From Thermoflexus hugenholtzii JAD2 (GTDB taxonomy: Bacteria > Chloroflexota > Dehalococcoidia > UBA2979): 64,000 nucleotides of DNA. The notes beneath the pieces were generated by a model. It ran no database searches. It had not been told where the DNA came from and worked only from the letters and a program-made list of their open reading frames with translations. The stretch is taken from assembly GCA_945903275.1 (NCBI GenBank), contig CAMDNW010000003.1, positions 62,001-126,000 on the forward strand, given 5' to 3'. Below are positions 1 through 64,000 of the stretch, piece by piece. Each line of letters starts with the position of its first letter. Position 1 is the first letter of the stretch. The position numbers were made by a program, and so were the translations under genes.

Positions 1-1
1 C

Positions 2-1168
2 GTCACCCCCGCCGCGGCCTTCCGCCCCGAAACTCGCGACGAGGTCGCCCGCCTGCTCGCTTCGTGCGATGCCGCCACCCTCGCTGTGACACCGCTCGGC
101 GCGCGCACCGCGACCGCCCTCGGTCGCCCCCTCACCGCCTACGACGTCGCCATCGACACCACTGCCCTCGCCCGCATCATCGAGTACGAACCTGCCGACC
201 TCACCATCACCGTCGAGGCCGGCATGACCCTCGCGACGCTCCAGCAGACCCTCGGCGCGAACAGCCAGTTCCTGCCCGCCGACCTCCCACCCTCGGACGC
301 CGCCACCGTCGGCGGTTTGCTAGCCACCGCGCGCCCCGGCGCATGGCGCAACCACCTCCCCAACCAGCGTGATCTCATCCTCGGCCTCACCGTCGCGAGC
401 CCCGAAGGCACCCTCGTCCACTCCGGCGGCAAGGTCGTGAAGAACGTCTCCGGCTACGACCTCCACCGCATGCACACCGGCGCGCTCGGCGCGCTCGGCA
501 TCATCGTGGAGGCCACCTTCAAACTCGCTCCCCGTCCGCCCGCCATTCGCTCGTGGGCCATCCAGTGCAACACGCTCACGCAGGCCGCTGACCTCGCCTT
601 CCGTCTCTGGAATCAGTCGCTCCCCCTGCGCGCACTTTCCTTACTCACCTCCGAGGCCTCCCGCGTTGCCTCCCTCACCCCCGCCCCACACGTCCTCCTC
701 GAATGTGGCGGCTACGAGGCCGTCCTCGTCCGCTGCGAAGAGATCGTCCGCCGTGAGACCGTGCTCGCTCGCGCTATCGGCGGCGAAGCCATCGGCAACC
801 AGCCATGGGACGCCCTCCGCCTCGCCGCCGGCGACCTCACCAAGACTGTCCTCCGCCTCGGCATCCCCTCATCACGTGTCGCCGAAACAATCGAGGCCGC
901 GGCGGCCGCAGGCTGTACCGCCTGGGGCCACCTCGCCGCCGGTAGCGTCCTCGCCCACGGCCTCCACATCGAAGAGCCCGCCATCGAGTCCCTCCGCGCC
1001 CTCGCCCAATCCCATGGCGGCTTCCTCCAGATCGAGTCCGCCCCCGCCCCCCTCCGCCGTACCATCGACCCCTTCGGTGCCGCAGAGCGTGACCTCGTCG
1101 CCTCCCTCAAACACCAATTCGACCCGCGCGGCACCCTCAACCGCGGCCGCTGGCAGGAACACGCATGA
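2..1168 (+). CDS. glcE: Glycolate oxidase FAD-binding subunit GlcE, 5' partial
   Basis: The frame is open from the first bases of the window, so the start codon lies upstream; 388 residues are visible. The product is the second FAD-domain subunit of the three-part glycolate/D-lactate dehydrogenase GlcDEF, which oxidises glycolate to glyoxylate at the membrane. The visible sequence is a PCMH-type FAD-binding domain: VEAGMTLATLQQTLG, ATVGGLLAT and the GYDLHRMHTGALGALGII stretch, where this family packs against the FAD. The C-terminal part is the shorter GlcE-type cap. GlcF follows after about 225 bases; GlcD should lie just upstream, outside the window. A GTG at 86 could be mistaken for the start, but the upstream codons (VTPAAAFRPETRDEVARLL) are typical of the domain's first strand and helix. 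Confidence 0.9.
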   Translation, partial: VTPAAAFRPETRDEVARLLASCDAATLAVTPLGARTATALGRPLTAYDVAIDTTALARIIEYEPADLTITVEAGMTLATLQQTLGANSQFLPADLPPSDAATVGGLLATARPGAWRNHLPNQRDLILGLTVASPEGTLVHSGGKVVKNVSGYDLHRMHTGALGALGIIVEATFKLAPRPPAIRSWAIQCNTLTQAADLAFRLWNQSLPLRALSLLTSEASRVASLTPAPHVLLECGGYEAVLVRCEEIVRRETVLARAIGGEAIGNQPWDALRLAAGDLTKTVLRLGIPSSRVAETIEAAAAAGCTAWGHLAAGSVLAHGLHIEEPAIESLRALAQSHGGFLQIESAPAPLRRTIDPFGAAERDLVASLKHQFDPRGTLNRGRWQEHA

Positions 1169-1398
1169 CCACAGCTACACACCCCTCAACCAACGCCTTC
1201 CCTCCCCTGTCCATCGATGCGGCCATAGCCCAGATTGATCGGCTCCCTGCTCGTCAGCGCGTGCAACGCGCTCCGAAGCAGGGGGGATGGGCTGCAACCA
1301 CCACCTCGCCCAGCAAAGACGCAACAGACCACCTCGCCACCCCTCACACCATCCGGTCGCGCACCCTCGCGCCCACCACCCAGCAGGAGGAGCGATGA
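1165..1398 (+). CDS. Possible small coupled ORF between glcE and glcF (77 codons)
   Basis: The ATG overlaps the glcE stop as ATGA, and the TGA stop overlaps the glcF start in the same way, so this frame exactly fills the gap between two subunit genes. The predicted peptide is rich in Thr, Pro, Ala and Gln, has no recognisable domain, and a mid-section repeats Thr/Ser. The double stop-start overlap is what translational coupling looks like, but both junctions may be chance in GC-rich DNA, and the glcF ribosome site lies inside this frame. I do not recognise a family. The ORF may be only a spacer. Confidence 0.25.
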   Translation: MTTATHPSTNAFPPLSIDAAIAQIDRLPARQRVQRAPKQGGWAATTTSPSKDATDHLATPHTIRSRTLAPTTQQEER

Positions 1399-2705
1399 CC
1401 ACCAGCCCCCTCAACTTCGTCGGCTTCACCGGCGAAGACACTCCCGCTCTCACCGATCTCCAGAACTGTATCCACTGTGGCTTCTGCCTCCCCTCCTGTC
1501 CCACTTACATCGCCACCGGCCAGGAACTCGAATCACCCCGAGGTCGCCTCCACCTCATCCGCAACGTGCTCGACCAGAAAGTCGCCCCCACCGACCGGCT
1601 CCTCGGCCACCTCGACCTCTGCCTGCAATGCCGCGCCTGTGAAACCGCCTGCCCTTCCGGCGTCCCCTACGGCCGCATCATGGAAGACGCCCGCGCCTCC
1701 ATCGTCGCGGGCGGCATCACCAAGCGCCCCGCGCAGTGGACGCTCCGCATGCTCCTGCTACGTCATGTCATCGCGAAGCCGAATATGGTCGTCGGCATCT
1801 TCTCCCTCGGCCGCCTCTACACCCGCTCCGGCCTCCAGCGCCTCGTTCGCGGCCCCCTCGGCCGCCTGCTCCCGAAGCGCCTCCGCTGGCTCGAGGCCCA
1901 GGCCCCCGTCCTCGCAACCCCGCCCTACCGCGACCGCGGCACTGTCGCCTCGCCGGCAGCGCCCCGCGCGCGCGTCGCGCTGCTCACCGGCTGCATGCAC
2001 GGCGACCTCTACCCTCAGACCCACCGCGCCACCGTCCGCGTCCTCGAGCGCATCGGCTGCGAGGTCGTCGCCCCCGCCGATCAGGCCTGCTGCGGCGCGC
2101 TCCACTCACACGCCGGTGACGCCGAGGCCGCCCGCGACCTCGCCCGCCGCAACATCGAGGCATTCGAGGCTGCGAAGGTTGATGCCATCATCGTGAACGC
2201 CGCTGGCTGCGGCGCGGCGATGAAGGAGTACGACCGCCTCCTTCGCCACGACCTCGTCTTCGCCAAGCGCGCGGAGCACTTCTCGCACAAGGTGAAGGAC
2301 GTCCTGGAGTTCATCGCCGAACAGCCCTTCACCGAAGGCCTCGGCACCCTCGACGTCGATGTCACGTTGCAGGACTCCTGCCACCTCGCCCACGCCCAGA
2401 AGATCCGCGAGGCGCCCCGCACGCTCCTCCGCGCCATCCCCGGCCTCCGCCTCCACGAGATGAAGACGCCCGACCGTTGCTGCGGTGCGGCCGGCCTCTA
2501 TTCGATGGTGCAGTCGGACATGTCGCGGCAGGTGCTCGCCCCGAAACTCGAGGACATCGCGCACACCGGTGCACAGGTCGTATGCACCTCCAACCTCGGC
2601 TGCACCATGCAGATCGAGGTCGGCCTGCGCCGTGCCGGTATGCCCGGCCGCGTCAGCCACGTCGTCGAACTGCTCGACGAGTCCTACACCGCGGCGGGCC
2701 GCTAG
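1395..2705 (+). CDS. glcF: Glycolate oxidase iron-sulfur subunit GlcF
   Basis: This 436-residue protein passes electrons from the GlcD/GlcE flavins to the quinone pool or another acceptor. The N-terminus carries two 4Fe-4S ferredoxin motifs (CIHCGFCLPSCP and CLQCRACETACPSGV). Two CCG (DUF224) cysteine-rich modules follow, seen as the pairs GCMHGDLYPQ/ACCGALHSHAG and DSCHLAHAQ/DRCCGAAGLYSM, ending in CTSNLGCTMQI. The ATG at 1395 is preferred over the in-frame codon at 1287 because AGGAGGAG lies directly upstream (1385-1392) and the sequence before it is low-complexity. The length and domain order are normal for GlcF. Confidence 0.93.
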   Translation: MTTSPLNFVGFTGEDTPALTDLQNCIHCGFCLPSCPTYIATGQELESPRGRLHLIRNVLDQKVAPTDRLLGHLDLCLQCRACETACPSGVPYGRIMEDARASIVAGGITKRPAQWTLRMLLLRHVIAKPNMVVGIFSLGRLYTRSGLQRLVRGPLGRLLPKRLRWLEAQAPVLATPPYRDRGTVASPAAPRARVALLTGCMHGDLYPQTHRATVRVLERIGCEVVAPADQACCGALHSHAGDAEAARDLARRNIEAFEAAKVDAIIVNAAGCGAAMKEYDRLLRHDLVFAKRAEHFSHKVKDVLEFIAEQPFTEGLGTLDVDVTLQDSCHLAHAQKIREAPRTLLRAIPGLRLHEMKTPDRCCGAAGLYSMVQSDMSRQVLAPKLEDIAHTGAQVVCTSNLGCTMQIEVGLRRAGMPGRVSHVVELLDESYTAAGR

Positions 2706-2708
2706 CGC

Positions 2709-2909
2709 ATGAGTCCGCGCAGTCTCCGCATGCTCTCGCTGCTCGGCGGCGCACTGCTCGTCGCGCTCGGCCTCGCCTGGTCGCTCCAGGGCGCGGGATT
2801 GCTCCTCGGCAGCGTCATGTCCGACCAGCGCGAATGGCTCGTCGCCGGCCTCGTCATCATCCTCATCGGCCTCCGCCTCATCCGCAGCGGCCTGAGCAGC
2901 ACCCCGTAA
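2709..2909 (+). CDS. Small two-helix membrane protein
   Basis: A 66-residue protein starts three bases after the glcF stop and is probably cotranscribed with it. Two hydrophobic segments are evident, at about residues 8-30 (LLGGALLVALGLAWSLQGAGLL) and 44-58 (LVAGLVIILIGLRLI), separated by a short polar turn SDQREW. No catalytic motif is visible and I do not recognise a named family. Its position after a membrane-associated dehydrogenase suggests an accessory or anchoring role, which is inference. It converges on the solute-binding protein gene, whose stop lies only a few bases away. Confidence 0.6.
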   Translation: MSPRSLRMLSLLGGALLVALGLAWSLQGAGLLLGSVMSDQREWLVAGLVIILIGLRLIRSGLSSTP

Positions 2910-2912
2910 CCC

Positions 2913-4532
2913 CTACCGCTTCGGCTCCACCCGCCACTCCGAGGCCAGCCACGCCGCATTAAACTCGAACGCATCGAACGCGTACCCGCGCAGCGTGCTC
3001 GCCACCGTCGCGTAGTCCGGCGGCGCGGACAGCGGGAACATCGCCGGCACCTCGTCGAACAGCACCCGCTGCGCCGCCCGCGCTCGCTCGCCTCGCCGCA
3101 CCGGGTCGATCTCCGCGAACGCCTTGCGCGCCTCCGCGTCATACTTCGGGCTGGAGAATCCCCACAGCGAGAAGTTCCCCGGTAACCCCCCCGACAGGTG
3201 CAGCCTCAGCCCGATATCCGGCGTTCGCATCTCGTCGAACTCGACCAGCGCTCCCTCAAAGTCCCCTGCGAGGAACAACACCTCCCAGTCCGCCGCCGGC
3301 AATAGCCGCACTCGAGGTACAAAGCCCGCCTCACGCAACTGCCGCTCGATCAGTTGCGCCATCGCGCGCGTCACTGGCCGGTTCGCCCCTTCGAGCGCAA
3401 ACGACAACTCGCGCTGGCCCGCGGCCTCGAGTAACTGCTTCGCCTCGCCGGGGTTGTGCTGATACAGCGGATGCTTGGCCAGTTCCGACTCGGGAATCGC
3501 ATCCGTGCGATGTGCCGGGCTGACCGGCCCGCTCAGCACTCCGCCCTCCAGCGCCGCGAGCGCCTTCCGGTCGAGCGCCAGCGAGACCGCTTGCCGCACT
3601 CGCGCGTCACGCATCGCCGGCACCGCCCGTGCCTGCGATCCGCCGCCCTTCTGCGGCGCGAGCGAGAATCCCAGCCCGCGCATCCGCCGCGAGGTGCGCC
3701 GCAACGCTGTCGCCGCGATGTCCGCCTGCGGTGTGCCTGATTCCTGTTCCGTGCTGCCCGCCGTGTGCAGTGCGACCTCTAACTCCCCGCGCGTCACCGC
3801 CGCCGCAGGATCGCGAGACGGCCCGCCGGCGAGCACCTGCACCCGCTCCAGCAGCGGCAACTCACTCCGGTGATACAGCGGGTTCGCTACCAGCGCCGTA
3901 CCCGCCTCCTCTCGTGCCACAGGCACGAACGGCCCGCTGCCCAGCAGTGCGCCAGTCACCGCGTACGTGGCCGTCGCCGCGCGCACCCCTCCGGTCTGCA
4001 CGTCCGCGAGGTAGTCGAACAGCAGGCTGAACGGCGCGCGCATCCGAAGCACCACCGTCTGCTGGTCGGGCGCCTCGACCCGATCGACGACCGACGCGAA
4101 CAGGTAGTCGCCGGTCTGCCCGCGCACCGCGAAGTCCCGCCGCACGCCTTCCGCCGTGAGCGCCGAGGCCAGCCCGTCTTTGTCCGCATGGAACCGCAGC
4201 CCGTCGCGCAACCGCACAGTGGCCGTCAGCCCGTCGTTCGTCACCTCAAACCCACGCGCCAGGTCGCCGTGTACCTTCCCCGTCCGCGGATCGAGCGCCA
4301 CAAGCCGCGAGTACACCGCGTCGCTCAAGCCCACCGGGTCGCCCGAGGCCGCTGTCATCCCGATCCGCACGCTCCCCTGCCGCCGCCCCGACGGCGCGGA
4401 CGGCGGCGGCGACAGCATCGACCGCGACCCATCGCCCCCGCACGCGGCCAACAGCGCACCCACCGCCATCCCGCCCCCGAGGCGGAGCGAGGCGCGGAGC
4501 AGAGCGCGGCGGCTGTGCGCGGTGATTGTCAT
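2913..4532 (-). CDS. Extracellular solute-binding lipoprotein, family 5 (peptide/nickel type)
   Basis: This is a 539-residue ABC-transporter binding protein of the SBP_bac_5 (oligopeptide/nickel) family. The N-terminus combines a twin-arginine-like stretch (SRRALLRASLRLGG) with a lipobox, ALLAAC, so the protein is probably exported and lipid-anchored. Family features follow: LDPRTGKVHGDLARGFEV, LTATVRLRDGLRFH, and a late segment RQAVSLALDRKALA typical of the second lobe. The start is taken at MTITAHSRR; the longer frame from 4571 adds a non-signal leader. No permease or ATPase gene is adjacent, so this is an orphan receptor that must use components encoded elsewhere. The substrate cannot be read from the sequence. 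Confidence 0.85.
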   Translation of the reverse strand: MTITAHSRRALLRASLRLGGGMAVGALLAACGGDGSRSMLSPPPSAPSGRRQGSVRIGMTAASGDPVGLSDAVYSRLVALDPRTGKVHGDLARGFEVTNDGLTATVRLRDGLRFHADKDGLASALTAEGVRRDFAVRGQTGDYLFASVVDRVEAPDQQTVVLRMRAPFSLLFDYLADVQTGGVRAATATYAVTGALLGSGPFVPVAREEAGTALVANPLYHRSELPLLERVQVLAGGPSRDPAAAVTRGELEVALHTAGSTEQESGTPQADIAATALRRTSRRMRGLGFSLAPQKGGGSQARAVPAMRDARVRQAVSLALDRKALAALEGGVLSGPVSPAHRTDAIPESELAKHPLYQHNPGEAKQLLEAAGQRELSFALEGANRPVTRAMAQLIERQLREAGFVPRVRLLPAADWEVLFLAGDFEGALVEFDEMRTPDIGLRLHLSGGLPGNFSLWGFSSPKYDAEARKAFAEIDPVRRGERARAAQRVLFDEVPAMFPLSAPPDYATVASTLRGYAFDAFEFNAAWLASEWRVEPKR

Positions 4533-4647
4533 AGTGCGGGTCTGTGTCTCATTCTGCAGGGCGGGCGTCATCGTAGCGGCGCCACTGCGGCCCTCGCCAC
4601 CACCGCCCGTGATGGCACATCCGCCCCCCGCCCTCTACCGTCGAGGC

Positions 4648-5187
4648 ATGCAAGAGATGCGCGAGCAACGCGACACCGATTCCGGCTCTGGCGATGGGCC
4701 GCCTGATCGGGCAAAGCCACGCAGCACCGTCCGTGTCCTCGGCAGCCTCGCCCTTATCGTGTTGATCGGCGGATTCATCTTCGTCCAGTGCCTGCGCGCC
4801 TGGGCCAGCAGCGCCCCGCCCCGCACACTGGATATACCCCGCTCGGAACTGACTGCCAACATCCCGAAGTTCTACGCGCTCCCGACCATGGGCGCCTTTG
4901 GCACCCAGACCCACGGCGTTTGGATCACCCTCCAGCCGGACGGCACGGCGCTCGCCTTCTCATCACGCAACCCCGGACAGCAATGTTATGTCGGCTTTCG
5001 CCCCGACCTCGCCGTAAAGGCCGGTGAGGGCCTCTACCGCGAGGCCTGCGCCGGTTCCACCTTCGCCCGCGACGGTCGCGCCCTCTCCGGCCCCACCCCT
5101 CGTGGCCTCGACCGCTACCCCACCCGAGGTACCCAGAACCGCATCATCGTCGACCTCGAACGCATCCAACCCGGCCCAGCGCGTTAG
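4648..5187 (+). CDS. Membrane-anchored Rieske-like protein lacking all cluster ligands
   Basis: The 179-residue protein has a short polar N-terminus, one membrane segment (about 28-48) and an outside domain with the shape of a Rieske domain. The stretch from VWITLQPDGTALAFSS to LSGPTPRGLDRY follows the Rieske pattern closely, including the Pro-loop-like GPTPRGLDRYP. The first ligand box reads RNPGQQC where RCPHxGC is expected, and the second reads REACAGSTF where RCPCHGSxF is expected. Both Cys and both His that bind the 2Fe-2S cluster are therefore replaced (N108, G110, E132, A135), while the two cysteines that form the structural disulfide (C113, C134) remain. It probably cannot hold a cluster. 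The role is unknown. Confidence 0.7.
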   Translation: MQEMREQRDTDSGSGDGPPDRAKPRSTVRVLGSLALIVLIGGFIFVQCLRAWASSAPPRTLDIPRSELTANIPKFYALPTMGAFGTQTHGVWITLQPDGTALAFSSRNPGQQCYVGFRPDLAVKAGEGLYREACAGSTFARDGRALSGPTPRGLDRYPTRGTQNRIIVDLERIQPGPAR

Positions 5188-5212
5188 CCTCGCTGCTACC
5201 GATCTGTTTCGG

Positions 5213-5251
5213 CTCCCCTCTCCCGCTTAGGGAGAGGAGTTGGGGGTGAGG
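5213..5251. repeat. Dispersed GC-rich palindromic repeat, copy A
   Basis: A pyrimidine-rich arm (CTCCCCTCTCCC), a short centre and a purine arm (GGGAGAGGAG) are followed by a G-rich tail (TTGGGGGTGAGG). The copy sits between the Rieske-like gene and sufT, whose stop codon it touches. It has the same layout as the copies at 7418, 12349, 53285 and 63007. It can fold as a hairpin and may act as a transcription terminator for the convergent genes. Confidence 0.7.
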
Positions 5252-5608
5252 TCACCAGATCCCCAGCGCCAGCTTCACCTCATCCGAGGCCATCGTCCGC
5301 GGATCCCACGGCGGATCCCACACGAGGTTCACCTCGACATCTTCGATGCCCTCCAACTGCGTCAGCAGGTGGTACGCCTGCCCCTGGATCATCGGGCCGA
5401 TCGGACAGCCCGGCGACGTCAGAGTCAGGTCGATCGACACCGTGCCGTAGTCATCCAGCGTCACGTTGTACACGAGTCCTAGGTCGACGATACCCATGTG
5501 CAGTTCCGGATCCTGCACCTGCTTGAGCACCTCCCAGAGCTGCTCAACCTTCACCGGTCCTTCTTGCTCGTCGGCCTCAACCGCTTGCGTCTCACCATCG
5601 GTAGTCAT
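5252..5608 (-). CDS. sufT: SufT-type Fe-S assembly factor (DUF59/MIP18 family)
   Basis: The 118-residue protein carries the MIP18/DUF59 fold found in SufT and PaaD. Diagnostic features are VQDPELHMGIVDLGLVYNV, the cysteine loop TSPGCPIGPMI and the C-terminal VWDPPWDPRTMASDE, which resembles the conserved WxPxWxxxxMS ending. SufT helps mature Fe-S proteins downstream of the SufBCD scaffold. It is the last gene of the suf operon and lies 4 bases after sufU. Its N-terminal extension is acidic and probably disordered. No other candidate family fits as well. Confidence 0.88.
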   Translation of the reverse strand: MTTDGETQAVEADEQEGPVKVEQLWEVLKQVQDPELHMGIVDLGLVYNVTLDDYGTVSIDLTLTSPGCPIGPMIQGQAYHLLTQLEGIEDVEVNLVWDPPWDPRTMASDEVKLALGIW

Positions 5609-5612
5609 TGAT

Positions 5613-6107
5613 CTACTCCTTCCCCTCGTCCGTCGTCACCGGCGCCGAGGCGTCCACGGTTCTGTCCTTCAGCGCCTGCTCCAGCGTCTTCCAACCCAGC
5701 GACGCGCACTTCACGCGCACCGGGAATTTCGCCACTCCGGCCAGTGCCTCAATGTCGCCCACTTCGTCTGGCGGCGCTTCGCCCGTGAGCATCATCGTCT
5801 GGAACGTGCCCACCGCCGCCAGCGCCTCGTCCGCCGTCCGCCCGTATACGAACGCCGCCATCATTGAGGTGGATGCCTGCGAAATCGAGCACCCCGTCCC
5901 CGTGAATGCAACATCTTCGATGCGCCCGTCGGCGCTCACGCGCGCCTCTACCGTCACCTGGTCGCCGCACAACGGGTTCGCCCCATCCGCTTTCCGGTTG
6001 GCGTCATCGAGGTGTCCTTTGTGCCGGGGCTTCCGGTAGTGATCCAGCAGAATGTCCCGGTAGAGGTCATCCAGCTGCGGCGTCGCGCGGCCCGTCGTCT
6101 CAGGCAT
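5613..6107 (-). CDS. sufU: Fe-S cluster assembly protein SufU
   Basis: The 164-residue protein is a zinc-dependent sulfur-transfer partner of SufS; it accepts the persulfide from the desulfurase and passes it to SufBCD. The three conserved cysteine boxes are visible: NPLCGDQV with its Asp, GCSISQASTSMM, and KCASLGWKTLEQAL near the C-terminus. The N-terminus LDDLYRDILLDHYRKPRHKG is the family signature. The gene overlaps the end of sufS by eight bases, which fits coupled translation. The length is normal for Gram-positive-type SufU and shorter than IscU fusions. Confidence 0.93.
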   Translation of the reverse strand: MPETTGRATPQLDDLYRDILLDHYRKPRHKGHLDDANRKADGANPLCGDQVTVEARVSADGRIEDVAFTGTGCSISQASTSMMAAFVYGRTADEALAAVGTFQTMMLTGEAPPDEVGDIEALAGVAKFPVRVKCASLGWKTLEQALKDRTVDASAPVTTDEGKE

Positions 6108-7383
6108 GCACGCCTCCGAAATAGCGCACGACTTCGCGCATCGCGTCGACCAGTGCGTCGATCTCCGCGCGCGTGTTGTAGATGTAGAACGAAGCCCGCG
6201 CCGTCGCCGGTATCTCCAGGCGGGCCATCACCGGCTGCGCACAGTGGTGCCCGGCCCGGATCGCCACGCCATACGAGTCCAGCACCTGCCCGATGTCGTG
6301 CGGATGTACGCCTTCGAGGCCGAACGAAACCACCCCGCCCCGGATGCTCCGGTCAATCGGCCCGTATAGCGTGACCCCGGGCACATCGACCATCCGGTCG
6401 AGCGCGTAATCCAGCAACTCGCGCTCGTGCGCGCGCACCGCCTCCATGCCCAGCGCTTCGAGGTACTCGATGGCTGTCCCGAACGCGATCGTGTCCGCAA
6501 TGTTTGGCGTCCCCGCCTCGAACTTGTGCGGCACATCGTTCCACGTTGAGTGTTGCATCGTCACCGACAAGATCATGTCGCCACCGCCCATGAACGGCGG
6601 CATCGCCTCCAGCAACTCCATACGCCCCCACAGCACGCCCACGCCGGTCGGCCCCAGCATTTTGTGCGCTGAGAACGCCAGGAAGTCCGCACCCATCGCA
6701 TACACGTCCGTCGGCAGGTGCGGTACGCCCTGCGCCCCATCCACCAGCACAATCGCGCCCTGCGCGTGCGCCAGAGCCGCCAACTCCGCCACCGGCACGA
6801 TCGTCCCGAGGGCATTCGACATCTGCGTGATCGCGAGCAACTTCGTCTTCGGCCCGATCAGCCGCTTCGCCGCCGCCATATCCAGCGTGCCGTCCTGCAG
6901 CATCGGGATGTACCGCAGCACCACTCCAACATCGTCTCGCAGCATCTGCCACGGCACGATGTTGGAGTGGTGCTCAATCTCTGAGATCACGATCTCATCC
7001 CCGGCTACGAGGTTCGCGCGCGCCCACGTGTGCGCCACCAGGTTGATCGATTCTGTCGTGTTGCGCGTCCAGATGATCTCGCACGGATCCTTGGCACCAA
7101 TGAACCGCGCGACGATCTCACGCGCCCCCTCGTACGCCGCCGTCGCCTCCTGCGAGAGGGTGTGGACCCCTCGGTGTACGTTCGCGTTGTAGTCGCGGTA
7201 GTACCGCGTCAACTCTGCGATCACTTGCACCGGCTTTTGCGATGTGGCCGCGTTATCAAGGTACACCAACGTCTTCCCGTTGACCTCGCGCTTCAAGATC
7301 GGGAAGTCCCGCCGGATCGCGTCAAGGTCGTACACCCGGTGCACATTGGCATCCGTGCCATAGTTGAAGGATTGCCTCATCAT
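6100..7383 (-). CDS. sufS: Cysteine desulfurase SufS
   Basis: The 427-residue protein is a group II PLP-dependent cysteine desulfurase that supplies sulfur for Fe-S assembly. Evidence includes LVYLDNAATSQKP near the N-terminus, DEIVISEIEHHSNIVPWQ, the PLP-lysine segment FLAFSAHKMLGPTGVG and the mobile cysteine in RAGHHCAQPVM near the C-terminus. The short loop before that cysteine is typical of SufS and distinguishes it from the NifS/IscS-type enzyme at 35.5 kb. It overlaps sufU and is separated from the Rieske gene by a palindromic repeat. The start MMRQSF is the most upstream in-frame ATG. Confidence 0.95.
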   Translation of the reverse strand: MMRQSFNYGTDANVHRVYDLDAIRRDFPILKREVNGKTLVYLDNAATSQKPVQVIAELTRYYRDYNANVHRGVHTLSQEATAAYEGAREIVARFIGAKDPCEIIWTRNTTESINLVAHTWARANLVAGDEIVISEIEHHSNIVPWQMLRDDVGVVLRYIPMLQDGTLDMAAAKRLIGPKTKLLAITQMSNALGTIVPVAELAALAHAQGAIVLVDGAQGVPHLPTDVYAMGADFLAFSAHKMLGPTGVGVLWGRMELLEAMPPFMGGGDMILSVTMQHSTWNDVPHKFEAGTPNIADTIAFGTAIEYLEALGMEAVRAHERELLDYALDRMVDVPGVTLYGPIDRSIRGGVVSFGLEGVHPHDIGQVLDSYGVAIRAGHHCAQPVMARLEIPATARASFYIYNTRAEIDALVDAMREVVRYFGGVHA

Positions 7384-7417
7384 CGCTTCACATCCTCAAG
7401 ACAGATGAGTCTCTGAT

Positions 7418-7456
7418 CTCCTCCCCCTTGAGGGGGAAGGGCTGGGGTGGGGGTGA
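7418..7456. repeat. Dispersed GC-rich palindromic repeat, copy B, inside the suf operon
   Basis: A near-perfect hairpin (CTCCCCCTTGAGGGGGAAGG) with the family tail GCTGGGGTGGGGGTGA lies between the Rieske ferredoxin gene and sufS. Because it sits within an operon, it could stop or slow transcription before sufS, or protect the upstream message from decay. This is the best-preserved stem of the five copies found. Confidence 0.75.
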
Positions 7457-7495
7457 TCGGCGCGACAGGGACGACCGGGAGATGCACGAAAGCCA

Positions 7496-7819
7496 TCACG
7501 GCAGCACCCCCGCCTCGCAGTCCACGTACACCGCGTCCCCATCCACCGTCACCGGATACGACCGCACGCTCTTCACGGCCGGCAGCGTTAGCACTTTCCC
7601 CGTCCGTGCATCGAAGGCCGCGCCATGCCTCGGGCACAACACCCGATCGCCGCGCAAACGGCCCTCACCCAACGGTCCGCCGTCATGCGTGCACACATTG
7701 TCGATCGCATGCAGCGTCCCGCCGATGTTGCTCAGCGCCAGCGACCGCCCGCCGCACTCCACAACACGCATCTCGCCTTCCGGCATATCCGGCGCCCCTG
7801 CCACCCGCTCCCCACTCAT
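7496..7819 (-). CDS. Rieske-type 2Fe-2S ferredoxin in the suf operon
   Basis: The 107-residue soluble protein has an intact Rieske domain: VCTHDGGPL supplies Cys and His, and CPRHGAAFD supplies the second Cys and His, spaced as in biphenyl-dioxygenase-type ferredoxins. It lacks the extra disulfide cysteines of bc1-type Rieske proteins, which fits a soluble electron carrier. A gene of this kind is common inside actinobacterial and Chloroflexota suf operons, where it probably delivers electrons for cluster assembly; that role is inferred from context. The ATG at 7819 (MSGERVAG) is preferred; a longer frame reaching 7864 adds an unlikely leader. Confidence 0.88.
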   Translation of the reverse strand: MSGERVAGAPDMPEGEMRVVECGGRSLALSNIGGTLHAIDNVCTHDGGPLGEGRLRGDRVLCPRHGAAFDARTGKVLTLPAVKSVRSYPVTVDGDAVYVDCEAGVLP

Positions 7820-8054
7820 TTCGCGATGCTCATCGCCCGCTGAGGCAAACCGATCACATCCCAACGGCGCGCAACCGTCCGCAAAGACACGGAACGGGCC
7901 GCCACGAGAAGGGTGAGCCTGCTAGTGAACCATGGTGCCGTCGACCCTTGCGCAGCGACTTCCGGAGACAGGGGGTAAGGGGGATAAGCGGCCGCTACAC
8001 CCTCGCCAACCAGCGTCGTTGAAACCACCTCGAACGGCCGGTCCCCGCGCACGA
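7820..8054. other. Intra-operon spacer between sufD and the Rieske gene
   Basis: This 235-base gap is large for an operon otherwise joined by overlaps. It can be read as an 80-codon minus-strand frame whose ATG overlaps the sufD stop and whose stop overlaps the Rieske start, but the peptide shows no domain. Part of it (near 7967-7986) is a G-run stretch reminiscent of the dispersed repeats. A decayed gene or a repeat insertion are both possible. Confidence 0.3.
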
Positions 8055-9278
8055 TCACAGCGTCGCCGTAGCCAGCTTCGCCTGCACCCGCCCACTCAAC
8101 TCATCCGCGATCTCCGGCAAGCCAAACTCCCCCACCACTGAGTAGAAGAAGCCCGACACCAGCAACTGCAACGCCCCGCGCATATCGAGGCCGCGCGATT
8201 GCATGTAGAACAGCGCCTCCGCGTCCACCGGACCAACCGCCGCGTGGTGTCCGCATCGCGCAATATTCGCGGTGAGAATCTCCAGCACCGGGTCGGAGTC
8301 CGCCTTCGCCTCGTTCGACAGCAGCAGGTTCCGGTTCGTCTGATCCGCGTCCGCGCCCACCGCATCCAGACCGATGCGCGTAATGCCGTAGTACGCCTGC
8401 CGTGACGCCCCCGCGAGCGCCGACTTCACCTCCACGAACGAGGTTGTCCGCGGCCCAATATGATCCTGCAACGTCACGAAGTCGAAGTGCTGGTTCGCGT
8501 CGCCGAGCGCCACTGCCCGGATCCCCGACGTCGAACCCTCACCCTCAAGCAACGCCTCGACGGTCTGCTTCACCAGCAGCCCGCCCATCGCAATCGACCC
8601 GACCTGGAAGTTCGAGTCGCGCTCCAGCCGACCGCGTACCCACGTGAAGTCGCGCGTCTGCGCCCCCCACCGGTCGTCGAGCAGCAAGCGCACCTGCGAG
8701 GCCTGACCCGCGAACACCTCAATCGCGCCCGCTGCCATTACTGGCGCGTCGCCCGAGGTCGTCCGCACCACAATCGTCGCCTCACTGCGCTCCTCAGCCA
8801 CGATCAGCAGCCGCGGATATACCGCCTCGTTCACCACTGCCGAGGCGTCCACGGTGATCGTGATCGGCCCCGCAAACGCCACGCCGCGTGGGATGTGCAC
8901 CAGCACGCCGTCCGCACCCCACTTCGCCGCGTTCGCCGCGAGGAACCGGCTCTCGGTCGCCGTCAGCAACGACCCCAGGCGCTCGCGCACCACAGGCACC
9001 TTCGCCGCGCCGTCCGCGAGCGATCCCACGAACGCACCCGCCGGCACAGCGCCGTCGATGCGCACGCTCGCCGCCGCAGCCGCGAACCCCGCGGGGTCGA
9101 GGCCCGCCACGTCCGTGTACCGCCACGGCCGCAATGCCTGCGTCGGCATCGGCAACGCCGCAAAAGCGCGGGCCGCCTCAGCGCGCCGCTCCACCAGCCA
9201 GTCCGGGTCGCCCCGGTGTACGGACGCAGCGCTGACCGCCGCCTCCGTGTATTGCTCTGCCAGAGTCGCCTGGGTCAT
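8055..9278 (-). CDS. sufD: Fe-S cluster scaffold protein SufD
   Basis: The 407-residue protein is the SufB paralogue of the SufBCD scaffold complex. It shows the SufBD beta-helix core, including a [15 protein letters not shown] stretch and [38 protein letters not shown]. Near the C-terminus is the conserved Cys/His region [27 protein letters not shown]. It forms a heterodimer with SufB on which nascent clusters are built, with SufC driving conformational change. The ATG overlaps the sufB stop as ATGA. The length is normal. Confidence 0.94.
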
Positions 9279-10693
9279 CCGACGGCACCGTCCATCTGCA
9301 ACTCGATCAGTCGGTTTAACTCGATCGCGTACTCCATCGGGAGTTCCTTCACGATCGGCTCCACAAACCCGTTGACCACCATCTTCGCCGCCTCGGACTC
9401 TTCGATGCCGCGCGCCATCAGGTAGAACAACTGATCCTCACCCAACTTCGAGACCGACGCCTCGTGCCCGATTTGCACGCGCTCTTCGTCCACTTCCATC
9501 GTCGGGTACGTGTCCGATCGCGAGTGCTCGTCGAGCAGCAGCGCGTCGCACCGCACCGTCGACGAGGCGTTCTCCGCACCCTCGTACACTTTCAGCAGCC
9601 CGCGGTACGAGGTGCGCCCCGACCCGCGTGATACCGATTTCGACACAATCGCCGAAGACGTGTTCGGCGCGACGTGGACAATCTTGCCGCCCGCGTCCTG
9701 GTGTTGGCCGTTGCCGGCGAACGCCAGCGAGAGAATCTCACCGTGTGCGCCCTCGCCCATCAGGTACACCGACGGGTACTTCATCGTCAGCTTCGAACCT
9801 AGGTTACCGTCCACCCACTCCATGACCGCGTTCTCGTACGCGTATGCACGCTTGGTCACGAGGTTATAGACGTTGTTCGACCAGTTCTGGATCGTCGTGT
9901 ACCGCACCCGCGCGTTCTTCTTGACGATGATTTCCACCACCGCCGAGTGCAGCGAGTCCGTGCTGTAGATCGGGGCTGTGCAGCCCTCGACGTAGTGCAC
10001 GTACGAGCCTTCGTCGGCGATGATCAGCGTCCGCTCAAACTGTCCCATGTTCTCCGTGTTGATGCGGAAGTACGCCTGCAACGGCACGTCCACCTTCACG
10101 CCCTTCGGCACGTATATAAACGACCCGCCCGACCACACCGCCGAGTTCAACGCCGCGAACCGGTTGTCCCCGGCCGGCACCAGCGTCCCGAAGTACTCGC
10201 GCACCAAGTCGCCGTGCTCTGCCAGCCCTTGATCCATGCCCAGGAACAGCACGCCCTGCTTCGCTAGGTCCTCGCGGATATTGTGGTACACCACTTCCGA
10301 GTCGTACTGCGCGCCCGCACCGGCAAGGAACTGCTTCTCCGCCTCCGGGATCCCCAGCTTGTCGAAGGTGTCCTTGATGTAGTCCGGGACATCCTCCCAA
10401 TTGGTGGAGTCGCGGTCGGTCGCGCGCACGTAGTAGTGGATGTTGTCGAAGTCGATCGCATTCAGCACCTCAGGACTACCCGCCCACGACGGATTGTGCA
10501 GCGTGCGGAACGTCGCGAGCGCGTCGAGGCGCTGCTCGAGCATCCACTCCGGCTCGTTCTTCATCTTGGACATCGCCCGCAGCATGTCCTCGTTCAGGCC
10601 TTTTTCAGCGATGAACAGCGGCTTCACGTCGTCATGAAAGCCCCATTTGTACTCGCCGACTGCCTCGCGTGCGTTCGGGTTGACTGTGGTCAT
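9275..10693 (-). CDS. sufB: Fe-S cluster scaffold protein SufB
   Basis: At 472 residues it has the usual SufB length. Recognisable segments are [18 protein letters not shown] at the N-terminus, [37 protein letters not shown] with the conserved cysteine, [20 protein letters not shown], and [27 protein letters not shown] sequence near the end. SufB is the scaffold subunit that receives sulfide and iron. It lies between sufC and sufD with ATGA overlaps on both sides, so the three subunits are probably made in fixed ratio. Confidence 0.96.
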
Positions 10694-11481
10694 GGAGCTA
10701 CCGCCTCTTCCGTCCGGGTGATCCCGAGTTCCTGCAAGATGGGGTCGTATCCAGTGCGTTCGATCTGCTTGGCCAGCTCAAAGTCGCCTGACCGCACAAT
10801 GCGCCCGCTCACGAGCACGTGCACAAAGTCCGGCTTGATGTAGTCCAGTATCCGCTCGTAGTGCGTGATGATCAGGATGCCCATGTCGGGCCGCTTCAAC
10901 TCGTTCACGCCCTCGGCCACCGTCCGCAGCGCGTCCACATCGAGGCCCGAGTCGGTCTCGTCCAAGATCGCCAGATCCGGCTTCAGCATCCCCATCTGCA
11001 GGATCTCAGCGCGCTTCTTCTCGCCGCCGGAGAACCCGTCGTTCACGTATCGTCGCGCGAACGACTCGTCCATCTTCAACTGCGCCAGCGTGCTCCGCAT
11101 CTCCGCGATGAACTCGCGCGCTGGCACTTCAGCCCCGCGCCGCGCCTGCAACGCCGAGCGCAATAGATTAACCATCGTCACGCCCGGGATCGGCGTCGGG
11201 TACTGGAACGACAGGAACATACCTGCCCGCGCCCGCTCATCCGGCCGCCATTTGGTGATGTCCTCGCCCTTGTAGAGAATCGTGCCTTCGTCAACTTTGT
11301 AAGCTGGCGAACCCGCGATCGTGCTCGCAAGCGTGCTCTTGCCGGAGCCGTTCGGCCCCATCAGCGCATGCACCTCGCCCGCGTTCACCTGCAAGTCCAC
11401 GCCCCGCACAATGTGCGTCTCGGGCTGCGCGGCCACGCTGACCTTCAGGCCGCGTACTTCAAGAATGGGTGACCCTGTCAT
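10690..11481 (-). CDS. sufC: Fe-S assembly ATPase SufC
   Basis: The 263-residue ABC-type ATPase has Walker [10 protein letters not shown], signature [11 protein letters not shown], Walker [13 protein letters not shown] and the switch histidine in IITHYERIL. The extended signature GEKKR is characteristic of SufC rather than of transport ATPases. It drives rearrangement of SufB-SufD during cluster assembly. It follows sufR with an ATGA overlap and precedes sufB, which is the order RCBD common in high-GC monoderms. Confidence 0.96.
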
Positions 11482-12179
11482 CGACTGCGTAGCCCTCCTT
11501 CAAGCACCGGCGTGGCCTCATCGCCTGCCTCCTGTGCTCCATCTGACTTGGACACGATGTACTCACATGTCGGCGCGCCGTCGACGATCGTCGCCAACTG
11601 CGTCACCGGCTTGCCAAGTAGCAACTCAATAGTGCGGCGATCCGCCGCGCACGCCATATGCGTGCCCTCAGCCGTCGCGCGATACGGGCACCCGATGTTC
11701 CGCAGGCGGAACTGCCCATCCTCATCCAGCACGTCGTTCAGGATGCCCTCGTCGCGCAGCGCATTCGCTACCTGCACCACTCGATCCGCCAGCAGTTCGC
11801 CGCGCACCCGCGGCGCGTACTCGCGCGCCACGTCATCCGCCACGCCATCGAACACGCGCGCCAGAATGCTCGCGCCGTCCTGCCCCGCTACGGCCTCCGA
11901 AGTCAGCCGCGACAGCGCCGGATAAATCCGCTCCAACAGCCGTGCATAATGCGGCGCGCCCGACCGCTCCTCGCCCGCCTCACTCAGCGAATACAGCGTC
12001 ACCGGCCGTCCCCGAGGCTGCCGCTCCAGCCGCATCTCCACCAGCCCCTCAGCGATCATCAGGTCGAGATGCCGCCGTACCGAGCCAGCCGACACCCCAA
12101 TCAAGGCAGCAACATCCGCCACGGAGCAAGCCCCGCTATCGTGCAAAATATGGACAACCTCATCGCGCGTGCGTTCCAT
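11478..12179 (-). CDS. sufR: SufR-type Fe-S-sensing transcriptional regulator
   Basis: The 233-residue protein has an N-terminal winged-helix domain (VADVAALIGVSAGSVRRHLDLMIAEGL) and a C-terminal sensor region with three cysteines, C164, C177 and C205. The first pair is spaced by 12 residues, as in cyanobacterial SufR. SufR with a bound 4Fe-4S cluster represses the suf operon and releases it when clusters are scarce. It heads the operon it should control. The ATG at 12179 is chosen because GGAGG lies six bases upstream; the longer frame from 12206 has no such site. A paralogue with the same cysteine layout is at 34775. Confidence 0.88.
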   Translation of the reverse strand: MERTRDEVVHILHDSGACSVADVAALIGVSAGSVRRHLDLMIAEGLVEMRLERQPRGRPVTLYSLSEAGEERSGAPHYARLLERIYPALSRLTSEAVAGQDGASILARVFDGVADDVAREYAPRVRGELLADRVVQVANALRDEGILNDVLDEDGQFRLRNIGCPYRATAEGTHMACAADRRTIELLLGKPVTQLATIVDGAPTCEYIVSKSDGAQEAGDEATPVLEGGLRSR

Positions 12180-12229
12180 ACGCAGCCTCCGCGTTACGCC
12201 CATCAATGCGGCGGATTCGTTGCCTATTG

Positions 12230-12259
12230 AGTATCACGCCCACAGCGCCAAACGGTCAA
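12230..12259 (-). promoter_or_regulatory. Candidate suf operon promoter
   Basis: On the minus strand TTGACC (12259-12254) is followed by an 18-base gap and GATACT (12235-12230), placed about 50 bases before the sufR start. Both boxes deviate by two bases from the housekeeping consensus. This is the only reasonable match in the gap. Confidence 0.45.
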
Positions 12260-12287
12260 CTAATTCTTGCAATAAATAGCGATAAAG

Positions 12288-12302
12288 TGTTCGAAACGAA
12301 CA
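12288..12302. promoter_or_regulatory. Inverted repeat TGTTCG-AAA-CGAACA, candidate operator
   Basis: Two perfect 6-base arms are separated by three A residues, about 30 bases upstream of the candidate -35 box of the suf operon and 155 bases before the divergent MaoC gene. It has the size and symmetry of a dimeric regulator site. SufR is the obvious candidate, but the similarity of the half-site GAAC/GTTC to SOS boxes leaves a LexA-type repressor open. Confidence 0.45.
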
Positions 12303-12348
12303 TACTCCTCTCTGCCTTCACCGCATCCTCCCTCCCCTCCCGTTCCGG

Positions 12349-12388
12349 CTCTCCTCTCCCTCTGGAGAAGTAAGGGGCTGGGGTAAGG
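12349..12388. repeat. Dispersed GC-rich palindromic repeat, copy C
   Basis: The pyrimidine arm CTCTCCTCTCCCTCT is followed by a shortened purine arm GGAGAAG and the tail GGGGCTGGGGTAAGG. It lies between divergent sufR and the MaoC gene. The stem is more degenerate than in copy B. Confidence 0.65.
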
Positions 12389-12457
12389 TTGCCTGCCCCG
12401 CAACCCACCCGTAGCATAACAGCGCCACCGCGATGCCCACCTTCCGAGGAGCCACCC

Positions 12458-12886
12458 GTGCCAGACGCCGTCCAAGGCATCGAGGTTGGCCACGTCGCCA
12501 CCTTCACCCACGCCGTCACTGCGGACGACATCCAGAAGTTCGCCGATGTTACCGGCGACACCAACCCCGTCCACCTCGACCCCAAGTGGGCTGCGCGCAC
12601 CCGCTTCAAGGAACCGATCGCCCACGGCATGCTCTCCGCAGGCGTCGTCTCTGCCGCCCTCGGCACGCAACTCGCCCCCGGTGCCGTCGTCATCTACCTC
12701 AGCCAGAACATCCGCTTCCGCGCCCCCGTGAAGCCCGGCGACACCCTCACCGCTAAAGTCACCGCCACCAGCGTCGATGTCGAGCGCAGCCGTGTCGCCC
12801 TCGACACCGTCGTCACCAAACAGGACGGCACCGAAGTCCTCACCGGCGACGCCCTCGTCATGGTCGAACCCCCCAACGAGGCTTAA
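12458..12886 (+). CDS. MaoC-like (R)-specific enoyl-CoA hydratase
   Basis: The 142-residue single hotdog protein carries the hydratase-2 motif: FADVTGDTNPVHLD supplies the catalytic Asp and His, followed by FKEPIAHGML. It resembles PhaJ-type enzymes that hydrate trans-enoyl-CoA to (R)-3-hydroxyacyl-CoA. The start is a GTG at 12458 with GAGGAG just upstream; the longer open frame from 12389 begins in low-complexity sequence. It stands alone, 42 bases before a phosphodiesterase gene. The substrate is not fixed by sequence; a fatty-acid or polyhydroxyalkanoate role is inferred. Confidence 0.85.
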   Translation: MPDAVQGIEVGHVATFTHAVTADDIQKFADVTGDTNPVHLDPKWAARTRFKEPIAHGMLSAGVVSAALGTQLAPGAVVIYLSQNIRFRAPVKPGDTLTAKVTATSVDVERSRVALDTVVTKQDGTEVLTGDALVMVEPPNEA

Positions 12887-12927
12887 CCCTCGGCTCAACC
12901 ACAAACCACACAGGATCCGGGGAAAGC

Positions 12928-13479
12928 ATGAGGATCGGGCTGATCTCGGACACGCACCTCCCCCAGATGGGACCGACACCACCGGCCGAAGTCGCGCGCG
13001 CGTTCGAGGGTGTCGATCTCATCCTGCACGGCGGCGACATCCACACCCCTCAGTGTCTCGATTGGCTCGAGCAGATTGCGCCTGTCATCGCCGTTGAGAA
13101 AGGTCCCCATCCCATCCTCGAAGACCCTCGCGTCGAAGAGCGCCGCGTCTTCGAACTGGAGGGCCACACGATCGGCATGATGCATGACTTCGCCGCCCCC
13201 TACCTCACCGAGGTGCTGCCCGGTGTGCTGGCGAAGTACCCCCCTGACCACGACCTCGCAGCGGATCTGGAGCGCATCTTCCACGCGCGCATCAACATCG
13301 TCGTCTTCGGCGACTCGCACTTCGCCGTAGCGGAATCACATAACGGCATCCTGTTCCTCAATCCCGGCAGCCCCACCTTGCCGCGGCAAGTCAGGCGCCT
13401 CGGCACCGTCGCGATCCTCGAACTCACCCCCGGCACGAGGCATGCCGAGATCCTTGAACTGTCCACCTTCAGCGCCTGA
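12928..13479 (+). CDS. YfcE/MJ0936-family metallophosphoesterase
   Basis: The 183-residue protein has the calcineurin-like metal sites in order: GLISDTHLP (Asp, His), LILHGGDIHT (Asp), a degenerate VEKGPHP where GNCD is usual, GDSHFAV and LNPGSPTLPR. The GDSH box replaces the usual GHTH, and the Asn-bearing GN motif is not clear, so metal affinity or activity may differ from classical YfcE. Related proteins hydrolyse phosphodiesters including cyclic nucleotides. It is preceded by GGGGAAAG as a ribosome site. Confidence 0.8.
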   Translation: MRIGLISDTHLPQMGPTPPAEVARAFEGVDLILHGGDIHTPQCLDWLEQIAPVIAVEKGPHPILEDPRVEERRVFELEGHTIGMMHDFAAPYLTEVLPGVLAKYPPDHDLAADLERIFHARINIVVFGDSHFAVAESHNGILFLNPGSPTLPRQVRRLGTVAILELTPGTRHAEILELSTFSA

Positions 13480-13662
13480 CGACACGCGCCGCAATGCCTC
13501 GGCACAGCCTCGCTATCGAGGCATCACGCGCGCGCTTGGGAACACGTTCGCGGTGCGCTCGTCTACCCCATGCGTAATCGCAACACACCGGCAACAGTAT
13601 CAAAACACATCTACCGCGCATCCCGTTGAACATCTCATGAGACATTCCGGAGGAGTACCCAC

Positions 13663-14379
13663 ATGACGCGCACCAAGAAACTGCTGCTCACACTCTCGGC
13701 TACCGTCGCGGTAACCGCGCTCGCCGGCGTCGCCGTGCTCGCCGTCATGGCGATGCGCACGCCCACTACTGTCTCGCTCACCGATGCAGTCGCCAGCACG
13801 CAGGCGTCCGCGTCACTGCCTACATCTGCCTCACCCGCCGCATCGTCCGGCCTCACCGGCACATGGAAGGTCGTCACCGGCTCGTCCTTCGTCGGCTACC
13901 GCGTGAAGGAAGAACTCGCTCGCGTCGGCGCAAACACCGCCGTCGGCCGCACCACCGCCGTCACTGGCACGCTCGCCTACGACGGCTCGAAGATCACCAC
14001 CGTCGAGGTGCAAGCCGACCTCTCGCAACTTACTAGCGACTCATCGATGCGTGACAACGTGCTCCGCCGGCAGGCGATCGAGACCAGCTCCTATCCCACG
14101 GCGACCTTTGCGCTCACCCAGCCGATCCCCATCGCCTCGCCCCCCGCACCAGGCGTGGCCGTCGATGTCACCGCTGTTGGCAACCTCACCCTGCACGGCC
14201 AGACGAGACCCGTCTCCATCCCACTCCAGGGCACGCTCATCGATAGCAACGTCGTCATTGTCGGCAGCACCACGGTCGTCTTCGCCGACTACGGGATCCG
14301 CCAGCCGACCGCCCAGTCCGTCCTCACCATCGAGGATCGCGGCACCCTCGAACTCCAACTCGTCTTCGCCCGCGCCTGA
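13663..14379 (+). CDS. Secreted YceI-family lipid-binding protein
   Basis: The 238-residue protein begins with a basic N-terminus and one hydrophobic stretch (about 8-28, LLTLSATVAVTALAGVAVLAV), followed by a Ser/Thr/Ala-rich linker to about residue 60. The rest is a YceI domain: TWKVVTGSSFVGYRVKEELA, followed by SSMRDNVLRRQAIETSSYPTATFALTQ and NLTLHGQTRPVSIPLQG. YceI proteins form a lipocalin-like barrel that binds isoprenoid or other lipids. Here the protein is anchored to, or released from, the outer face of the membrane. An AGGAG lies 6-7 bases before the ATG. It is a monocistronic unit. Confidence 0.88.
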   Translation: MTRTKKLLLTLSATVAVTALAGVAVLAVMAMRTPTTVSLTDAVASTQASASLPTSASPAASSGLTGTWKVVTGSSFVGYRVKEELARVGANTAVGRTTAVTGTLAYDGSKITTVEVQADLSQLTSDSSMRDNVLRRQAIETSSYPTATFALTQPIPIASPPAPGVAVDVTAVGNLTLHGQTRPVSIPLQGTLIDSNVVIVGSTTVVFADYGIRQPTAQSVLTIEDRGTLELQLVFARA

Positions 14380-14615
14380 CGCGCGCCCCGCACACGCTTG
14401 CGCCGTCCCTACCCCTCCGGAAGCGGCGCGAGCCATCCGCCACCGTTCGCGATGAGCCGTTCCTTCCCCCGCTGGTGGGAGCCTGTCCCCGAGGCGCAGC
14501 CGATAGTCAACGCAGTACAAGCGGGCCTCGATAACGCATCGCGCCACATCCCCCTCCGCTTTCCCGAGGCCACCCCGTACCCTCCCGTCATGATCGCCAC
14601 TCTCATGCCCACCCC

Positions 14616-14645
14616 ACCTCACCTCACCTCACCTCACCTCACCTC
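14616..14645. repeat. Tandem pentanucleotide repeat ACCTC x6
   Basis: Six exact copies of ACCTC stand side by side, flanked by the near-copies ACCCC and ACCGC. The tract is outside any gene and about 120 bases from the parS site. Copy number is likely to vary by slippage. Confidence 0.9.
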
Positions 14646-14762
14646 ACCGCAAGGTAGCCCCATCCACCCAAAAATCACCAAACCTTGCGAAATCGAATCT
14701 CAGATATCGCAGCACGCGCAATCCGTTCGGATACGAACGAATATTCATGTTCGCAAGCAATT

Positions 14763-14778
14763 TGTTTCACGTGAAACA
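14763..14778. other. parS centromere site (ParB binding)
   Basis: The sequence TGTTTCACGTGAAACA matches the consensus bacterial parS exactly. The symmetry extends to a perfect 28-base palindrome from 14757 to 14784 (arms GCAATT outside the core). ParB dimers bind such sites and spread to build the partition complex that segregates the chromosome. In known genomes these sites cluster near the replication origin. No parA, parB or dnaA gene lies in the window. Confidence 0.93.
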
Positions 14779-14868
14779 AATTGCTAAGGCAGATGACATC
14801 TGGGCAAGCAGCAATATGCCAAACCCCTGCATCCCCGCTAAACTAGCCCTCCGGGAGGCGAGGATGCT

Positions 14869-16539
14869 GTGACAACCACCGAGAATGACCTGAGCGCGGC
14901 CCAACAAGAGTGGGAAGATGGCGCGCTCGCTCGCGTTCTCGCCCGCTTCCCCGAACGCCGCCCCGAGTTCCGCACCTCCAGCGCCGAGGTGCGCCGGGTC
15001 TACACCCCTACCGACGTCACTGGCCTCGACTACAAGGCAGATGTCGGGTTCCCCGGTCAGTACCCGTTCACCCGCGGCGTGCAGCCCACCATGTTCCGGG
15101 GCCGCCTCTGGACCATGCGACAGTACGCTGGTTTCGGCACCGCGCAGGAAACAAACGGCCGCTTCCGCCAGCTCCTCGCGGACGGCCAGACCGGCCTCTC
15201 TATCGCCTTCGACCTCCCCACCCAGATCGGCTACGACTCCGATCACCCGATGGCCGAGGGCGAAGTCGGCCAGGTCGGCGTCGCCATCGACACCCTCGCT
15301 GATATGGAGGAGATGTTCGACGGCATCCCCCTCGACAAGATCTCGACCTCCATGACCATCAACGCCCCCGCCGCGATCCTCGTCGCCATGTACCTCGCCG
15401 TCGCCGAGAAACAGGGCCATTCGATGAGCGTCGCCACTGGAACAGCGCAGAACGATGTTCTGAAGGAATACGTGGCGCGCGGCACATACATCTTCCCGCC
15501 GCGCCAGTCCGTCCGTCTCGCCGCTGACCTGATCACGTTCTGCGCCAAAGAAGCGCCGCGCTTCAACTCGATCTCCGTCTCCGGCTACCACATCCGTGAC
15601 GCCGGCTCGACCGCCGCGCAGGAGATCGCCTTCGCGTTCGCTAATGCCCTCGCGTACATCGAGGAATGCCAGCGCCGTGGCGCAGACATCGACGATGTCG
15701 CTCCGCGCATCTCGTGGATCTTCAACACTCACAACTACTTCTTCGAAGAGGTCGCGAAATACCGCGCCCTCCGCCGCATATGGGCGCGCCTGATGCGCGA
15801 ACGCCTCGGCGCGAAGCAGCCCGAGTCGTGGATGCTCCGCACGCACACGCAGACCGGCGGCTCCACCCTCACCGCGCAGCAGCCGCTCAACAACATCGTC
15901 CGCGCCGGCATCCAGGCGCTCGCCGCCGTCGTCGGCGGCGTGCAGTCCCTCGCGCTCTCCTGCTACGACGAGGCGCTCTCCATCCCCACCGAGCAGGCCC
16001 AGCGCGTCGCCCTTCGCACACAACAGATCATCGCGCATGAAACCGGTGCCGCCGACACCATCGACCCGATGGCTGGCTCCTACTACGTCGAATGGCTCAC
16101 CAACGAACTGGAGCGCGAGGCCACCGCGATCATGGATCGCGTCGATGACCTCGGCGGTGCCGTCGCCGCCATCGAGTCCGGCTACATGCAGGCCGAGATC
16201 CAAGAAGCCGCCGTCGCCTACCAGCGCGAGATCGAGTCTAAAGACAAGATCATCGTCGGCGTCAACGACTTCACCGAGGGTGACGAGGCCGCGCCGAACA
16301 TCTTCCGCCCCAACAACCGCGTCGGCATCGAACAGATGAAGCGCCTCGCGAACATCAAGACCGGCCGCGACATGGCCGCCGTCACCGCCTCGCTCGGCCG
16401 CCTCCGCGACGCCGCCCGCGGCGACGCCCACCTCATGCCCCCGATCCTTGAGGCTGTGAAGGTCTACGCCTCTGTCGGCGAGATGTGTGGCGTCCTCCGT
16501 GAAGAGTGGGGCGAATACACCCCGCCGACAGTCGTCTAG
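14869..16539 (+). CDS. Methylmalonyl-CoA mutase, large (catalytic) subunit
   Basis: The 556-residue protein is the stand-alone TIM-barrel subunit of a B12-dependent acyl-CoA mutase, which interconverts (R)-methylmalonyl-CoA and succinyl-CoA. The substrate-determining residues of the Propionibacterium enzyme are all present: Tyr89 as Y86 (RQYAGF), Arg207 as R204 (VARGTYIFPP) and His244 as H241 (SGYH). This favours methylmalonyl-CoA over isobutyryl- or hydroxyisobutyryl-CoA. The C-terminal B12-binding domain is absent and must be a separate small subunit encoded elsewhere. Translation begins at GTG 14869 with GGGAGGCGAGG upstream. It is monocistronic and lies 85 bases after parS. Confidence 0.92.
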   Translation: MTTTENDLSAAQQEWEDGALARVLARFPERRPEFRTSSAEVRRVYTPTDVTGLDYKADVGFPGQYPFTRGVQPTMFRGRLWTMRQYAGFGTAQETNGRFRQLLADGQTGLSIAFDLPTQIGYDSDHPMAEGEVGQVGVAIDTLADMEEMFDGIPLDKISTSMTINAPAAILVAMYLAVAEKQGHSMSVATGTAQNDVLKEYVARGTYIFPPRQSVRLAADLITFCAKEAPRFNSISVSGYHIRDAGSTAAQEIAFAFANALAYIEECQRRGADIDDVAPRISWIFNTHNYFFEEVAKYRALRRIWARLMRERLGAKQPESWMLRTHTQTGGSTLTAQQPLNNIVRAGIQALAAVVGGVQSLALSCYDEALSIPTEQAQRVALRTQQIIAHETGAADTIDPMAGSYYVEWLTNELEREATAIMDRVDDLGGAVAAIESGYMQAEIQEAAVAYQREIESKDKIIVGVNDFTEGDEAAPNIFRPNNRVGIEQMKRLANIKTGRDMAAVTASLGRLRDAARGDAHLMPPILEAVKVYASVGEMCGVLREEWGEYTPPTVV

Positions 16540-16595
16540 TAGGCATCACTACGGCGGCCAGGACATGTAGTCCTGCAAGCAAGCAGGAGCCATCG

Positions 16596-17317
16596 ATGTC
16601 ACACATGCATCTGTTCCACAGTCTGCCTCGTGCAGTCGTAGCGCTGATCTTCGCGATACTGCCACTGCTCACTGCGGTCGTCGTTCCCACATCCGCCGAA
16701 GCGCAGGTAAGCGCGATACTTCCCGAGGCGCTCAAGAATATCGAGTACACCTCCGAGTACGCGCCCACGAAGCGAGTGACGCTCCGCAACGGCCGCTACG
16801 AGTGGGACGGCCCGTTCCCACAGCGCCGCAACGCGGTCTTCGTAACCAGCGCGACAGTGCAGGAATGGGCCGTCGTCATCATCGGCACGAACACCGGCGG
16901 CAGCGGCAGCTTCAGCACCCTGCACCTCGTCCGCGCCGCCCGTGGGGCCGCGACCGCTGGCCCCGGCCCCGGCCCCGGCCTCTTCCTCGCATCCGCATCC
17001 GCATCCGCATCCGCATCCGCATCGAGAAGATTGACGTGACCGAGGAAAACGCTCTCGTCATTGAGTTGGTGACGCAAGGCCCGAACGAGCCACAGTGCTG
17101 CGGCACCAAGCGCGAGATGCGCGACTATCTGCCCGACGGCAACACCTTCCGCCTCATCGCCGTCGACGATGTCCCCGTTGGCGCGAACCCAACTCCCCCG
17201 CGCACTGGCAACCTCGGCGTCACGCGCGAGGCAAGCGCCGCACCCCTCGCGCTGCTGCTCGGCGCCCTCGCCCTGATCCTCACCGCGCGCAACGTATCGA
17301 GGCACCCAAGCATCTGA
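16596..17317 (+). pseudogene. Frameshifted secreted protein with hexanucleotide repeats
   Basis: Reading from ATG 16596 (CAGGAGC upstream) gives a signal peptide ending PTSAEAQ, then ILPEALKNIEYTSEYAPTKRVTL and WAVVIIGTNTGGSGSFSTLHLV, and stops at 17039. The natural continuation (IEKIDVTEENALVIELV, CCGTKREMRDYLPDGNTFRLIAV, then a hydrophobic C-terminal tail) is in the +2 frame and runs to 17317. Together they make one secreted protein of a type with a GGSG-Ly-V core and a C-terminal membrane segment. The two halves are joined through GGCCCC and GCATCC repeat tracts, where the frame must shift by a number of bases not divisible by three. Pseudogene, contingency locus or sequencing error are the options. 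Confidence 0.65.
16959..17024. repeat. Two hexanucleotide tandem tracts (GGCCCC x3.7, GCATCC x5)
   Basis: GGCCCC is repeated from 16959 to 16980 and GCATCC from 16989 to 17018, with a degenerate sixth copy. In one frame the second tract encodes alternating Arg-Ile, in another Ala-Ser. Gain or loss of whole hexamers would keep the frame, so the frameshift in this gene needs a separate event. Confidence 0.9.
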
Positions 17318-17961
17318 TGCCAGCCCGCCGCCGCCCCTTCGCTCTCAAACACGCCGAGGCGCATCTCGCAGTAGCTGACCCGGTGCTGGCCGCGCTCATC
17401 GCAGAGCATGGCCGCTACACCGTGCGCCCCGGCAGCGACCCGTACGCATGGCTGATCCGCACCATCCTGTTCCAGCAACTCGCGGGTAGCGCCGCCCGCA
17501 CCATCCAGCGCAAATGGTTCGCGCTCTACGGTGATGAAACGCGCATCCCTACGCCGGAGCAGATCATCGCTACCACCGACGAGCAATTCCGCTCGACCGG
17601 CGTGTCGAGGCAGAAGGCCTCCTACTTCCGCGATGTAGCGGCACGAATGCTCGACGGCCGCCTCACCTTCGATGGCCTCGGCCGCCTGCCGGATGAAGAC
17701 GTGACGAAGTACCTGACCGCCATCCGTGGCGTCGGCGAGTGGTCGGCGCACATGTTCCTGATGTTCGAACTCGGCCGGCCCGACATCCTCCCTATCGGCG
17801 ACTTCGGCGTCCGCAACGGCATGCGCGTCGCCTACGGCCTCGATGCCGTCCCCAGCCCGGCCCGCGCCCGCGAGATCGGCGCACCTTGGGCCCCCTACCG
17901 CTCGGTCGCCTCGTGGTACATGTGGCGCGCGGTTGAGGGCGTGTGGGTGGGAGAGACGTAG
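17317..17961 (+). CDS. DNA-3-methyladenine glycosylase, AlkA/HhH-GPD type
   Basis: The 214-residue protein removes alkylated purines from DNA in base excision repair. The helix-hairpin-helix is LTAIRGVGEWSAHMFLMF and the catalytic Asp is in DILPIGDFGVRNG, as in AlkA. The N-terminal beta domain of E. coli AlkA is missing, so it belongs to the compact bacterial/archaeal class. SWYMWRA near the end is the family's usual Trp-rich helix. The ATG at 17317 overlaps the TGA of the upstream frame (TGATG), which suggests it was once coupled to the intact upstream gene. Confidence 0.9.
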   Translation: MPARRRPFALKHAEAHLAVADPVLAALIAEHGRYTVRPGSDPYAWLIRTILFQQLAGSAARTIQRKWFALYGDETRIPTPEQIIATTDEQFRSTGVSRQKASYFRDVAARMLDGRLTFDGLGRLPDEDVTKYLTAIRGVGEWSAHMFLMFELGRPDILPIGDFGVRNGMRVAYGLDAVPSPARAREIGAPWAPYRSVASWYMWRAVEGVWVGET

Positions 17962-18012
17962 AGCGCGCCCCCGTATACTTCTCATGCATATGTACTGTGC
18001 GAGGAGTGAGTC

Positions 18013-18918
18013 ATGCGCATCGCCGTCTTCGGTCAGGCTACCTTTGGTAAAGACGTGTTCGAGGCGCTCGTAAAAGCCGGTGAGGAAGTCGTCGGAGTCT
18101 CGACGCCCATTCCCGGCACGCGGCCCGACCCCCTGTTCGTGGCCGCCGAGGCCGCAGGCCTCCCGATCATCGAGACGCCTGCACTGCGGAAGCGCGAGCC
18201 GCTCGCCGCCTTCAAGGCCTGGCAGCCTGACCTGCTTGTGTTCGCGTTCGTCACCGACATCGTCCGGCAGCCCGTGCTGGATGCGGCCACCCACGGAGCG
18301 ATCCAATACCACCCATCGCTGCTCCCCCGGCACCGGGGCCGCTCGGCAATGAACTGGCCGATCATCGCCGGGGAAACCACAACGGGGCTGACAGTGTTCT
18401 GGGTAGACGAGGGCATCGACACCGGCCCGATCCTGCTCCAGCGCGAGGTCGAGATCACGCCCGACGACACCCTCGGCTCCCTCTACTTCCCGCGCCTCTA
18501 CCCGATGGGCGTCGAGGCGCTCGCCGAGGCCGCCCGCATGGTGCGCGACGGCGTCGCGCCGCGCATCCCGCAGGATCACAGCCTCGGCACCTACGACCCG
18601 CCATGCGAGGCACAGCACGCGCGCATCGACTTTACCCGCCCCGCACGCGTCGTCTACAACCACATCCGCGGCTGCGACCCCGCTCCGGGCGCGTACGCGT
18701 CACTGCGCGGTGCGCGCCTGGGCATTTTCGACACCACACTCACCGAAGGTCACGCGACCGCCTCGCCTGGGACGGTGACGGCGCTCACCGACGCCAAAGC
18801 CGAGATCGCAGTGGTTGGTGGGACGCTGCATATCGGGCGTGTACAGCAGCCAGTCGCGGCAAAAGTCGCGGCGGCGGAGGTACTTGTGGTTGGTGACGTA
18901 TTGGAGAACGGCCAGTGA
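18013..18918 (+). CDS. Formyltransferase, Fmt / 10-formyl-THF hydrolase-like
   Basis: The 301-residue protein has the N-terminal formyltransferase domain with IQYHPSLLPRHRGRSAMNWPI (His100) and VDEGIDTGPILLQ (Asp136). Fmt and related enzymes carry an Asn before the His; here Gln occupies the nearby position, closer to the 10-formyltetrahydrofolate dehydrogenase hydrolase domain. A C-terminal OB-like domain (PARVVYNHIRGCDPAPGAYA) is present as in Fmt. It is therefore either a variant methionyl-tRNA formyltransferase or a folate-dependent hydrolase. A distinct ATG is preceded by GAGGAG. It forms an operon with alanine dehydrogenase through a GTGA overlap. Confidence 0.78.
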   Translation: MRIAVFGQATFGKDVFEALVKAGEEVVGVSTPIPGTRPDPLFVAAEAAGLPIIETPALRKREPLAAFKAWQPDLLVFAFVTDIVRQPVLDAATHGAIQYHPSLLPRHRGRSAMNWPIIAGETTTGLTVFWVDEGIDTGPILLQREVEITPDDTLGSLYFPRLYPMGVEALAEAARMVRDGVAPRIPQDHSLGTYDPPCEAQHARIDFTRPARVVYNHIRGCDPAPGAYASLRGARLGIFDTTLTEGHATASPGTVTALTDAKAEIAVVGGTLHIGRVQQPVAAKVAAAEVLVVGDVLENGQ

Positions 18919-20039
18919 TTGTCGGGACGGTCAAGGAAATAAAACTCGAGGAATATCGCGTCGCGCTGACGCCGCAAGGCGTCGCGAGCATCGTGTCGGC
19001 CGGGCACTCGGTTGTCATCGAGCGCGAGGCAGGCATCGGGTCGAACTTCACCAACGCCGAGTACCTCGATGCTGGCGCATCGGTGCTGGACACCGCCGAG
19101 GAGGTGTACACGCACGCCGACCTCATCTGCAAGGTGAAGGAGCCGCAACACCCAGAGTTCGCTCTGCTGCGCGACGGGCAGTTGCTGTTCACCTACCTGC
19201 ACCTGGCGGCAGAGCCCGAGGTCACCGACGCGCTGATCGCCTCGCGCTGTACAGCCATCGGCTACGAGACCGTGCGCCGCGACGACGGCTTCCTACCGCT
19301 GCTCGCCCCAATGTCCGAGATTGCGGGCCGCATGGCCGTCGAGATCGGCGGTCACTTTCTGAAGCGGCCCGGGCCGGGGCGCGGGATGCTGCTGGGCGGG
19401 TTACCGGGCGTGCCGCCTGCGCACGTCGTGATCGTCGGCTCGGGCAACGTCGGCAAAAACTCAGTGCGCTCGGCAGTGGGGGCCGGCGCGCGCGTCACCG
19501 TGATCTCGAACAGCGGCGACCAGCTCCGCGCGCTCGAGGAACTGTACGCAGGCCGCGTGGAGACCGTGCTCGCCTCGCCACAGGCCATAGCCGACGCCGT
19601 AGTCGGCGCTGACCTGCTCATCGGCGCCGTACTCGTCGAGGGCCGCCGCGCGCCCGTCGTCGTGACGCGCGAGATGGTGCGCTCGATGGGCCCCGGCGCG
19701 GTCGTCGTCGACGTAGCCGTCGACCAAGGTGGCTGCATCGAGACTACCCGCCCCACCGACCACGTCCACCCGGTGTACGTCGAGGAAGGCGTAGTTCACT
19801 ACGCCGTGCCAAACATGCCGGGGGCGGTGCCGCGCACCTCCTCGCGCGCGCTCACCGGCCTGACGCTCCCCTATATTCTCGCGGTCGCCAACCGCGGCTT
19901 CGAGGCGGCCGTACTGGGCGACGTGGCGCTCTTCCGCGCCGTAAACACTTACCGAGGCCATCTCACCCACGCGGGCGCCGCGGAATCCCTCGGCCGCCCG
20001 TGGACGCCGCTCGATACCCTGCTCAGCGCAGTGAAGTGA
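18915..20039 (+). CDS. ald: Alanine dehydrogenase
   Basis: The 374-residue NAD-dependent enzyme converts L-alanine to pyruvate and ammonia. Family segments are VGTVKEIKLEEYRVALTPQGV with the substrate-binding Arg, LICKVKEPQ with the catalytic Lys, LFTYLHLA with the catalytic His, the Rossmann motif VVIVGSGNVGKNSV, and VVVDVAVDQGGCIETTRPT. Length and motifs are complete. The GTG start overlaps the TGA of the formyltransferase gene, and the HAD gene follows with another GTGA overlap. It may link alanine catabolism or NADH re-oxidation with this small operon. Confidence 0.93.
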   Translation: MIVGTVKEIKLEEYRVALTPQGVASIVSAGHSVVIEREAGIGSNFTNAEYLDAGASVLDTAEEVYTHADLICKVKEPQHPEFALLRDGQLLFTYLHLAAEPEVTDALIASRCTAIGYETVRRDDGFLPLLAPMSEIAGRMAVEIGGHFLKRPGPGRGMLLGGLPGVPPAHVVIVGSGNVGKNSVRSAVGAGARVTVISNSGDQLRALEELYAGRVETVLASPQAIADAVVGADLLIGAVLVEGRRAPVVVTREMVRSMGPGAVVVDVAVDQGGCIETTRPTDHVHPVYVEEGVVHYAVPNMPGAVPRTSSRALTGLTLPYILAVANRGFEAAVLGDVALFRAVNTYRGHLTHAGAAESLGRPWTPLDTLLSAVK

Positions 20040-20791
20040 AAGCCGTCCTCTTCGACCTCGACGGCACGCTGTGGGGACACACCGCGCCGCCCGACTTCGC
20101 GCGCATCACGCAGTTGCAGGTCTCAGCGCTCGCATCGGAGTTCGAGCAGCTTGATGCACCAGTAGAGCGACGCACCAAAATCGTCGAGGCGGTATGGAGC
20201 GAGTTTCGAGCAGCGGACGAGCGCACCGGGGGCGAAGGCACGTTGCGTGAGGTGGACGGCATCGAGGTCGTGCGAGCTGCGGTGGCGCGATATGGCCTAG
20301 ACATCCGGGCGGGCGATGCCGCGCGCTGGTGGGACGTACTGCACTCGATCCCGTACAGCCACTTCAACATCCGGCCATACGGCGACGCCATCGAGACACT
20401 GCAAGGCCTGCGGGCGCTTGGCCTGCGTATCGGCATCGTGACCAACCAGCCGATGACCGCCGCCGTGCTCGTGCCGCACCTCGATGAAGCGGGCCTACTC
20501 GCACACATCGATACGGTGGTCACGGCGGCGGATGTCGGCTACCGGAAGCCCCACCCTTCAGTGTTCCTCGCGGCCCTCGAAGCGCTGGAAGTGGCCCCAT
20601 CTCAGGCGATCATGGTGGGCGACTCGTTCGTGAACGACGTGATCCCGGCGATGCAACTCGGGATGACTGCGGTACTGAAAGCGGGTGCGGCCTCGGAAGA
20701 CCGGGGCGCGGCGCCGTTCGCGATTGCAGAACTGGCGGAGCTACTCGCGCTGGAGATTGTCGATTCCAGCGCACTTCGTTCGACGTACTAG
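20036..20791 (+). CDS. HAD-superfamily hydrolase
   Basis: The 251-residue protein has the four HAD motifs in order: AVLFDLDGTLWG (nucleophile Asp), IGIVTNQP, the Lys in VGYRKPHPSVF, and MVGDSFVNDV. An insertion of helical cap between motifs I and II places it in subclass I with a YjjG/phosphoglycolate-phosphatase-like layout. The substrate is not evident. GTG at 20036 overlaps the ald stop; an upstream in-frame codon at 20000 is possible but would overlap ald deeply. Confidence 0.85.
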   Translation: MKAVLFDLDGTLWGHTAPPDFARITQLQVSALASEFEQLDAPVERRTKIVEAVWSEFRAADERTGGEGTLREVDGIEVVRAAVARYGLDIRAGDAARWWDVLHSIPYSHFNIRPYGDAIETLQGLRALGLRIGIVTNQPMTAAVLVPHLDEAGLLAHIDTVVTAADVGYRKPHPSVFLAALEALEVAPSQAIMVGDSFVNDVIPAMQLGMTAVLKAGAASEDRGAAPFAIAELAELLALEIVDSSALRSTY

Positions 20792-20829
20792 TAACACCGA
20801 AGAAAAACCGAAGCGAAGGAGTACCAGCC

Positions 20830-21288
20830 ATGCAGAAAATCACGACGTTTCTGTGGTTCGAAAACAACGCTGAAGAACTGATGGACTTGTACACCTCGAT
20901 CTTCAAGGACGCGAAAGTGTTGAGCGTGAACCTGATGGGCGACGACTGGCCGGTGCTCACCGCGAAGTTCCAACTCGAAGGCTAAGAGTTTTACGCGCTC
21001 AATGGCGGCCCGAGGTTCAAGTTCACGGAGGCAATCTCGCTCTTTGTAAACTGCGAGACGCAAGTGGAAGTCGACGACCTCTGGACGAGGCTCCCCGCGG
21101 GTGGCGAGGAGAGCCAGTGCGGCTGGGTGAAGGACAGGTTCGGGCTGTGGTGGCAGATCATCCCATCGGCCTTGATGGAGTTGATGGGCGACCCGGATCC
21201 CGTTAAGACAGGCCGCGTGATACAGGCGATGTTGCAGATGGGCAAGATCGATATCGCTGTACTGCAGCGGGCACACGCAGGCGAGTAA
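20830..21288 (+). pseudogene. VOC/PhnB-like protein interrupted by an in-frame TAA
   Basis: From ATG 20830 the frame reads QKITTFLWFENNAEELMDLYTSIF, the standard start of the PhnB/3-demethylubiquinone methyltransferase-like VOC family. At codon 52 a TAA (20983-20985) stands where the family has Gln in LEGQEFYALNGGP. Everything after it continues in frame to 21288 with the usual CGWVKDRFGLWWQIIP and the C-terminal helix. The length without the stop is 152 residues, which is normal. A single C-to-T change explains it. AAGGAG precedes the ATG. A recent nonsense mutation or sequence error is likely; readthrough seems less likely. Confidence 0.85.
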
Positions 21289-21294
21289 TCCCAC

Positions 21295-21504
21295 ATGGAT
21301 ATGCTGACCGTATTCGGTGCGCTGGCGGTGTCGGCAATGCTCGTTTTCTACGCACTCGAAGCGAGAGCGGCGGGATACGTGCTCGCCTTTGCCGCTGCTT
21401 GTCTCGCGTCGGCGGAGTACGGATTCCTCCAGGGCGCGTGGCCTTTTGGGGTCGTAGAGGTGAGGACTGGAGTCGCGTTCCGCCGCTGGCTGGCGCGCCG
21501 CTAA
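21295..21504 (+). CDS. Small two-helix membrane protein
   Basis: The 69-residue protein has two hydrophobic helices (about 4-20 and 24-45) followed by LQGAWPFGVVEVRTGVAFRRWLARR. The pattern FYALE...AAGYVLAFAAACLASAEYGFLQGAWPFG is shared by small proteins seen in many bacteria, whose function I do not know. It lies six bases after the VOC frame. Confidence 0.55.
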   Translation: MDMLTVFGALAVSAMLVFYALEARAAGYVLAFAAACLASAEYGFLQGAWPFGVVEVRTGVAFRRWLARR

Positions 21505-21530
21505 CCGGCCAAGGCAAACGCTATACCCGG

Positions 21531-22007
21531 CTACCGCCACGCCTCGCCGCCCTCGCCCGAACGGAACGAGGCCAGCGCCCTCGATTCCTGTGCTTCGTCC
21601 ATGCGAAGGAACAGCGAACTCGCCTCGACGAGTACGTTGCCGGTGGGGTTGGCGAGCGTCGCTTCGACCTCGATGCGCCGGCCCCGCTGACGGACGATGC
21701 GGGCGCGCACCAGCACCGGGATTTCGAGGCCGACAGGCTTCCGGTAGCGAGTCTCCATCTTGGCGGTGACAGCGAAGACGTGGTCGGCGTACATCGCCCA
21801 GCCCATCGCCTCGTCGAGCAGCAATGCGAGCAGGCCGCCATGCATCAGGTCAGGAAAGCCGGTGTCCTCGCGGCGCGGTGTGTACCAAGTGGAAACACCG
21901 CCGGTGTCGCCATCCTTCTCGAAGACAAGGTGTAGTCCGATCGGGTTATGACGGCCACAGCCGAAGCAGTACTGCTCACGCAGCCTCGGGTTGGTATCGC
22001 GCGTCAC
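21531..22007 (-). CDS. Hotdog-fold thioesterase, PaaI/YigI type
   Basis: The 158-residue protein starts with QYCFGCGRHNPIGLHL, a leader seen in many small acyl-CoA thioesterases, and has the hotdog active-site helix FPDLMHGGLLALLLDEAMGWA, where the His-Gly-Gly and Asp residues fit the catalytic pattern. The GTG at 22007 is chosen since the longer frame overlaps the neighbouring MaoC gene. It is the last of three hotdog genes on this strand. Confidence 0.82.
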   Translation of the reverse strand: MTRDTNPRLREQYCFGCGRHNPIGLHLVFEKDGDTGGVSTWYTPRREDTGFPDLMHGGLLALLLDEAMGWAMYADHVFAVTAKMETRYRKPVGLEIPVLVRARIVRQRGRRIEVEATLANPTGNVLVEASSLFLRMDEAQESRALASFRSGEGGEAWR

Positions 22008-22017
22008 GCGCAGGCCT

Positions 22018-22407
22018 CTAGGCCGGGAGCGGCGCCGAGGCCGTCCCGGTGAGCAACAGCGCGCCCGTCTCGTCCTCACAGGTCACGTCGTAGGTCGCGA
22101 CGCCACCTGCCTCGGACTTCAGCACGGCGCGGGCGGTGACAGTGCAGGGCGGCATAGCGGGCGATCGCCAGCGGACGCTCAGTGTGCCGCCGCGTGCCCA
22201 CGTCTCCCCGAACGTCGCGGTCATCGCCTCGGCAACCAGGGCGAGCACGAGCATCCCGTGCGCGACCGGGCGGCCAAAGGGCGTAGTCGCCGCGTACGCC
22301 TCATCGGTGTGGAGCGGATTGGGGTCATGCGCGGCGGCGGCATAAGCGCGGACGAGCGGCTGGTCAATCAGCCGCGTGACAGGGACGACCTCGGGAGCCG
22401 TACTCAC
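22018..22407 (-). CDS. MaoC-like dehydratase, HadB-like subunit
   Basis: The 129-residue hotdog protein has the hydratase-2 motif YAAAAHDPNPLHTDEAYA followed by FGRPVAHGML, providing the catalytic Asp and His. It resembles HadB of the mycobacterial fatty-acid synthase II dehydratase. The ATG overlaps the stop of the upstream HadA-like gene by four bases, consistent with a two-subunit enzyme. Confidence 0.8.
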   Translation of the reverse strand: MSTAPEVVPVTRLIDQPLVRAYAAAAHDPNPLHTDEAYAATTPFGRPVAHGMLVLALVAEAMTATFGETWARGGTLSVRWRSPAMPPCTVTARAVLKSEAGGVATYDVTCEDETGALLLTGTASAPLPA

Positions 22408-22817
22408 GAGGCACCCTCAGCCAAGGCGGGCATCGGCGCCATGACAGTGGAACGGCCGCGCATCACGATACGGTCACCGCTCCACACTTCGCTGGCGAAG
22501 ACAACGACGTTCGTGCCCTGACGGACGGACTGCTGGGCGATAGTCAGGCGCGCCTCCACAGGTTCGCCGTGGGCGACGGCGGCGACCGACTCGACCTCCT
22601 GCGCGACGTGCACCGCGCCGTCGGGCAACGGCACCTCGTCCATCAGTCCAGCGAGCAGTAGCGCCTCTAGCGCGAGCGGCGGGACATTCGCCCTCCACGG
22701 CCCGATGCCCGCACCGGTAGCGGCGAGGTACGCGCGCACTTCGTCGGCCGTAACGCGCACTGAATACGGGCGAAGTGCGTCGCCGCGCCGCAGCAGGTGG
22801 AAATCTGGCTTCGTCAT
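22404..22817 (-). CDS. MaoC N-terminal-like hotdog protein, HadA-like subunit
   Basis: The 137-residue protein has VTADEVRAYLAATGAG, a PPLALEALLLAGL stretch and VHVAQEVESVAAVAHGEPVEARLTI, which is the layout of the FAS1_DH/MaoC_dehydrat_N domain in HadA. It lacks the Asp-x4-His catalytic pair, as expected for the non-catalytic partner that holds the acyl chain. With the next gene it probably forms a heterodimeric 3-hydroxyacyl-CoA or -ACP dehydratase. Confidence 0.72.
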   Translation of the reverse strand: MTKPDFHLLRRGDALRPYSVRVTADEVRAYLAATGAGIGPWRANVPPLALEALLLAGLMDEVPLPDGAVHVAQEVESVAAVAHGEPVEARLTIAQQSVRQGTNVVVFASEVWSGDRIVMRGRSTVMAPMPALAEGAS

Positions 22818-22862
22818 GCCGGCATCATCGCAAGCCTGCGTGCAGCGGGCGAGCAGGCACTA

Positions 22863-24332
22863 TTACGCGGGCAACGATTTCAGGTATTCGTCGATGGCAG
22901 TGGCGGCCTTCTGGCCATCGGCAAGTGCGGTGACAACAAGGTCTGCGCCGTTCACATTGTCGCCACCGGCGAAGACACCCGGCTGGCTCGTCCACATGGT
23001 CGCCGGGTTCACAAGCACGCGACCCCACTGGTCGCGGTTCACTTGCGGGGCAACCTCACCCCAGACCGGGTCGGCGTTGTAGCCGATGGCGGTCACGAGT
23101 ACATCGGCGGACACCTCGAACTCAGAGTTGGGCACCGGCTCGGGGCGCGCGCGGCCGGTCTCGTCCGGCTCACCGAGGCGCATACGACGGCACTTGAGCG
23201 CTGCCACCGCGCCATCCGGGCCAAGCACGATCTCCAGTGGCGCAGTGAGGAACTCGAACTGCACGCCTTCTTCGCGTGCGTGCTTGCGCTCCTCGGTGCG
23301 GCCCTGCATCTCCGCCTCGGTGCGGCGGTAGATCAGCGTCACGTGCTCCGCGCCGAGACGGATGGCCGTCCGCACGCAGTCCATCGAGGTGTCACCACCG
23401 CCGACGACCACCACGTTCTTGGCGTGCGGAAGCGGCTCACGCATCGTTTTCGGCAGTTCTTCAGGCGGCAGATTCCCGCGCACAAGGAACGAACTAGCAC
23501 GAAAGACGCCCGGTGCGTCCTCGTTCGGGATGCCGAGGCTTGCGTCCTGTGGTGCACCGAAGGCAAGGAAAATCGCGTTGTGCTTCGCGGTGACCGCATC
23601 GAAGGACAGATCAGAACCGACCAGTGTGTCCGCCACCACCTCAACACCAAGCGCGGCGAGGTCGTCGAACTTCCAGTCAACGGCTGGCTTGTTCAGCTTG
23701 AAGTTCGGGATACCGTATCGAAGCAGCCCACCCGGAAGCGGCCACGCGTCGTAGATCGTGACGGCGTGGCCAGCAAGCGCTAGGCGCTCCGCAGCACCGA
23801 TGCCCGCAGGCCCAGCACCAACGATGCCGACGCTGCGGCCCGTGGCCGCGGCGGGTGTCGGGCGCTGATACTGCCCGCTGCTGCGCTGTGTTTCCGTGAT
23901 GAACGTCTCGAGTTTGCCAATCTGCACCGGCAGCGCGTTCTTGCCGACGACGCAATGCCCCTCGCAAAGCCGCTCCTGCGGGCAGAGGCGTCCGCACATC
24001 TCCGGTAGCTCGCTGGTCTCGCGAAAGACATCGGCAGCGCCAGACAGGTCTCCCAGTTCGAGCAGCCAGAAAGCGCCAGGGATGTCGTTATGGACGGGGC
24101 AGGCCTTCATGCAGGGGGCGGCGGGACACTGGATGCAGCGTTGCGCCTCAGCCTTCGCGGTCTCGCCGTCAAAGAGGAACGTGACTTCGTCCCAGTTGTG
24201 GGTGCGCAAGGCGGGATCCTGCTTCTCAGGCAGATGCACCGGAATGGCGAATCGCGCCTTTCGGTCGATGGCCTTGGGGTCGGGCTTGGGGCGCACGGGC
24301 CGGGCGTCTGCGGTCGCGTCCTCGTTCGTCAT
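22863..24332 (-). CDS. gltD: GltD-like NAD(P)H-dependent Fe-S flavoprotein (glutamate synthase small subunit)
   Basis: The 489-residue protein has two cysteine clusters at the N-terminus (CIQCPAAPCMKACPVHNDIP and CGRLCPQERLCEGHC) for 4Fe-4S centres, an FAD motif VGIVGAGPAGIGAAERL, an NAD(P)H motif VVVVGGGDTSMDCVRTA, and a closing GGDNVNGADLVVTALADGQKAA. This is the order of the glutamate-synthase beta subunit, which feeds electrons to GltB. No gltB is nearby, so a stand-alone oxidoreductase (NfnB- or PreT-like) is also possible. The start at MTNEDA (24332) is preferred to the longer frame from 24377. Confidence 0.87.
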   Translation of the reverse strand: MTNEDATADARPVRPKPDPKAIDRKARFAIPVHLPEKQDPALRTHNWDEVTFLFDGETAKAEAQRCIQCPAAPCMKACPVHNDIPGAFWLLELGDLSGAADVFRETSELPEMCGRLCPQERLCEGHCVVGKNALPVQIGKLETFITETQRSSGQYQRPTPAAATGRSVGIVGAGPAGIGAAERLALAGHAVTIYDAWPLPGGLLRYGIPNFKLNKPAVDWKFDDLAALGVEVVADTLVGSDLSFDAVTAKHNAIFLAFGAPQDASLGIPNEDAPGVFRASSFLVRGNLPPEELPKTMREPLPHAKNVVVVGGGDTSMDCVRTAIRLGAEHVTLIYRRTEAEMQGRTEERKHAREEGVQFEFLTAPLEIVLGPDGAVAALKCRRMRLGEPDETGRARPEPVPNSEFEVSADVLVTAIGYNADPVWGEVAPQVNRDQWGRVLVNPATMWTSQPGVFAGGDNVNGADLVVTALADGQKAATAIDEYLKSLPA

Positions 24333-24421
24333 CGCATCCCTGCCTGCCGCGTGCGGCCATCGCGACCGCGCCTTCATAGCTAGCGTAGGGGGGGATGCCC
24401 CTCACCCTCAAGCCTGAGGGG

Positions 24422-24694
24422 TCACCTACCAACACAGGTGTAAGCCCTGACGAGCATCAGGCGGCCTCGGGAGCCACTGCCAGCGTGCCCCGGCCCCGCC
24501 CAAGAGGTGACGGCAAGCGTGCCAGCAAAGATGCCGCAGGCGGTGAGAACGATGGCCGGGCTGGTGGCGACAAGCGCGTAATACGAAAGGGGCAGGCCGA
24601 CGACCGAGGCGGTAAGCGCGACAACTGTGCCCCACAGCGCGATCGCGGGCACGCGATGGACGACTAGGCTCGCGGTTGCCGAACCAGTTCTCGC
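24422..24694 (-). pseudogene. Remnant of a metal ABC transporter permease (ZnuB/TroC type), C-terminal end
   Basis: The minus-strand frame reads TASLVVHRVPAIALWGTVVALTASVVGLPLSYYALVATSPAIVLTACGIF, split here by no stop, which corresponds to the last two helices of ABC-3 family permeases. A stop codon at 24695-24697 cuts the frame upstream, and no earlier part of the permease is found. The tail after GIF also looks degenerate. It is probably a decayed zinc/manganese transporter gene. Confidence 0.55.
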
Positions 24695-24795
24695 TCAAGG
24701 ATGTCCGCGCTGACCATGGGCTGATCGTCCGCCACTGGTCGCTTACCTGTCAACCGCGTGTATCTTTTAAAGATGGATATCAAGCGAGACCTCCG

Positions 24796-25977
24796 ATGAC
24801 CGCCGTACGCTGGCGCGTCGCGCTCTGGCTCGGCGCGGTAGGCGGCGTGTTCATGCTTGTCTACATCACGCGCAGCGCGCTGCTGCCGTTCGGCGTGGGT
24901 GTCGTGATCGCCTTTGCGCTCATGCCGGTCGTCGACCGCATCGCGGATCTCATCCCGTTACGGGATAAAATCCGCGATGCCACCCGCCGGGGCCTAGCGG
25001 TGATGACGATCTACGTGCTGGGCGGCGTGATGGTCTGGTACGGCTTCGCGCTGCTGGTGCCGGTGCTCGTGGAGCAAGTGAGTTCGTTCGTCTCAACGTT
25101 GCCGGAGCAACTCAGTGCGGCGCGCGACCTTGGCAACCGTTGGGTAGACGTGTACCACGAACGCGTGCCGCTCGAACTGCGTACACGCATCGAGGAGTAC
25201 GGCGCGAACGTCGGTGGGGCGATCGCGCAGGCCGCGAGTTCGTCGGCGAGTCAGGCCGTAAGCCTGGTCACGGGGACGCTATCAGTGCTGTTCGGCTACC
25301 TCGTGTTGCCGTTCTGGATGTTCTACGCGATGCGTGACCGCTACGCGTACGCGCGCAGCTTCAAGCAGGCAGTGCCACCGGCGCTGCGCGACGACGTGAT
25401 CCACGCGTACTGGATGACCGACCATATGGTCGGGCGGTACATCCGGGGCCAACTATTCCTTGGCCTCCTCGTGGGCATCGCAGTCGGTGGCGCGCTCGCG
25501 GTGCTTGGCGTGCCGCTGTCAGCGGGACTTGGAGTGTGGGCAGGGCTGACGGAACTGGTACCGATGATCGGGCCGGTGCTCGGTGCGATCCCAGCGCTAC
25601 TGTGGGTCGCCAGTACAGAACCACAGCTGCTGCTGCCGGTGGTGGCCGTCTACGTAGTGGTGCAGCAGATCGAGAACAATTTTCTGGTGCCTCGCATCCA
25701 GGGCGAGGCGACAGATATTCCCGCGGGCGCGGTCATCGTGCTACTGGTAGTGGGCGGTACGGCATTCGGGCTGATCGGGCTGATCGTAGCGCTTCCAGCC
25801 TCCGCCATCCTGCGAGAGTTGTTCTGGTACATCGACCACAGGTTGAACGGCGCAACACCCGCCGAGGCATTCGCGGAGTCACGGGCAGCACAGAGCCGGA
25901 ACGCCGAAGCCTCGATCTCGCCAAGCCTCATCGCGACGATACTCGCCCGGCTGCGCGGAGGCACTCCGGACTCCTAA
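24796..25977 (+). CDS. AI-2E family transporter (UPF0118)
   Basis: The 393-residue membrane protein has about eight helices. Recognisable parts are LLPFGVGVVIAFALMPVVDRI at the start, a long amphipathic middle (residues about 85-150), LSVLFGYLVLPFWMFYAMRD, and VWAGLTELVPMIGPVLGAIPAL with IQQIENNFLVPRIQG-like sequence (VVQQIENNFLVPRIQG). Members export small molecules or act as Na+/H+ antiporters. The ATG at 24796 is chosen; the longer frame crosses the non-coding strip. No neighbour indicates its substrate. Confidence 0.9.
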   Translation: MTAVRWRVALWLGAVGGVFMLVYITRSALLPFGVGVVIAFALMPVVDRIADLIPLRDKIRDATRRGLAVMTIYVLGGVMVWYGFALLVPVLVEQVSSFVSTLPEQLSAARDLGNRWVDVYHERVPLELRTRIEEYGANVGGAIAQAASSSASQAVSLVTGTLSVLFGYLVLPFWMFYAMRDRYAYARSFKQAVPPALRDDVIHAYWMTDHMVGRYIRGQLFLGLLVGIAVGGALAVLGVPLSAGLGVWAGLTELVPMIGPVLGAIPALLWVASTEPQLLLPVVAVYVVVQQIENNFLVPRIQGEATDIPAGAVIVLLVVGGTAFGLIGLIVALPASAILRELFWYIDHRLNGATPAEAFAESRAAQSRNAEASISPSLIATILARLRGGTPDS

Positions 25978-25993
25978 CCAGTCAAATGGTTAG
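25974..25993. terminator. Weak hairpin after the AI-2E gene
   Basis: CTAACCA and TGGTTAG pair across a 6-base loop and include the stop codon of the AI-2E gene. It is AT-rich with no T run, so termination is uncertain. Confidence 0.3.
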
Positions 25994-26066
25994 TAGGCCG
26001 CTTCATTCGTCCCGGTGAGCACTACTAGGCGGCCGGGGCTAAACGCGCCACCGGGAGAGAATCACC

Positions 26067-26610
26067 ATGCCCGCCGACCGCTTTGACGCCATCCCCGATA
26101 TCTATCCGGTGCTCTCCGCAGGCGATCTCCTGCTGCGCGAGGTCGAGTCGGGCGACGCCCCCGCCTGGTTCCGGCGCTTTTCCGACCCGCTGGGGGCGCT
26201 GCCGCAAGGTTCCGAGGTCGTGGAACGCCTAGATGAGGCTGCCGATGCAATCGCGAGCATCCGCGGGCTGTTCCACGACAAACGGATACTGCGCTGGGAG
26301 AAACAGCCGCCGCCGGCACGACTGGGTTCAACAACTTCTATGTACCTGACCGGCGTGCCGAGATTGGATATGGCCTCGACCGCGCATGGTGGGATCGCGG
26401 GATCATGACCGCTGCGACACAGACTGCTGTCGCATACGGCTTCGAGGCGCTCGGGCTGCATCGGATCGAAGCGCATGTCCGCACCGACAACCCCAGGTCG
26501 GCGCGTGTACTGGAGCACTGCGGCTTCGAACATGAAGGCGTGTGCGCGACTATCACTTCGATCAAGGCGCGTGGGCGGACTACTGGCTGTATGGGCTAGT
26601 CCGGCGCTAA
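26067..26610 (+). pseudogene. GNAT acetyltransferase with two frameshifts (RimJ/RimL type)
   Basis: Three frames join to one RimJ-like acetyltransferase. The first (from ATG 26067) gives PVLSAGDLLLREVESGDAPAWF through LFHDKRILRW. The second, +2, reads TGFNNFYVPDRRAEIGYGLDRAWWDRGIM and HRIEAHVRTDNPRSARVLEHCGFEHEG, which is the acetyl-CoA-binding and C-terminal core. The last reads RDYHFDQGAWADYWLYGLVRR and stops at 26610. Shifts therefore occur near 26300 and near 26540. Apart from them the protein is well conserved, so the lesions are recent or are assembly errors. Confidence 0.8.
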
Positions 26611-27440
26611 AGCGCGATGCCGGTCGCAAAAAGCAGGCCGCGCGCCAGAATCTCGCCGGCCAGCACTGCCCCAGTGGCGATATAGAGCAGACCCGTGGCT
26701 GACATCATGCCCCGGATGCTCGAGGCCTTGTAGGCGAGCCACGCGAGCACCAGCGGAAACGCGAGGCCGACGCCTGCGCGGAGCCAGAGAGCGGGATTGG
26801 CGACAAGCGAGACGCCCATCGAGACATCGCTCAGCGGCGCCTCACGCACCGGAGCGACCAGGCCGACGACCAGCAACACGCATTGCACCGCCAGCACCAC
26901 CGCGAGGAACAATGACATCTGCTCCAGAGGTTCCTTCGGCAAGCCTGAGTTCGTGAGGTACCAGTGCCCCCACGACATCGCCATCAGCGAGCCGCCGAGT
27001 GCGAACGCGCCGGCAAGCATGCTCACCAACACACCGATGTACGACCAGGCCGGCGGCGAAACGACGGCGGCCAGCAGCGCCACAGCAACGAGACCCACGA
27101 GCGAACCGGCAACACCGAGGCCGACCGAAGCGCCTCGATGGCCCGCAAACGCTGCAAAGCCGTGCGCAACGGAGACAGCTAGGAACGCGATGAGCACGAT
27201 GCGGAACGGCGTGAAAGATCCGCTGTTCAAGGTGTAGCCATCGACCTCGACGCCAGGCTGGAGGCTACGGGCGAGGAAAAACGCGAGCAACAGGGTAGGG
27301 CCGACGACCAGCGCACCCATCTGCACGTAACCTCGTGTCACCATGCTGCGGGCATCGAATACGGTGACCACGACGAGTGAGCCGAAGGCAAGTTCGGCGA
27401 GCAGGATCAGCGTGGTGTACGGCAGCGCGGCAGCACTCAT
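26607..27440 (-). CDS. Polytopic membrane protein of unknown function
   Basis: The 277-residue protein is almost entirely hydrophobic, with about eight predicted helices in a regular layout. Polar landmarks are a YLTNSGLPKEPLEQ loop and a SWGHWYLTN turn with His and Trp that could bind a cofactor. The size and the helix count resemble DmsC/NrfD-like quinone-linked subunits, but I see no firm signature. No partner dehydrogenase is adjacent. Function unknown. Confidence 0.65.
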   Translation of the reverse strand: MSAAALPYTTLILLAELAFGSLVVVTVFDARSMVTRGYVQMGALVVGPTLLLAFFLARSLQPGVEVDGYTLNSGSFTPFRIVLIAFLAVSVAHGFAAFAGHRGASVGLGVAGSLVGLVAVALLAAVVSPPAWSYIGVLVSMLAGAFALGGSLMAMSWGHWYLTNSGLPKEPLEQMSLFLAVVLAVQCVLLVVGLVAPVREAPLSDVSMGVSLVANPALWLRAGVGLAFPLVLAWLAYKASSIRGMMSATGLLYIATGAVLAGEILARGLLFATGIAL

Positions 27441-27506
27441 GCAGCGAGCGTATGGGCGGGTTGTGTGGGGAGCAACGCAGCGTGACGAAAACGGGCTGGT
27501 TGTACC

Positions 27507-27788
27507 TCAGCGACAGCGCAGGAACAGGCCAGTGTCCCGCGGAAGCACACCGTTGGGGAACTCATCTAAGAATGCCTGATTCGCGGAAGGCATCGCCCCG
27601 AACTCATAGTGCACCATGGCGTCCGATGATACGGCGGGGACATCAAGCGCCTCAAGGGCGTGCGCGATCGGGCACAGCGGTTCGACTCGCTCCGGCACGG
27701 GCGCGTCACCACCGTCGCCGGGAGAGACGCTGAGCACCACCGCCAGCAAAAATTGCGCTGCGGCAACCAGGACACCGGAGAAGATCAT
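27507..27788 (-). CDS. Possible small secreted protein
   Basis: The 93-residue frame starts with a hydrophobic stretch (FSGVLVAAAQFLLAVVLSVS) and continues with a polar part bearing two Cys (EPLCPIAHALEAL and the C-terminal FLRC). This could be an exported or anchored peptide, with the cysteines in a disulfide. I do not recognise a family. The ORF has no close neighbour on its strand and could be spurious. Confidence 0.4.
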   Translation of the reverse strand: MIFSGVLVAAAQFLLAVVLSVSPGDGGDAPVPERVEPLCPIAHALEALDVPAVSSDAMVHYEFGAMPSANQAFLDEFPNGVLPRDTGLFLRCR

Positions 27789-27930
27789 CCACCGTCATTT
27801 TGAATGGCGGGTGCGCCAATGATGCGCGGAACATAAGACGCCAGTAACAGGGCCGCAACATTCCCGCTCCCTGAAACTAGCGGAGCCCCGTTGACAGACT
27901 TGCCCGGGGGGGATGAGGATCGCCGCAACC

Positions 27931-28470
27931 ATGACCACGCTTCGCGACAATCCGACGAATCCCCGCTGGCTCCGCAAGGCGCTGCGCGAGATTCCGCGTG
28001 AGATCGGCCGCATCGTGGAGGGCTTCGACGACCGGATGCTGCACTGGCGGAGCGCGCCGGGGGAATGGTCGGCACTCGAGGTGCTGGGCTGGATCGCCGA
28101 GGCCGAGCGCGAGGATCTGCTCGCGGTTGAGGCGATGATCCGGTACGACGGCGCGGCAATCTGGGAGCAGCGCGCACACCTCGCTTCGCTGGAGCGGGAC
28201 TTCAATCAGGAGTCCGGCTGGCGGCTGCTCGACGACTTCCTCTCGACCCGTGAGCAACTGCAATGGATGCTGGAATACGTGGACGACCAGTGGCAGCACC
28301 GGGGCGAGCATCCCTACCGTGGCGCGATCACGCTCGCGAAGTATCTGCGTGAAATGAGCGACCGCGACCTTGAAGCCACGATCATGCTGCGACGGCTGGC
28401 CGATGGCGCAGATGCCGACTTCGAGCCGGTGCTCCGGGAGCGGACAACGGTAGTCCCGATTGCCCCGTAA
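27931..28470 (+). CDS. DinB-superfamily protein
   Basis: The 179-residue protein is a four-helix metalloprotein of the DinB/YfiT class. It has WRSAPGEWSALEVLGWIAEAEREDL with the first helix pair, and GAITLAKYLREMSDRDLEATIMLRRL. Usually three His bind the metal; here Glu and Asp occupy some of these places, so metal use is uncertain. Members act as thiol-dependent or detoxifying transferases. An alternative start six codons upstream (27913) is possible. Confidence 0.68.
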   Translation: MTTLRDNPTNPRWLRKALREIPREIGRIVEGFDDRMLHWRSAPGEWSALEVLGWIAEAEREDLLAVEAMIRYDGAAIWEQRAHLASLERDFNQESGWRLLDDFLSTREQLQWMLEYVDDQWQHRGEHPYRGAITLAKYLREMSDRDLEATIMLRRLADGADADFEPVLRERTTVVPIAP

Positions 28471-28476
28471 ACATCG

Positions 28477-30282
28477 CTAGAACGTCGGCGCGGAGAGCGC
28501 GACGGTAATCGCACCTTCGAGTTCATCGGGGTGCTCGACAGGCTCGGAGCAGACCGTGCCGACGCAGACGTAGGCGACGCCCTCGCGATCCGGCGGCAAC
28601 ATCAGTTGATAGACGAGCGCATCGTCACGTCCGGGCACGAGTAACTGTACGGTACGGCTGGGAAGTGGCAGTTGCAGCGCGTGCTCATGCAGCGCACGCG
28701 CGCGGCGCTCTGCGTCGCTGCCTGCGAGGCCGCCCATGACCTGTACCTCGGCCTCGGGCGAGAGATAACGCTCCACAACAAGCGCATAACGCGCCGCCTG
28801 CAAGCCATGCCCTTGATAGGACTCCGCGAAGTCAGCGAGGGTCTCCTCAGCCGTGCGGAGGTAACGCTCATCGTGACTGAGGCGTCCGAGGCGCAAGAAC
28901 GCCTCAGCCAGATCAGCGTTGTCCTGGATTGGCTTGGAGCGGACGGAGAGCATGCCGGTGGAGTCGTGCCCATCGGCGACATCCCAGAAACCGCGGCCAG
29001 AGTCACGCCAGTTCGCCTCGACGATGCGGGCGAGTTGCTGGGCGTAGTCGAGGTAGTGCGACTCGCCGGTCACTTCGTGCGCGTCGAGCAGCGCCTGAAG
29101 CGTCGCGGATTGATCGCCAAGCATGTTCAGGATGTGCGGTTGGCCGTCCCAGTAGCGGTACATCCCAGCCTCGCCCGCGCGCATGCGCGACCACAGGAAA
29201 TCCACCGCGCGACGGCCACGCTCGATCCATTCGCGCCGCTCAAATGTGACGCCACAGGCGAAATAGCCACGCGCCAACCCAGCCGTCCACGAGGTGTACA
29301 CACGGGGATCGACATACGGTGCATCGAGTTGCACGCGGCCCGCCTCATCCAAAGCGAAGTAGTGCTCATCGGCGTCTTGCGAGCCTCGGAAGCCGCCGTC
29401 ACGGTCGGAGACCGTGCGTTCGAGGTAGGCGATGGTCGGCTCGACGATCGCCTCGGCGACAGTGCGTTCCTGCTCGGAGACGCTGCCAAGCCTCGCGATC
29501 ACCTGAAGTAACGCGCCGTGATCCTCGGACATCTTCTCGAAGTGCGGGACGGACCAGTCGCGCGTGGTGGAGTAGCGGTAGAAACCACCCTCGACGTGGT
29601 CGTACATGCCACCGCCGGCCATCTGCTGGAGCGTGAAACGGACACGGTCGAGCGACTGCTCATCGCTGTTGCGGAGGTAATCGTGCAGGAAGAGGCGAAG
29701 GGCGTCCGGCTGCGGGAACTTAGGTTCGTTGCCGAAGCCCCCGTGCTCCGTGTCGTATGCCGCGCTTAGTTCGGTACGGAGGTGCGTGTAAATCTCGGAC
29801 GTAAGCGCACCAATAGGGTGTGCGTTCGCGTCATGCTCGGCGCGGCGCTGTTTGTAGTCCTCGATCTTCGCCTGCAACTCGTCTCGCTGGACGATCCATG
29901 CCTCATTGACGCGCTGGAGCAGATCCACCATGCGGTCGGGCGGGATGTAGGTGAGCCCGACGAGGATTTCGCCGTTGGGGTCGAGGAACGCGGTAGTCGG
30001 CCAGCCGCCCATGTTGTAGCGCAGGTTCACGTCCGGCCTCGTGTCGTTGTCGACACGCACCGGAACGAAGTGAGAGGTGACAAGGTCGATGACTCGCTGG
30101 TCGGAGTAGGTCGTCTCGTCCATGACGTGACACCAGTGGCACCAGACGGCGGAGAGGCCAAGCAGCACCGGCTTGTCTTCAGCGCGCGCGCGCTCAAAGA
30201 TTTCGGGGCCCCATTCCATCCACGGAATCTCGTGCGCGCGGTTGGCGCGCGGCGAGAAGTGATGTGGACTGTGCGTCGTCAT
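28477..30282 (-). CDS. Thioredoxin-domain protein YyaL (DUF255)
   Basis: The 601-residue protein begins with the DUF255 thioredoxin-like domain: IPWMEWGPEIFERARAEDKPVLL and SAVWCHWCHVMDETTYSD with the CHWC motif, then VDNDTRPDVN and GGWPTTAFLDPNG. The rest is an (alpha/alpha)6 glycosidase-like barrel with FPQPDALRLFLHDY, GGMYDHVEGGFYRYSTTRDWSVPHFEKM and a DEHYFALDEAGR stretch. The human counterpart is spermatogenesis-associated protein 20. The substrate is unknown; the family is widespread in aerobes. It is shorter than most members (about 680 residues), owing to a compact C-terminus. Confidence 0.93.
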   Translation of the reverse strand: MTTHSPHHFSPRANRAHEIPWMEWGPEIFERARAEDKPVLLGLSAVWCHWCHVMDETTYSDQRVIDLVTSHFVPVRVDNDTRPDVNLRYNMGGWPTTAFLDPNGEILVGLTYIPPDRMVDLLQRVNEAWIVQRDELQAKIEDYKQRRAEHDANAHPIGALTSEIYTHLRTELSAAYDTEHGGFGNEPKFPQPDALRLFLHDYLRNSDEQSLDRVRFTLQQMAGGGMYDHVEGGFYRYSTTRDWSVPHFEKMSEDHGALLQVIARLGSVSEQERTVAEAIVEPTIAYLERTVSDRDGGFRGSQDADEHYFALDEAGRVQLDAPYVDPRVYTSWTAGLARGYFACGVTFERREWIERGRRAVDFLWSRMRAGEAGMYRYWDGQPHILNMLGDQSATLQALLDAHEVTGESHYLDYAQQLARIVEANWRDSGRGFWDVADGHDSTGMLSVRSKPIQDNADLAEAFLRLGRLSHDERYLRTAEETLADFAESYQGHGLQAARYALVVERYLSPEAEVQVMGGLAGSDAERRARALHEHALQLPLPSRTVQLLVPGRDDALVYQLMLPPDREGVAYVCVGTVCSEPVEHPDELEGAITVALSAPTF

Positions 30283-30331
30283 GCCTTCCTCGATCCCTTC
30301 GAATCGAGGGTACCATGGAGATACGTAGCGG

Positions 30332-30871
30332 TTAAAAGTCGAGGCTCTGCCGGCCGAGCAGCGTGCGGGCGAGGTTGATCTGCCCGAGGTGGACGTAGCC
30401 GTGAGTCAGAATCGTCGTACCGAGTGCAAGCAGGCGGGTCAGTTCCCCGTGGGGCTGGATACGGGTTATCTCGGCGAGAAAGTCGTCGGTCATCGCCTCG
30501 ATACGCGGGCAGATGGCGTCGGCGACATCACGGCCGTACCGCCCCAGAAGCACCGCCGAGGGGAACCGCAGCGCGTGCGCCTCGGCGGGATCCATGCCGG
30601 TTCCCTGCGAGTTACGCGGTAGGCCCCAGGCAGCATCGAGGCCCTGCGCGAGCCAGACCGGCTGTTCTCGGTAGAAAGCGAAGTGGACAATGTTGTCCGC
30701 GGTGCGGAAGACATGCCAGGCGTCGAAGCCAACAGAGTTGGCGTTGTCGTGCGCGCGGAAGTGCAGTTGCGCGTCATCGAGGTCTTCGATGGCCGCGGCG
30801 ATGCCCTTCGTGCCCGCAAGCAACTCGCGAACGTAGTAGGCGGCGAACTGTTGCGTGGTTTCGCTGGTCAC
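30332..30871 (-). CDS. DinB-superfamily protein
   Basis: The 179-residue protein is DinB-like: QFAAYYVRELLAGTKGIAAAIEDLDDAQL with FDAWHVFRTADNIVHFAFYRE and, near the end, GTTILTHGYVHLGQINLARTLLG. The His residues in AWHVFR, THGYVH and the early helix fit the three-histidine metal site of the family. The GTG at 30871 overlaps the TGA of the PspC gene, so the two are probably co-translated. Function unknown. Confidence 0.78.
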   Translation of the reverse strand: MTSETTQQFAAYYVRELLAGTKGIAAAIEDLDDAQLHFRAHDNANSVGFDAWHVFRTADNIVHFAFYREQPVWLAQGLDAAWGLPRNSQGTGMDPAEAHALRFPSAVLLGRYGRDVADAICPRIEAMTDDFLAEITRIQPHGELTRLLALGTTILTHGYVHLGQINLARTLLGRQSLDF

Positions 30872-31284
30872 AAGGCCTGCTGCCAAACACGGCGGCGCGT
30901 CAGCAGGAAGATGCCACCAGCGATCAGCAGCGCAGGGACGACGAGGTGCGGAACACCCCAGCCGAACCACTGCAGCCAGGCGAAGCCACGCATCAGCATC
31001 AACAGCCCGAAGGCAACCAGGGCACCGCCGAGCAGCAGTGCACTATCGCCGATGCGGCGAACAGTTGCCACGGAAGCCGCACCGGCATCGGGCTTCGGCA
31101 TGATCACCATCAGCGCGATGTAGGCGACTACCGCGGGCGGCAACATGCCGAGGATGACGACAACCACCCATGCGCCACGAACGATGGTGGGATCAACATC
31201 CAAATACTCGGCGAGGCCGGAGCAGACGCCAGCCACCATGCGGTCGTTGCTAGGGGTCAGACGAGCGCGCTGCGGTGATTCCAT
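30868..31284 (-). CDS. PspC-domain membrane protein
   Basis: The 138-residue protein has an N-terminal PspC domain: RLTPSNDRMVAGVCSGLAEYLDVDPTIVRGAWVVVVILGMLPPAVVAYIALMVIMPK. A second membrane stretch (about 80-118) follows. PspC proteins sense envelope stress; in Gram-positives they are often stand-alone like this one, without PspA or PspF. It is the first gene of a two-gene unit with the DinB protein. Confidence 0.88.
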   Translation of the reverse strand: MESPQRARLTPSNDRMVAGVCSGLAEYLDVDPTIVRGAWVVVVILGMLPPAVVAYIALMVIMPKPDAGAASVATVRRIGDSALLLGGALVAFGLLMLMRGFAWLQWFGWGVPHLVVPALLIAGGIFLLTRRRVWQQAL

Positions 31285-31311
31285 GTGCTCATCATCCGTC
31301 CGCCGGGGTAA

Positions 31312-31767
31312 TTAAGCCACGCCCGCCTCGGCCCGCAGGAGTTGATCAATCTGGTTGTAGTCAGCATCCGAGATCTTATGTAGGTTGCCACGAAACGCCA
31401 TGCCGAGTTTCTTGGGGCCGAGCGCGCGGGTCTTGTCGAGGAGGTCAGTGATCTCACGCACCTCGACATAGCGGCCTTGCGGCGGGACGACAACCGGCTT
31501 GGTCTTCACGCGGAACGGATAACTCTCAGCCTCACCGGCGGCCTCAGAGCGCAGGCCAATGTCGGTGCTGTCCTCGAACATCGCCGAGGTCACCTCAACG
31601 ATGCCACCGAACTGCACATCGCCGGTGAGGTAATACACGATGCGGTCGCCGGGCTGCATCTCGCCCGATTGCTTGCGGCGCGACGACTTGAACGCACAGA
31701 GGTTGAACTTGCGCTTGCGCAGCAGTTCAAAGTTCTCTGGCGAGCCAACGACGATCCATGCCTGCAT
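31312..31767 (-). CDS. EVE-domain protein
   Basis: The 151-residue protein is a single EVE domain, related to PUA and YTH folds that recognise modified nucleotides in DNA or RNA. Supporting stretches are MQAWIVVGSPENFELL at the start, EMQPGDRIVYYLTGDVQFGGIVEVTS in the middle and YPFRVKTKPVVVPPQGRYVEVREI. It stands as a single gene. Modified-base recognition is inferred from the family. Confidence 0.82.
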   Translation of the reverse strand: MQAWIVVGSPENFELLRKRKFNLCAFKSSRRKQSGEMQPGDRIVYYLTGDVQFGGIVEVTSAMFEDSTDIGLRSEAAGEAESYPFRVKTKPVVVPPQGRYVEVREITDLLDKTRALGPKKLGMAFRGNLHKISDADYNQIDQLLRAEAGVA

Positions 31768-31821
31768 CTCTCACCTCCGTATAACCACCGCGAGGATACC
31801 GCGCCCTCACGGCCCGAGGCG

Positions 31822-32667
31822 CTACGCCACGGGAAGCCGGGTGATTGGGCGGCATTGCAGCAGATACAGGTCACCGCCCGCCAACGCACACTCAATATCG
31901 ACCGGGTAGCCCATCGCCGCTTCCAGCGAAGCAGCGAGCCGAGCGATCTCGGCGGTCTCAGCATCCGTCAGAGCGCAACGGGCGCGCATGGCCTCGGGGA
32001 CTGCAACCTCCTGCGTGCCGGTATCGGTCATGACAGTCATGACCTCTTTCGCACCGGTGTCACAGGTAACAATCGAACCGTCGGACTTGCGGACGATATA
32101 CGTATCAGGCGTCACGTAGCCGGAGACGATGCTCTCACCGAGGCCCCAGTTCGCGCTGATCACGACCTCATCACGTGCGCCGGTAATCGGGTTCGCACTG
32201 AAGGCCACGGCGGCGGCATCCGCCGGGACAAGCACCTGCACGAGCACAGCGATCTCGATGCTGTCCGTAGCCACGCCCTGCGCCTTGCGGTATCGCAGCG
32301 CAGCATCTGTCCCGGCCGAGACGCGGCAACACTGCACGGCATCAAGGATAGCCTCGATGCCCGTAACATTGAGTAGCGTCAAGTGCTGCCCGGCGAACGA
32401 GGCCGACGCGCCATCCTCGTCGAGCGCCGAGGAGCGCACGGCTACACGCAGGTCAGTGCTGCCAGCCTGTGCCGCAAGGGTGGCGTACGCGCTGCGAATC
32501 GACTCGATCACATCTGACGCGAGCATCGCGTCGGTCGCTCGCAGGCCCGAGACCGCGAATCCGGGCGGGACGCGGAACGCCGAGGCGAGCCGGCTGAGGT
32601 TCGCGGCCTTGCCGCCGACCAGCGCAGGATCGTGACAGGCTGTATCGCCCAGCCAGTGAATCGGCAC
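31822..32667 (-). CDS. PEP-synthase-like ATP-grasp domain as a separate protein
   Basis: The 281-residue protein is the ATP-binding half of a PEP synthase or rifampin phosphotransferase. It has VGGKAANLSRLASAFRVPPGFAV, RVAVRSSALDEDGASASFAGQHLTLLNV, the ATP-site QVLVPADAAAVAFSANPITG and ANWGLGESIVSGYVTPDTYIV, and the closing VDIECALAGGDLYLLQCRPITRLP. Nothing follows, so the phosphoryl-carrying His domain is missing here and lies in the upstream gene, four bases away. Together they cover the usual single-chain enzyme. Confidence 0.88.
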   Translation of the reverse strand: MPIHWLGDTACHDPALVGGKAANLSRLASAFRVPPGFAVSGLRATDAMLASDVIESIRSAYATLAAQAGSTDLRVAVRSSALDEDGASASFAGQHLTLLNVTGIEAILDAVQCCRVSAGTDAALRYRKAQGVATDSIEIAVLVQVLVPADAAAVAFSANPITGARDEVVISANWGLGESIVSGYVTPDTYIVRKSDGSIVTCDTGAKEVMTVMTDTGTQEVAVPEAMRARCALTDAETAEIARLAASLEAAMGYPVDIECALAGGDLYLLQCRPITRLPVA

Positions 32668-32671
32668 CTAC

Positions 32672-34183
32672 TCAGACCTCGGCAGTCTCGATAGTGACGG
32701 TGCCGCTCGAGCCATCCACGGTGACCATCGCTCCGTCGGGTATGAGCAAGGTCGCCCCTGTGGCACCGACGACGGCGGGGATGCCGAACTCGCGCGCGAC
32801 GACCGCTGCGTGAGCGAGCAGACTACCTGTGCCGGTGACCAGAGCCCCAACGACACCGAAGTACGGCGTCCACTCAGGCGATGTCGCGGGGCAAACGAGC
32901 ACGTCACCGGGTTCGAGGCGGTACGCCTCTGGCAGCCCGACGACAATCCGCGCGCGGCCTCGGTATACGCCCGCCGAAGCGGCGGTGCCGCGCACGACCT
33001 GCACCGTGCCGGTTGGTGCGGCTATCACAGCGGACTGGGCGCCGAGGCGGGCCGGTGGGCTGACAGCACGCCAGCGCACTTGCCGATCGCGCCGCTCAGC
33101 GACCCTCTCGTCCGGCGTACGAGTGCTGTCCTCGAGCACGGCGATCACCTCGTCGAGTGTCAGGTAGAAGATGTCGCCAGGTTCCGCGAGCAGGCCGCGC
33201 GACACGAGGTACGCGCCAGTGCGGAGCCAGCGGATGCGGGATGCGGCGATCATGCGCTGGTCGCAGAGCAGGTTGTGATCCTCAGAGGCGGGTGCAAGGT
33301 GCTTCGCGACCGCAAGAACGCGGCGCAGCAATACGATGTCGTCATCATTGCCGAGCGCCGAGAGTTCTGCCTCGAGTACTGCACGGCGTCGCGCGGCACG
33401 CTGCTCCGCGAGGCGAGGGGCGCGATCATCAGTCTCGTGCGCCATCGCAGCGACCATACCAAGCGGGATCGCGGGATCTTCGCGCCAGGTCGGCAGGTCA
33501 ACGAGATGAGTGGTCGTTGTGAAGCCGTAAAGCTCCATCAACGTGTCCCACTCCGCGCGGAAAGCGCGTGCAGCAGCAGAGTCGCCAGCCACCACCTCGC
33601 CTGCCTCAACCGTCGCGAGGATCGCCGGGGCACTGACAACGATACGCCCGAGCGACCAGAGCGCCGAGGCACGCTCGGAGGAGGCGTTGGGGAAGCCGCC
33701 GAGCATGGCGAGCGCATCGGCGCGACGCTCCTCGCCAAAGCGCTTGGAGTAGAGGTCGACCCAGAGCGCCGAGGCGGGAAATACATGGCCCATCGTATCG
33801 CGGTGGACACCTCCGAAGGCCTCCCAGAAGCGCTGGTCGAGGCCCGCGAGCACCTCCCGCCATTGGCCGGGTGCGACCGAGGCGGGATCGAAGGCCTCGA
33901 GTTCCGCGCAGGAGGCATCGACCGGCGGAAGGCGGCGTTCGCGCCAGCCAAGCACGATCGACTCGTCACTCGGCTCAGTGGCGGGGCGAATGTTCACCTC
34001 GCGGCCGAAGCCATAGCCGTTGATGGTGACGGAGCCGGGCAAGCCATCGTCGTTCATGCGGGCTCGGGTCGCTTGCAGCGATTGTTCGAGCGGCGTCACA
34101 GAACCGACGAAGTGCTCGTTGTGTACCCACGCGACGCGCTCGTACTCAGGATCCGGTAACGCAAACTCGACGGCATCTGCCAA
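32672..34183 (-). CDS. PEP-utilising enzyme: substrate domain plus swivelling His domain
   Basis: The 503-residue protein has a long helical region, similar in length to the rifampin-binding domain of Rph, and ends in the PEP-utilising mobile domain: GDVLVCPATSPEWTPYFGVVGALVTGTGSLLAHAAVVAREFGIPAVVG, where His of LLAHAAV is the phosphoryl carrier. It lacks an ATP-grasp domain; that is supplied by the next gene. The TTG at 34183 is preferred because GGGAGAGAGG precedes it by nine bases; the longer frame would begin inside the terminator hairpin at 34239. The substrate may be rifampin or another small molecule; this is inference. Confidence 0.85.
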   Translation of the reverse strand: MADAVEFALPDPEYERVAWVHNEHFVGSVTPLEQSLQATRARMNDDGLPGSVTINGYGFGREVNIRPATEPSDESIVLGWRERRLPPVDASCAELEAFDPASVAPGQWREVLAGLDQRFWEAFGGVHRDTMGHVFPASALWVDLYSKRFGEERRADALAMLGGFPNASSERASALWSLGRIVVSAPAILATVEAGEVVAGDSAAARAFRAEWDTLMELYGFTTTTHLVDLPTWREDPAIPLGMVAAMAHETDDRAPRLAEQRAARRRAVLEAELSALGNDDDIVLLRRVLAVAKHLAPASEDHNLLCDQRMIAASRIRWLRTGAYLVSRGLLAEPGDIFYLTLDEVIAVLEDSTRTPDERVAERRDRQVRWRAVSPPARLGAQSAVIAAPTGTVQVVRGTAASAGVYRGRARIVVGLPEAYRLEPGDVLVCPATSPEWTPYFGVVGALVTGTGSLLAHAAVVAREFGIPAVVGATGATLLIPDGAMVTVDGSSGTVTIETAEV

Positions 34184-34238
34184 CGTCGGTGACCTCTCTC
34201 CCGGGACACTCCGACGTTTCGATGAATGTCCGGGATCA

Positions 34239-34264
34239 GTAAACCCCGCGTGAGCGGGGTTTAC
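34239..34264. terminator. Hairpin after erpA
   Basis: GTAAACCCCGC and GCGGGGTTTAC pair perfectly over 11 bases with a GTGA loop. It lies just downstream of the erpA stop on that strand. The T-run is short, so it may act as a barrier rather than a classical terminator. Confidence 0.65.
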
Positions 34265-34285
34265 ATCATATCGCAAAACGCGGGG

Positions 34286-34672
34286 TCAGTGCCCGCAAGC
34301 GCGCGGCGTCCCGCCCTCGGCAGAGAACGACGAGCCACACGCGCACGAAGCTGTCGCGTTCGGGTTGTAGATGGTGAAGCCAGACTTCATAAGGTCTTCG
34401 ACGTAGTCGACCTCAGCGCCGCCGATGAGGCGGACAGAGTCGGGGTCGATAAGGAGGCGCAGACCAGAGACGGAGATGACGGTGTCATCGGTCTCGGCTT
34501 CTTGGGCGAGCGCCATACCGTATTGATAGCCGCTGCAGCCGCCGCCGACGACGAAGACGCGCAGCGAACCGTCGGGCATCCCCTTGGAGGCAAGGAGTTC
34601 CTTGGCTCGGGCAGCGGCCTTCGGGGTCACGGTGACGAGATGGCTCTGCTCGATTTCAATCTCAGTGGTCAT
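34286..34672 (-). CDS. erpA: ErpA/IscA-type Fe-S carrier (HesB family)
   Basis: The 128-residue A-type carrier delivers clusters from the assembly scaffold to apo-proteins. The three conserved cysteines are in VVGGGCSGYQYGM and in the C-terminal pair SCACGSSF. The N-terminus VTVTPKAAARAKELLASKG and the middle LLIDPDSVRLIGGAEVDYVEDLMKSGF are typical. The C-terminus is about 15 residues longer than usual and ends in CGH, possibly an extra metal site. It forms a group with the second SufR-like regulator and the cysteine desulfurase. Confidence 0.92.
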   Translation of the reverse strand: MTTEIEIEQSHLVTVTPKAAARAKELLASKGMPDGSLRVFVVGGGCSGYQYGMALAQEAETDDTVISVSGLRLLIDPDSVRLIGGAEVDYVEDLMKSGFTIYNPNATASCACGSSFSAEGGTPRACGH

Positions 34673-34774
34673 TGGAAGGTTCCTTACCTCAGTGACTCAC
34701 GAACAAACCCATCTTAGCACGGCAGCAATACCCCTTCCAGCAGCCAGTAGATGGGTAGCCCAAGCGGGGCGTAC

Positions 34775-35443
34775 CTAGCCCACTTGGTAGCCGCAGGCGA
34801 ACTCGTTACGGAGATCCGAAGCCGGTAAGGGCGTGATGGGCGCCCGCACCATTGCCTCTAGCAGCCGCCGGTCGTGCGCGCAGGCACCCAGAGCCGCACC
34901 CATCGTCTCGAAACGGGCGCATGGGCAGCCTCGGCCGAGCAACCGGAGGCCATCGGAGGTAGATTCAACCTCGTAGTCGAAGCCGTCGGTGGCGAGCAAG
35001 GCGGCGGTAGAGCGGAGTCGCTGCTCGACGGTGTCACCCTCGACGCGTGGGGCGTATTCGTGGGCCAGGCGCTCGGCGATCTTGTGGAAGAGCAGCCCAG
35101 CGAGTTCAGAGCCGGAACGGCCTGCGGTTTCATCGCTATCCAGTGCCACGATTTCGTCGACAAGCCGCCGGGTCAGGCGGACGTAATGGTGGGAGAACAA
35201 TTCCGCACCGGCCTCAGTGAGCGAGAAGGCGTACTTCGGGCGGCCGATGCCGCCTCGTACCTGTACGACGCTCACATACCCGTCGCGCATCAGAACATCG
35301 AGGTGACGGCGCACCGTTGCGCCCGCCAGCCCGAGGGCATGCACGAGGTCTTCGACAGACACACCGTCGCTATGCCGGAGGATGTTCAGGATTGCTTCCC
35401 GGCTGCTTTCGAGCCGCCCTGCCATTGCCATCACATCGAGCAT
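34775..35443 (-). CDS. Second SufR-type regulator, paralogue of sufR
   Basis: The 222-residue protein has the same design as the regulator of the suf operon: winged-helix ILNILRHSDGVSVEDLVHALGLAGATVRRHLDVLM, then a long helical part with FHKIAERLAHEYAPRVEGD, and a C-terminal cysteine region GCPCARFETMGAALGACAHD...FACGY. The spacing C-x12-C-x28-C nearly matches that of the 12 kb protein, C-x12-C-x27-C. A Fe-S cluster is therefore likely. It is divergent from the NifS/IscS gene, whose promoter it may control. Confidence 0.83.
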   Translation of the reverse strand: MLDVMAMAGRLESSREAILNILRHSDGVSVEDLVHALGLAGATVRRHLDVLMRDGYVSVVQVRGGIGRPKYAFSLTEAGAELFSHHYVRLTRRLVDEIVALDSDETAGRSGSELAGLLFHKIAERLAHEYAPRVEGDTVEQRLRSTAALLATDGFDYEVESTSDGLRLLGRGCPCARFETMGAALGACAHDRRLLEAMVRAPITPLPASDLRNEFACGYQVG

Positions 35444-35536
35444 ATGCGTGGCACGGCGAGCCCGTCAACGTTTCGCGCTTTTCATGCAAACAACCAGACA
35501 ACCATCTGTCGCGCTCCGCGCTACGATAGATCGGCG

Positions 35537-36751
35537 ATGGCAGACCGCATCTACCTCGACCACGCGTCCACCACACCGCCCGACCCACGGGTAGTGGACG
35601 CGATGCTCACGTACCTCCGTGAGCGCTGGTACAACCCCTCCTCGATCTATGTCGAAGCGCAGCAGGCTCGTGCGGCCATCAATGACGCCCGCGCCGTGGT
35701 CGCCTCAGCAATCGGCGCGCTGCCGGAGGAGATCATCTTCACCTCAGGCGGCTCGGAGTCAGACAGCCTCGCGATTCGAGGGGTCCTCGAAGCCTCGAAG
35801 GCGCGAGGGCGGCACTTCATTACGTGCGCCGTCGAGCATCACGCCGTTCTCGACACTGCAGAGCAACTCGGACGCGACGGGGCAGCCGAAGTGACCATCG
35901 TGGGCGTCGGGATGGACGGCCGCGTCGACCCGGCAGTGGTGGCCGCCGCCGTGCGCGACGACACCGTGCTCGTCTCGATCATGCATGCGAACAACGAGGT
36001 CGGCGCGATCAACGACATCGCGGAGATCGCGAAGCGTGTCCACGCGCGTAACGCGCACGCGATGGTGCACACAGACGCCGTGCAGTCTGCCTCACACATG
36101 GGTGTGAACGTACATGCGCTGGGCGTCGACTTGCTCACGCTCACAGGGCATAAGTTCTATGGGCCACGAGGCGCGGGTGTGCTGTACGCGCGCTCGGGTA
36201 CGCCGCTCGCGCCGCAGATCATCGGTGGCGGGCAAGAAAAAGATCGCCGCGCGGGCACTGAGAACACCGCTGCGCTCGTCGGCCTCGCCGAGGCGATACG
36301 CATCGCCGCCGCACAGCGCGAGGCCGACATCATCCACGAGCGCACATTGCAGCAACGCCTCATCGAAGAGTTGCCCAAGCGCATCCCGCTCGCGGGCATC
36401 ACGGGCCCGCGCAACCTCGACCACCGGCTGCCTGGCTCGGCATCGTTCGTGATCGCGTTCGTCGAAGGCGAGTCGATTCTGCTGGCGCTCGACCTCGCGG
36501 GCGTTGCAGCGTCCTCTGGCTCCGCGTGCACCACCGGGTCGGTGGAGCCGAGCCACGTCCTCGTCGCGATGGGCGTGCCGCCAGCACTGGCGCGCGGATC
36601 GTTGCGCTTCACCTTTGGACGGCAGAACACAGAGGCTGATGTTGACCGGCTACTCGAGGTGCTTCCGCCGATCGTCCAGCGAATGCGCGCGCTCTCACCG
36701 ATGCCGGTGACAGAGCCACCCGCCGATTACCTGCCTTGGTTGGCATCGTGA
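35537..36751 (+). CDS. Cysteine desulfurase, NifS/IscS type
   Basis: The 404-residue PLP enzyme is a group I desulfurase. It has IYLDHASTTPPDPRVVDAM, IIFTSGGSESDSLAIRG with the cofactor site, MHANNEVGAINDI, the PLP-lysine LLTLTGHKFYGPRGAGVLY, and the longer mobile loop SSGSACTTGSVEPSHVL with the active cysteine. This contrasts with the SufS-type enzyme at 6.1 kb. It is followed by msrA with a GTGA overlap. It may serve tRNA thiolation (MnmA) or a backup Fe-S route; no mnmA is visible here. Confidence 0.93.
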   Translation: MADRIYLDHASTTPPDPRVVDAMLTYLRERWYNPSSIYVEAQQARAAINDARAVVASAIGALPEEIIFTSGGSESDSLAIRGVLEASKARGRHFITCAVEHHAVLDTAEQLGRDGAAEVTIVGVGMDGRVDPAVVAAAVRDDTVLVSIMHANNEVGAINDIAEIAKRVHARNAHAMVHTDAVQSASHMGVNVHALGVDLLTLTGHKFYGPRGAGVLYARSGTPLAPQIIGGGQEKDRRAGTENTAALVGLAEAIRIAAAQREADIIHERTLQQRLIEELPKRIPLAGITGPRNLDHRLPGSASFVIAFVEGESILLALDLAGVAASSGSACTTGSVEPSHVLVAMGVPPALARGSLRFTFGRQNTEADVDRLLEVLPPIVQRMRALSPMPVTEPPADYLPWLAS

Positions 36752-37296
36752 GCACCGAGGCGCGCATGGAAGTCGCGACGCTGGCCGGCGGCTGCTTCTG
36801 GTGCCTCGAAGCGGTGTACGAACTACTGCGCGGCGTCGAACGAGTAGAGTCGGGCTACATCGGCGGCGACGTGGTGTACCCGACGTACGAGCAGGTATGC
36901 GAAGGCATGACCGGGCACGCCGAGGCGGTGCGCATCGAGTTCGACCCGTCACAGATCACCTACGCCGACTTGCTGGATGTCTTCTTCACCATCCACGACC
37001 CAACCACGCTGAACCGGCAAGGCCCGGATGTCGGGACGCAGTACCGCTCCGCGATCTTCACGCACTCGGGCGAGCAATTCGAGGCGGCAGAGCGCGCGTT
37101 GCAGGAGCAAGCCGCCTCGGGACACTGGCGCGACCCAATCGTCACGCAGGTGCAGTCGGTTTCGATGTGGTACGTAGCAGAGCAGTACCATCAGGGCTAC
37201 TACCGCGCGAACCCGTGGCAGGGCTACTGCCAGATCGTCGTGGAGCCGAAGGTCGCGAAAGCCCGCGCGAAGTATTTCGAACGCCTCAAGCGATAA
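36748..37296 (+). CDS. msrA: Peptide methionine sulfoxide reductase MsrA
   Basis: The 182-residue enzyme reduces methionine-S-sulfoxide in proteins. The nucleophilic Cys is in LAGGCFWCLEAVY, followed by GYIGGDVVYPTYEQVCEGMTGHAEAVRIEFDP and QYRSAIFTHSGEQ. Resolving Cys candidates include QGYCQIVV near the end. The GTG at 36748 overlaps the desulfurase stop. Pairing with a sulfur-metabolism enzyme fits an oxidative-stress function. Confidence 0.95.
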   Translation: MSTEARMEVATLAGGCFWCLEAVYELLRGVERVESGYIGGDVVYPTYEQVCEGMTGHAEAVRIEFDPSQITYADLLDVFFTIHDPTTLNRQGPDVGTQYRSAIFTHSGEQFEAAERALQEQAASGHWRDPIVTQVQSVSMWYVAEQYHQGYYRANPWQGYCQIVVEPKVAKARAKYFERLKR

Positions 37297-37298
37297 CC

Positions 37299-38045
37299 GT
37301 GCAGTTCAGCACCAGCCAACTGGCGTGGATGCAGTCGCTGATCGATGAGCACCACGTGCTCGCCGGCGACCTGACTGACCAGCACAGCGCGTGGTTCCTG
37401 CGCAATAACGATGCACCGACGCGGGGCGATGGCAACCACGTCCGCCGCATCCGCAATGGCGCGGACATCGATATCTTCTTCGCAGCAATCGAAGCACACT
37501 ACGCGCACCTTCCCTTCCGCTCCGTGCGCTGCGACTGGTTTACGCCGCCACCCGTCGAGGCTCGCCTGCTCGCCGAGGACTACCAGTCCCAAATCGAGAT
37601 CGTGATGGGCGCGGACGGGTCACTCGGCGGGAAGCCAGCGGCGGTGGAGATACGCACTGTCGGGTGTGACTCGCCAGACCTCGCACGCCTCGTGAAACTT
37701 GATAGTGGTGAGGAGTGGTCTGGTGTCTGGGCGCTGATCCAGCGGCGGGCCGATGCATTCACGTGGTACGTAGCCTACGAGGACGGCCAGCCGGCCGGGC
37801 ACTTCTCGCAACGGACACGCGATGGCCTCGGCTACCTCGAATCACTATTCGTCGACCCAGCGTACCGGCTACGCGGGATCGCGACGGCGCTCACCCACTA
37901 CGCGGCGGCAGCGGCAAGAGCGGAGGGCGCAAAGGTCGTATTTCTGCCCGCCGCCGCGGACGACACGCCAAAAGCGATGTACCGCGGCATGGGCTTCGTC
38001 CCGGTGTACGCGTTCCGCAACTACTGGAAGACGGTCACACCCTGA
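37299..38045 (+). CDS. GNAT-family N-acetyltransferase
   Basis: The 248-residue protein has an uncharacterised N-terminal half and a C-terminal GNAT domain: [57 protein letters not shown] and [12 protein letters not shown]. The R-x-x-G-x-A-type acetyl-CoA loop (RLRGIATAL) is present. The bipartite design resembles acetyltransferases acting on small molecules. It begins two bases after msrA at a GTG, and is likely in the same unit. Confidence 0.85.
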
Positions 38046-38115
38046 CCGTAGCCTCGTCCGGCCAACCGCCTCGGCAGTTTGCCGCGGCCTCAGGCCTCGG
38101 CTAGGATTCGAGGCA

Positions 38116-38811
38116 ATGACGACACAACACGGCCTCGACCTCCACAGCGCCGCTTCGATCGGGCACGACCTCGCCCCGCTGGATCTCGACGAGGAACTCC
38201 GCAAGAACATCCTGCTGACCTCAGTCGACGATGTCATGAACTGGGCGCGCGCCTCGTCGCTATGGCCAGCGATGTTCGGCCTCGCCTGCTGCGCGATCGA
38301 GATGATCGCGACGGCGGCCTCGCGCTATGACATCGCGCGCTTCGGGTCGGAGGTGTTCCGCGCCTCGCCACGGCAAGCCGACCTCATGATCGTCGCGGGG
38401 ACGGTCACATGGAAGATGGCCCCCGCCGTCCGGCGGGTGTACATGCAGATGGCAGAGCCGAAATGGGTCATCTCCATGGGTGGCTGCGCGATCATGGGCG
38501 GCCCCTTCGCCTACGCCTACTCGGTACTCCCAGGCGTAAACCTCGTCTGCCCCGTCGACGTATACGTGCCCGGCTGTCCGCCGCGACCAGAGTCGCTGCT
38601 GCAGGGCCTGATGATGCTGCAGGACAAGATTAAGCAGCACGGCGTCGAGGCCGGCGGTCGCATGCGGCCCGAGCCGGACGGCGACTTCTCGCGCTACCTA
38701 CCCGCCGGCGACCCGCTACGCGCCGAACTCGAATCGCTGTTCCCGCCGTACCCCGGCCTGACCGACCCGAACCGCCTCATCGGCGGCTACCCCCGCCACG
38801 GCCAGACCTAA
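38116..38811 (+). CDS. nuoB: NADH-quinone oxidoreductase subunit B (solitary)
   Basis: The 231-residue protein carries cluster N2 of complex I, the last centre before quinone. Ligands are visible in [20 protein letters not shown] and VPGCPPRPE. The C-terminus is longer than in E. coli NuoB. The usual neighbours (nuoA, nuoCD) are absent: upstream is an acetyltransferase, downstream a terminator. It could be an accessory copy or part of a split complex-I locus. A clear ATG starts it at 38116. Confidence 0.93.
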
Positions 38812-38835
38812 CCGTCTGGGGGATACACGACAACA

Positions 38836-38864
38836 AGAATGGGCACCCGGTGGGTGCCCATTCT
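38836..38864. terminator. Bidirectional hairpin after nuoB
   Basis: AGAATGGGCACCC and GGGTGCCCATTCT pair perfectly over 13 bases with a 3-base loop. It is placed between the ends of the convergent nuoB and PuuD-like genes, and can serve both. Confidence 0.85.
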
Positions 38865-38887
38865 GCGTATGCGGTGAGGCACGCGGA

Positions 38888-39625
38888 TTACATCGGGCGG
38901 AGCAGTATCTCCCAGCCGACGACATAGATAACGAGCGCGAGCACGACCGCCGAGATCACGACACTCTGCACGGTCTCCAGCGGCTTGCGCAGCATGCCCG
39001 GCCCGGTACCCCCGAGCAGGCCCAGCGCGTTGACCTCGATGACCCCCGCGACGACGAGCAAGAAGCCCCAGTAGACCGCGACCTGACTGGAATCGCCGGT
39101 AACGTAATAGTCGCCTGCGGCCGGCGCGAAGTGATGCGCCGCGCCCATGAAGAACAGCATCGTGACCGAGAGCAGCACATTGGTACGTGAGGCGAGGAAC
39201 GCCTTCCGGCCAGCGGCGGCGGCATTCGGAAGCGCCTGCCCGCCGGAGGCGGTAGCCTCGGCGTTCGCAATCACCACCTTCTGGTTCGGCCAGATCACGC
39301 CCCACACGTTGGCCAGCATGATTGTGCCGAGGAACGCGCCAGAGAGGATCGCTACGCCCGGCAGCGTGCGGTCGTAGACCTCCCAATCGAGGATCAGCAT
39401 CGCGAGACCTGTGAGGAAAGTCGCGAGCGCAGCCCAGCGGAACCACCACAACGCGCGCGGGACGAGCCGCCGGATCGCATCCGTCCGGGATCCGGCGTCC
39501 ATCTGTGCGAAGGCTGGCACCTGCACTAGGTTGAAGTAGTACAACAATCCGATCCAGGTGATCCCCGCGATGAAATGTCCCCAGCGGGCGAGGAACGAAA
39601 TCCCAGCCTCTGATATCAGCCCCAT
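38888..39625 (-). CDS. PuuD-like (urate oxidase N-terminal) membrane protein
   Basis: The 245-residue integral membrane protein has about six helices. ARWGHFIAGITWIGLLYYFN at the start, LVPRALWWFRWAALATFLTGLAML, and GVIWPNQKVVIANAEA are characteristic of the PuuD/DUF989 family. Full PuuD carries a C-terminal cytochrome c domain for urate hydroxylation; here it is absent, and the function is more likely electron transfer or unknown. Histidines in RWGHF and GAAHHFAPA could bind haem. It is divergent from sodN across an AT-rich gap. Confidence 0.8.
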   Translation of the reverse strand: MGLISEAGISFLARWGHFIAGITWIGLLYYFNLVQVPAFAQMDAGSRTDAIRRLVPRALWWFRWAALATFLTGLAMLILDWEVYDRTLPGVAILSGAFLGTIMLANVWGVIWPNQKVVIANAEATASGGQALPNAAAAGRKAFLASRTNVLLSVTMLFFMGAAHHFAPAAGDYYVTGDSSQVAVYWGFLLVVAGVIEVNALGLLGGTGPGMLRKPLETVQSVVISAVVLALVIYVVGWEILLRPM

Positions 39626-39664
39626 GTGATTACCCTTGTTCTCACCCGCCGCAGTAAGCAGACG

Positions 39665-39753
39665 TTGACGTTAAAAAAAAATATATCATTACGTTTGCTG
39701 ATAGTCGATTGATCGAGCATCCCTGTATCTTGCTCATGGCCCGCGCTCGCGGG
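39665..39753 (+). promoter_or_regulatory. AT-rich sodN promoter region
   Basis: TTGACG (39665-39670) is followed by a nine-base A run and an ATATATCATTACG stretch, very unlike the surrounding GC-rich DNA. A short hairpin CCCGCG-CT-CGCGGG (39740-39753) lies just before the sodN ribosome site GGAGGAG. A metal-responsive repressor (Nur/Fur type) is a reasonable expectation, but no clear box was identified. Confidence 0.4.
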
Positions 39754-39771
39754 TGTTTGGGAGGAGCATTC

Positions 39772-40209
39772 ATGCAGATCCGTCCACTGATCGAACGCTT
39801 TGTCCGCCCCGCCACTGTGGCCTACGCGCACTGCGACCTGCCGTGCGGCGTCTACGACCCCGCACAGGCCCGCATTGAGGCAGAGTCGGTGAAGGCCGTC
39901 CAGCAGCGATACCAGAACGCCGAGCAGATGCGCGGCGCGAACCAGACGCTGGAGGACTACCGCTCCCGTGCGCTGGCCATAAAGGAAGAGCGCGCAAACA
40001 TGGTGAAGGAGCACCTCTGGGTGCTCTGGACCGACTATTTCACCCCAGCGCACCTAGAGAAGTACCCACAGCTGCACGACATGTTTTGGAAGGCCACCAA
40101 AGAGGCTGGCGCTGCCAAGAAGTCGCAGGACCCCGAGCAGGGCCAGCGGCTGCTAGACGCGATCGCCGAGATCGACAAAGTCTTCTGGGAGACCAAGCAG
40201 CCCGCGTAA
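39772..40209 (+). CDS. sodN: Nickel superoxide dismutase precursor
   Basis: The 145-residue protein contains the complete nickel hook HCDLPCGVYDP. The 19 residues before the His (ending ATVAYA) form a propeptide that must be removed so that His20 becomes the N-terminus and ligates nickel together with Cys21 and Cys25. The remaining four-helix region (QARIEAESVKAVQQRYQNAEQM to KVFWETKQP) matches the family. It dismutates superoxide in the cytoplasm. The next gene encodes its maturation protease. The start at 39772 has GGAGGAG upstream. Confidence 0.96.
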   Translation: MQIRPLIERFVRPATVAYAHCDLPCGVYDPAQARIEAESVKAVQQRYQNAEQMRGANQTLEDYRSRALAIKEERANMVKEHLWVLWTDYFTPAHLEKYPQLHDMFWKATKEAGAAKKSQDPEQGQRLLDAIAEIDKVFWETKQPA

Positions 40210-40238
40210 TCCACGCGACGCGAGAGCAGGGGGCGACC

Positions 40239-40793
40239 GTGCGCAAGCCGCGCTGGCGCCCCCTGCTTGTTGCCCTCACTAGGGTGACGGCAGCGTTCGC
40301 CTCGTTTCGGTGGTTACGAGACGTGCGGCTATCCGTCGTAGCGGTGGCCGGCGAGAGCATGACGCCCGCGTTCCTGCCCGGCGATTTCATCCTGATCGCC
40401 AGGCGCGATATCCCACGGAATGAGCGCGCATACGGCCTCGTGGTCTGCTTGCGAGCCGCCGATGACCGGCTGCTGTTGAAGCGAATCGTGGGAGTGCCCG
40501 GCGACTCACTCCGCATCGGCACGACGGTGCAGGTAGCAGGGCGCGCGCTGCTGGAGCCACACGCGCACGGCGAGACCCCAGCGGCGCAGTACCGAGGCGT
40601 CTCGGCGCTCGGGCTAGGTGAATATCTGGTATTGGGCGACAACCGCGCAGCAAGCACAGATAGCCGCAATTTTGGCGCGGTGCGTGCCGAGCAGATCGAA
40701 GGCATCGCGGTGCTGCGCTACTGGCCGCCAGAACGGCTCGGCCTCATCCGCCGCGCGCCGCGGCGGTTCGCGGCATCGGGGGAATACGGATAG
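40239..40793 (+). CDS. sodX: Nickel-type SOD maturation protease (S26 signal-peptidase family)
   Basis: The 184-residue protein has the S26 catalytic pair: Ser in VAGESMTPAFLPGD and Lys in LLLKRIVGVPGDS, and the C-terminal box LGDNRAASTDSRNFGAV. A short basic N-terminus precedes the domain, and no clear membrane helix is seen. Directly behind sodN (29 bases), this is the arrangement known from actinobacteria and cyanobacteria, where it removes the SodN propeptide. The GTG at 40239 is chosen; a longer frame from 40086 overlaps sodN. Confidence 0.88.
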   Translation: MRKPRWRPLLVALTRVTAAFASFRWLRDVRLSVVAVAGESMTPAFLPGDFILIARRDIPRNERAYGLVVCLRAADDRLLLKRIVGVPGDSLRIGTTVQVAGRALLEPHAHGETPAAQYRGVSALGLGEYLVLGDNRAASTDSRNFGAVRAEQIEGIAVLRYWPPERLGLIRRAPRRFAASGEYG

Positions 40794-40863
40794 AGGACGG
40801 AGCCGCAACGGGCGACTCTTGCCATGGGTGGTACGCCCCCTCGCAAGGAGACTCGCCAGATAC

Positions 40864-41348
40864 AGCAGCGCTTCCGTCGCTCGACGAGGTGGTCATCGGG
40901 CTATCCGAACTCCGGCCGCTCGGGGCCGTGGCCGAGCGGCACTAGGCCACGAGGCATTCACCGCTGGGGTCGTGCATAACATCGGCCGCCTCGCACTCGA
41001 CCAGCACCGGCCAGCGCTGTTCGGCTTCACGGACGCCGACCTCGGCGGCGCGCTGGCCGGTGCTGGGACTTCCCACCGCCTTTGGCCGACGCAGTCGCCA
41101 ACCACCACTTGACCCCCGCTGCACTTCCCGATCCCATCAGCCTGACTGGATTCATCGTCCGCGCCCGGAAGTTCGCAAGGATGTACGGCCATGCTGAGGG
41201 CGTGCAACCAGCCCCACAACAGACGATCCCGCCAGCCGAGTGGCTCCAGCACCCGATCGCCTCGTCCCTGTGGGTGGCGGGAGGGGTGGGGCATCGAGGG
41301 CGTGCAGGCGCGGGTGAGCGTCTTCCTCGAGAACGCAATAACCCGGTA
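40864..41348 (+). pseudogene. Decayed HDOD-domain gene
   Basis: Pieces in different frames match one HDOD signalling protein in order: LPSLDEVVIGLSELRPLGAVAERH, then HEAFTAGVVHNIGRLALDQHRPALF and FTDADLGGALAG, then ADAVANHHLTPAALPDPISLTGFIVRARKFARMYG and WLQHPIASSL, and finally GVQARVSVFLENAITR before the stop at 41348. Frameshifts and an internal deletion after HRPALFG separate them. The N-terminal part of the protein is missing. The gene is clearly inactive. Confidence 0.8.
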
Positions 41349-41406
41349 GGTTTGCTTCTCATATCCTCTTGCTCTTGCACGTCTGCAAGCGATTCTGTAC
41401 AACGTC

Positions 41407-43105
<1,699 letters not shown>

Positions 43106-43128
43106 CCACCGATACGGAACGAACCCGC

Positions 43129-43157
43129 AAGCGGGGCCGGCAATGCCGGCCCCGCTT
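43129..43157 (+). terminator. groEL terminator
   Basis: AAGCGGGGCCGGC and GCCGGCCCCGCTT pair over 13 bases across an AAT loop, 23 bases after the groEL stop. A CGTTAT sequence follows rather than a long T run. Confidence 0.85.
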
Positions 43158-43279
43158 CGTTATCCCGTCCGGAATCCAAGAAGACATCCCGCTACGTACA
43201 TTCTGCTGCCCCCCGGTAATACCCTCTTGCTACGGTAAGTGTATGGCCGCTTCCTTGCTCCCGTGAAAGAGAAACATTC

Positions 43280-43918
43280 ATGCAACTCGGACGATTAGGT
43301 ATCGGTTCTGCCGTGGCATGTGGCGTGTTAGGCGTTGCGGCAATGGTAGGCATCGGTGTTGGTGTGAACTCGGTGGGACCATCCGCGCAGACACCAGGTA
43401 GCACATCAACCGCGAAGGCAGACCGCAGTGCAGACTACCTCGCGAAACTCGCGGGAAACCTGAGCATCTCCGCCGATGCGCTGAAGGCCGCCAACGTGAC
43501 CACACAGAACCAGTTGATCGACGAGGCTGTCGCGGCTGGCAAGCTCACCGCCGCCCAAGGCGTCGAGGCCAAGGCACGCATCGCGCAGGGCGGCGGGCTG
43601 CTCGGCATGATGCACGGCCCCGGCCATCGAGGCGGCCCGAGGGATGGCGCGCTCGGGGCAATGCGGCCCAGCGGTCCCGATGGCGGCCCGTTCGCACCAG
43701 TCGCCGCGCTGCTCGGCACCGACCAGCAGACACTGATGGCTGAACTGCGCACCGGCAAGTCGCTCGCGCAGGTCGCCGAGGCGCACGGCAAGACTCGTGA
43801 CGAAGTGAAGGCCGTGCTCAACGCGCAGCACAGCGCCATGCTCGACAAGATGCTGGACCAGTTCGGGTCGCGCCCCCGCCAGCGCCCGCAGCGCCCGGCG
43901 GCGGTGCCGAACAGCTAA
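43280..43918 (+). CDS. Secreted helical protein of unknown function
   Basis: The 212-residue protein has a signal anchor (about 7-30), then two similar helical units: YLAKLAGNLSISADALKAANVTTQNQLIDEAVAAGKLTAAQGVEAKARIAQG and LLGTDQQTLMAELRTGKSLAQVAEAHGKTRDEVKAVLNAQHSAMLDKML. A Gly/Pro-rich linker (GMMHGPGHRGGPRDG) and a Pro/Arg-rich tail surround them. Such repeats are found in many predicted exported proteins of Chloroflexota and actinobacteria with no known role. Monocistronic. Confidence 0.7.
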   Translation: MQLGRLGIGSAVACGVLGVAAMVGIGVGVNSVGPSAQTPGSTSTAKADRSADYLAKLAGNLSISADALKAANVTTQNQLIDEAVAAGKLTAAQGVEAKARIAQGGGLLGMMHGPGHRGGPRDGALGAMRPSGPDGGPFAPVAALLGTDQQTLMAELRTGKSLAQVAEAHGKTRDEVKAVLNAQHSAMLDKMLDQFGSRPRQRPQRPAAVPNS

Positions 43919-43938
43919 CCGAGTCGCCACCACCATAG

Positions 43939-43969
43939 AAGGCCGCGAGGAACCTCCCCTCGCGGCCTT
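43939..43969. terminator. Bidirectional hairpin between converging genes
   Basis: AAGGCCGCGAGG and CCTCGCGGCCTT pair perfectly over 12 bases with a 7-base loop. It sits between the secreted-protein gene and the end of the MFS gene on the other strand. Confidence 0.85.
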
Positions 43970-43976
43970 CGTGCGT

Positions 43977-45446
43977 TTAGCCCTGCAACCACCATCGCGC
44001 ACCAGACGCAGCACGCCCGCGCCCGATGAGCGCCGCAACGACCGCCGCGCACAGCATCACCACGACCGCAGCGACAAATACCTCGCGGAACGTCGAGAGT
44101 TGCGCCTCCTGCACGAGGCGGACGAACTCGGGCGTGCCAAACTCGATGTTGCTCGCGCGCGCGTAAAAGCGGCCAAGGCCATGCGAGGTGAGCAGCGCCG
44201 TCCCGATCAGCATCCCCAGCACGCGGCTCATCGTCAGCCACGCCGAAGCGGTCGCGCGTTCGCCCTCGCCGGCCTGCTGCAGCACCGCGGCGCCGAGCGG
44301 CGCGATCACGAGGCCAAAGCCGAAGCCGCCGATCAGCAGCGGCACGGCGCGGAGCGCCTCGGACATCTCGCGGCTCCATGCCTGCAACCCAGCGAAACCG
44401 GCGGCTGCGAGGAGTATCCCCGTCACAGCCGTCAAACGCAGCCCGAAGCGGCCCGCAGCCCAGCCGCCGATCAGTGCGCCCACTGGCACCGCCGCCGTTA
44501 GCCGCGCTAGCACCAGGCCGCCATCGAGTGGGCTGCCGCCGAGCACAAGGTTCACGAAAAGCGGCACGCCAATCAGCGCTGCGATCAGGCCGCCGCCGAC
44601 GAGTACGCTCGCCGCATGTGCCGACCACACCGGGCGCGCGCGGAACATCGCTAGGCGGATCATCGAGGCCTGAGCACGCTGCTCATGCCAGACGAAGGCA
44701 GCGACGAGGGCGGCGCTGGCGGCCAGCATCGCGAATGTCGCCTCGATGGCACGAGGCTCCAGCGGGTCATCCACAAGCGCGAAGGTCAGCACCGCGAGCC
44801 CAGCGGTGAGCAACGCTCCGCCGAGCCAGTCGATGCGGCCCGGGTGGCCTCGGTCACGCAGCAGCCGCCAGCCAAAGCACATGAGCGGGAGGGCCAGCGG
44901 CACGTTGACCCAGAACACCCAGCGCCAGCCGAACCACTCCGTGATTGCGCCGCCCCAGAGCGGGCCAAGCAGCGCGCCTGACTCGCTCGCCGCAGCGATA
45001 GCACCGAGGCCGAACGCGCGCTTCGCAGCAGGCAGTTCGTCGGCGACGATCGCCATCGCTACTGGCACCACGCCACCGCCGCCGACCGCCTGCACCGTAC
45101 GGGCGGCTACGAGCCATCCGAAGTTCGGCGCGACCGCAACGAGCACGCTCCCAATCACAAAGATGCCAAGCGTCATCACGAACACATGACCGCGTCCGTA
45201 CACATCAGCGACGCGGCCATGCAGCGGCAGCGCGACGAGATAGCCGAGCAGGTAGCCGTTGACTATCCACGACGACTGATAGAAGTCGTCGATGGCGATG
45301 CCGATGTCAGGGATGATCGCGGGCAGCACCGCGACGATAGAGGTCTGGTCATCGGCAGCGAAGAAGACGCCAAGCGCGACGACGACCAGCAGTGCCGTCC
45401 CGCGCCCGGTCGCCGGGTCGGTCGTACTGTCAGCGCGGCGGGACAA
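43977..45446 (-). CDS. MFS drug/lipid antiporter, EmrB/P55 type (14 helices)
   Basis: The protein of about 489 residues is a DHA2 family transporter with fourteen helices. It contains ADDQTSIVAVLPAIIPDIGI at helix 1, the antiporter motif AVGGGGVVPVAMAIVADELPAAKRA and LLGPLWGGAITEWFGWRWVFWVNVPLA. The closest functional parallel is mycobacterial P55 (Rv1410c), which lies with lprG and exports triacylglycerol-type lipids or drugs. Here too it follows an LprG-like lipoprotein gene and overlaps it by 17 bases. A TTG at 45446 is the likely start; no better codon is visible. Confidence 0.85.
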   Translation of the reverse strand: MSRRADSTTDPATGRGTALLVVVALGVFFAADDQTSIVAVLPAIIPDIGIAIDDFYQSSWIVNGYLLGYLVALPLHGRVADVYGRGHVFVMTLGIFVIGSVLVAVAPNFGWLVAARTVQAVGGGGVVPVAMAIVADELPAAKRAFGLGAIAAASESGALLGPLWGGAITEWFGWRWVFWVNVPLALPLMCFGWRLLRDRGHPGRIDWLGGALLTAGLAVLTFALVDDPLEPRAIEATFAMLAASAALVAAFVWHEQRAQASMIRLAMFRARPVWSAHAASVLVGGGLIAALIGVPLFVNLVLGGSPLDGGLVLARLTAAVPVGALIGGWAAGRFGLRLTAVTGILLAAAGFAGLQAWSREMSEALRAVPLLIGGFGFGLVIAPLGAAVLQQAGEGERATASAWLTMSRVLGMLIGTALLTSHGLGRFYARASNIEFGTPEFVRLVQEAQLSTFREVFVAAVVVMLCAAVVAALIGRGRAASGARWWLQG

Positions 45447-46116
45447 TCGCCACCACCTCGCCAAACTTCGAGAGCGTGAGGCGGCGCACGATGCCGTCCG
45501 CCTCGCCCGTCGCCACCGGGCCACGTAGTTCGACTCGGTAGACGAGCGAATCCTGCACGCCGATCCATGCCACCGCACGCACCTCGCGGCCTCGCTCAAG
45601 TGCGCCAGGGAGCAGCGTGAGCGCCTCGGCGGCGAGAACAGCCTCAACACGATGCACCCCGACGCCGGCGAGGCGTTCGGTGCCGGTCACGCGCGGCGAG
45701 CGGGCGGCGCGGATCATCGCCACCACACCGCTACGGGCATCGAATATCTCGCGAATGCTCAACTGCTGCGGCTCCCAGCGGCGGGTGAGCGGATTCTGGA
45801 ACCATGACTGGCCATCAAGGATGACGACGCCCGTCTCGATGCCCACCGTGCCGAACAGGCCCTTGATCGCGGCTTGTACCCGCTCCGGCCCGTCCACATC
45901 GCCCTCGGCATGCAGTATCTGGAAGCCGAGGGCAGTCGTCGTCGCTCCGTGCTCGTGCTCCAGCACGTAGTGGAAGCGGTCGACGCCTTCCATGCGTGTG
46001 GCTGCACTCGCGAGCAGTGCGCCTGCATCGGGCTGTGGCACATCGCGGCGGCAGGCCGCGAGTATCAACGCGCAAAGCACAAAGATGGTCAGCGCCCGAT
46101 GAGTCATGACGCGCAT
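45430..46116 (-). CDS. LppX/LprAFG-family lipoprotein
   Basis: The 228-residue protein has a lipoprotein signal with lipobox LILAAC and the LppX/LprG fold: SAATRMEGVDRFHYVLEHEHG, FQILHAEGDVDGPERVQAAIKG, and FQNPLTRRWEPQ with a long beta half-barrel. In mycobacteria these bind lipids in a hydrophobic cavity and hand them to the P55 transporter. The operon order, lipoprotein first and MFS second, is the same. It suggests a lipid-export pair here. Confidence 0.82.
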   Translation of the reverse strand: MRVMTHRALTIFVLCALILAACRRDVPQPDAGALLASAATRMEGVDRFHYVLEHEHGATTTALGFQILHAEGDVDGPERVQAAIKGLFGTVGIETGVVILDGQSWFQNPLTRRWEPQQLSIREIFDARSGVVAMIRAARSPRVTGTERLAGVGVHRVEAVLAAEALTLLPGALERGREVRAVAWIGVQDSLVYRVELRGPVATGEADGIVRRLTLSKFGEVVAIVPPR

Positions 46117-46190
46117 CGTCGCACCGCCTCACGATCCTCGCTACGCCCGCCAATCGAGGCCGTCGTGGCGCGCTGCTACGATGCGCCTCG

Positions 46191-46898
46191 ATGCCTACAC
46201 GTACGCAAAAACCCCCGCCACCGTGGACGCCGCACGAAATCATCGAGGTGCTCGATGCGTTCTACGGGCGGCACCCTGCGCGGCCGTCGGGCGCGCCAAT
46301 GGTGGAACTGGTGCTGACACTGCTCTCACAGCACACCTCCGACCACAACTCGGGGCGTGCCTTCCACCGGCTGCTAGAGCGCTTTCCCGAATGGGACGCC
46401 GTAGCCGCCGCACCCACCGCCGAGGTGGAAGACGCGATCCGCCCGGGCGGCCTCGCGCCAACAAAGGCGCCTAGACTGCAGGAACTGATCCGAGCGGTGC
46501 GGGAGCGTATGCCCGGCTACGACCTAAGTTTGTTGGAAACGATGCCGCTCGCCGAGGCGAAGGCGTGGCTTCGCGCCCTACCCGGCGTTGGGCCGAAGAC
46601 GGCAGCCTGCGTATTGTTGTTCGCCCTCGGCCGCCCCGCGCTGCCGGTGGACACGCACGTCGACCGGGTCTCCCGCCGCCTGGGTCTTGTCCCCGCGAAG
46701 GCGAGTACCGATCAGGCCCACGACATCCTCGAGGCACAGGTCGCGCCGGAAGATATCTACGCCTACCACGTCGACCTGATCCAGCACGGACGCCGCACCT
46801 GCGCGGCACGCGTGCCGTTATGCGCCGCATGCCCGCTGCTCCCACGCTGTCCCCGCGCCGGACTGCCGCCACTGGACACCTCCGTGGCCGGACGCTAA
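46191..46898 (+). CDS. nth: Endonuclease III (Nth)
   Basis: The 235-residue base-excision glycosylase/AP lyase has LLSQHTSDHNSGRAF, the helix-hairpin-helix LRALPGVGPKTAACVLLFALG with the catalytic Lys, VDTHVDRVSRRLG with the catalytic Asp, and the 4Fe-4S cluster loop C-x6-C-x2-C-x5-C at CAARVPLCAACPLLPRC. The cluster requirement ties it to the suf genes. It is a stand-alone gene. Confidence 0.95.
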   Translation: MPTRTQKPPPPWTPHEIIEVLDAFYGRHPARPSGAPMVELVLTLLSQHTSDHNSGRAFHRLLERFPEWDAVAAAPTAEVEDAIRPGGLAPTKAPRLQELIRAVRERMPGYDLSLLETMPLAEAKAWLRALPGVGPKTAACVLLFALGRPALPVDTHVDRVSRRLGLVPAKASTDQAHDILEAQVAPEDIYAYHVDLIQHGRRTCAARVPLCAACPLLPRCPRAGLPPLDTSVAGR

Positions 46899-46967
46899 CG
46901 CGCACGGACGATCTCCGCCCGTGGCGGGCCGCCGGGTATACTCCGCAGGCATTAGGAAGGCTCGGCA

Positions 46968-48188
46968 GTGGCAGGCGACCTCCAGTGGATCGAGGGCGGT
47001 GGTATCACGTCCCCAGCCGGATTCCGGGCCGGGGCTGTCTATGCAGGCATCCGTACCTACGGCGAGGAACCTCGACGCGATGTGGGGCTGCTGGTCTCCA
47101 GCCAGCCCTGCACAGTGGCGGGCATCTTCAGCAATAACGCGGTCGTCGGCGCGCCAATCACCCTCAACCGGCCGCGAGTCGCGACCGGGGTGGCGCAAGC
47201 GATCGTCGCGAACTCTGGCAACGCCAACACGGTCACCGGCGAGCATGGCAACCTCGACGCTGCCCGCATGGCCGAGGTTGCCGCAGCACACCTCGGCATA
47301 GCTGCCGATCACGTGCTGGTCGCCTCGACCGGCGTGATCGGGCGGTTGCTGCCGATGGACAAGATCGAGGCGGCCATCGCCAGCATCGAACCTGCGGCGG
47401 ACGGTGGGATGTGGTTCACGCGGGCGATCATGACCACCGATACGGTGCCCAAGCACCACGCTGTGCAGGTGACCGTCGATGGCGTGACCTACACGGTCGG
47501 CGGCACCGCCAAGGGTTCCGGCATGGTGCATCCCGACATGGCGACCGTCTTTTGCTTCCTGACCACCGACGCGCCATGTGAACTGGGCTGGCTGCGCCAG
47601 ACGCTACGCGAGGTCGGCGACCTCTCGATTAACATGGTGGATGTGGACATGGATTCCTCCACCAGCGACACGATGCTGCTGCTGGCGAACGGTGCAGCCG
47701 GTGGCGACGCCATCGATGCCCGCCACCCTGCCGCCGGCCCGCTGCGCGCGGCAATCGAGGCGGTCGCCATCGAACTCGCCCGTGACCTCGCCCGGGACGG
47801 CGAAGGGGCACGCACGCTGATCACCGTGACCGTCGAGGGTGCGGCGACGCACGAGGACGCCCGTAAAGCGGCGCGCACCGTCACTTCCTCGCCGCTCGTG
47901 AAGACGATGGTGACCGGGCGTGACGCGAACCTCGGGCGCGTCCTCATGGCGGTTGGCCGCTCCGGCGCGCGCGTTGAAGTCGAGCGGGCGAGCGTCTGGA
48001 TCGGCGAGCATTGTGCGTTCGAGCGCGGCGCACCGACGGACGTGCCGTATGCCATGATCTCCAAGGCGATGGATCTGCCGGAAGTACACATCCGGGTCGA
48101 CCTCGGGCTGGGCGGCGAAAGCGCCACCGCATGGGGCTGCGACCTGACCGAGGACTACATCAGGATCAACGCGGACTACACCACATGA
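46968..48188 (+). CDS. argJ: Bifunctional ornithine/glutamate N-acetyltransferase ArgJ
   Basis: The 406-residue enzyme recycles the acetyl group in arginine biosynthesis. It self-cleaves before Thr193 in KGSGMVHPDMATVFCF, and the resulting N-terminal Thr is the nucleophile. Other conserved segments are SNNAVVGAPI and GVIGRLLPMDKI near the N-terminus, and SPLVKTMVTGRDANLGRVLMAVG later. Its presence means the linear acetyl-cycle rather than ArgA/ArgE. First of the arginine genes, read from a GTG at 46968 with AGGAAGG upstream. Confidence 0.95.
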   Translation: MAGDLQWIEGGGITSPAGFRAGAVYAGIRTYGEEPRRDVGLLVSSQPCTVAGIFSNNAVVGAPITLNRPRVATGVAQAIVANSGNANTVTGEHGNLDAARMAEVAAAHLGIAADHVLVASTGVIGRLLPMDKIEAAIASIEPAADGGMWFTRAIMTTDTVPKHHAVQVTVDGVTYTVGGTAKGSGMVHPDMATVFCFLTTDAPCELGWLRQTLREVGDLSINMVDVDMDSSTSDTMLLLANGAAGGDAIDARHPAAGPLRAAIEAVAIELARDLARDGEGARTLITVTVEGAATHEDARKAARTVTSSPLVKTMVTGRDANLGRVLMAVGRSGARVEVERASVWIGEHCAFERGAPTDVPYAMISKAMDLPEVHIRVDLGLGGESATAWGCDLTEDYIRINADYTT

Positions 48189-48210
48189 CACGCCCTGCGG
48201 AGGACGCCTC

Positions 48211-48981
48211 GTGACTAACACCGGCCCTATTGTCATCAAGATCGGCGGCTCCACCCTCGGTTCTGAGGACACCACCATGGATGATGTCGTCGCGCTGCAA
48301 CGCAGCGGGCAGCAGGTCATCGTCGTCCACGGCGGCGGCGCGATGATCACCGACTGGCTCACTCGTCTCGCGGTGCCGTCTGAGTTCGTCGATGGCCTGC
48401 GCTCAACCTCAGCCGGGGCATTGGAAGTCGTCGTCGCCGTGCTGCGCGGCGTGATCAACACACAACTGGTCGCCGAGATCGGCGAGCGCGGCGGGCGCGC
48501 GGTAGGATTGTGCGGCGTCGACGGCGGCATCGTGCGCGCGGAGCGGTACGACGCGCGCTTGGGTATGGTCGGGCGCATCACTGGCGTCGACGGCGACTTC
48601 ATCCGCGCTATCTGCGAGACAGGCGCGATCCCGGTGATCGCGCCGATCGGCCTCGAACCGCCCGCCCAGCCGTTGAACATCAACGCCGACACCGTCGCTG
48701 GCGAGGTCGCCCGTGCCGTGCAGGCATCGCGCCTCGTATTCCTCACGGACGTCGATGGACTGCTGGATGCGAGTCAGCAGTTGATCCCGCGCCTCAATCC
48801 CGAGCGCGCTGGCGCGCTGCGCACCGATGGCACCATCGGCGGCGGCATGATCCCGAAAGTCGAGGCGTGCCTCCGTGCGGCGGAGACAGGCGCACTCGCT
48901 CACATGGCCAACGGCACCACCGCGGGTACGCTCCGCAGGCTTATTGAAGGCGCGCCTCTTGGCACGCTCGTGGAGGCCTGA
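48211..48981 (+). CDS. argB: Acetylglutamate kinase ArgB
   Basis: The 256-residue kinase phosphorylates N-acetylglutamate. The ATP/substrate sites are VIKIGGSTLGSED, VIVVHGGGAMITDWL and PLNINADTVAGEVARAVQASRLVFLTDVDGLLD. A final segment GGMIPKVEACLRAAETGA-HMANG matches the family. It starts at GTG 48211 directly after argJ and is followed one base later by the UPF0182 gene. Confidence 0.95.
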   Translation: MTNTGPIVIKIGGSTLGSEDTTMDDVVALQRSGQQVIVVHGGGAMITDWLTRLAVPSEFVDGLRSTSAGALEVVVAVLRGVINTQLVAEIGERGGRAVGLCGVDGGIVRAERYDARLGMVGRITGVDGDFIRAICETGAIPVIAPIGLEPPAQPLNINADTVAGEVARAVQASRLVFLTDVDGLLDASQQLIPRLNPERAGALRTDGTIGGGMIPKVEACLRAAETGALAHMANGTTAGTLRRLIEGAPLGTLVEA

Positions 48982-48982
48982 T

Positions 48983-51826
48983 ATGGGATTCTTCGGCACA
49001 GGCGGCGGTAGCGGCCGTGGACGGCGCGACGATGGTGGCGAGGGTGGCTTGGGGCCGCCTCCTGATCCATTCCGTCTGCCAGAGCGTGAATACGGGTCGT
49101 CCTCGGGACGGCGCACGCTCGGCATCGGCGCCGCATCGCTCGTTGTCTTCTTCACTGCCGACGTCTTGAAGTCGATCTACATCGACCTGCTCTGGTTCGA
49201 CTCCGTGCAGTTTGGCGAGGTCTTCCGCACCGTAATCGCCTACCGCGTGGTGCTGTTCCTCATCGGTGCCGTCGTCTCGGGCCTCGTACTCGGCACGAAC
49301 GTAATGCTCGCACGGCGGCTCGCACCCCGCGCGCCGGAAGAATCGTTCATCGAAGAGATCGACCCGCAGGCAATCCGCAGGATCGTCACCGTACTGCTGA
49401 TCACAGGTACCGCCCTCGTCGCCCTGATCTTCGGCGGCAGCCTCGGCGGAGCATGGGAAACGATCCTCGCATGGAGCAAAGGCGTGTCGTTCGGCGTCGC
49501 AGATCCGCAGTTCGGGCGGGACGCCTCGTTCTACATGTTCAGCCTCCCCGCGTACCATCTGGTGCAGGGCTGGCTTGTCGGCCTGCTGTTCGTCTCCACG
49601 CTTGCGGCCGGAGCGGTGTACGCACTGGCGTACTCGCTCCAGCGCTTCGTGCTTACGATCACGCCGGGCATGCGCATCCACCTGTCCGTACTGATAGGGC
49701 TGATGCTGATCACCTCAGCGGCGGGCATCTGGCTATCGGTGTTCGACCTCGTCAGCCAGCAAGGCGGCATCGTCCACGGCGCGACGTACACCGATGTCCA
49801 TGCGCGCATCCCCATGCGCTATCTGCTCGCGCTGCTGAGCCTCCTGGCCGGTGCGGCGACGATCACCAACGCGTTCCTCAGCAACAACTTGCGCGTACCC
49901 GGTTTCGCACTGGGAGTACTGGCCTTCGCAAGCATCGTCGGCGGCATGATTTATCCCGCAGGTGTACAGGCCCTCCAGGTCGAACCAAACGAACTGGAAG
50001 CCGAATCTCCGTACATCGACCGGAACATCCGCATGACCCGGACGGCATACGGCCTCGATTATGTCGACGAAACGAACTTCCCTGCACGCCCGGCACTCAC
50101 CGCCGTGCAGGTGGACTCGAACCCCGGCACCATCCAGAACGTCCGACTCTGGGATCCCGCGCCACTGCGTGACACGTTCAACCAGATCCAGTCGATTCGG
50201 CCTTTCTATACCTTCCCCGATGTCGATGTGGACCGGTACCCCATCGGCAGCCAGGTGCAGCAGACGATGCTCGGCATCCGTGAACTGGATGTAACGCGCG
50301 CCGGGGCAGCGAACTGGACGCGCCAGCGGCTACAACTCACGCACGGCTTCGGCGCGGTCGTGACGCCAGTGAACGAGTACCGGGACGAAGGCCTCCCGAT
50401 CTTGCTTCTGGGCGACATTCCCCCAACCGGCACGGCGATCCCGATGAGCGTTGACGGCTCACGCATTTACTTCGGCGAGCGGACAGATCACTACGTCATC
50501 ATCCGCACAAACGTCGCCGAGTTCGATTATCCGATGGGCGAGAGCAGCGCCGAGACGCGCTACAAGGCCGACCGCGGCATCCCGATGTCGAACGCCTTCC
50601 GGCGTCTCGCGCTTGCGTGGGAACTCGCCGACACGAACCTGCTGATCTCCACCCAGATCGGCGCAGACTCTCGCGTCCTGATGCACCGAGGCCTCCAGGA
50701 CCGCATTGGAAAGGTCGCACCGTTCCTGGAACTCGATGCTGACCCCTACGCAGTCATCCTCGACGGCAGCGTCGTCTGGGTGCAGGACGCCTACACCGTC
50801 TCGAACCGCTTCCCGTACTCGGAGCACCGCGGCGGCGTGAACTACATCCGTAACAGCGTAAAAATCACCGTGGACGCCGTTACCGGAGACATGACCTTCT
50901 ATTTGATGGTGCCGGACGATCCGATAGCCGCGACTTGGGCACGTATTTTCCCCACTCTGTTCACGCCGGGCGACCAGATGCCGAAGAACCTGCGGGAGCA
51001 CCTGCGCTACCCAGAAGGGCTGTTCCGGCTGCAAGCGGAGCTGTACCAGCGCTACCACATCACGAATGCCCGCGAGTTCTTCGTAGGTGAGGATGTCTGG
51101 AACATCCCGCTACACGGCGGATCGGGCCGGCAGGGCCCGCTTGACCCGTACTACCTCACGATGAAACTTCCGGGCGAGGCTGCCGAGGAGTTTGTCTTAG
51201 TCATGCCGTTCACACCGCGCAACCGGCAGAACACGGTCGCATGGCTTGCCGGTCGCGCCGACGGAAAGCACTACGGGGCGCTTAAAGCCTATCGCTTCCC
51301 GACCGACACACTGGTGTACGGCCCTGCACAGATCGAATCCCGCATTGACCAGAACCCGGGCATATCACAGCAGATGTCGCTCTGGAACCAGTCTGGCTCG
51401 CGAGTAATCCGCGGCAATCTGCTCATGATCCCCATCGACGACTCATTCTTGTTCGTGCAACCGCTCTATCTTCAGGCAGAGAACTCACCATTGCCCGAAC
51501 TTAAGCGGGTGATCGTCGCCAACGGCAACGCCATAGCGATGGAGGAGACGCTCCGCCAGGCGCTGGATGTCGTATTGGGACGACGGACGGCATCGCAGCT
51601 CGGAGCCACAACCGGAACCGGCGGCTCTCCAGCGACACCAGGCATACCGGGCGCGCCCACCTCGCCCACAGCGGTTCCGATACAGCCAAGATCCACAGGT
51701 ACTCCGGGGCCAACCGACGTGAAGGGGCTCATAGACGCAGCCCGCGGGGCGTCCAACAGTGCACAGCAAGAACTCGACCGCCTGCGTGCGATCCTTGACC
51801 AGATAGAGTCGCAGTCACGGCGGTAG
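48983..51826 (+). CDS. UPF0182 family large membrane protein
   Basis: The 947-residue protein has a Gly/Arg-rich N-terminus, about seven membrane helices in the first 300 residues and a long external domain. Typical stretches are DLLWFDSVQFGEVFRTVIAYRVVLF, NRNIRMTRTAYGLDYVDE-like sequence (IDRNIRMTRTAYGL), and YPEGLFRLQAELYQRYHITN with EDVWNIP. A Pro/Thr-rich tail ends it. UPF0182 proteins are found in actinobacteria, cyanobacteria and Chloroflexota; the function is not known. It is inserted between argB and argD and probably cotranscribed with them. Confidence 0.92.
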   Translation: MGFFGTGGGSGRGRRDDGGEGGLGPPPDPFRLPEREYGSSSGRRTLGIGAASLVVFFTADVLKSIYIDLLWFDSVQFGEVFRTVIAYRVVLFLIGAVVSGLVLGTNVMLARRLAPRAPEESFIEEIDPQAIRRIVTVLLITGTALVALIFGGSLGGAWETILAWSKGVSFGVADPQFGRDASFYMFSLPAYHLVQGWLVGLLFVSTLAAGAVYALAYSLQRFVLTITPGMRIHLSVLIGLMLITSAAGIWLSVFDLVSQQGGIVHGATYTDVHARIPMRYLLALLSLLAGAATITNAFLSNNLRVPGFALGVLAFASIVGGMIYPAGVQALQVEPNELEAESPYIDRNIRMTRTAYGLDYVDETNFPARPALTAVQVDSNPGTIQNVRLWDPAPLRDTFNQIQSIRPFYTFPDVDVDRYPIGSQVQQTMLGIRELDVTRAGAANWTRQRLQLTHGFGAVVTPVNEYRDEGLPILLLGDIPPTGTAIPMSVDGSRIYFGERTDHYVIIRTNVAEFDYPMGESSAETRYKADRGIPMSNAFRRLALAWELADTNLLISTQIGADSRVLMHRGLQDRIGKVAPFLELDADPYAVILDGSVVWVQDAYTVSNRFPYSEHRGGVNYIRNSVKITVDAVTGDMTFYLMVPDDPIAATWARIFPTLFTPGDQMPKNLREHLRYPEGLFRLQAELYQRYHITNAREFFVGEDVWNIPLHGGSGRQGPLDPYYLTMKLPGEAAEEFVLVMPFTPRNRQNTVAWLAGRADGKHYGALKAYRFPTDTLVYGPAQIESRIDQNPGISQQMSLWNQSGSRVIRGNLLMIPIDDSFLFVQPLYLQAENSPLPELKRVIVANGNAIAMEETLRQALDVVLGRRTASQLGATTGTGGSPATPGIPGAPTSPTAVPIQPRSTGTPGPTDVKGLIDAARGASNSAQQELDRLRAILDQIESQSRR

Positions 51827-51880
51827 GCCCGCGAGGACATCGACAACCGCGGGGCAGCCCGCCATGCAGAGGAGCGAGTG

Positions 51881-53071
51881 ATGAGCGACATCCCAGCCCG
51901 CGAAGCCAAGGTCTATATGCAGGCCGCGCGCCGCCTGCCCGTCACCATCGTGCGCGGACAGGGCACGTACGTCTGGGATGACACCGGCAAGGACTACCTC
52001 GACTTCGTCGCGGGGATCGCCGTCGTCTCGCTCGGCCACGCGAACCCCGGCCTTGCGGAAACGATCGCGCGGCAGGCACACACCCTGATCACGGTGTCGA
52101 ACATCTTTTACACCGAACCGCAGACCGAACTTGCCGAATTGCTCACAGAGCACTCGGCACTCGACCGGGTCTTCTTCGCCAACTCAGGCGCCGAGGCGAA
52201 CGAAGGTGCCATCAAACTTGCCCGCAAATGGGGCAACATGCACAAGAATGGCGCGTTCGAGATCATCAGCGCGAACAACTCATTTCACGGCCGCACCATG
52301 GCCACCGTCTCAGCCACCGGGACACCTCGGTACCGCGAACCGTTCGGCCCGCAACTGCCCGGCTTCATCTTCGTCGACTTCGACAACATCGACGCGATCA
52401 AGGCAGCGACGAACGACCGCACGGTCGCCATCCTGTTGGAGCCGGTGCAGGGCGAGGGCGGCATCAACGTCCCTGGATCAGACTACCTGCGTCAGGTGCG
52501 AGCATGGTGTGACGAGCAGCATCTGCTGCTCATCCTCGACGAGGTGCAAACCGGCATGGGCCGCACGGGGAGCCTGTGGGCCTACGAGCAGATGGGCATA
52601 GAGCCAGATATCATGACCTCGGCGAAGGGCCTCGGCGGCGGAGTGCCGATCGGTGCAGTCCTCGCAAAGGAGCACGCGGCGGTCTTCGAGCCAGGCGACC
52701 ACGGCAACACCTTCGGTGGCAATCCACTCGCCACCGCAGCCGGGACGTACGTCCTCCGGCAACTGCTGGAAGGTGGTGTGCTGGACAATGTCCGGGCACG
52801 CAGTGAACAACTCCGCCAGCGCCTCGAAGGCCTCGTCGACCGGCACGAGCTGGTACGGGGCGTCCGTGGGCGCGGGCTGCTGCTCGGCCTCGAGTTGCAC
52901 AAGGAAGTCGCAGGCGATGTGGTGTTAGCGGGACTGCGCTCGGGCATCCTGCTCAACGCCGTCCGGCCGGACGTCGTGCGCATGATGCCGCCGCTCACGA
53001 TCACCGAGGACGATGTCGACCGTGGTGTGGAACGGCTGGAAGCTGCGATCCGGGAGGTCGCCGCGAAGTAA
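51881..53071 (+). CDS. argD: Acetylornithine aminotransferase ArgD
   Basis: The 396-residue class III aminotransferase has VRGQGTYVWDDTGKDYLDFVAGIAV, FFANSGAEANEGAIKLARKWG, LLILDEVQTGMGRTG and the PLP-Lys in TSAKGLGGGVPIGAVL. It makes N-acetylornithine in the arginine pathway. The ATG at 51881 is preferred over the adjacent GTG because GAGGAG is six bases away. The histidine kinase fragment follows it. Confidence 0.95.
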   Translation: MSDIPAREAKVYMQAARRLPVTIVRGQGTYVWDDTGKDYLDFVAGIAVVSLGHANPGLAETIARQAHTLITVSNIFYTEPQTELAELLTEHSALDRVFFANSGAEANEGAIKLARKWGNMHKNGAFEIISANNSFHGRTMATVSATGTPRYREPFGPQLPGFIFVDFDNIDAIKAATNDRTVAILLEPVQGEGGINVPGSDYLRQVRAWCDEQHLLLILDEVQTGMGRTGSLWAYEQMGIEPDIMTSAKGLGGGVPIGAVLAKEHAAVFEPGDHGNTFGGNPLATAAGTYVLRQLLEGGVLDNVRARSEQLRQRLEGLVDRHELVRGVRGRGLLLGLELHKEVAGDVVLAGLRSGILLNAVRPDVVRMMPPLTITEDDVDRGVERLEAAIREVAAK

Positions 53072-53101
53072 GAGCGTACGCACGGACGGAGGTCCGCACT
53101 G

Positions 53102-53251
53102 GGCATTCGTGGCATCGGTCTCGCCATCGCGCGCTCGATCGTGGAGTTGCACGGCGGCGAAATCTGATGCGAGAGTAACGGCATATCGGGAAGCACGTTT
53201 ATCTTCACGCTCCCTTCCCAGCCCCCGGCGGGCACAGCAGCGGGAGAATAG
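53102..53251 (+). pseudogene. C-terminal remnant of a histidine kinase (HATPase)
   Basis: The frame reads GIGLAIARSIVELHGGEI, the G2 box of a histidine kinase ATPase domain, then a TGA (53165-53167) where Trp is normal, then CESNGISGSTFIFTLPSQP and a stop at 53251. No earlier part of the kinase is present before it. Only the last 50 codons of the gene remain. Confidence 0.75.
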
Positions 53252-53284
53252 CCCTAGAGCCGCGAATGCCTGACACTGCCTCCG

Positions 53285-53316
53285 CTCACCCCCAGTCTCT
53301 CGATTCTCTCGAGGGG
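53285..53316. repeat. Dispersed GC-rich palindromic repeat, copy E (reverse orientation)
   Basis: Read on the minus strand it is CCCCTCGAGAGAATCGAGAG followed by ACTGGGGGTGAG, the same layout as copies A-D. It lies just upstream of argG. The sequence is more diverged, so the assignment is tentative. Confidence 0.5.
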
Positions 53317-53344
53317 CGAGCAGCACAAGGCCAAGGAGTGATCG

Positions 53345-54583
53345 ATGCCTGAAACGATCGTGCTCGCCTACTCGGGCGGGCTGGACACTTCGGTCGCCAC
53401 CAAGTGGTTGCAGGAGGCACGCGGCTACGACGTCGTCTGCCTGATGGTAGATCTCGGCCGCCAGCCGGATGTCGAGTCCGCGCGCGAACGTGGCCTTTCC
53501 GCCGGTGCGAAGGCCGTCGAGGTCGTCGACGCTCGCGCCGATTTCCTGCGCTATTTCGTCTTCCCTGCGCTCCAGGCGGGCGCGGTCTACGAGGGCATCT
53601 ACCCCCTCGCAACCGCCCTCGGCCGCCCACTGATCGCGAAATTGCTTGTCGACAAGGCGCGGGAGGTCGGTGCAACCGCCGTCGCGCACGGCTGCACCGG
53701 CAAAGGCAACGACCAAGTGCGGTTCGATGTCTCGATCCGCGCGCTTGGGCCTGATCTGCACATCATCGGCACGGCGCGGGACAACCAGATGAACCGTGAC
53801 GAAGCACTGGAATACGCGGCGAAGCATGGTATCGCCGTCCGCCAGACCGCCGCCTCGCCCTACTCCACCGACGAGAACATGTGGGGCCGCTCCGTCGAGG
53901 CGGGCGTGCTCGAAGACCCGTGGGCGGAGCCGCCCGAGGAGGTCTACGCCTGGACGAAGCCGCTCGCAGTGACGCCCGTGGAACCAGCCTACGTCGAGAT
54001 CGCGTTCGACCACGGCATCCCGGTCGCCCTGGACGGTGAGAGACTTGAAGCCATCGACCTTGTCGAGCGGCTCAACGCCCTCGCCGGCGAGCACGGCATC
54101 GGCCGCATCGACCACGTTGAGAACCGCCTCGTCGGCATCAAGTCGCGAGAGATTTACGAGTCCCCCGCCGCCGTGCTGCTGCTAGAAGCGCACCGCTCCC
54201 TCGAAGCGATGACACTGACCAAGATGCAGTCACGCTTCAAGGAGCGCGTCGCGCAGGAATACTCAGACCTTATCTACAACGGCCTCTGGTTCAGCGCACA
54301 CCATCAGGATCTGGCTGCCTATGTGCAGTCCTCACAACGTTATGTCACTGGCGACATCCGTATGCGCCTCCACCGTGGTACTGCCGTGGCCGTCGGACGC
54401 CGCTCCGACCTCAGCCTCTATAGCCACGCGCTTGCCACATATAGCGCGGGCGACCAGTTCGACCAGACAGCCGCCGCCGGCTTCATCAAACTTTGGGGCC
54501 TCCCGGTCGAGCAGCAGTCGCGCCAGCAACTGCAACTCGACCCCCGCTCCGGCGACCCCCTGCAACTGGGCGGCGGCGAATAG
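53345..54583 (+). CDS. argG: Argininosuccinate synthase ArgG
   Basis: The 412-residue enzyme joins citrulline and aspartate with ATP. It has the PP-loop VLAYSGGLDTSVATKWLQ, then AVAHGCTGKGNDQVRFD, and SPYSTDENMWGRSVEAGVLEDPW. All hallmark segments are present and the length is normal. It starts 274 bases after argD, past the kinase remnant and a repeat, so it may have its own promoter. AAGGAGT precedes the ATG. Confidence 0.96.
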   Translation: MPETIVLAYSGGLDTSVATKWLQEARGYDVVCLMVDLGRQPDVESARERGLSAGAKAVEVVDARADFLRYFVFPALQAGAVYEGIYPLATALGRPLIAKLLVDKAREVGATAVAHGCTGKGNDQVRFDVSIRALGPDLHIIGTARDNQMNRDEALEYAAKHGIAVRQTAASPYSTDENMWGRSVEAGVLEDPWAEPPEEVYAWTKPLAVTPVEPAYVEIAFDHGIPVALDGERLEAIDLVERLNALAGEHGIGRIDHVENRLVGIKSREIYESPAAVLLLEAHRSLEAMTLTKMQSRFKERVAQEYSDLIYNGLWFSAHHQDLAAYVQSSQRYVTGDIRMRLHRGTAVAVGRRSDLSLYSHALATYSAGDQFDQTAAAGFIKLWGLPVEQQSRQQLQLDPRSGDPLQLGGGE

Positions 54584-54646
54584 CCGAGCGGTACTCGTGC
54601 GTGCCTCTTACGATGCTGCCACACAGCGCAGCGAGGAGGCCACAAC

Positions 54647-55051
54647 ATGGGGTGAGAATTCCGGCAGTTCCTGCTGCGCGGCAACGTCATGGATCTCGCA
54701 GTCGCGGTGATCATTGGTGCCGCGTTCGGTGCCGTCGTCACGGCGATGGTGGAAGACCTGATCACTCCGTTGATCGCTGCGCTGGGCGGCCAGCCAGACT
54801 TCTCCACTCGCGCGTTCACTATCAACGGGAGTGTGTTCAAGTACGGCCACTTCTTGAACAGCGTGATCGCGTTCGTAACCATCGCCGCGGTCGTCTTCTT
54901 GTTCGCGGTGAAGCCGATGAACGCGCTCCTCGCCCGCGCAGACCGTGAGCCTCCGGCCAATCCGTCGACCAAGCATTGCCCCGAGTGTCTGAGTGATATC
55001 CCCTTCGCCGCCCGGCGTTACGCGTTCTGCACAAGCGTGGTTGCGGCCTAG
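54647..55051 (+). pseudogene. mscL: mscL with an in-frame TGA at codon 3
   Basis: From ATG 54647 (GAGGAGG seven bases upstream) the third codon is TGA (54653-54655), followed by EFRQFLLRGNVMDLAVAVIIGAAFGAVVTAMVEDLITP, the typical first helix of the large-conductance mechanosensitive channel. The second helix (FLNSVIAFVTIAAVVFLFAV) and the C-terminal CPECLSDIPFAARRYAFC tail follow. In that tail a Tyr replaces the usual second Cys of the pair. The channel is otherwise intact; an internal ATG at 54689 would lose the amphipathic N-terminal helix. A nonsense lesion is the simplest reading. Confidence 0.82.
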
Positions 55052-55114
55052 CCACCAGCCGCCAGCAGCGCCCAACGCCACCCTCTGCTAGCCTCGCTTC
55101 GAGGTGATCGCAGC

Positions 55115-56530
55115 GTGACTACTCCCACCAGCGGCCAGACACCCGGAACCCCCGGCAAACTCTGGGGCGGGCGGTTCGACGCACCCACCGACACGCTCGT
55201 CGAGGCGTTCACCGCCTCCATCGATTTCGATCGCCGTCTCTACCGCGAGGATATCGCCGGCTCCATCGCCCACGCCCGCATGCTGGCGCGGCAAGACATC
55301 ATCCCCGCCGCCGACGCCGAGACGATCGTCGCAGGGCTCGAAGCCATCCGCGACGACATCGAGGCCGGACGCTTCGCCTTCCGCTCCGACCGCGAGGATA
55401 TCCACCTCAACATTGAGGCCGCACTTGCGGAGCGCATCGGCCCCACCGCGGGGCGCCTGCACACCGCCCGTTCCCGCAACGATCAGATCGCGACCGACAT
55501 GCGCCTGTTCGTACGCGCCGCTTGCGACGAAGCTACCGGCCTACTCCGCGCACTGCGCGCGGCATTCCTCGATGTCGCCGACCGCGAAGCCGCCACGATC
55601 ATCTCGGGCTACACGCATATGCAGCACGCGCAGCCCGTGCTGCTCGCACACCACCTGCTCGCCTATGAAGCGATGTTCACACGCGATACCGAGCGCATTG
55701 GACAGACACGGGCGCGGGCAAACGTGTTGCCGCTCGGCGCAGGTGCACTAGCGGGTGTCACCTTCCCCATCGACCGTGAGTCAGTCGCGCGCGACCTCGG
55801 CTTCAACAGCGTTGCCGCTAACTCGCTCGACGCCGTCTCCGACCGCGACTTCGTCGTCGACTTCCACAGCGCCGCCGCACTCACGATGGTGCATCTGTCG
55901 CGGCTTGCGGAAGAAATCGTGCTCTGGTCGACGACCGAGTTCGCATTGATCCGGCTACCGGATGCCTTCGCGACCGGCTCCAGCATCATGCCGCAGAAGA
56001 AGAACCCCGATGTTGCCGAACTGCTCCGAGGCAAGAGCGCACGCGCCCTCGGCAACCTGATGCAGGCGCTGACGCTGCTCAAAGCACAACCGCTGGCTTA
56101 CAACCGCGATCTGCAGGAAGACAAGCAACCACTCTTCGATACCGTCGACACGCTGCTAGCATCGCTGGCCGTCACGGCGGCGATGTTGCCCGCACTGCAA
56201 TTCGACGCCGCACGCGGGCGCACCTCCGCTATCGATGGCTTCGCACTCGCCACCGATCTCGCCGACTACCTCGCGAAGCGAGGCGTGCCGTTCCGTGAGG
56301 CACACGCCGCCGTCGGCGCGCTGGTCGCGACCTGCGAGCGGGCAGGCAAGACGCTCATCGGCCTCACCCTCGATGAGTTTCGCGCCGCGCACCCCGCATT
56401 CGAGGCCGACGTGCTCGCCATCGACCTCGACGCCGCGCTCGCCGCGCGCAACGCCACTGGCGGCACCGCTCCCGAGGCTGTCGCGCGTGAACGCGCCGCC
56501 GCCCGCGCGCGCCTGAAGGCGGAAGCGTGA
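55115..56530 (+). CDS. argH: Argininosuccinate lyase ArgH
   Basis: The 471-residue fumarase-superfamily enzyme completes arginine synthesis. It has KLWGGRFDAPTDTLVEAFTASIDFDRRLY, TARSRNDQIATDMRLFVR, GYTHMQHAQPVLLAHHLLAYEAM and the signature loop GSSIMPQKKNPDVAELLRGKSARALG with the catalytic Ser. It begins at GTG 55115 and ends in a 4-base overlap with rpe. Confidence 0.96.
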   Translation: MTTPTSGQTPGTPGKLWGGRFDAPTDTLVEAFTASIDFDRRLYREDIAGSIAHARMLARQDIIPAADAETIVAGLEAIRDDIEAGRFAFRSDREDIHLNIEAALAERIGPTAGRLHTARSRNDQIATDMRLFVRAACDEATGLLRALRAAFLDVADREAATIISGYTHMQHAQPVLLAHHLLAYEAMFTRDTERIGQTRARANVLPLGAGALAGVTFPIDRESVARDLGFNSVAANSLDAVSDRDFVVDFHSAAALTMVHLSRLAEEIVLWSTTEFALIRLPDAFATGSSIMPQKKNPDVAELLRGKSARALGNLMQALTLLKAQPLAYNRDLQEDKQPLFDTVDTLLASLAVTAAMLPALQFDAARGRTSAIDGFALATDLADYLAKRGVPFREAHAAVGALVATCERAGKTLIGLTLDEFRAAHPAFEADVLAIDLDAALAARNATGGTAPEAVARERAAARARLKAEA

Positions 56531-57225
56531 ACGAGGCCACCACACAACCTCAACGCCGTGTTCGCATCGCGCCGTCGATCCTCACCGCCGACTTCGGGCG
56601 GCTCGCCGAGCAGGCACGCGCCGCTGAGGCGGGCGGAGCTGACCTGTTCCACCTCGACATCATGGACGGTCAGTTCGTGCCGCAACTCTCGTTCGGCACA
56701 GAAGTGGTCGCTGCGATCCGCGCCGCGACCAGCATCCCAATCGAAGCGCACATAATGGTGCAGCGCCCGCAGGAGCACTTCGAGTCGCTCGCGCGCGCCG
56801 GAGCTAGAACGCTCGTGTTCCACGAGGAGGCGGATGGCCACGTGCTCCGCTCCATCGAGGCCATCCATGCGCTCGGCTGTGCCGCCGGCATCGCGATCAG
56901 CCCCGACACCCCAGTAGAGCGCGCCGAGGAACTGCTCGATGCTGTCGACGAAGTCGTGATCATGCTCGTCTACCCGGGGCGCGGTGGACAGGAGATGCTC
57001 GCGCAGCACCTCGACAAGGTTCGTCGCCTACGTGCCGCACTCCAATCCAGCAGCCGCACTGTGACCATCGAGGTCGACGGTGGCGTGAAGGCGCACAACA
57101 TTGCACAGTGCGCCGCTGCAGGCGTCGATCAGGTCGTCGCCGGCTCCGCTATCTACAACCCGAACGAGACGCCGCAGCAGGCGCTCGCCGCGTTGCGTAC
57201 CGCGCTCGCTGCCGGGGCGCGCTGA
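56527..57225 (+). CDS. rpe: Ribulose-phosphate 3-epimerase Rpe
   Basis: The 232-residue TIM barrel interconverts ribulose-5-phosphate and xylulose-5-phosphate. Sequence elements are RIAPSILTADFGRLAEQ, FHLDIMDGQFVP with the catalytic Asp (the normal His of DGHFVP is Gln here), AHIMVQRP, VIMLVYPGRGGQ in place of the usual MTVNPGFGGQ, and EVDGGV with the second Asp. These variations in otherwise invariant loops deserve attention, although the fold is clear. Joined to argH by a GTGA overlap. Confidence 0.88.
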   Translation: MNEATTQPQRRVRIAPSILTADFGRLAEQARAAEAGGADLFHLDIMDGQFVPQLSFGTEVVAAIRAATSIPIEAHIMVQRPQEHFESLARAGARTLVFHEEADGHVLRSIEAIHALGCAAGIAISPDTPVERAEELLDAVDEVVIMLVYPGRGGQEMLAQHLDKVRRLRAALQSSSRTVTIEVDGGVKAHNIAQCAAAGVDQVVAGSAIYNPNETPQQALAALRTALAAGAR

Positions 57226-57228
57226 GGC

Positions 57229-58515
57229 ATGACGAGTAGCGCTCTTCCAGCAGACACGGCAGGCATGGAACGCCGCGTGATCATCGCGGCGTCGCTCGCA
57301 CACGGCATGACGCACGCCCTGGAACTCACCTTCGCTGCGCTGCTCGTCCGCATCGGCTTCGAGTTCAATGCCAGCCTCGCGGTGCTCGGCGCAATCGCAA
57401 CCGTCGGTACGTTCACCTTCGGCGCCACGGCCCTACCCGCAGGCTACCTGACCGACCGCTTTGGGCCGCGCGCCGTGATCACTGGCACGTTCTTCGGCGC
57501 GGCGATCTGTGCGCTCATTGTGGCCGCCGCCCCGAACCTCACCGTGCTTGCCGTCGCGCTGGCTCTGCTCGGCGCGGTGATCGGCCTCTACCACCCCCCC
57601 GGCACCGCGATGGTCTCCGCGGTCATAGAGCGCCGGGGCCGCGCCTTCGCGCTGCACGGCATCGCAGGCAATCTCGGCATCTCTGCCGCGCCAGCGATCG
57701 CGACAACGCTCGCCGTGTTCTCCGGCTGGCGCGCCGCCTACGTCGCCTTCGCGCTGCTCGCGCTCGCGGTCGGCCTGCTGGTGCGCCACCTCGCCCCCGA
57801 CCGCGAGGAGGCTCGCAAGCGCGCCCGCATAGCCACCGAGGCCACGGTCTCGCCTCGGCAGGGGTCGCGACGTCGCAGCACGCCGCCCGAGGTGCGCAGT
57901 TGGCTCGCCCGGCCACTGCTACTCGTCTATATCGGCACCATCGGTACCGGCTACATCTATCGAGGCGTGCTGACGTTCCTTCCCGCGCACCTCGAACAAC
58001 ACCTCGGCCTCTCCATCTTCGGTTGGACGCCCGAGGCGGTCGCGGGGGCAATGTCGTCGCTCGTGCTGCTGACAGCCGTGTTCGGGCAGATCGCGGGCGG
58101 GATGCTGAGCGACCGGATGCCGCTTGAACGCGCTGCCGTGCCGATCGTCCTGCTGCTGGTGCCGGTACTCGCGCTGGTGGGCTGGGGTAGCGGCGTGGTG
58201 TTGCTGGTCGCGGCGGCAGCCTTCGCACTGGTGAACTTCGCGCAGCAGCCGGTATTCAACGGCCTCGTGGCCGACTACGCGCCTGCGGGCGCTGCGGGGC
58301 GCGCCTTCGGCATCTCATTCTTCCTCTCGTTTGGCCTCGGCTCCTTCGCCGCCTCGTTCTCCGGACTGGTCGCCAGCCGCTGGGGCACCGGCCCGATGTT
58401 TGCGATGCTCGCCGTGGTCGCCGCCGTGCTCTCTGCCGTCGTGCTGATCATCCTCGCAGGCGCGGAACGCCGCCGCGCCGCCGAAGCGCCGAGGCTCGCG
58501 GTCGCCGTCAAGTAG
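57229..58515 (+). CDS. MFS transporter (12 helices)
   Basis: The 428-residue major facilitator has about twelve helices. LTDRFGPRAVITGTFFGAAICALIVAA contains the loop 2-3 motif, ALLGAVIGLYHPPGTAMVS is close to the YHPPG motif of fosmidomycin-resistance-type exporters, and GNLGISAAPAIATTLA follows. The middle loop is long and basic (EEARKRARIATEATVSPRQGS). The substrate is not evident. It starts three bases after rpe and may be cotranscribed. Confidence 0.85.
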   Translation: MTSSALPADTAGMERRVIIAASLAHGMTHALELTFAALLVRIGFEFNASLAVLGAIATVGTFTFGATALPAGYLTDRFGPRAVITGTFFGAAICALIVAAAPNLTVLAVALALLGAVIGLYHPPGTAMVSAVIERRGRAFALHGIAGNLGISAAPAIATTLAVFSGWRAAYVAFALLALAVGLLVRHLAPDREEARKRARIATEATVSPRQGSRRRSTPPEVRSWLARPLLLVYIGTIGTGYIYRGVLTFLPAHLEQHLGLSIFGWTPEAVAGAMSSLVLLTAVFGQIAGGMLSDRMPLERAAVPIVLLLVPVLALVGWGSGVVLLVAAAAFALVNFAQQPVFNGLVADYAPAGAAGRAFGISFFLSFGLGSFAASFSGLVASRWGTGPMFAMLAVVAAVLSAVVLIILAGAERRRAAEAPRLAVAVK

Positions 58516-58525
58516 ACTCCGCACC

Positions 58526-59209
58526 ATGCCCACCGCTGCCGCGCTCGCCGACGACCTGGAAGCGCGCATTCGTGCACACGCCAACCCCGTGCGCGCGGTC
58601 AGCGAACGTGCCTACCTCAAGAGCGACCTGCAATTCACCGGTGCGGGCATCCCGGCGATCCGCACCACCACCCGCACCTTCGCACGCGAGCACCCGCTCA
58701 GGCGCCGAGGCTTACTCGCCCTCGTGTGCGCGCTCTGGTCGAAGCCACTCCACGAGCGCCGTGCCGCTGCTAGCGAACTGTTCGGACGCCATGAAAAACT
58801 GCTCTCCCCCGACGACCTCATGCTCATCGAGTACCTGATTCGGCACTCCGGCTCGTGGGCCTACGTCGACGCCCTCGCCACCGACATCGTCGGCACGCTG
58901 ATCGAGGCGCACTCCACGCTCGCCCCGAAACTCGACCGGTAGTCGCGTGATCCCGACTTCTGGATCCGCCGCGCCTCCATGCTCGCGCTGCTCCTTCCCA
59001 TCCGCCGTGACGACGACTTCGATCGCTTCGTCCGCTACGCCGGTGCCATGCTGGAGGAACAAGAAGGTTTCATTCGCAAAGCCATCGACTGGGTACTCCG
59101 CGACGCCTCGAAACGCCGCCCCGACCTCGTGTACGAGTGACTACTGCCACGCGCCGCTCGCGCCTCGGGCGTCACCGTACGCGAGGTGGTGAAGTACCTA
59201 TCTGCGTAG
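58526..59209 (+). pseudogene. DNA alkylation repair protein (HEAT-like) with three in-frame stops
   Basis: The frame from ATG 58526 encodes the AlkC/AlkD-like HEAT-repeat family: HANPVRAVSERAYLKSDLQFTGAGIPAIR, HPLRRRGLLALVCALW, LLSPDDLMLIEYLIRHSGSWAYVDALA. It meets TAG at 58940, where LDRWSRDPDFW is expected, TGA at 59138, where VYEWLLPRAARASGVTVREV is expected, and TAG at 59207. Translation between these stops stays in frame and well conserved (RRASMLALLLPIRR, FIRKAIDWVLRDASKRRPDLVYE). Two of the stops are Trp codons changed by G to A. The gene runs into the rpmB terminator. Confidence 0.88.
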
Positions 59210-59245
59210 CAGCGCGAGACAGTTCTGGCAGCGTACGCGGACAAC

Positions 59246-59271
59246 AAAAACGCCCCGCAGGCGGCGGGGCG
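59246..59271 (-). terminator. rpmB intrinsic terminator
   Basis: On the minus strand CGCCCCGC and GCGGGGCG pair perfectly over 8 bases across a 5-base loop, followed by TTTTTG. It stands 25 bases after the rpmB stop. Confidence 0.92.
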
Positions 59272-59295
59272 CACCAAGCGAACACTGAGAAAGAT

Positions 59296-59514
59296 TTAGA
59301 CCGTCGGCACCTTCATCAGCGTGCGCAGGCAGCGCGTGCAGATGTTCAGGCGGCGCCAGAGGCCGCCAATGAGCATCCGCTTGCTCTGCACGTTCGGGCG
59401 GAACTGGCGGTTGGTGCGGGGCGCCTTGCGCTCCCAACGGCCTGAGTGCCGATGCCGGATGTTGCGCCCAAACGAAGGTGTCTTCTCGCAGACATCGCAC
59501 ATCCCTGACGCCAT
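59296..59514 (-). CDS. rpmB: 50S ribosomal protein L28
   Basis: The 72-residue ribosomal protein begins MCDVCEKTPSFGRNIRHRHSGR, continues with NRQFRPNVQSKR and ends LNICTRCLRTLMKV. Both CxxC pairs (CDVC and CTRC) are kept, so this is the zinc-binding C+ form. It is divergent from yloV, an order seen in many bacteria. Confidence 0.97.
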   Translation of the reverse strand: MASGMCDVCEKTPSFGRNIRHRHSGRWERKAPRTNRQFRPNVQSKRMLIGGLWRRLNICTRCLRTLMKVPTV

Positions 59515-59651
59515 CGCGGTCTCCTACAGAAGCCAGCCCTAAGGCCGGTCAGAACCATACGCATTGGTATTTCGGTGGGTAGCAGCCTAGCATCAGCCTC
59601 AACCATAAGTCCACCCGCGGGCCCCCGAGGGCACCGAGGAAGGCCCGACCC

Positions 59652-61283
59652 TTGCCGCCCTCCGCCCCCCTCACCGCCGAGGCCCTCCGCAATGCCTGGG
59701 CCGCCGCCGAGCAGTGGCTCGCCCGCAATCGCGACGCCGTGAACGCCATCAACGTCTACCCCGTCCCCGATGGCGACACTGGCACCAACATGCTCCTCAC
59801 CCTCCGCGCGGCCATCGAGGCCGCCGCGAAGGCACCCGGCCCCACCGTAGGCGCCATGATGCAGGCAATGTCCCGCGGCGCGCTGCTGGGCGCACGCGGC
59901 AATTCCGGCGTGATCCTCTCCCAGTGGGTGCGCGGCCTCGCCGACTCCCTGACGAACGCCGAAGCCCTCGACGCCGCCCGGCTGTCCGAGGCGCTGCGCA
60001 ACGCTTCACGCGCCGCGTATGCCGCTGTCACCGAGCCGGTTGAGGGCACCATGCTCACCGTGATGCGCGAGGCCGCCGAGCGCGTCGAGTCGAACGCAAC
60101 CAATACCTTCGCGACTGTTGCCGATGTGCTCGCAGCCGCGCAGCAGGCCGCTGAGCGCGCGGTCGAGCGCACTCCCACCCTGCTCGCCCGGCTCCGGGAG
60201 GCTGGTGTCGTGGACGCGGGCGGCCTCGGGATCGCAGTGGTGCTTGCGGGGCTGCGCCTCGGCGTCACCGGCGAGCCGATGCCCGATGCGCCCGCCACGC
60301 CAGCCGGCACGGTCGATCTCGCAGGCGTAGAGCACGAGGGCCACGGTTACTGCACGGAGTTCGTCGTCGAAGGCGGCGGTCTCGACCGCGACGGCCTCGA
60401 AGCCGCGCTCATGGCGGTCGGTGGCGAGTCGATCCTCGTCGTCGGGGACGCCTCGATGCTGCGAATACACGTCCACATGGCCGACCCCGGCCCCGCACTC
60501 TCCGCCGGTGCCACACGAGGCGCACTTGCGGCGGTGAAAGTCGACAACATGCAGGCGCAGCACGCGGCATGGACGGCCGGCCACGGCCCCGGCGCGACGC
60601 CATCGACACCACCCCCAGCAGCTCTGCCCGCTGTCGGCCTCGTCGCCGTCGCGCCGGGGCCGGGGATCGCGGAGACATTTCGCGCACTCGGCGCAGTCAC
60701 GCTGGGTGACGCCTCGGGCGGCAAGCCGAGCGCCGGCGAACTACTCGATGCCGCGCGGCACGCGGGCAGCGAGCGCGTACTGCTGCTCCCCAACGACAAA
60801 GACGTACTGATGGCCGCCGACCAGGCCGCAGCGGCCTCGGGCGGGCTGATTACCGTGGTGCCCACCCGCACCATTGCCGCCGGGCTGGGCGCGGCCATCG
60901 TCTACTCGCCGGGCGGCAACGCGGTCGAACTGGCCGCCGCGATGGTCGCCGCCTCGGCGGGCGTCCGCTGCGTCGAGGTCACGCGCGCCGCTCGCGCCTC
61001 TGCCGTAGATGGCGTCGCCGTGGCCGAGGGCGACCCAATCGCGTTGGTAGACGGCGTGCTAGTGGCGCGGGCGGATAGCCTCGAATCGGCGCTGCTGGCG
61101 GGGATCGCCCAGGCAGCCAGCCACCGCACCGCCGAACTGATCACCCTCATCCTCGGTGCTGACGCTCCCGCCGACGCCGCCGAGAGCACCCGCGCCCTCG
61201 TCGAGGCAGCCTATCCCCATCTGGAGATCGAGGTCATCGAGGGCGGCCAGCCGTACTACCCGTACATCGCGGGAGTCGAATAG
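59652..61283 (+). CDS. fakA: Fatty acid kinase subunit FakA (YloV, DAK2 domain)
   Basis: The 543-residue protein has an N-terminal DhaL-like kinase domain, with NVYPVPDGDTGTNMLLTL binding ADP-Mg2+ through conserved Asp residues and MSRGALLGARGNSGVILSQ, a middle domain, and a C-terminal DegV-like half with a closing YLEIEVIEGGQPYYPYIAGVE-like end (HLEIEVIEGGQPYYPYIAGVE). FakA phosphorylates fatty acids carried by FakB to acyl-phosphate for phospholipid synthesis. FakB is the next gene. Translation probably starts at TTG 59652 with GAGGAAGG upstream. Confidence 0.93.
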   Translation: MPPSAPLTAEALRNAWAAAEQWLARNRDAVNAINVYPVPDGDTGTNMLLTLRAAIEAAAKAPGPTVGAMMQAMSRGALLGARGNSGVILSQWVRGLADSLTNAEALDAARLSEALRNASRAAYAAVTEPVEGTMLTVMREAAERVESNATNTFATVADVLAAAQQAAERAVERTPTLLARLREAGVVDAGGLGIAVVLAGLRLGVTGEPMPDAPATPAGTVDLAGVEHEGHGYCTEFVVEGGGLDRDGLEAALMAVGGESILVVGDASMLRIHVHMADPGPALSAGATRGALAAVKVDNMQAQHAAWTAGHGPGATPSTPPPAALPAVGLVAVAPGPGIAETFRALGAVTLGDASGGKPSAGELLDAARHAGSERVLLLPNDKDVLMAADQAAAASGGLITVVPTRTIAAGLGAAIVYSPGGNAVELAAAMVAASAGVRCVEVTRAARASAVDGVAVAEGDPIALVDGVLVARADSLESALLAGIAQAASHRTAELITLILGADAPADAAESTRALVEAAYPHLEIEVIEGGQPYYPYIAGVE

Positions 61284-61292
61284 ACTCGCCCC

Positions 61293-62147
61293 ATGAGCGT
61301 ACGTATCGTCACTGACTCCACCGCCGACATCTCGCCCGAACTGGCCGCACAGCACCAGATCACCATCGTCCCGCTGGTCGTCATCTTCGGCGACGAGGTG
61401 CTGCAGGACGGTATCGACATCACTTCAGAGCGCTTCTTTAAGCGGCTGGTGCGCGAGCCACAGTTACCGACAACCTCGCAGCCCTCAGTAGGCGCGTTCC
61501 AGGAGGTCTACGAGGCACTGAAAGCGGACGGCGCGACTGAGATTCTCTCGATCCACCTGTCCGGCAAACTCAGCAAAACCATCGAGTCCGCGCGTCAGGC
61601 TGCTGCCGAAATCGAAGGCGTGCGCATCGTGCACATCGACTCGCACCTCGCGTCGCTCGCGCTCGGCATGGGCGTCATCCACGCCGCCGAGGACGCCGCA
61701 GCCGCCCTGCCATTCGAGACGATCCGCGCCCGCGTTGAGGCGCAGTTCGAGCGCACCCAGATATTCTTCATGGTCGACACGCTCGAATATCTGCGGCGCG
61801 GCGGTCGCATTGGCCGCGGGCAGGAACTGCTCGGCTCACTGTTGCAGTTCAAACCGATCCTCTCGATTCGCGACGGCGAGGTCGTGCCAGTCGGTCGCGT
61901 CCGCACCAAACAAAAGGCGATGGAAGAATTGCTGCGGCTCGCTGGCGAACTGCGCCCATGGTCCGAAGCGGTCGTCGTCCACGCCACCACGCCTGACTCG
62001 ATGGAGTACCTAGTGGAACGCCTCCACGGGATGGTGCCCGAAGTACCGATTACACTGGGGCGGATCACTCCCGTCGTCGGCGTCCACGCTGGCCCGGGGC
62101 TGCTCGGAATCGCCATCGTCTCCTCCCCGTCCGTCACCGAGGCCTGA
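61293..62147 (+). CDS. fakB: DegV family fatty-acid-binding protein (FakB)
   Basis: The 284-residue DegV protein binds a fatty acid in its cleft. It has VRIVTDSTADISPELA, DGIDITSERFFKRLV, TTSQPSVGAFQEVYEAL with the ligand-contact Ser, ILSIHLSGKLSKTIESARQAA (the usual SGT is SGK here) and DTLEYLRRGGRIGRGQELLGSLLQFKPILSI. It lies ten bases after fakA, and the two together form a fatty acid kinase. The overlapping recG follows (TGATG). Confidence 0.92.
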   Translation: MSVRIVTDSTADISPELAAQHQITIVPLVVIFGDEVLQDGIDITSERFFKRLVREPQLPTTSQPSVGAFQEVYEALKADGATEILSIHLSGKLSKTIESARQAAAEIEGVRIVHIDSHLASLALGMGVIHAAEDAAAALPFETIRARVEAQFERTQIFFMVDTLEYLRRGGRIGRGQELLGSLLQFKPILSIRDGEVVPVGRVRTKQKAMEELLRLAGELRPWSEAVVVHATTPDSMEYLVERLHGMVPEVPITLGRITPVVGVHAGPGLLGIAIVSSPSVTEA

Positions 62148-64000
62148 TGGCTGACCTTGCCCGTCTGGAGGCCGTCCTGCAACGCGAGTTGCAGGCAGGA
62201 TGTAGCGACAACACCATCGAGGGCGGCCTCGACGAACTGATCCGCATCCAGGCCCGAGGCGAGCAGCCGCGCTCGCCCCTGCTACGCATGGTTTCGGCGC
62301 TCCCCGCCACCGGCTACCGCTCCCTGCCCGTCGAGGAGCGCCGCGTCTGGGCCCGCCGAGCGCTCGCAACTATCGTGCATGAGCTTGCGCTGGCCTCGGC
62401 GGCACTCAAGGTGCCAGGAATGCCACGCACGAAGCCTGCTTCGAAGCGACCCTTCGCCCGGCGCGCGGTAGCGTCCACGCAAGATGAGGATGGCGAGGCA
62501 CGAGCCAGCGCATCGCCCGCCCGGCCGACGCGTGCCTCGCGCACCGACCGGGAACTGGCGGCGGTGCGGCAGACGCTGCCAGACGGTGCGGCGGCGCTCG
62601 ACCTGCCCCTACCGCTCGCGGGGCTGCGGCTCGGCACTGCGACCTTCAGCAGACTCGCGAAACTGGGCATAGTGAGCATCGGCGATGCGCTGCGCTACTA
62701 CCCGTACCGGCACCACGACTTCTCGCACGCGGTGCCGATATCGCAACTACGCGTTGGGCCTGACCAGACGGTGCGCGGCATCATCGACAAAGTGTCCGAG
62801 GTGCGCATGGGCCGCGGCGGCCGGATGCGCAGCACCGAGGCATGGCTCACCGACGAGTACGGCTCGCGCATCCAGTTGATCTGGTTCAATCAGCCGTTCC
62901 TAGCGCGCAACTTGCACGTGGGGACGGAGATCGTCGTCTCCGGCAGCGTGAATGCGTTCCGGGGCCGTCCGTCGTTCTCGAACCCTGAGTTCGAGCGCCT
63001 GAACTCTTCCCCCTCCCTCTCGGCGGGGGAGGGCGTGGGTGGGGGTGACTCTGGTCTCCGCATGTTGCCGGTCTACCACCTGACCGAGGGCATCCCGCAG
63101 CGCCGCATGCGCGAGACCATCGCCGCAATCGTCGAGCGATTCGTGGACCGCCTCGACGACCCACTCCCTGAGGACGTACGCTCGCGTCACGGCTTCCCGG
63201 GCATCATCGAGGCGATCCGCCAGATTCACTATCCAGAAGACGCGGCGCACCTCACCTCCGCTCGCCGTCGCCTCGCGTTCGATGAGTTGCTCGCCATCCA
63301 ACTGGGCGTGGTCGGGCGCAAGCGATTATGGCAGCAACAGGGCGACGCCCCCGCCATCGACGCCTGCGCAGCCTCCAAGGCTTTCCTTGCTGCGCTGCCG
63401 TACGCGCTCACCGGCGCGCAGCGGCGCGTGCTCGACGATGTGCTCGGCGACATCAAGCGGACGGTACCGATGGCGAGGATGCTCGAGGGCGATGTCGGTT
63501 CCGGCAAAACGGTGGTCGCGCTCGCCGCAATGCTCGGCGCGGTAGCCAACGGGATGCAGGCCGTAATGATGGCGCCCACCGAAGTGCTAGCAGAGCAGCA
63601 CTTCCGCACCATCTGCACGCTGCTCGCGGGCGAACCGGAACCGCCGCTCAACGGGATGGTGATGCTGCCGTTCCTGACCCGGCCGCTGAAAGTGGTGCTC
63701 CTCACTGGCTCGACGCGCGCAAAGGAACGCCGCGAGGCGCTCGATGCCATCGCGAGCGGCGGCGCACAGATCATCGTGGGCACACACGCGCTCATCCAGG
63801 AGGGCGTGGACTTCGACCACCTAGGACTCGCAGTGGTAGACGAGCAGCACCGCTTTGGCGTGATGCAGCGATCTGCGCTACGCGACAAAGGCGGCACCCC
63901 CCATCTGCTGGTAATGACCGCCACGCCGATCCCGAGGTCGCTGGCGCTGACGGTGTACGGCGATCTCGATCTCTCCGTGATCGATGAGATGCCGCCCGGC
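62147..64000 (+). CDS. recG: ATP-dependent DNA helicase RecG, 3' partial
   Basis: The ATG at 62147 overlaps the fakB stop, and 618 codons are visible up to the last base; the remainder lies outside. The N-terminal half carries an extended region, the wedge/OB domain (TVRGIIDKVSEVRMGRGGRMR) and the helicase domain starts at LTGAQRRVLDDVLGD. Walker A is GDVGSGKT (residues about 448-455), followed by APTEVLAEQHF, IIVGTHALIQ, DEQHRFGVMQR and TATPIPRSLALT. RecG rescues stalled replication forks by fork reversal. A GC-rich palindromic repeat lies in frame near residues 287-301. The N-terminal 170 residues are unusually long. Confidence 0.94.
   Translation, partial: MADLARLEAVLQRELQAGCSDNTIEGGLDELIRIQARGEQPRSPLLRMVSALPATGYRSLPVEERRVWARRALATIVHELALASAALKVPGMPRTKPASKRPFARRAVASTQDEDGEARASASPARPTRASRTDRELAAVRQTLPDGAAALDLPLPLAGLRLGTATFSRLAKLGIVSIGDALRYYPYRHHDFSHAVPISQLRVGPDQTVRGIIDKVSEVRMGRGGRMRSTEAWLTDEYGSRIQLIWFNQPFLARNLHVGTEIVVSGSVNAFRGRPSFSNPEFERLNSSPSLSAGEGVGGGDSGLRMLPVYHLTEGIPQRRMRETIAAIVERFVDRLDDPLPEDVRSRHGFPGIIEAIRQIHYPEDAAHLTSARRRLAFDELLAIQLGVVGRKRLWQQQGDAPAIDACAASKAFLAALPYALTGAQRRVLDDVLGDIKRTVPMARMLEGDVGSGKTVVALAAMLGAVANGMQAVMMAPTEVLAEQHFRTICTLLAGEPEPPLNGMVMLPFLTRPLKVVLLTGSTRAKERREALDAIASGGAQIIVGTHALIQEGVDFDHLGLAVVDEQHRFGVMQRSALRDKGGTPHLLVMTATPIPRSLALTVYGDLDLSVIDEMPPG
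63007..63048. repeat. Dispersed GC-rich palindromic repeat, copy D, inside recG
   Basis: The copy keeps the family layout: CCCCCTCCCTCTC, then GGCGGGGGAGGG and the tail GTGGGTGGGGGTGA. It is translated in frame as SSPSLSAGEGVGGGDS between the wedge domain strand NPEFERL and the conserved LPVYHLTEG. That spot is a variable loop in RecG, so the insertion is tolerated. Confidence 0.8.

Follow-up and report, generated by a model that had tools for sequence, protein, structure and literature searches.

The parS site upstream of the methylmalonyl-CoA mutase gene in the window, the 64-kb stretch of DNA analysed here, is very probably a functional secondary parS, derived as a copy of a unit of about 60 bp that multiplied in a small Dehalococcoidia clade. 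The window corresponds to C3:62001-126000 of G000, a Chloroflexota/Dehalococcoidia MAG of 1.75 Mb in 29 contigs (97% complete, 1.7% contaminated). A functional secondary parS is the most economical account of the site. What sets the case apart is clade-specific multiplication of parS from a one-site baseline together with origin-like polarity at nearly every copy; a lone site would be ordinary.

A motif search of the 64-kb window locates the exact 16-bp parS consensus, TGTTTCACGTGAAACA, at 14763-14778 without a mismatch, as the first-pass annotation had reported. It is the sole match in the window even with three mismatches allowed, a level at which matches are rare in shuffled sequence. The same annotation described a perfect palindrome of 28 bp (14757-14784); the symmetry is real, but its length is 30 bp (14756-14785, AGCAATTTGTTTCACGTGAAACAAATTGCT), with the 28-bp version nested inside, the parS core at the centre and the arms AGCAATT and AATTGCT on either side. 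Its view that a chance match is negligible holds, as about 2e-6 exact matches are expected by calculation per window at 66% GC, and a control pattern (parS reversed, not complemented) has no match in 60 genomes. The gap, previously called AT-rich, has a GC content of 0.50 over 14650-14868 versus 0.66 for the whole window. The palindrome does not show the features of an intrinsic terminator (GC-rich stem, loop, T run), and Rfam and tRNA scans of the window give no matches.

The genes parA, parB and dnaA, noted earlier as absent from the window, are all encoded on other contigs. Mapping of exact parS matches across the genome and location of ParB, proposed as a check, yield three exact sites in G000: the window's site on C3 and two sites with the identical core, 200 bp apart, at the par locus (C10:9704 and C10:9904). 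The gene order there is rnpA-yidD-parS-parS-yidC-jag-parA-parB, with rnpA assigned from position and sequence only. A one-mismatch site is found at C2:56449. Lack of a ParB homologue would have weakened the earlier interpretation; a cognate ParB is encoded, adjoining ParA on C10, scores above the profile cut-off (2.4e-52) and matches solved ParB/Spo0J chains. Its recognition region carries GKSR and GHAR in alignment with parS-binding ParB/Spo0J. Residues of the R173/G201 type tie ParB to parS rather than to NBS, the Noc site (PMC7383237). The window's site is not an NBS, since its base pattern is that of parS and the G000 ParB carries R and G at the equivalents of 173 and 201, not the Noc-type QKKR; by these residues, the protein is of parS-type specificity. 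SMC (1e-247) and ScpB (1.7e-47) are also encoded in G000. Taken alone, the window's site is, on its bases, an ordinary parS.

In the proposed explanation, the window's parS would act like any other: ParB made from the other contig would load there as a CTP clamp, cover a few kilobases by spreading and bring in SMC. The ancestral centromere is the yidD-yidC parS beside parAB and not the window's site; the parS-centred unit of about 60 bp has multiplied in the clade, and one copy lies in the 2-kb insert that separates maoC from the mutase gene. We infer the occupancy of the window's site by ParB, the copying route and any role in replication polarity.

The first-pass annotation also read the site as a mark of chromosome partitioning that would help to place the window on the replicon. 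A parS site with a cognate ParB in the genome stands, but a position of the window near the origin is not supported: the ancestral parS lies between yidD and yidC by jag-parA-parB, and the candidate oriC is on a third contig. This contig, C6, carries dnaA, and the 350-bp gap downstream of it (dnaA-obg), where DnaA-box-like repeats occur and the skew turns weakly from minus to plus, is the best oriC candidate in G000. On these unordered contigs, 86 kb or more separate the window's parS from the par cluster, whichever ends are joined, and its distance to the dnaA gap, counted over the contig ends, comes to about 98 kb. A DnaA-box cluster at C1:50497-50760 was rejected as an origin because it lies within the coding sequence of a cell-wall gene.

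Comparison within the family places the window's site in context. Exact parS is present in 34 of 44 family genomes, 28 of which carry exactly one, and in almost every readable genome the single site lies just downstream of yidD and before yidC, flanked by one or both genes. More than one exact site occurs in G000 (3), G001 (9), G004 (6), G019 (8), G028 (2) and G063 (2). Numbers of three to nine are found only in a small clade that includes the genus of G000; the mutases of G001, G004 and G019 are the nearest to that of G000 (83, 83 and 80% identity). This baseline of one yidD-yidC site, exceeded to this extent only in the small clade, indicates that the window's parS is derived and secondary. 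Scattered copies of the palindrome had been named as grounds for doubting the earlier interpretation, and scatter is in part what the close relatives display, their 9, 6 and 8 exact sites (G001, G004, G019) being distributed over 8, 6 and 8 contigs. At the places in G000 that are orthologous to relatives' sites, no decayed parS was detected, and most of these places are without a skew step.

The window's copy resides in an insert that is specific to the lineage and separates maoC from the mutase gene (12887-14868). It comprises two genes and parS and measures 1,982 bp, versus 43-166 bp in 20 relatives; the 1.98-kb insert is absent from the maoC-mutase junction of all 20. Its left border is a MaoC-like dehydratase gene (12389-12886, plus strand; PF01575, 1e-26), which adjoins the mutase gene in relatives, and its right border is the gene for the large subunit of methylmalonyl-CoA mutase (14869-16539, plus strand; PF01642, 9e-213), with family orthologues of 70-83% identity. 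The block of suf operon, maoC, mutase and HhH-GPD is conserved in relatives, and the nearest named mutase loci belong to Chloroflexota/Dehalococcoidia MAGs with matching gene order. Within the insert, a calcineurin-like phosphoesterase (Metallophos_2; 12928-13479, plus strand; PF12850, 3e-24) is one of a family that matches nine times in G000 and up to nine times in any one genome, with some members truncated or adjacent to each other, and a YceI-like protein (13663-14379, plus strand; PF04264, 7e-22) has no close relative among the loci compared. The insert also holds a tandem pentanucleotide, CACCT (14610-14648, 7.8 copies). Just upstream of parS, an intergenic dispersed repeat of about 58 bp (14466-14525) recurs with about 86% identity at C5:37066, C4:44552 and, in shorter form, C15:2748. 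Beyond widespread families, no genes are common to the window and the parS loci of other genomes.

The mutase start at 14869, which the first-pass annotation put at 85 bases, lies 84-90 bp downstream of the parS core or palindrome, depending on the end used. Such a position would suit a transcription-factor operator for the mutase operon that matches parS by chance. This explanation is scarcely credible, as the 16 bp are identical to the par-locus sites and the flanks are shared with them, 18 of 18 mutase orthologues examined in relatives have no nearby parS within four mismatches, and no sigma-70-type promoter or terminator match is found near the window's parS.

Secondary parS status is further supported by the sequence around the core. 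A parS-centred unit of about 60-75 bp (14735-14808, strongest at 14758-14793) recurs in both copies at the par locus and in three variants elsewhere in G000 (nhmmer E 1.6e-19 to 1e-5). The identity of parS flanks within G000 is 0.71 versus 0.30 for the null, and in each of four genomes the within-genome flank similarity exceeds all 300 random draws. Flanks that are alike within a genome indicate that a unit of about 60 bp, centred on parS, was copied. The three variants, C4:17970, C2:56450 and C14:8925, were recovered by an nhmmer profile of the three exact G000 sites (E 8e-8 to 1e-5); those at C4:17970 and C14:8925 retain the arms AGCAATT/AATTGCT around a core with three changes. Altered cores are thus present in three of six unit copies of G000, suggesting that the copies may partly be inert repeats. 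Palindromes that reach past the parS core exceed chance in the family and their arm sequences differ between genera, which indicates that symmetry is kept and not a fixed arm sequence; template switching that repairs imperfect palindromes might account for the extended symmetry. In genus g10 (L029, L030), the single parS centres a palindrome of 50-52 bp (with a few masked bases in L030), and in genus g5 (L015) it lies in a 38-bp palindrome with different arms.

The common flanks, the variants with retained arms, the extended palindromes beyond chance in several genera and the location of the window's copy inside a lineage-specific insert would also be compatible with a parS unit that spreads as a small palindromic repeat by copying or template switching, the window's copy then being functionless or at most affecting the mutase promoter. 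A mere repeat of this kind is quite improbable, because in four genomes the cores are exact amid diverging flanks, a pattern indicative of selection on the core, and because most relatives have retained exactly one exact copy.

The window's parS is accompanied by a change in GC skew. On C3, a skew of about -0.2 on the left gives way to one of about 0 on the right, the transition falling 2-6 kb downstream of the site. Gene by gene, GC3 skew climbs from about -0.4 to about 0 in a zone at 16500-20800 of the window, and within 6 kb the skew by the site moves from about -0.35 to about 0 without turning clearly positive. Among background positions measured with 8-kb windows, this rise taken alone ranks only in the top 3-6%. 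Across the four multi-site genomes, raw GC skew rises from left to right at 22 of 23 exact parS loci (z 10), and 19 of 20 secondary sites lie at upward steps (z 8.5 versus draws matched for contig-end truncation). Strand-corrected GC3 skew computed with two gene callers agrees with the raw result, and the sense of the change is independent of contig orientation. In colinear blocks of G001 and G000, steps with and without parS are 0.22 versus -0.04, 0.09 versus -0.14 and 0.48 versus 0.02. Ranked against 227 background positions, the excess steps of 0.26, 0.23 and 0.45 at L046, L047 and L049 each come in about the top 3% (joint p 2e-4). Given the autocorrelation of the background, the relatedness of the four genomes and the limit of three paired loci with enough data, the skew values are strong, not final. 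At the window's locus, the step is +0.10, versus -0.08 to -0.30 in five relatives without parS. Among the variant units, C4:17970 coincides with a comparatively large rise (top 2.3%, or top 0.6% in raw skew) and C14:8925 at a rise in the top 8%; C2:56450 shows none.

Gene orientation was rejected as the cause of the skew steps, as strand-corrected skew has no mean step at divergent, convergent or tandem background gaps, and regional skew is not tracked by gene strand. Nearly all secondary parS sites lie at upward steps with an unexpected, origin-like polarity, and this link is real in these data. It may stem from dispersed initiation or from genome history.

Upward GC-skew steps are the trace left by diverging forks. 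Dispersed or shifting initiation, which would add to the parS reading, assumes that secondary parS sites lie at or near places where replication starts, or recently did, in some cells; forks diverging from these sites would leave the upward step, and ParB-parS would mark alternative origin domains. This proposal draws on the skew counts with their GC3 agreement, on the three orthologous colinear places that lack both parS and step, and on the difference between the window's locus and its five parS-less relatives. It also gains from genus g12 (L026, L027, L028), where DnaA-box-like repeats follow the yidD-yidC parS by 8-52 bp, suggesting that oriC and parS may coincide there, and from multi-origin cyanobacteria, in which DnaA-independent replication goes along with irregular skew (PMC7198777). 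Initiation at the secondary sites is nevertheless unlikely. DnaA-box clusters are absent at the parS sites of the multi-site clade, including within 1.5 kb of the window's parS (within 1 kb with a relaxed box), and dnaA is present with a plausible oriC adjacent. AT skew shows no step across parS loci, many strong skew steps in G000 are without a parS copy, and at some sites the turn is several kb away from parS. That a new origin domain arises, or is marked, with each gain of a parS unit, so that the chromosome has several origin-like skew turns and a separate centromere site at each of them, is conceivable to the same small degree.

Rearrangement or assembly history offers a different cause: with a single origin, inversions and translocations would have made the skew steps, and parS would have been tolerated or retained at origin-facing junctions without a causal link. 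The GC skew of G000 (C1-C20) is a patchwork of many abrupt upward and downward steps, most of them without parS, unlike a simple two-arm chromosome; the largest are at C8:71.5 kb, C2:39.5 kb and C5:41.5 kb. Orthologous blocks carry opposite skew signs in different relatives, and every genome compared is a MAG split into tens to hundreds of contigs. This history is a genuine possibility that falls somewhat short of an even chance. An inversion produces one upward and one downward step, yet parS sites occur almost only at upward ones. Gene order across parS is as in relatives at L046, L047, L049 and the window's site, so that the step is not at a local breakpoint. In addition, exact matches between unit copies are below 40 bp, and exact repeats of that length are too short to mislead usual assembly k-mers.

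With the window's site read as a functional secondary parS, the clade presents a case of bacterial centromere multiplication in which sister genomes allow a gene-by-gene comparison of a one-site baseline with a clade-specific gain. If the skew link holds in closed genomes, centromere position would be tied to replication start, and multi-origin replication could be revealed outside cyanobacteria. Multi-origin cyanobacteria share the irregular skew, for which dispersed initiation is a possible reading, but no parS link exists there, whereas the present genome has dnaA and a plausible oriC. The NBS sites of Noc are a related palindrome with a chromosome-wide distribution; unlike these, the sites described here have the parS base pattern and a ParB with parS-type and not Noc-type residues. 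In most bacteria, parS is ori-proximal and new sites are tolerated best near old ones, and Streptomyces and Listeria have expanded sets of about 20 sites near oriC (PMC5815017). The clade resembles them in its many sites per genome, gained over time, but their sites cluster round the origin, whereas here origin-like skew turns recur at separate loci on unordered contigs. With the chromosomal parS of ParABS/Spo0J-type centromeres in general, the system shares the exact 16-bp consensus, cognate ParA, ParB and SMC, and copies at the par locus; it differs in its clade-specific dispersal from one ancestral site, in common flanks of about 60 bp and in upward skew steps on many contigs.
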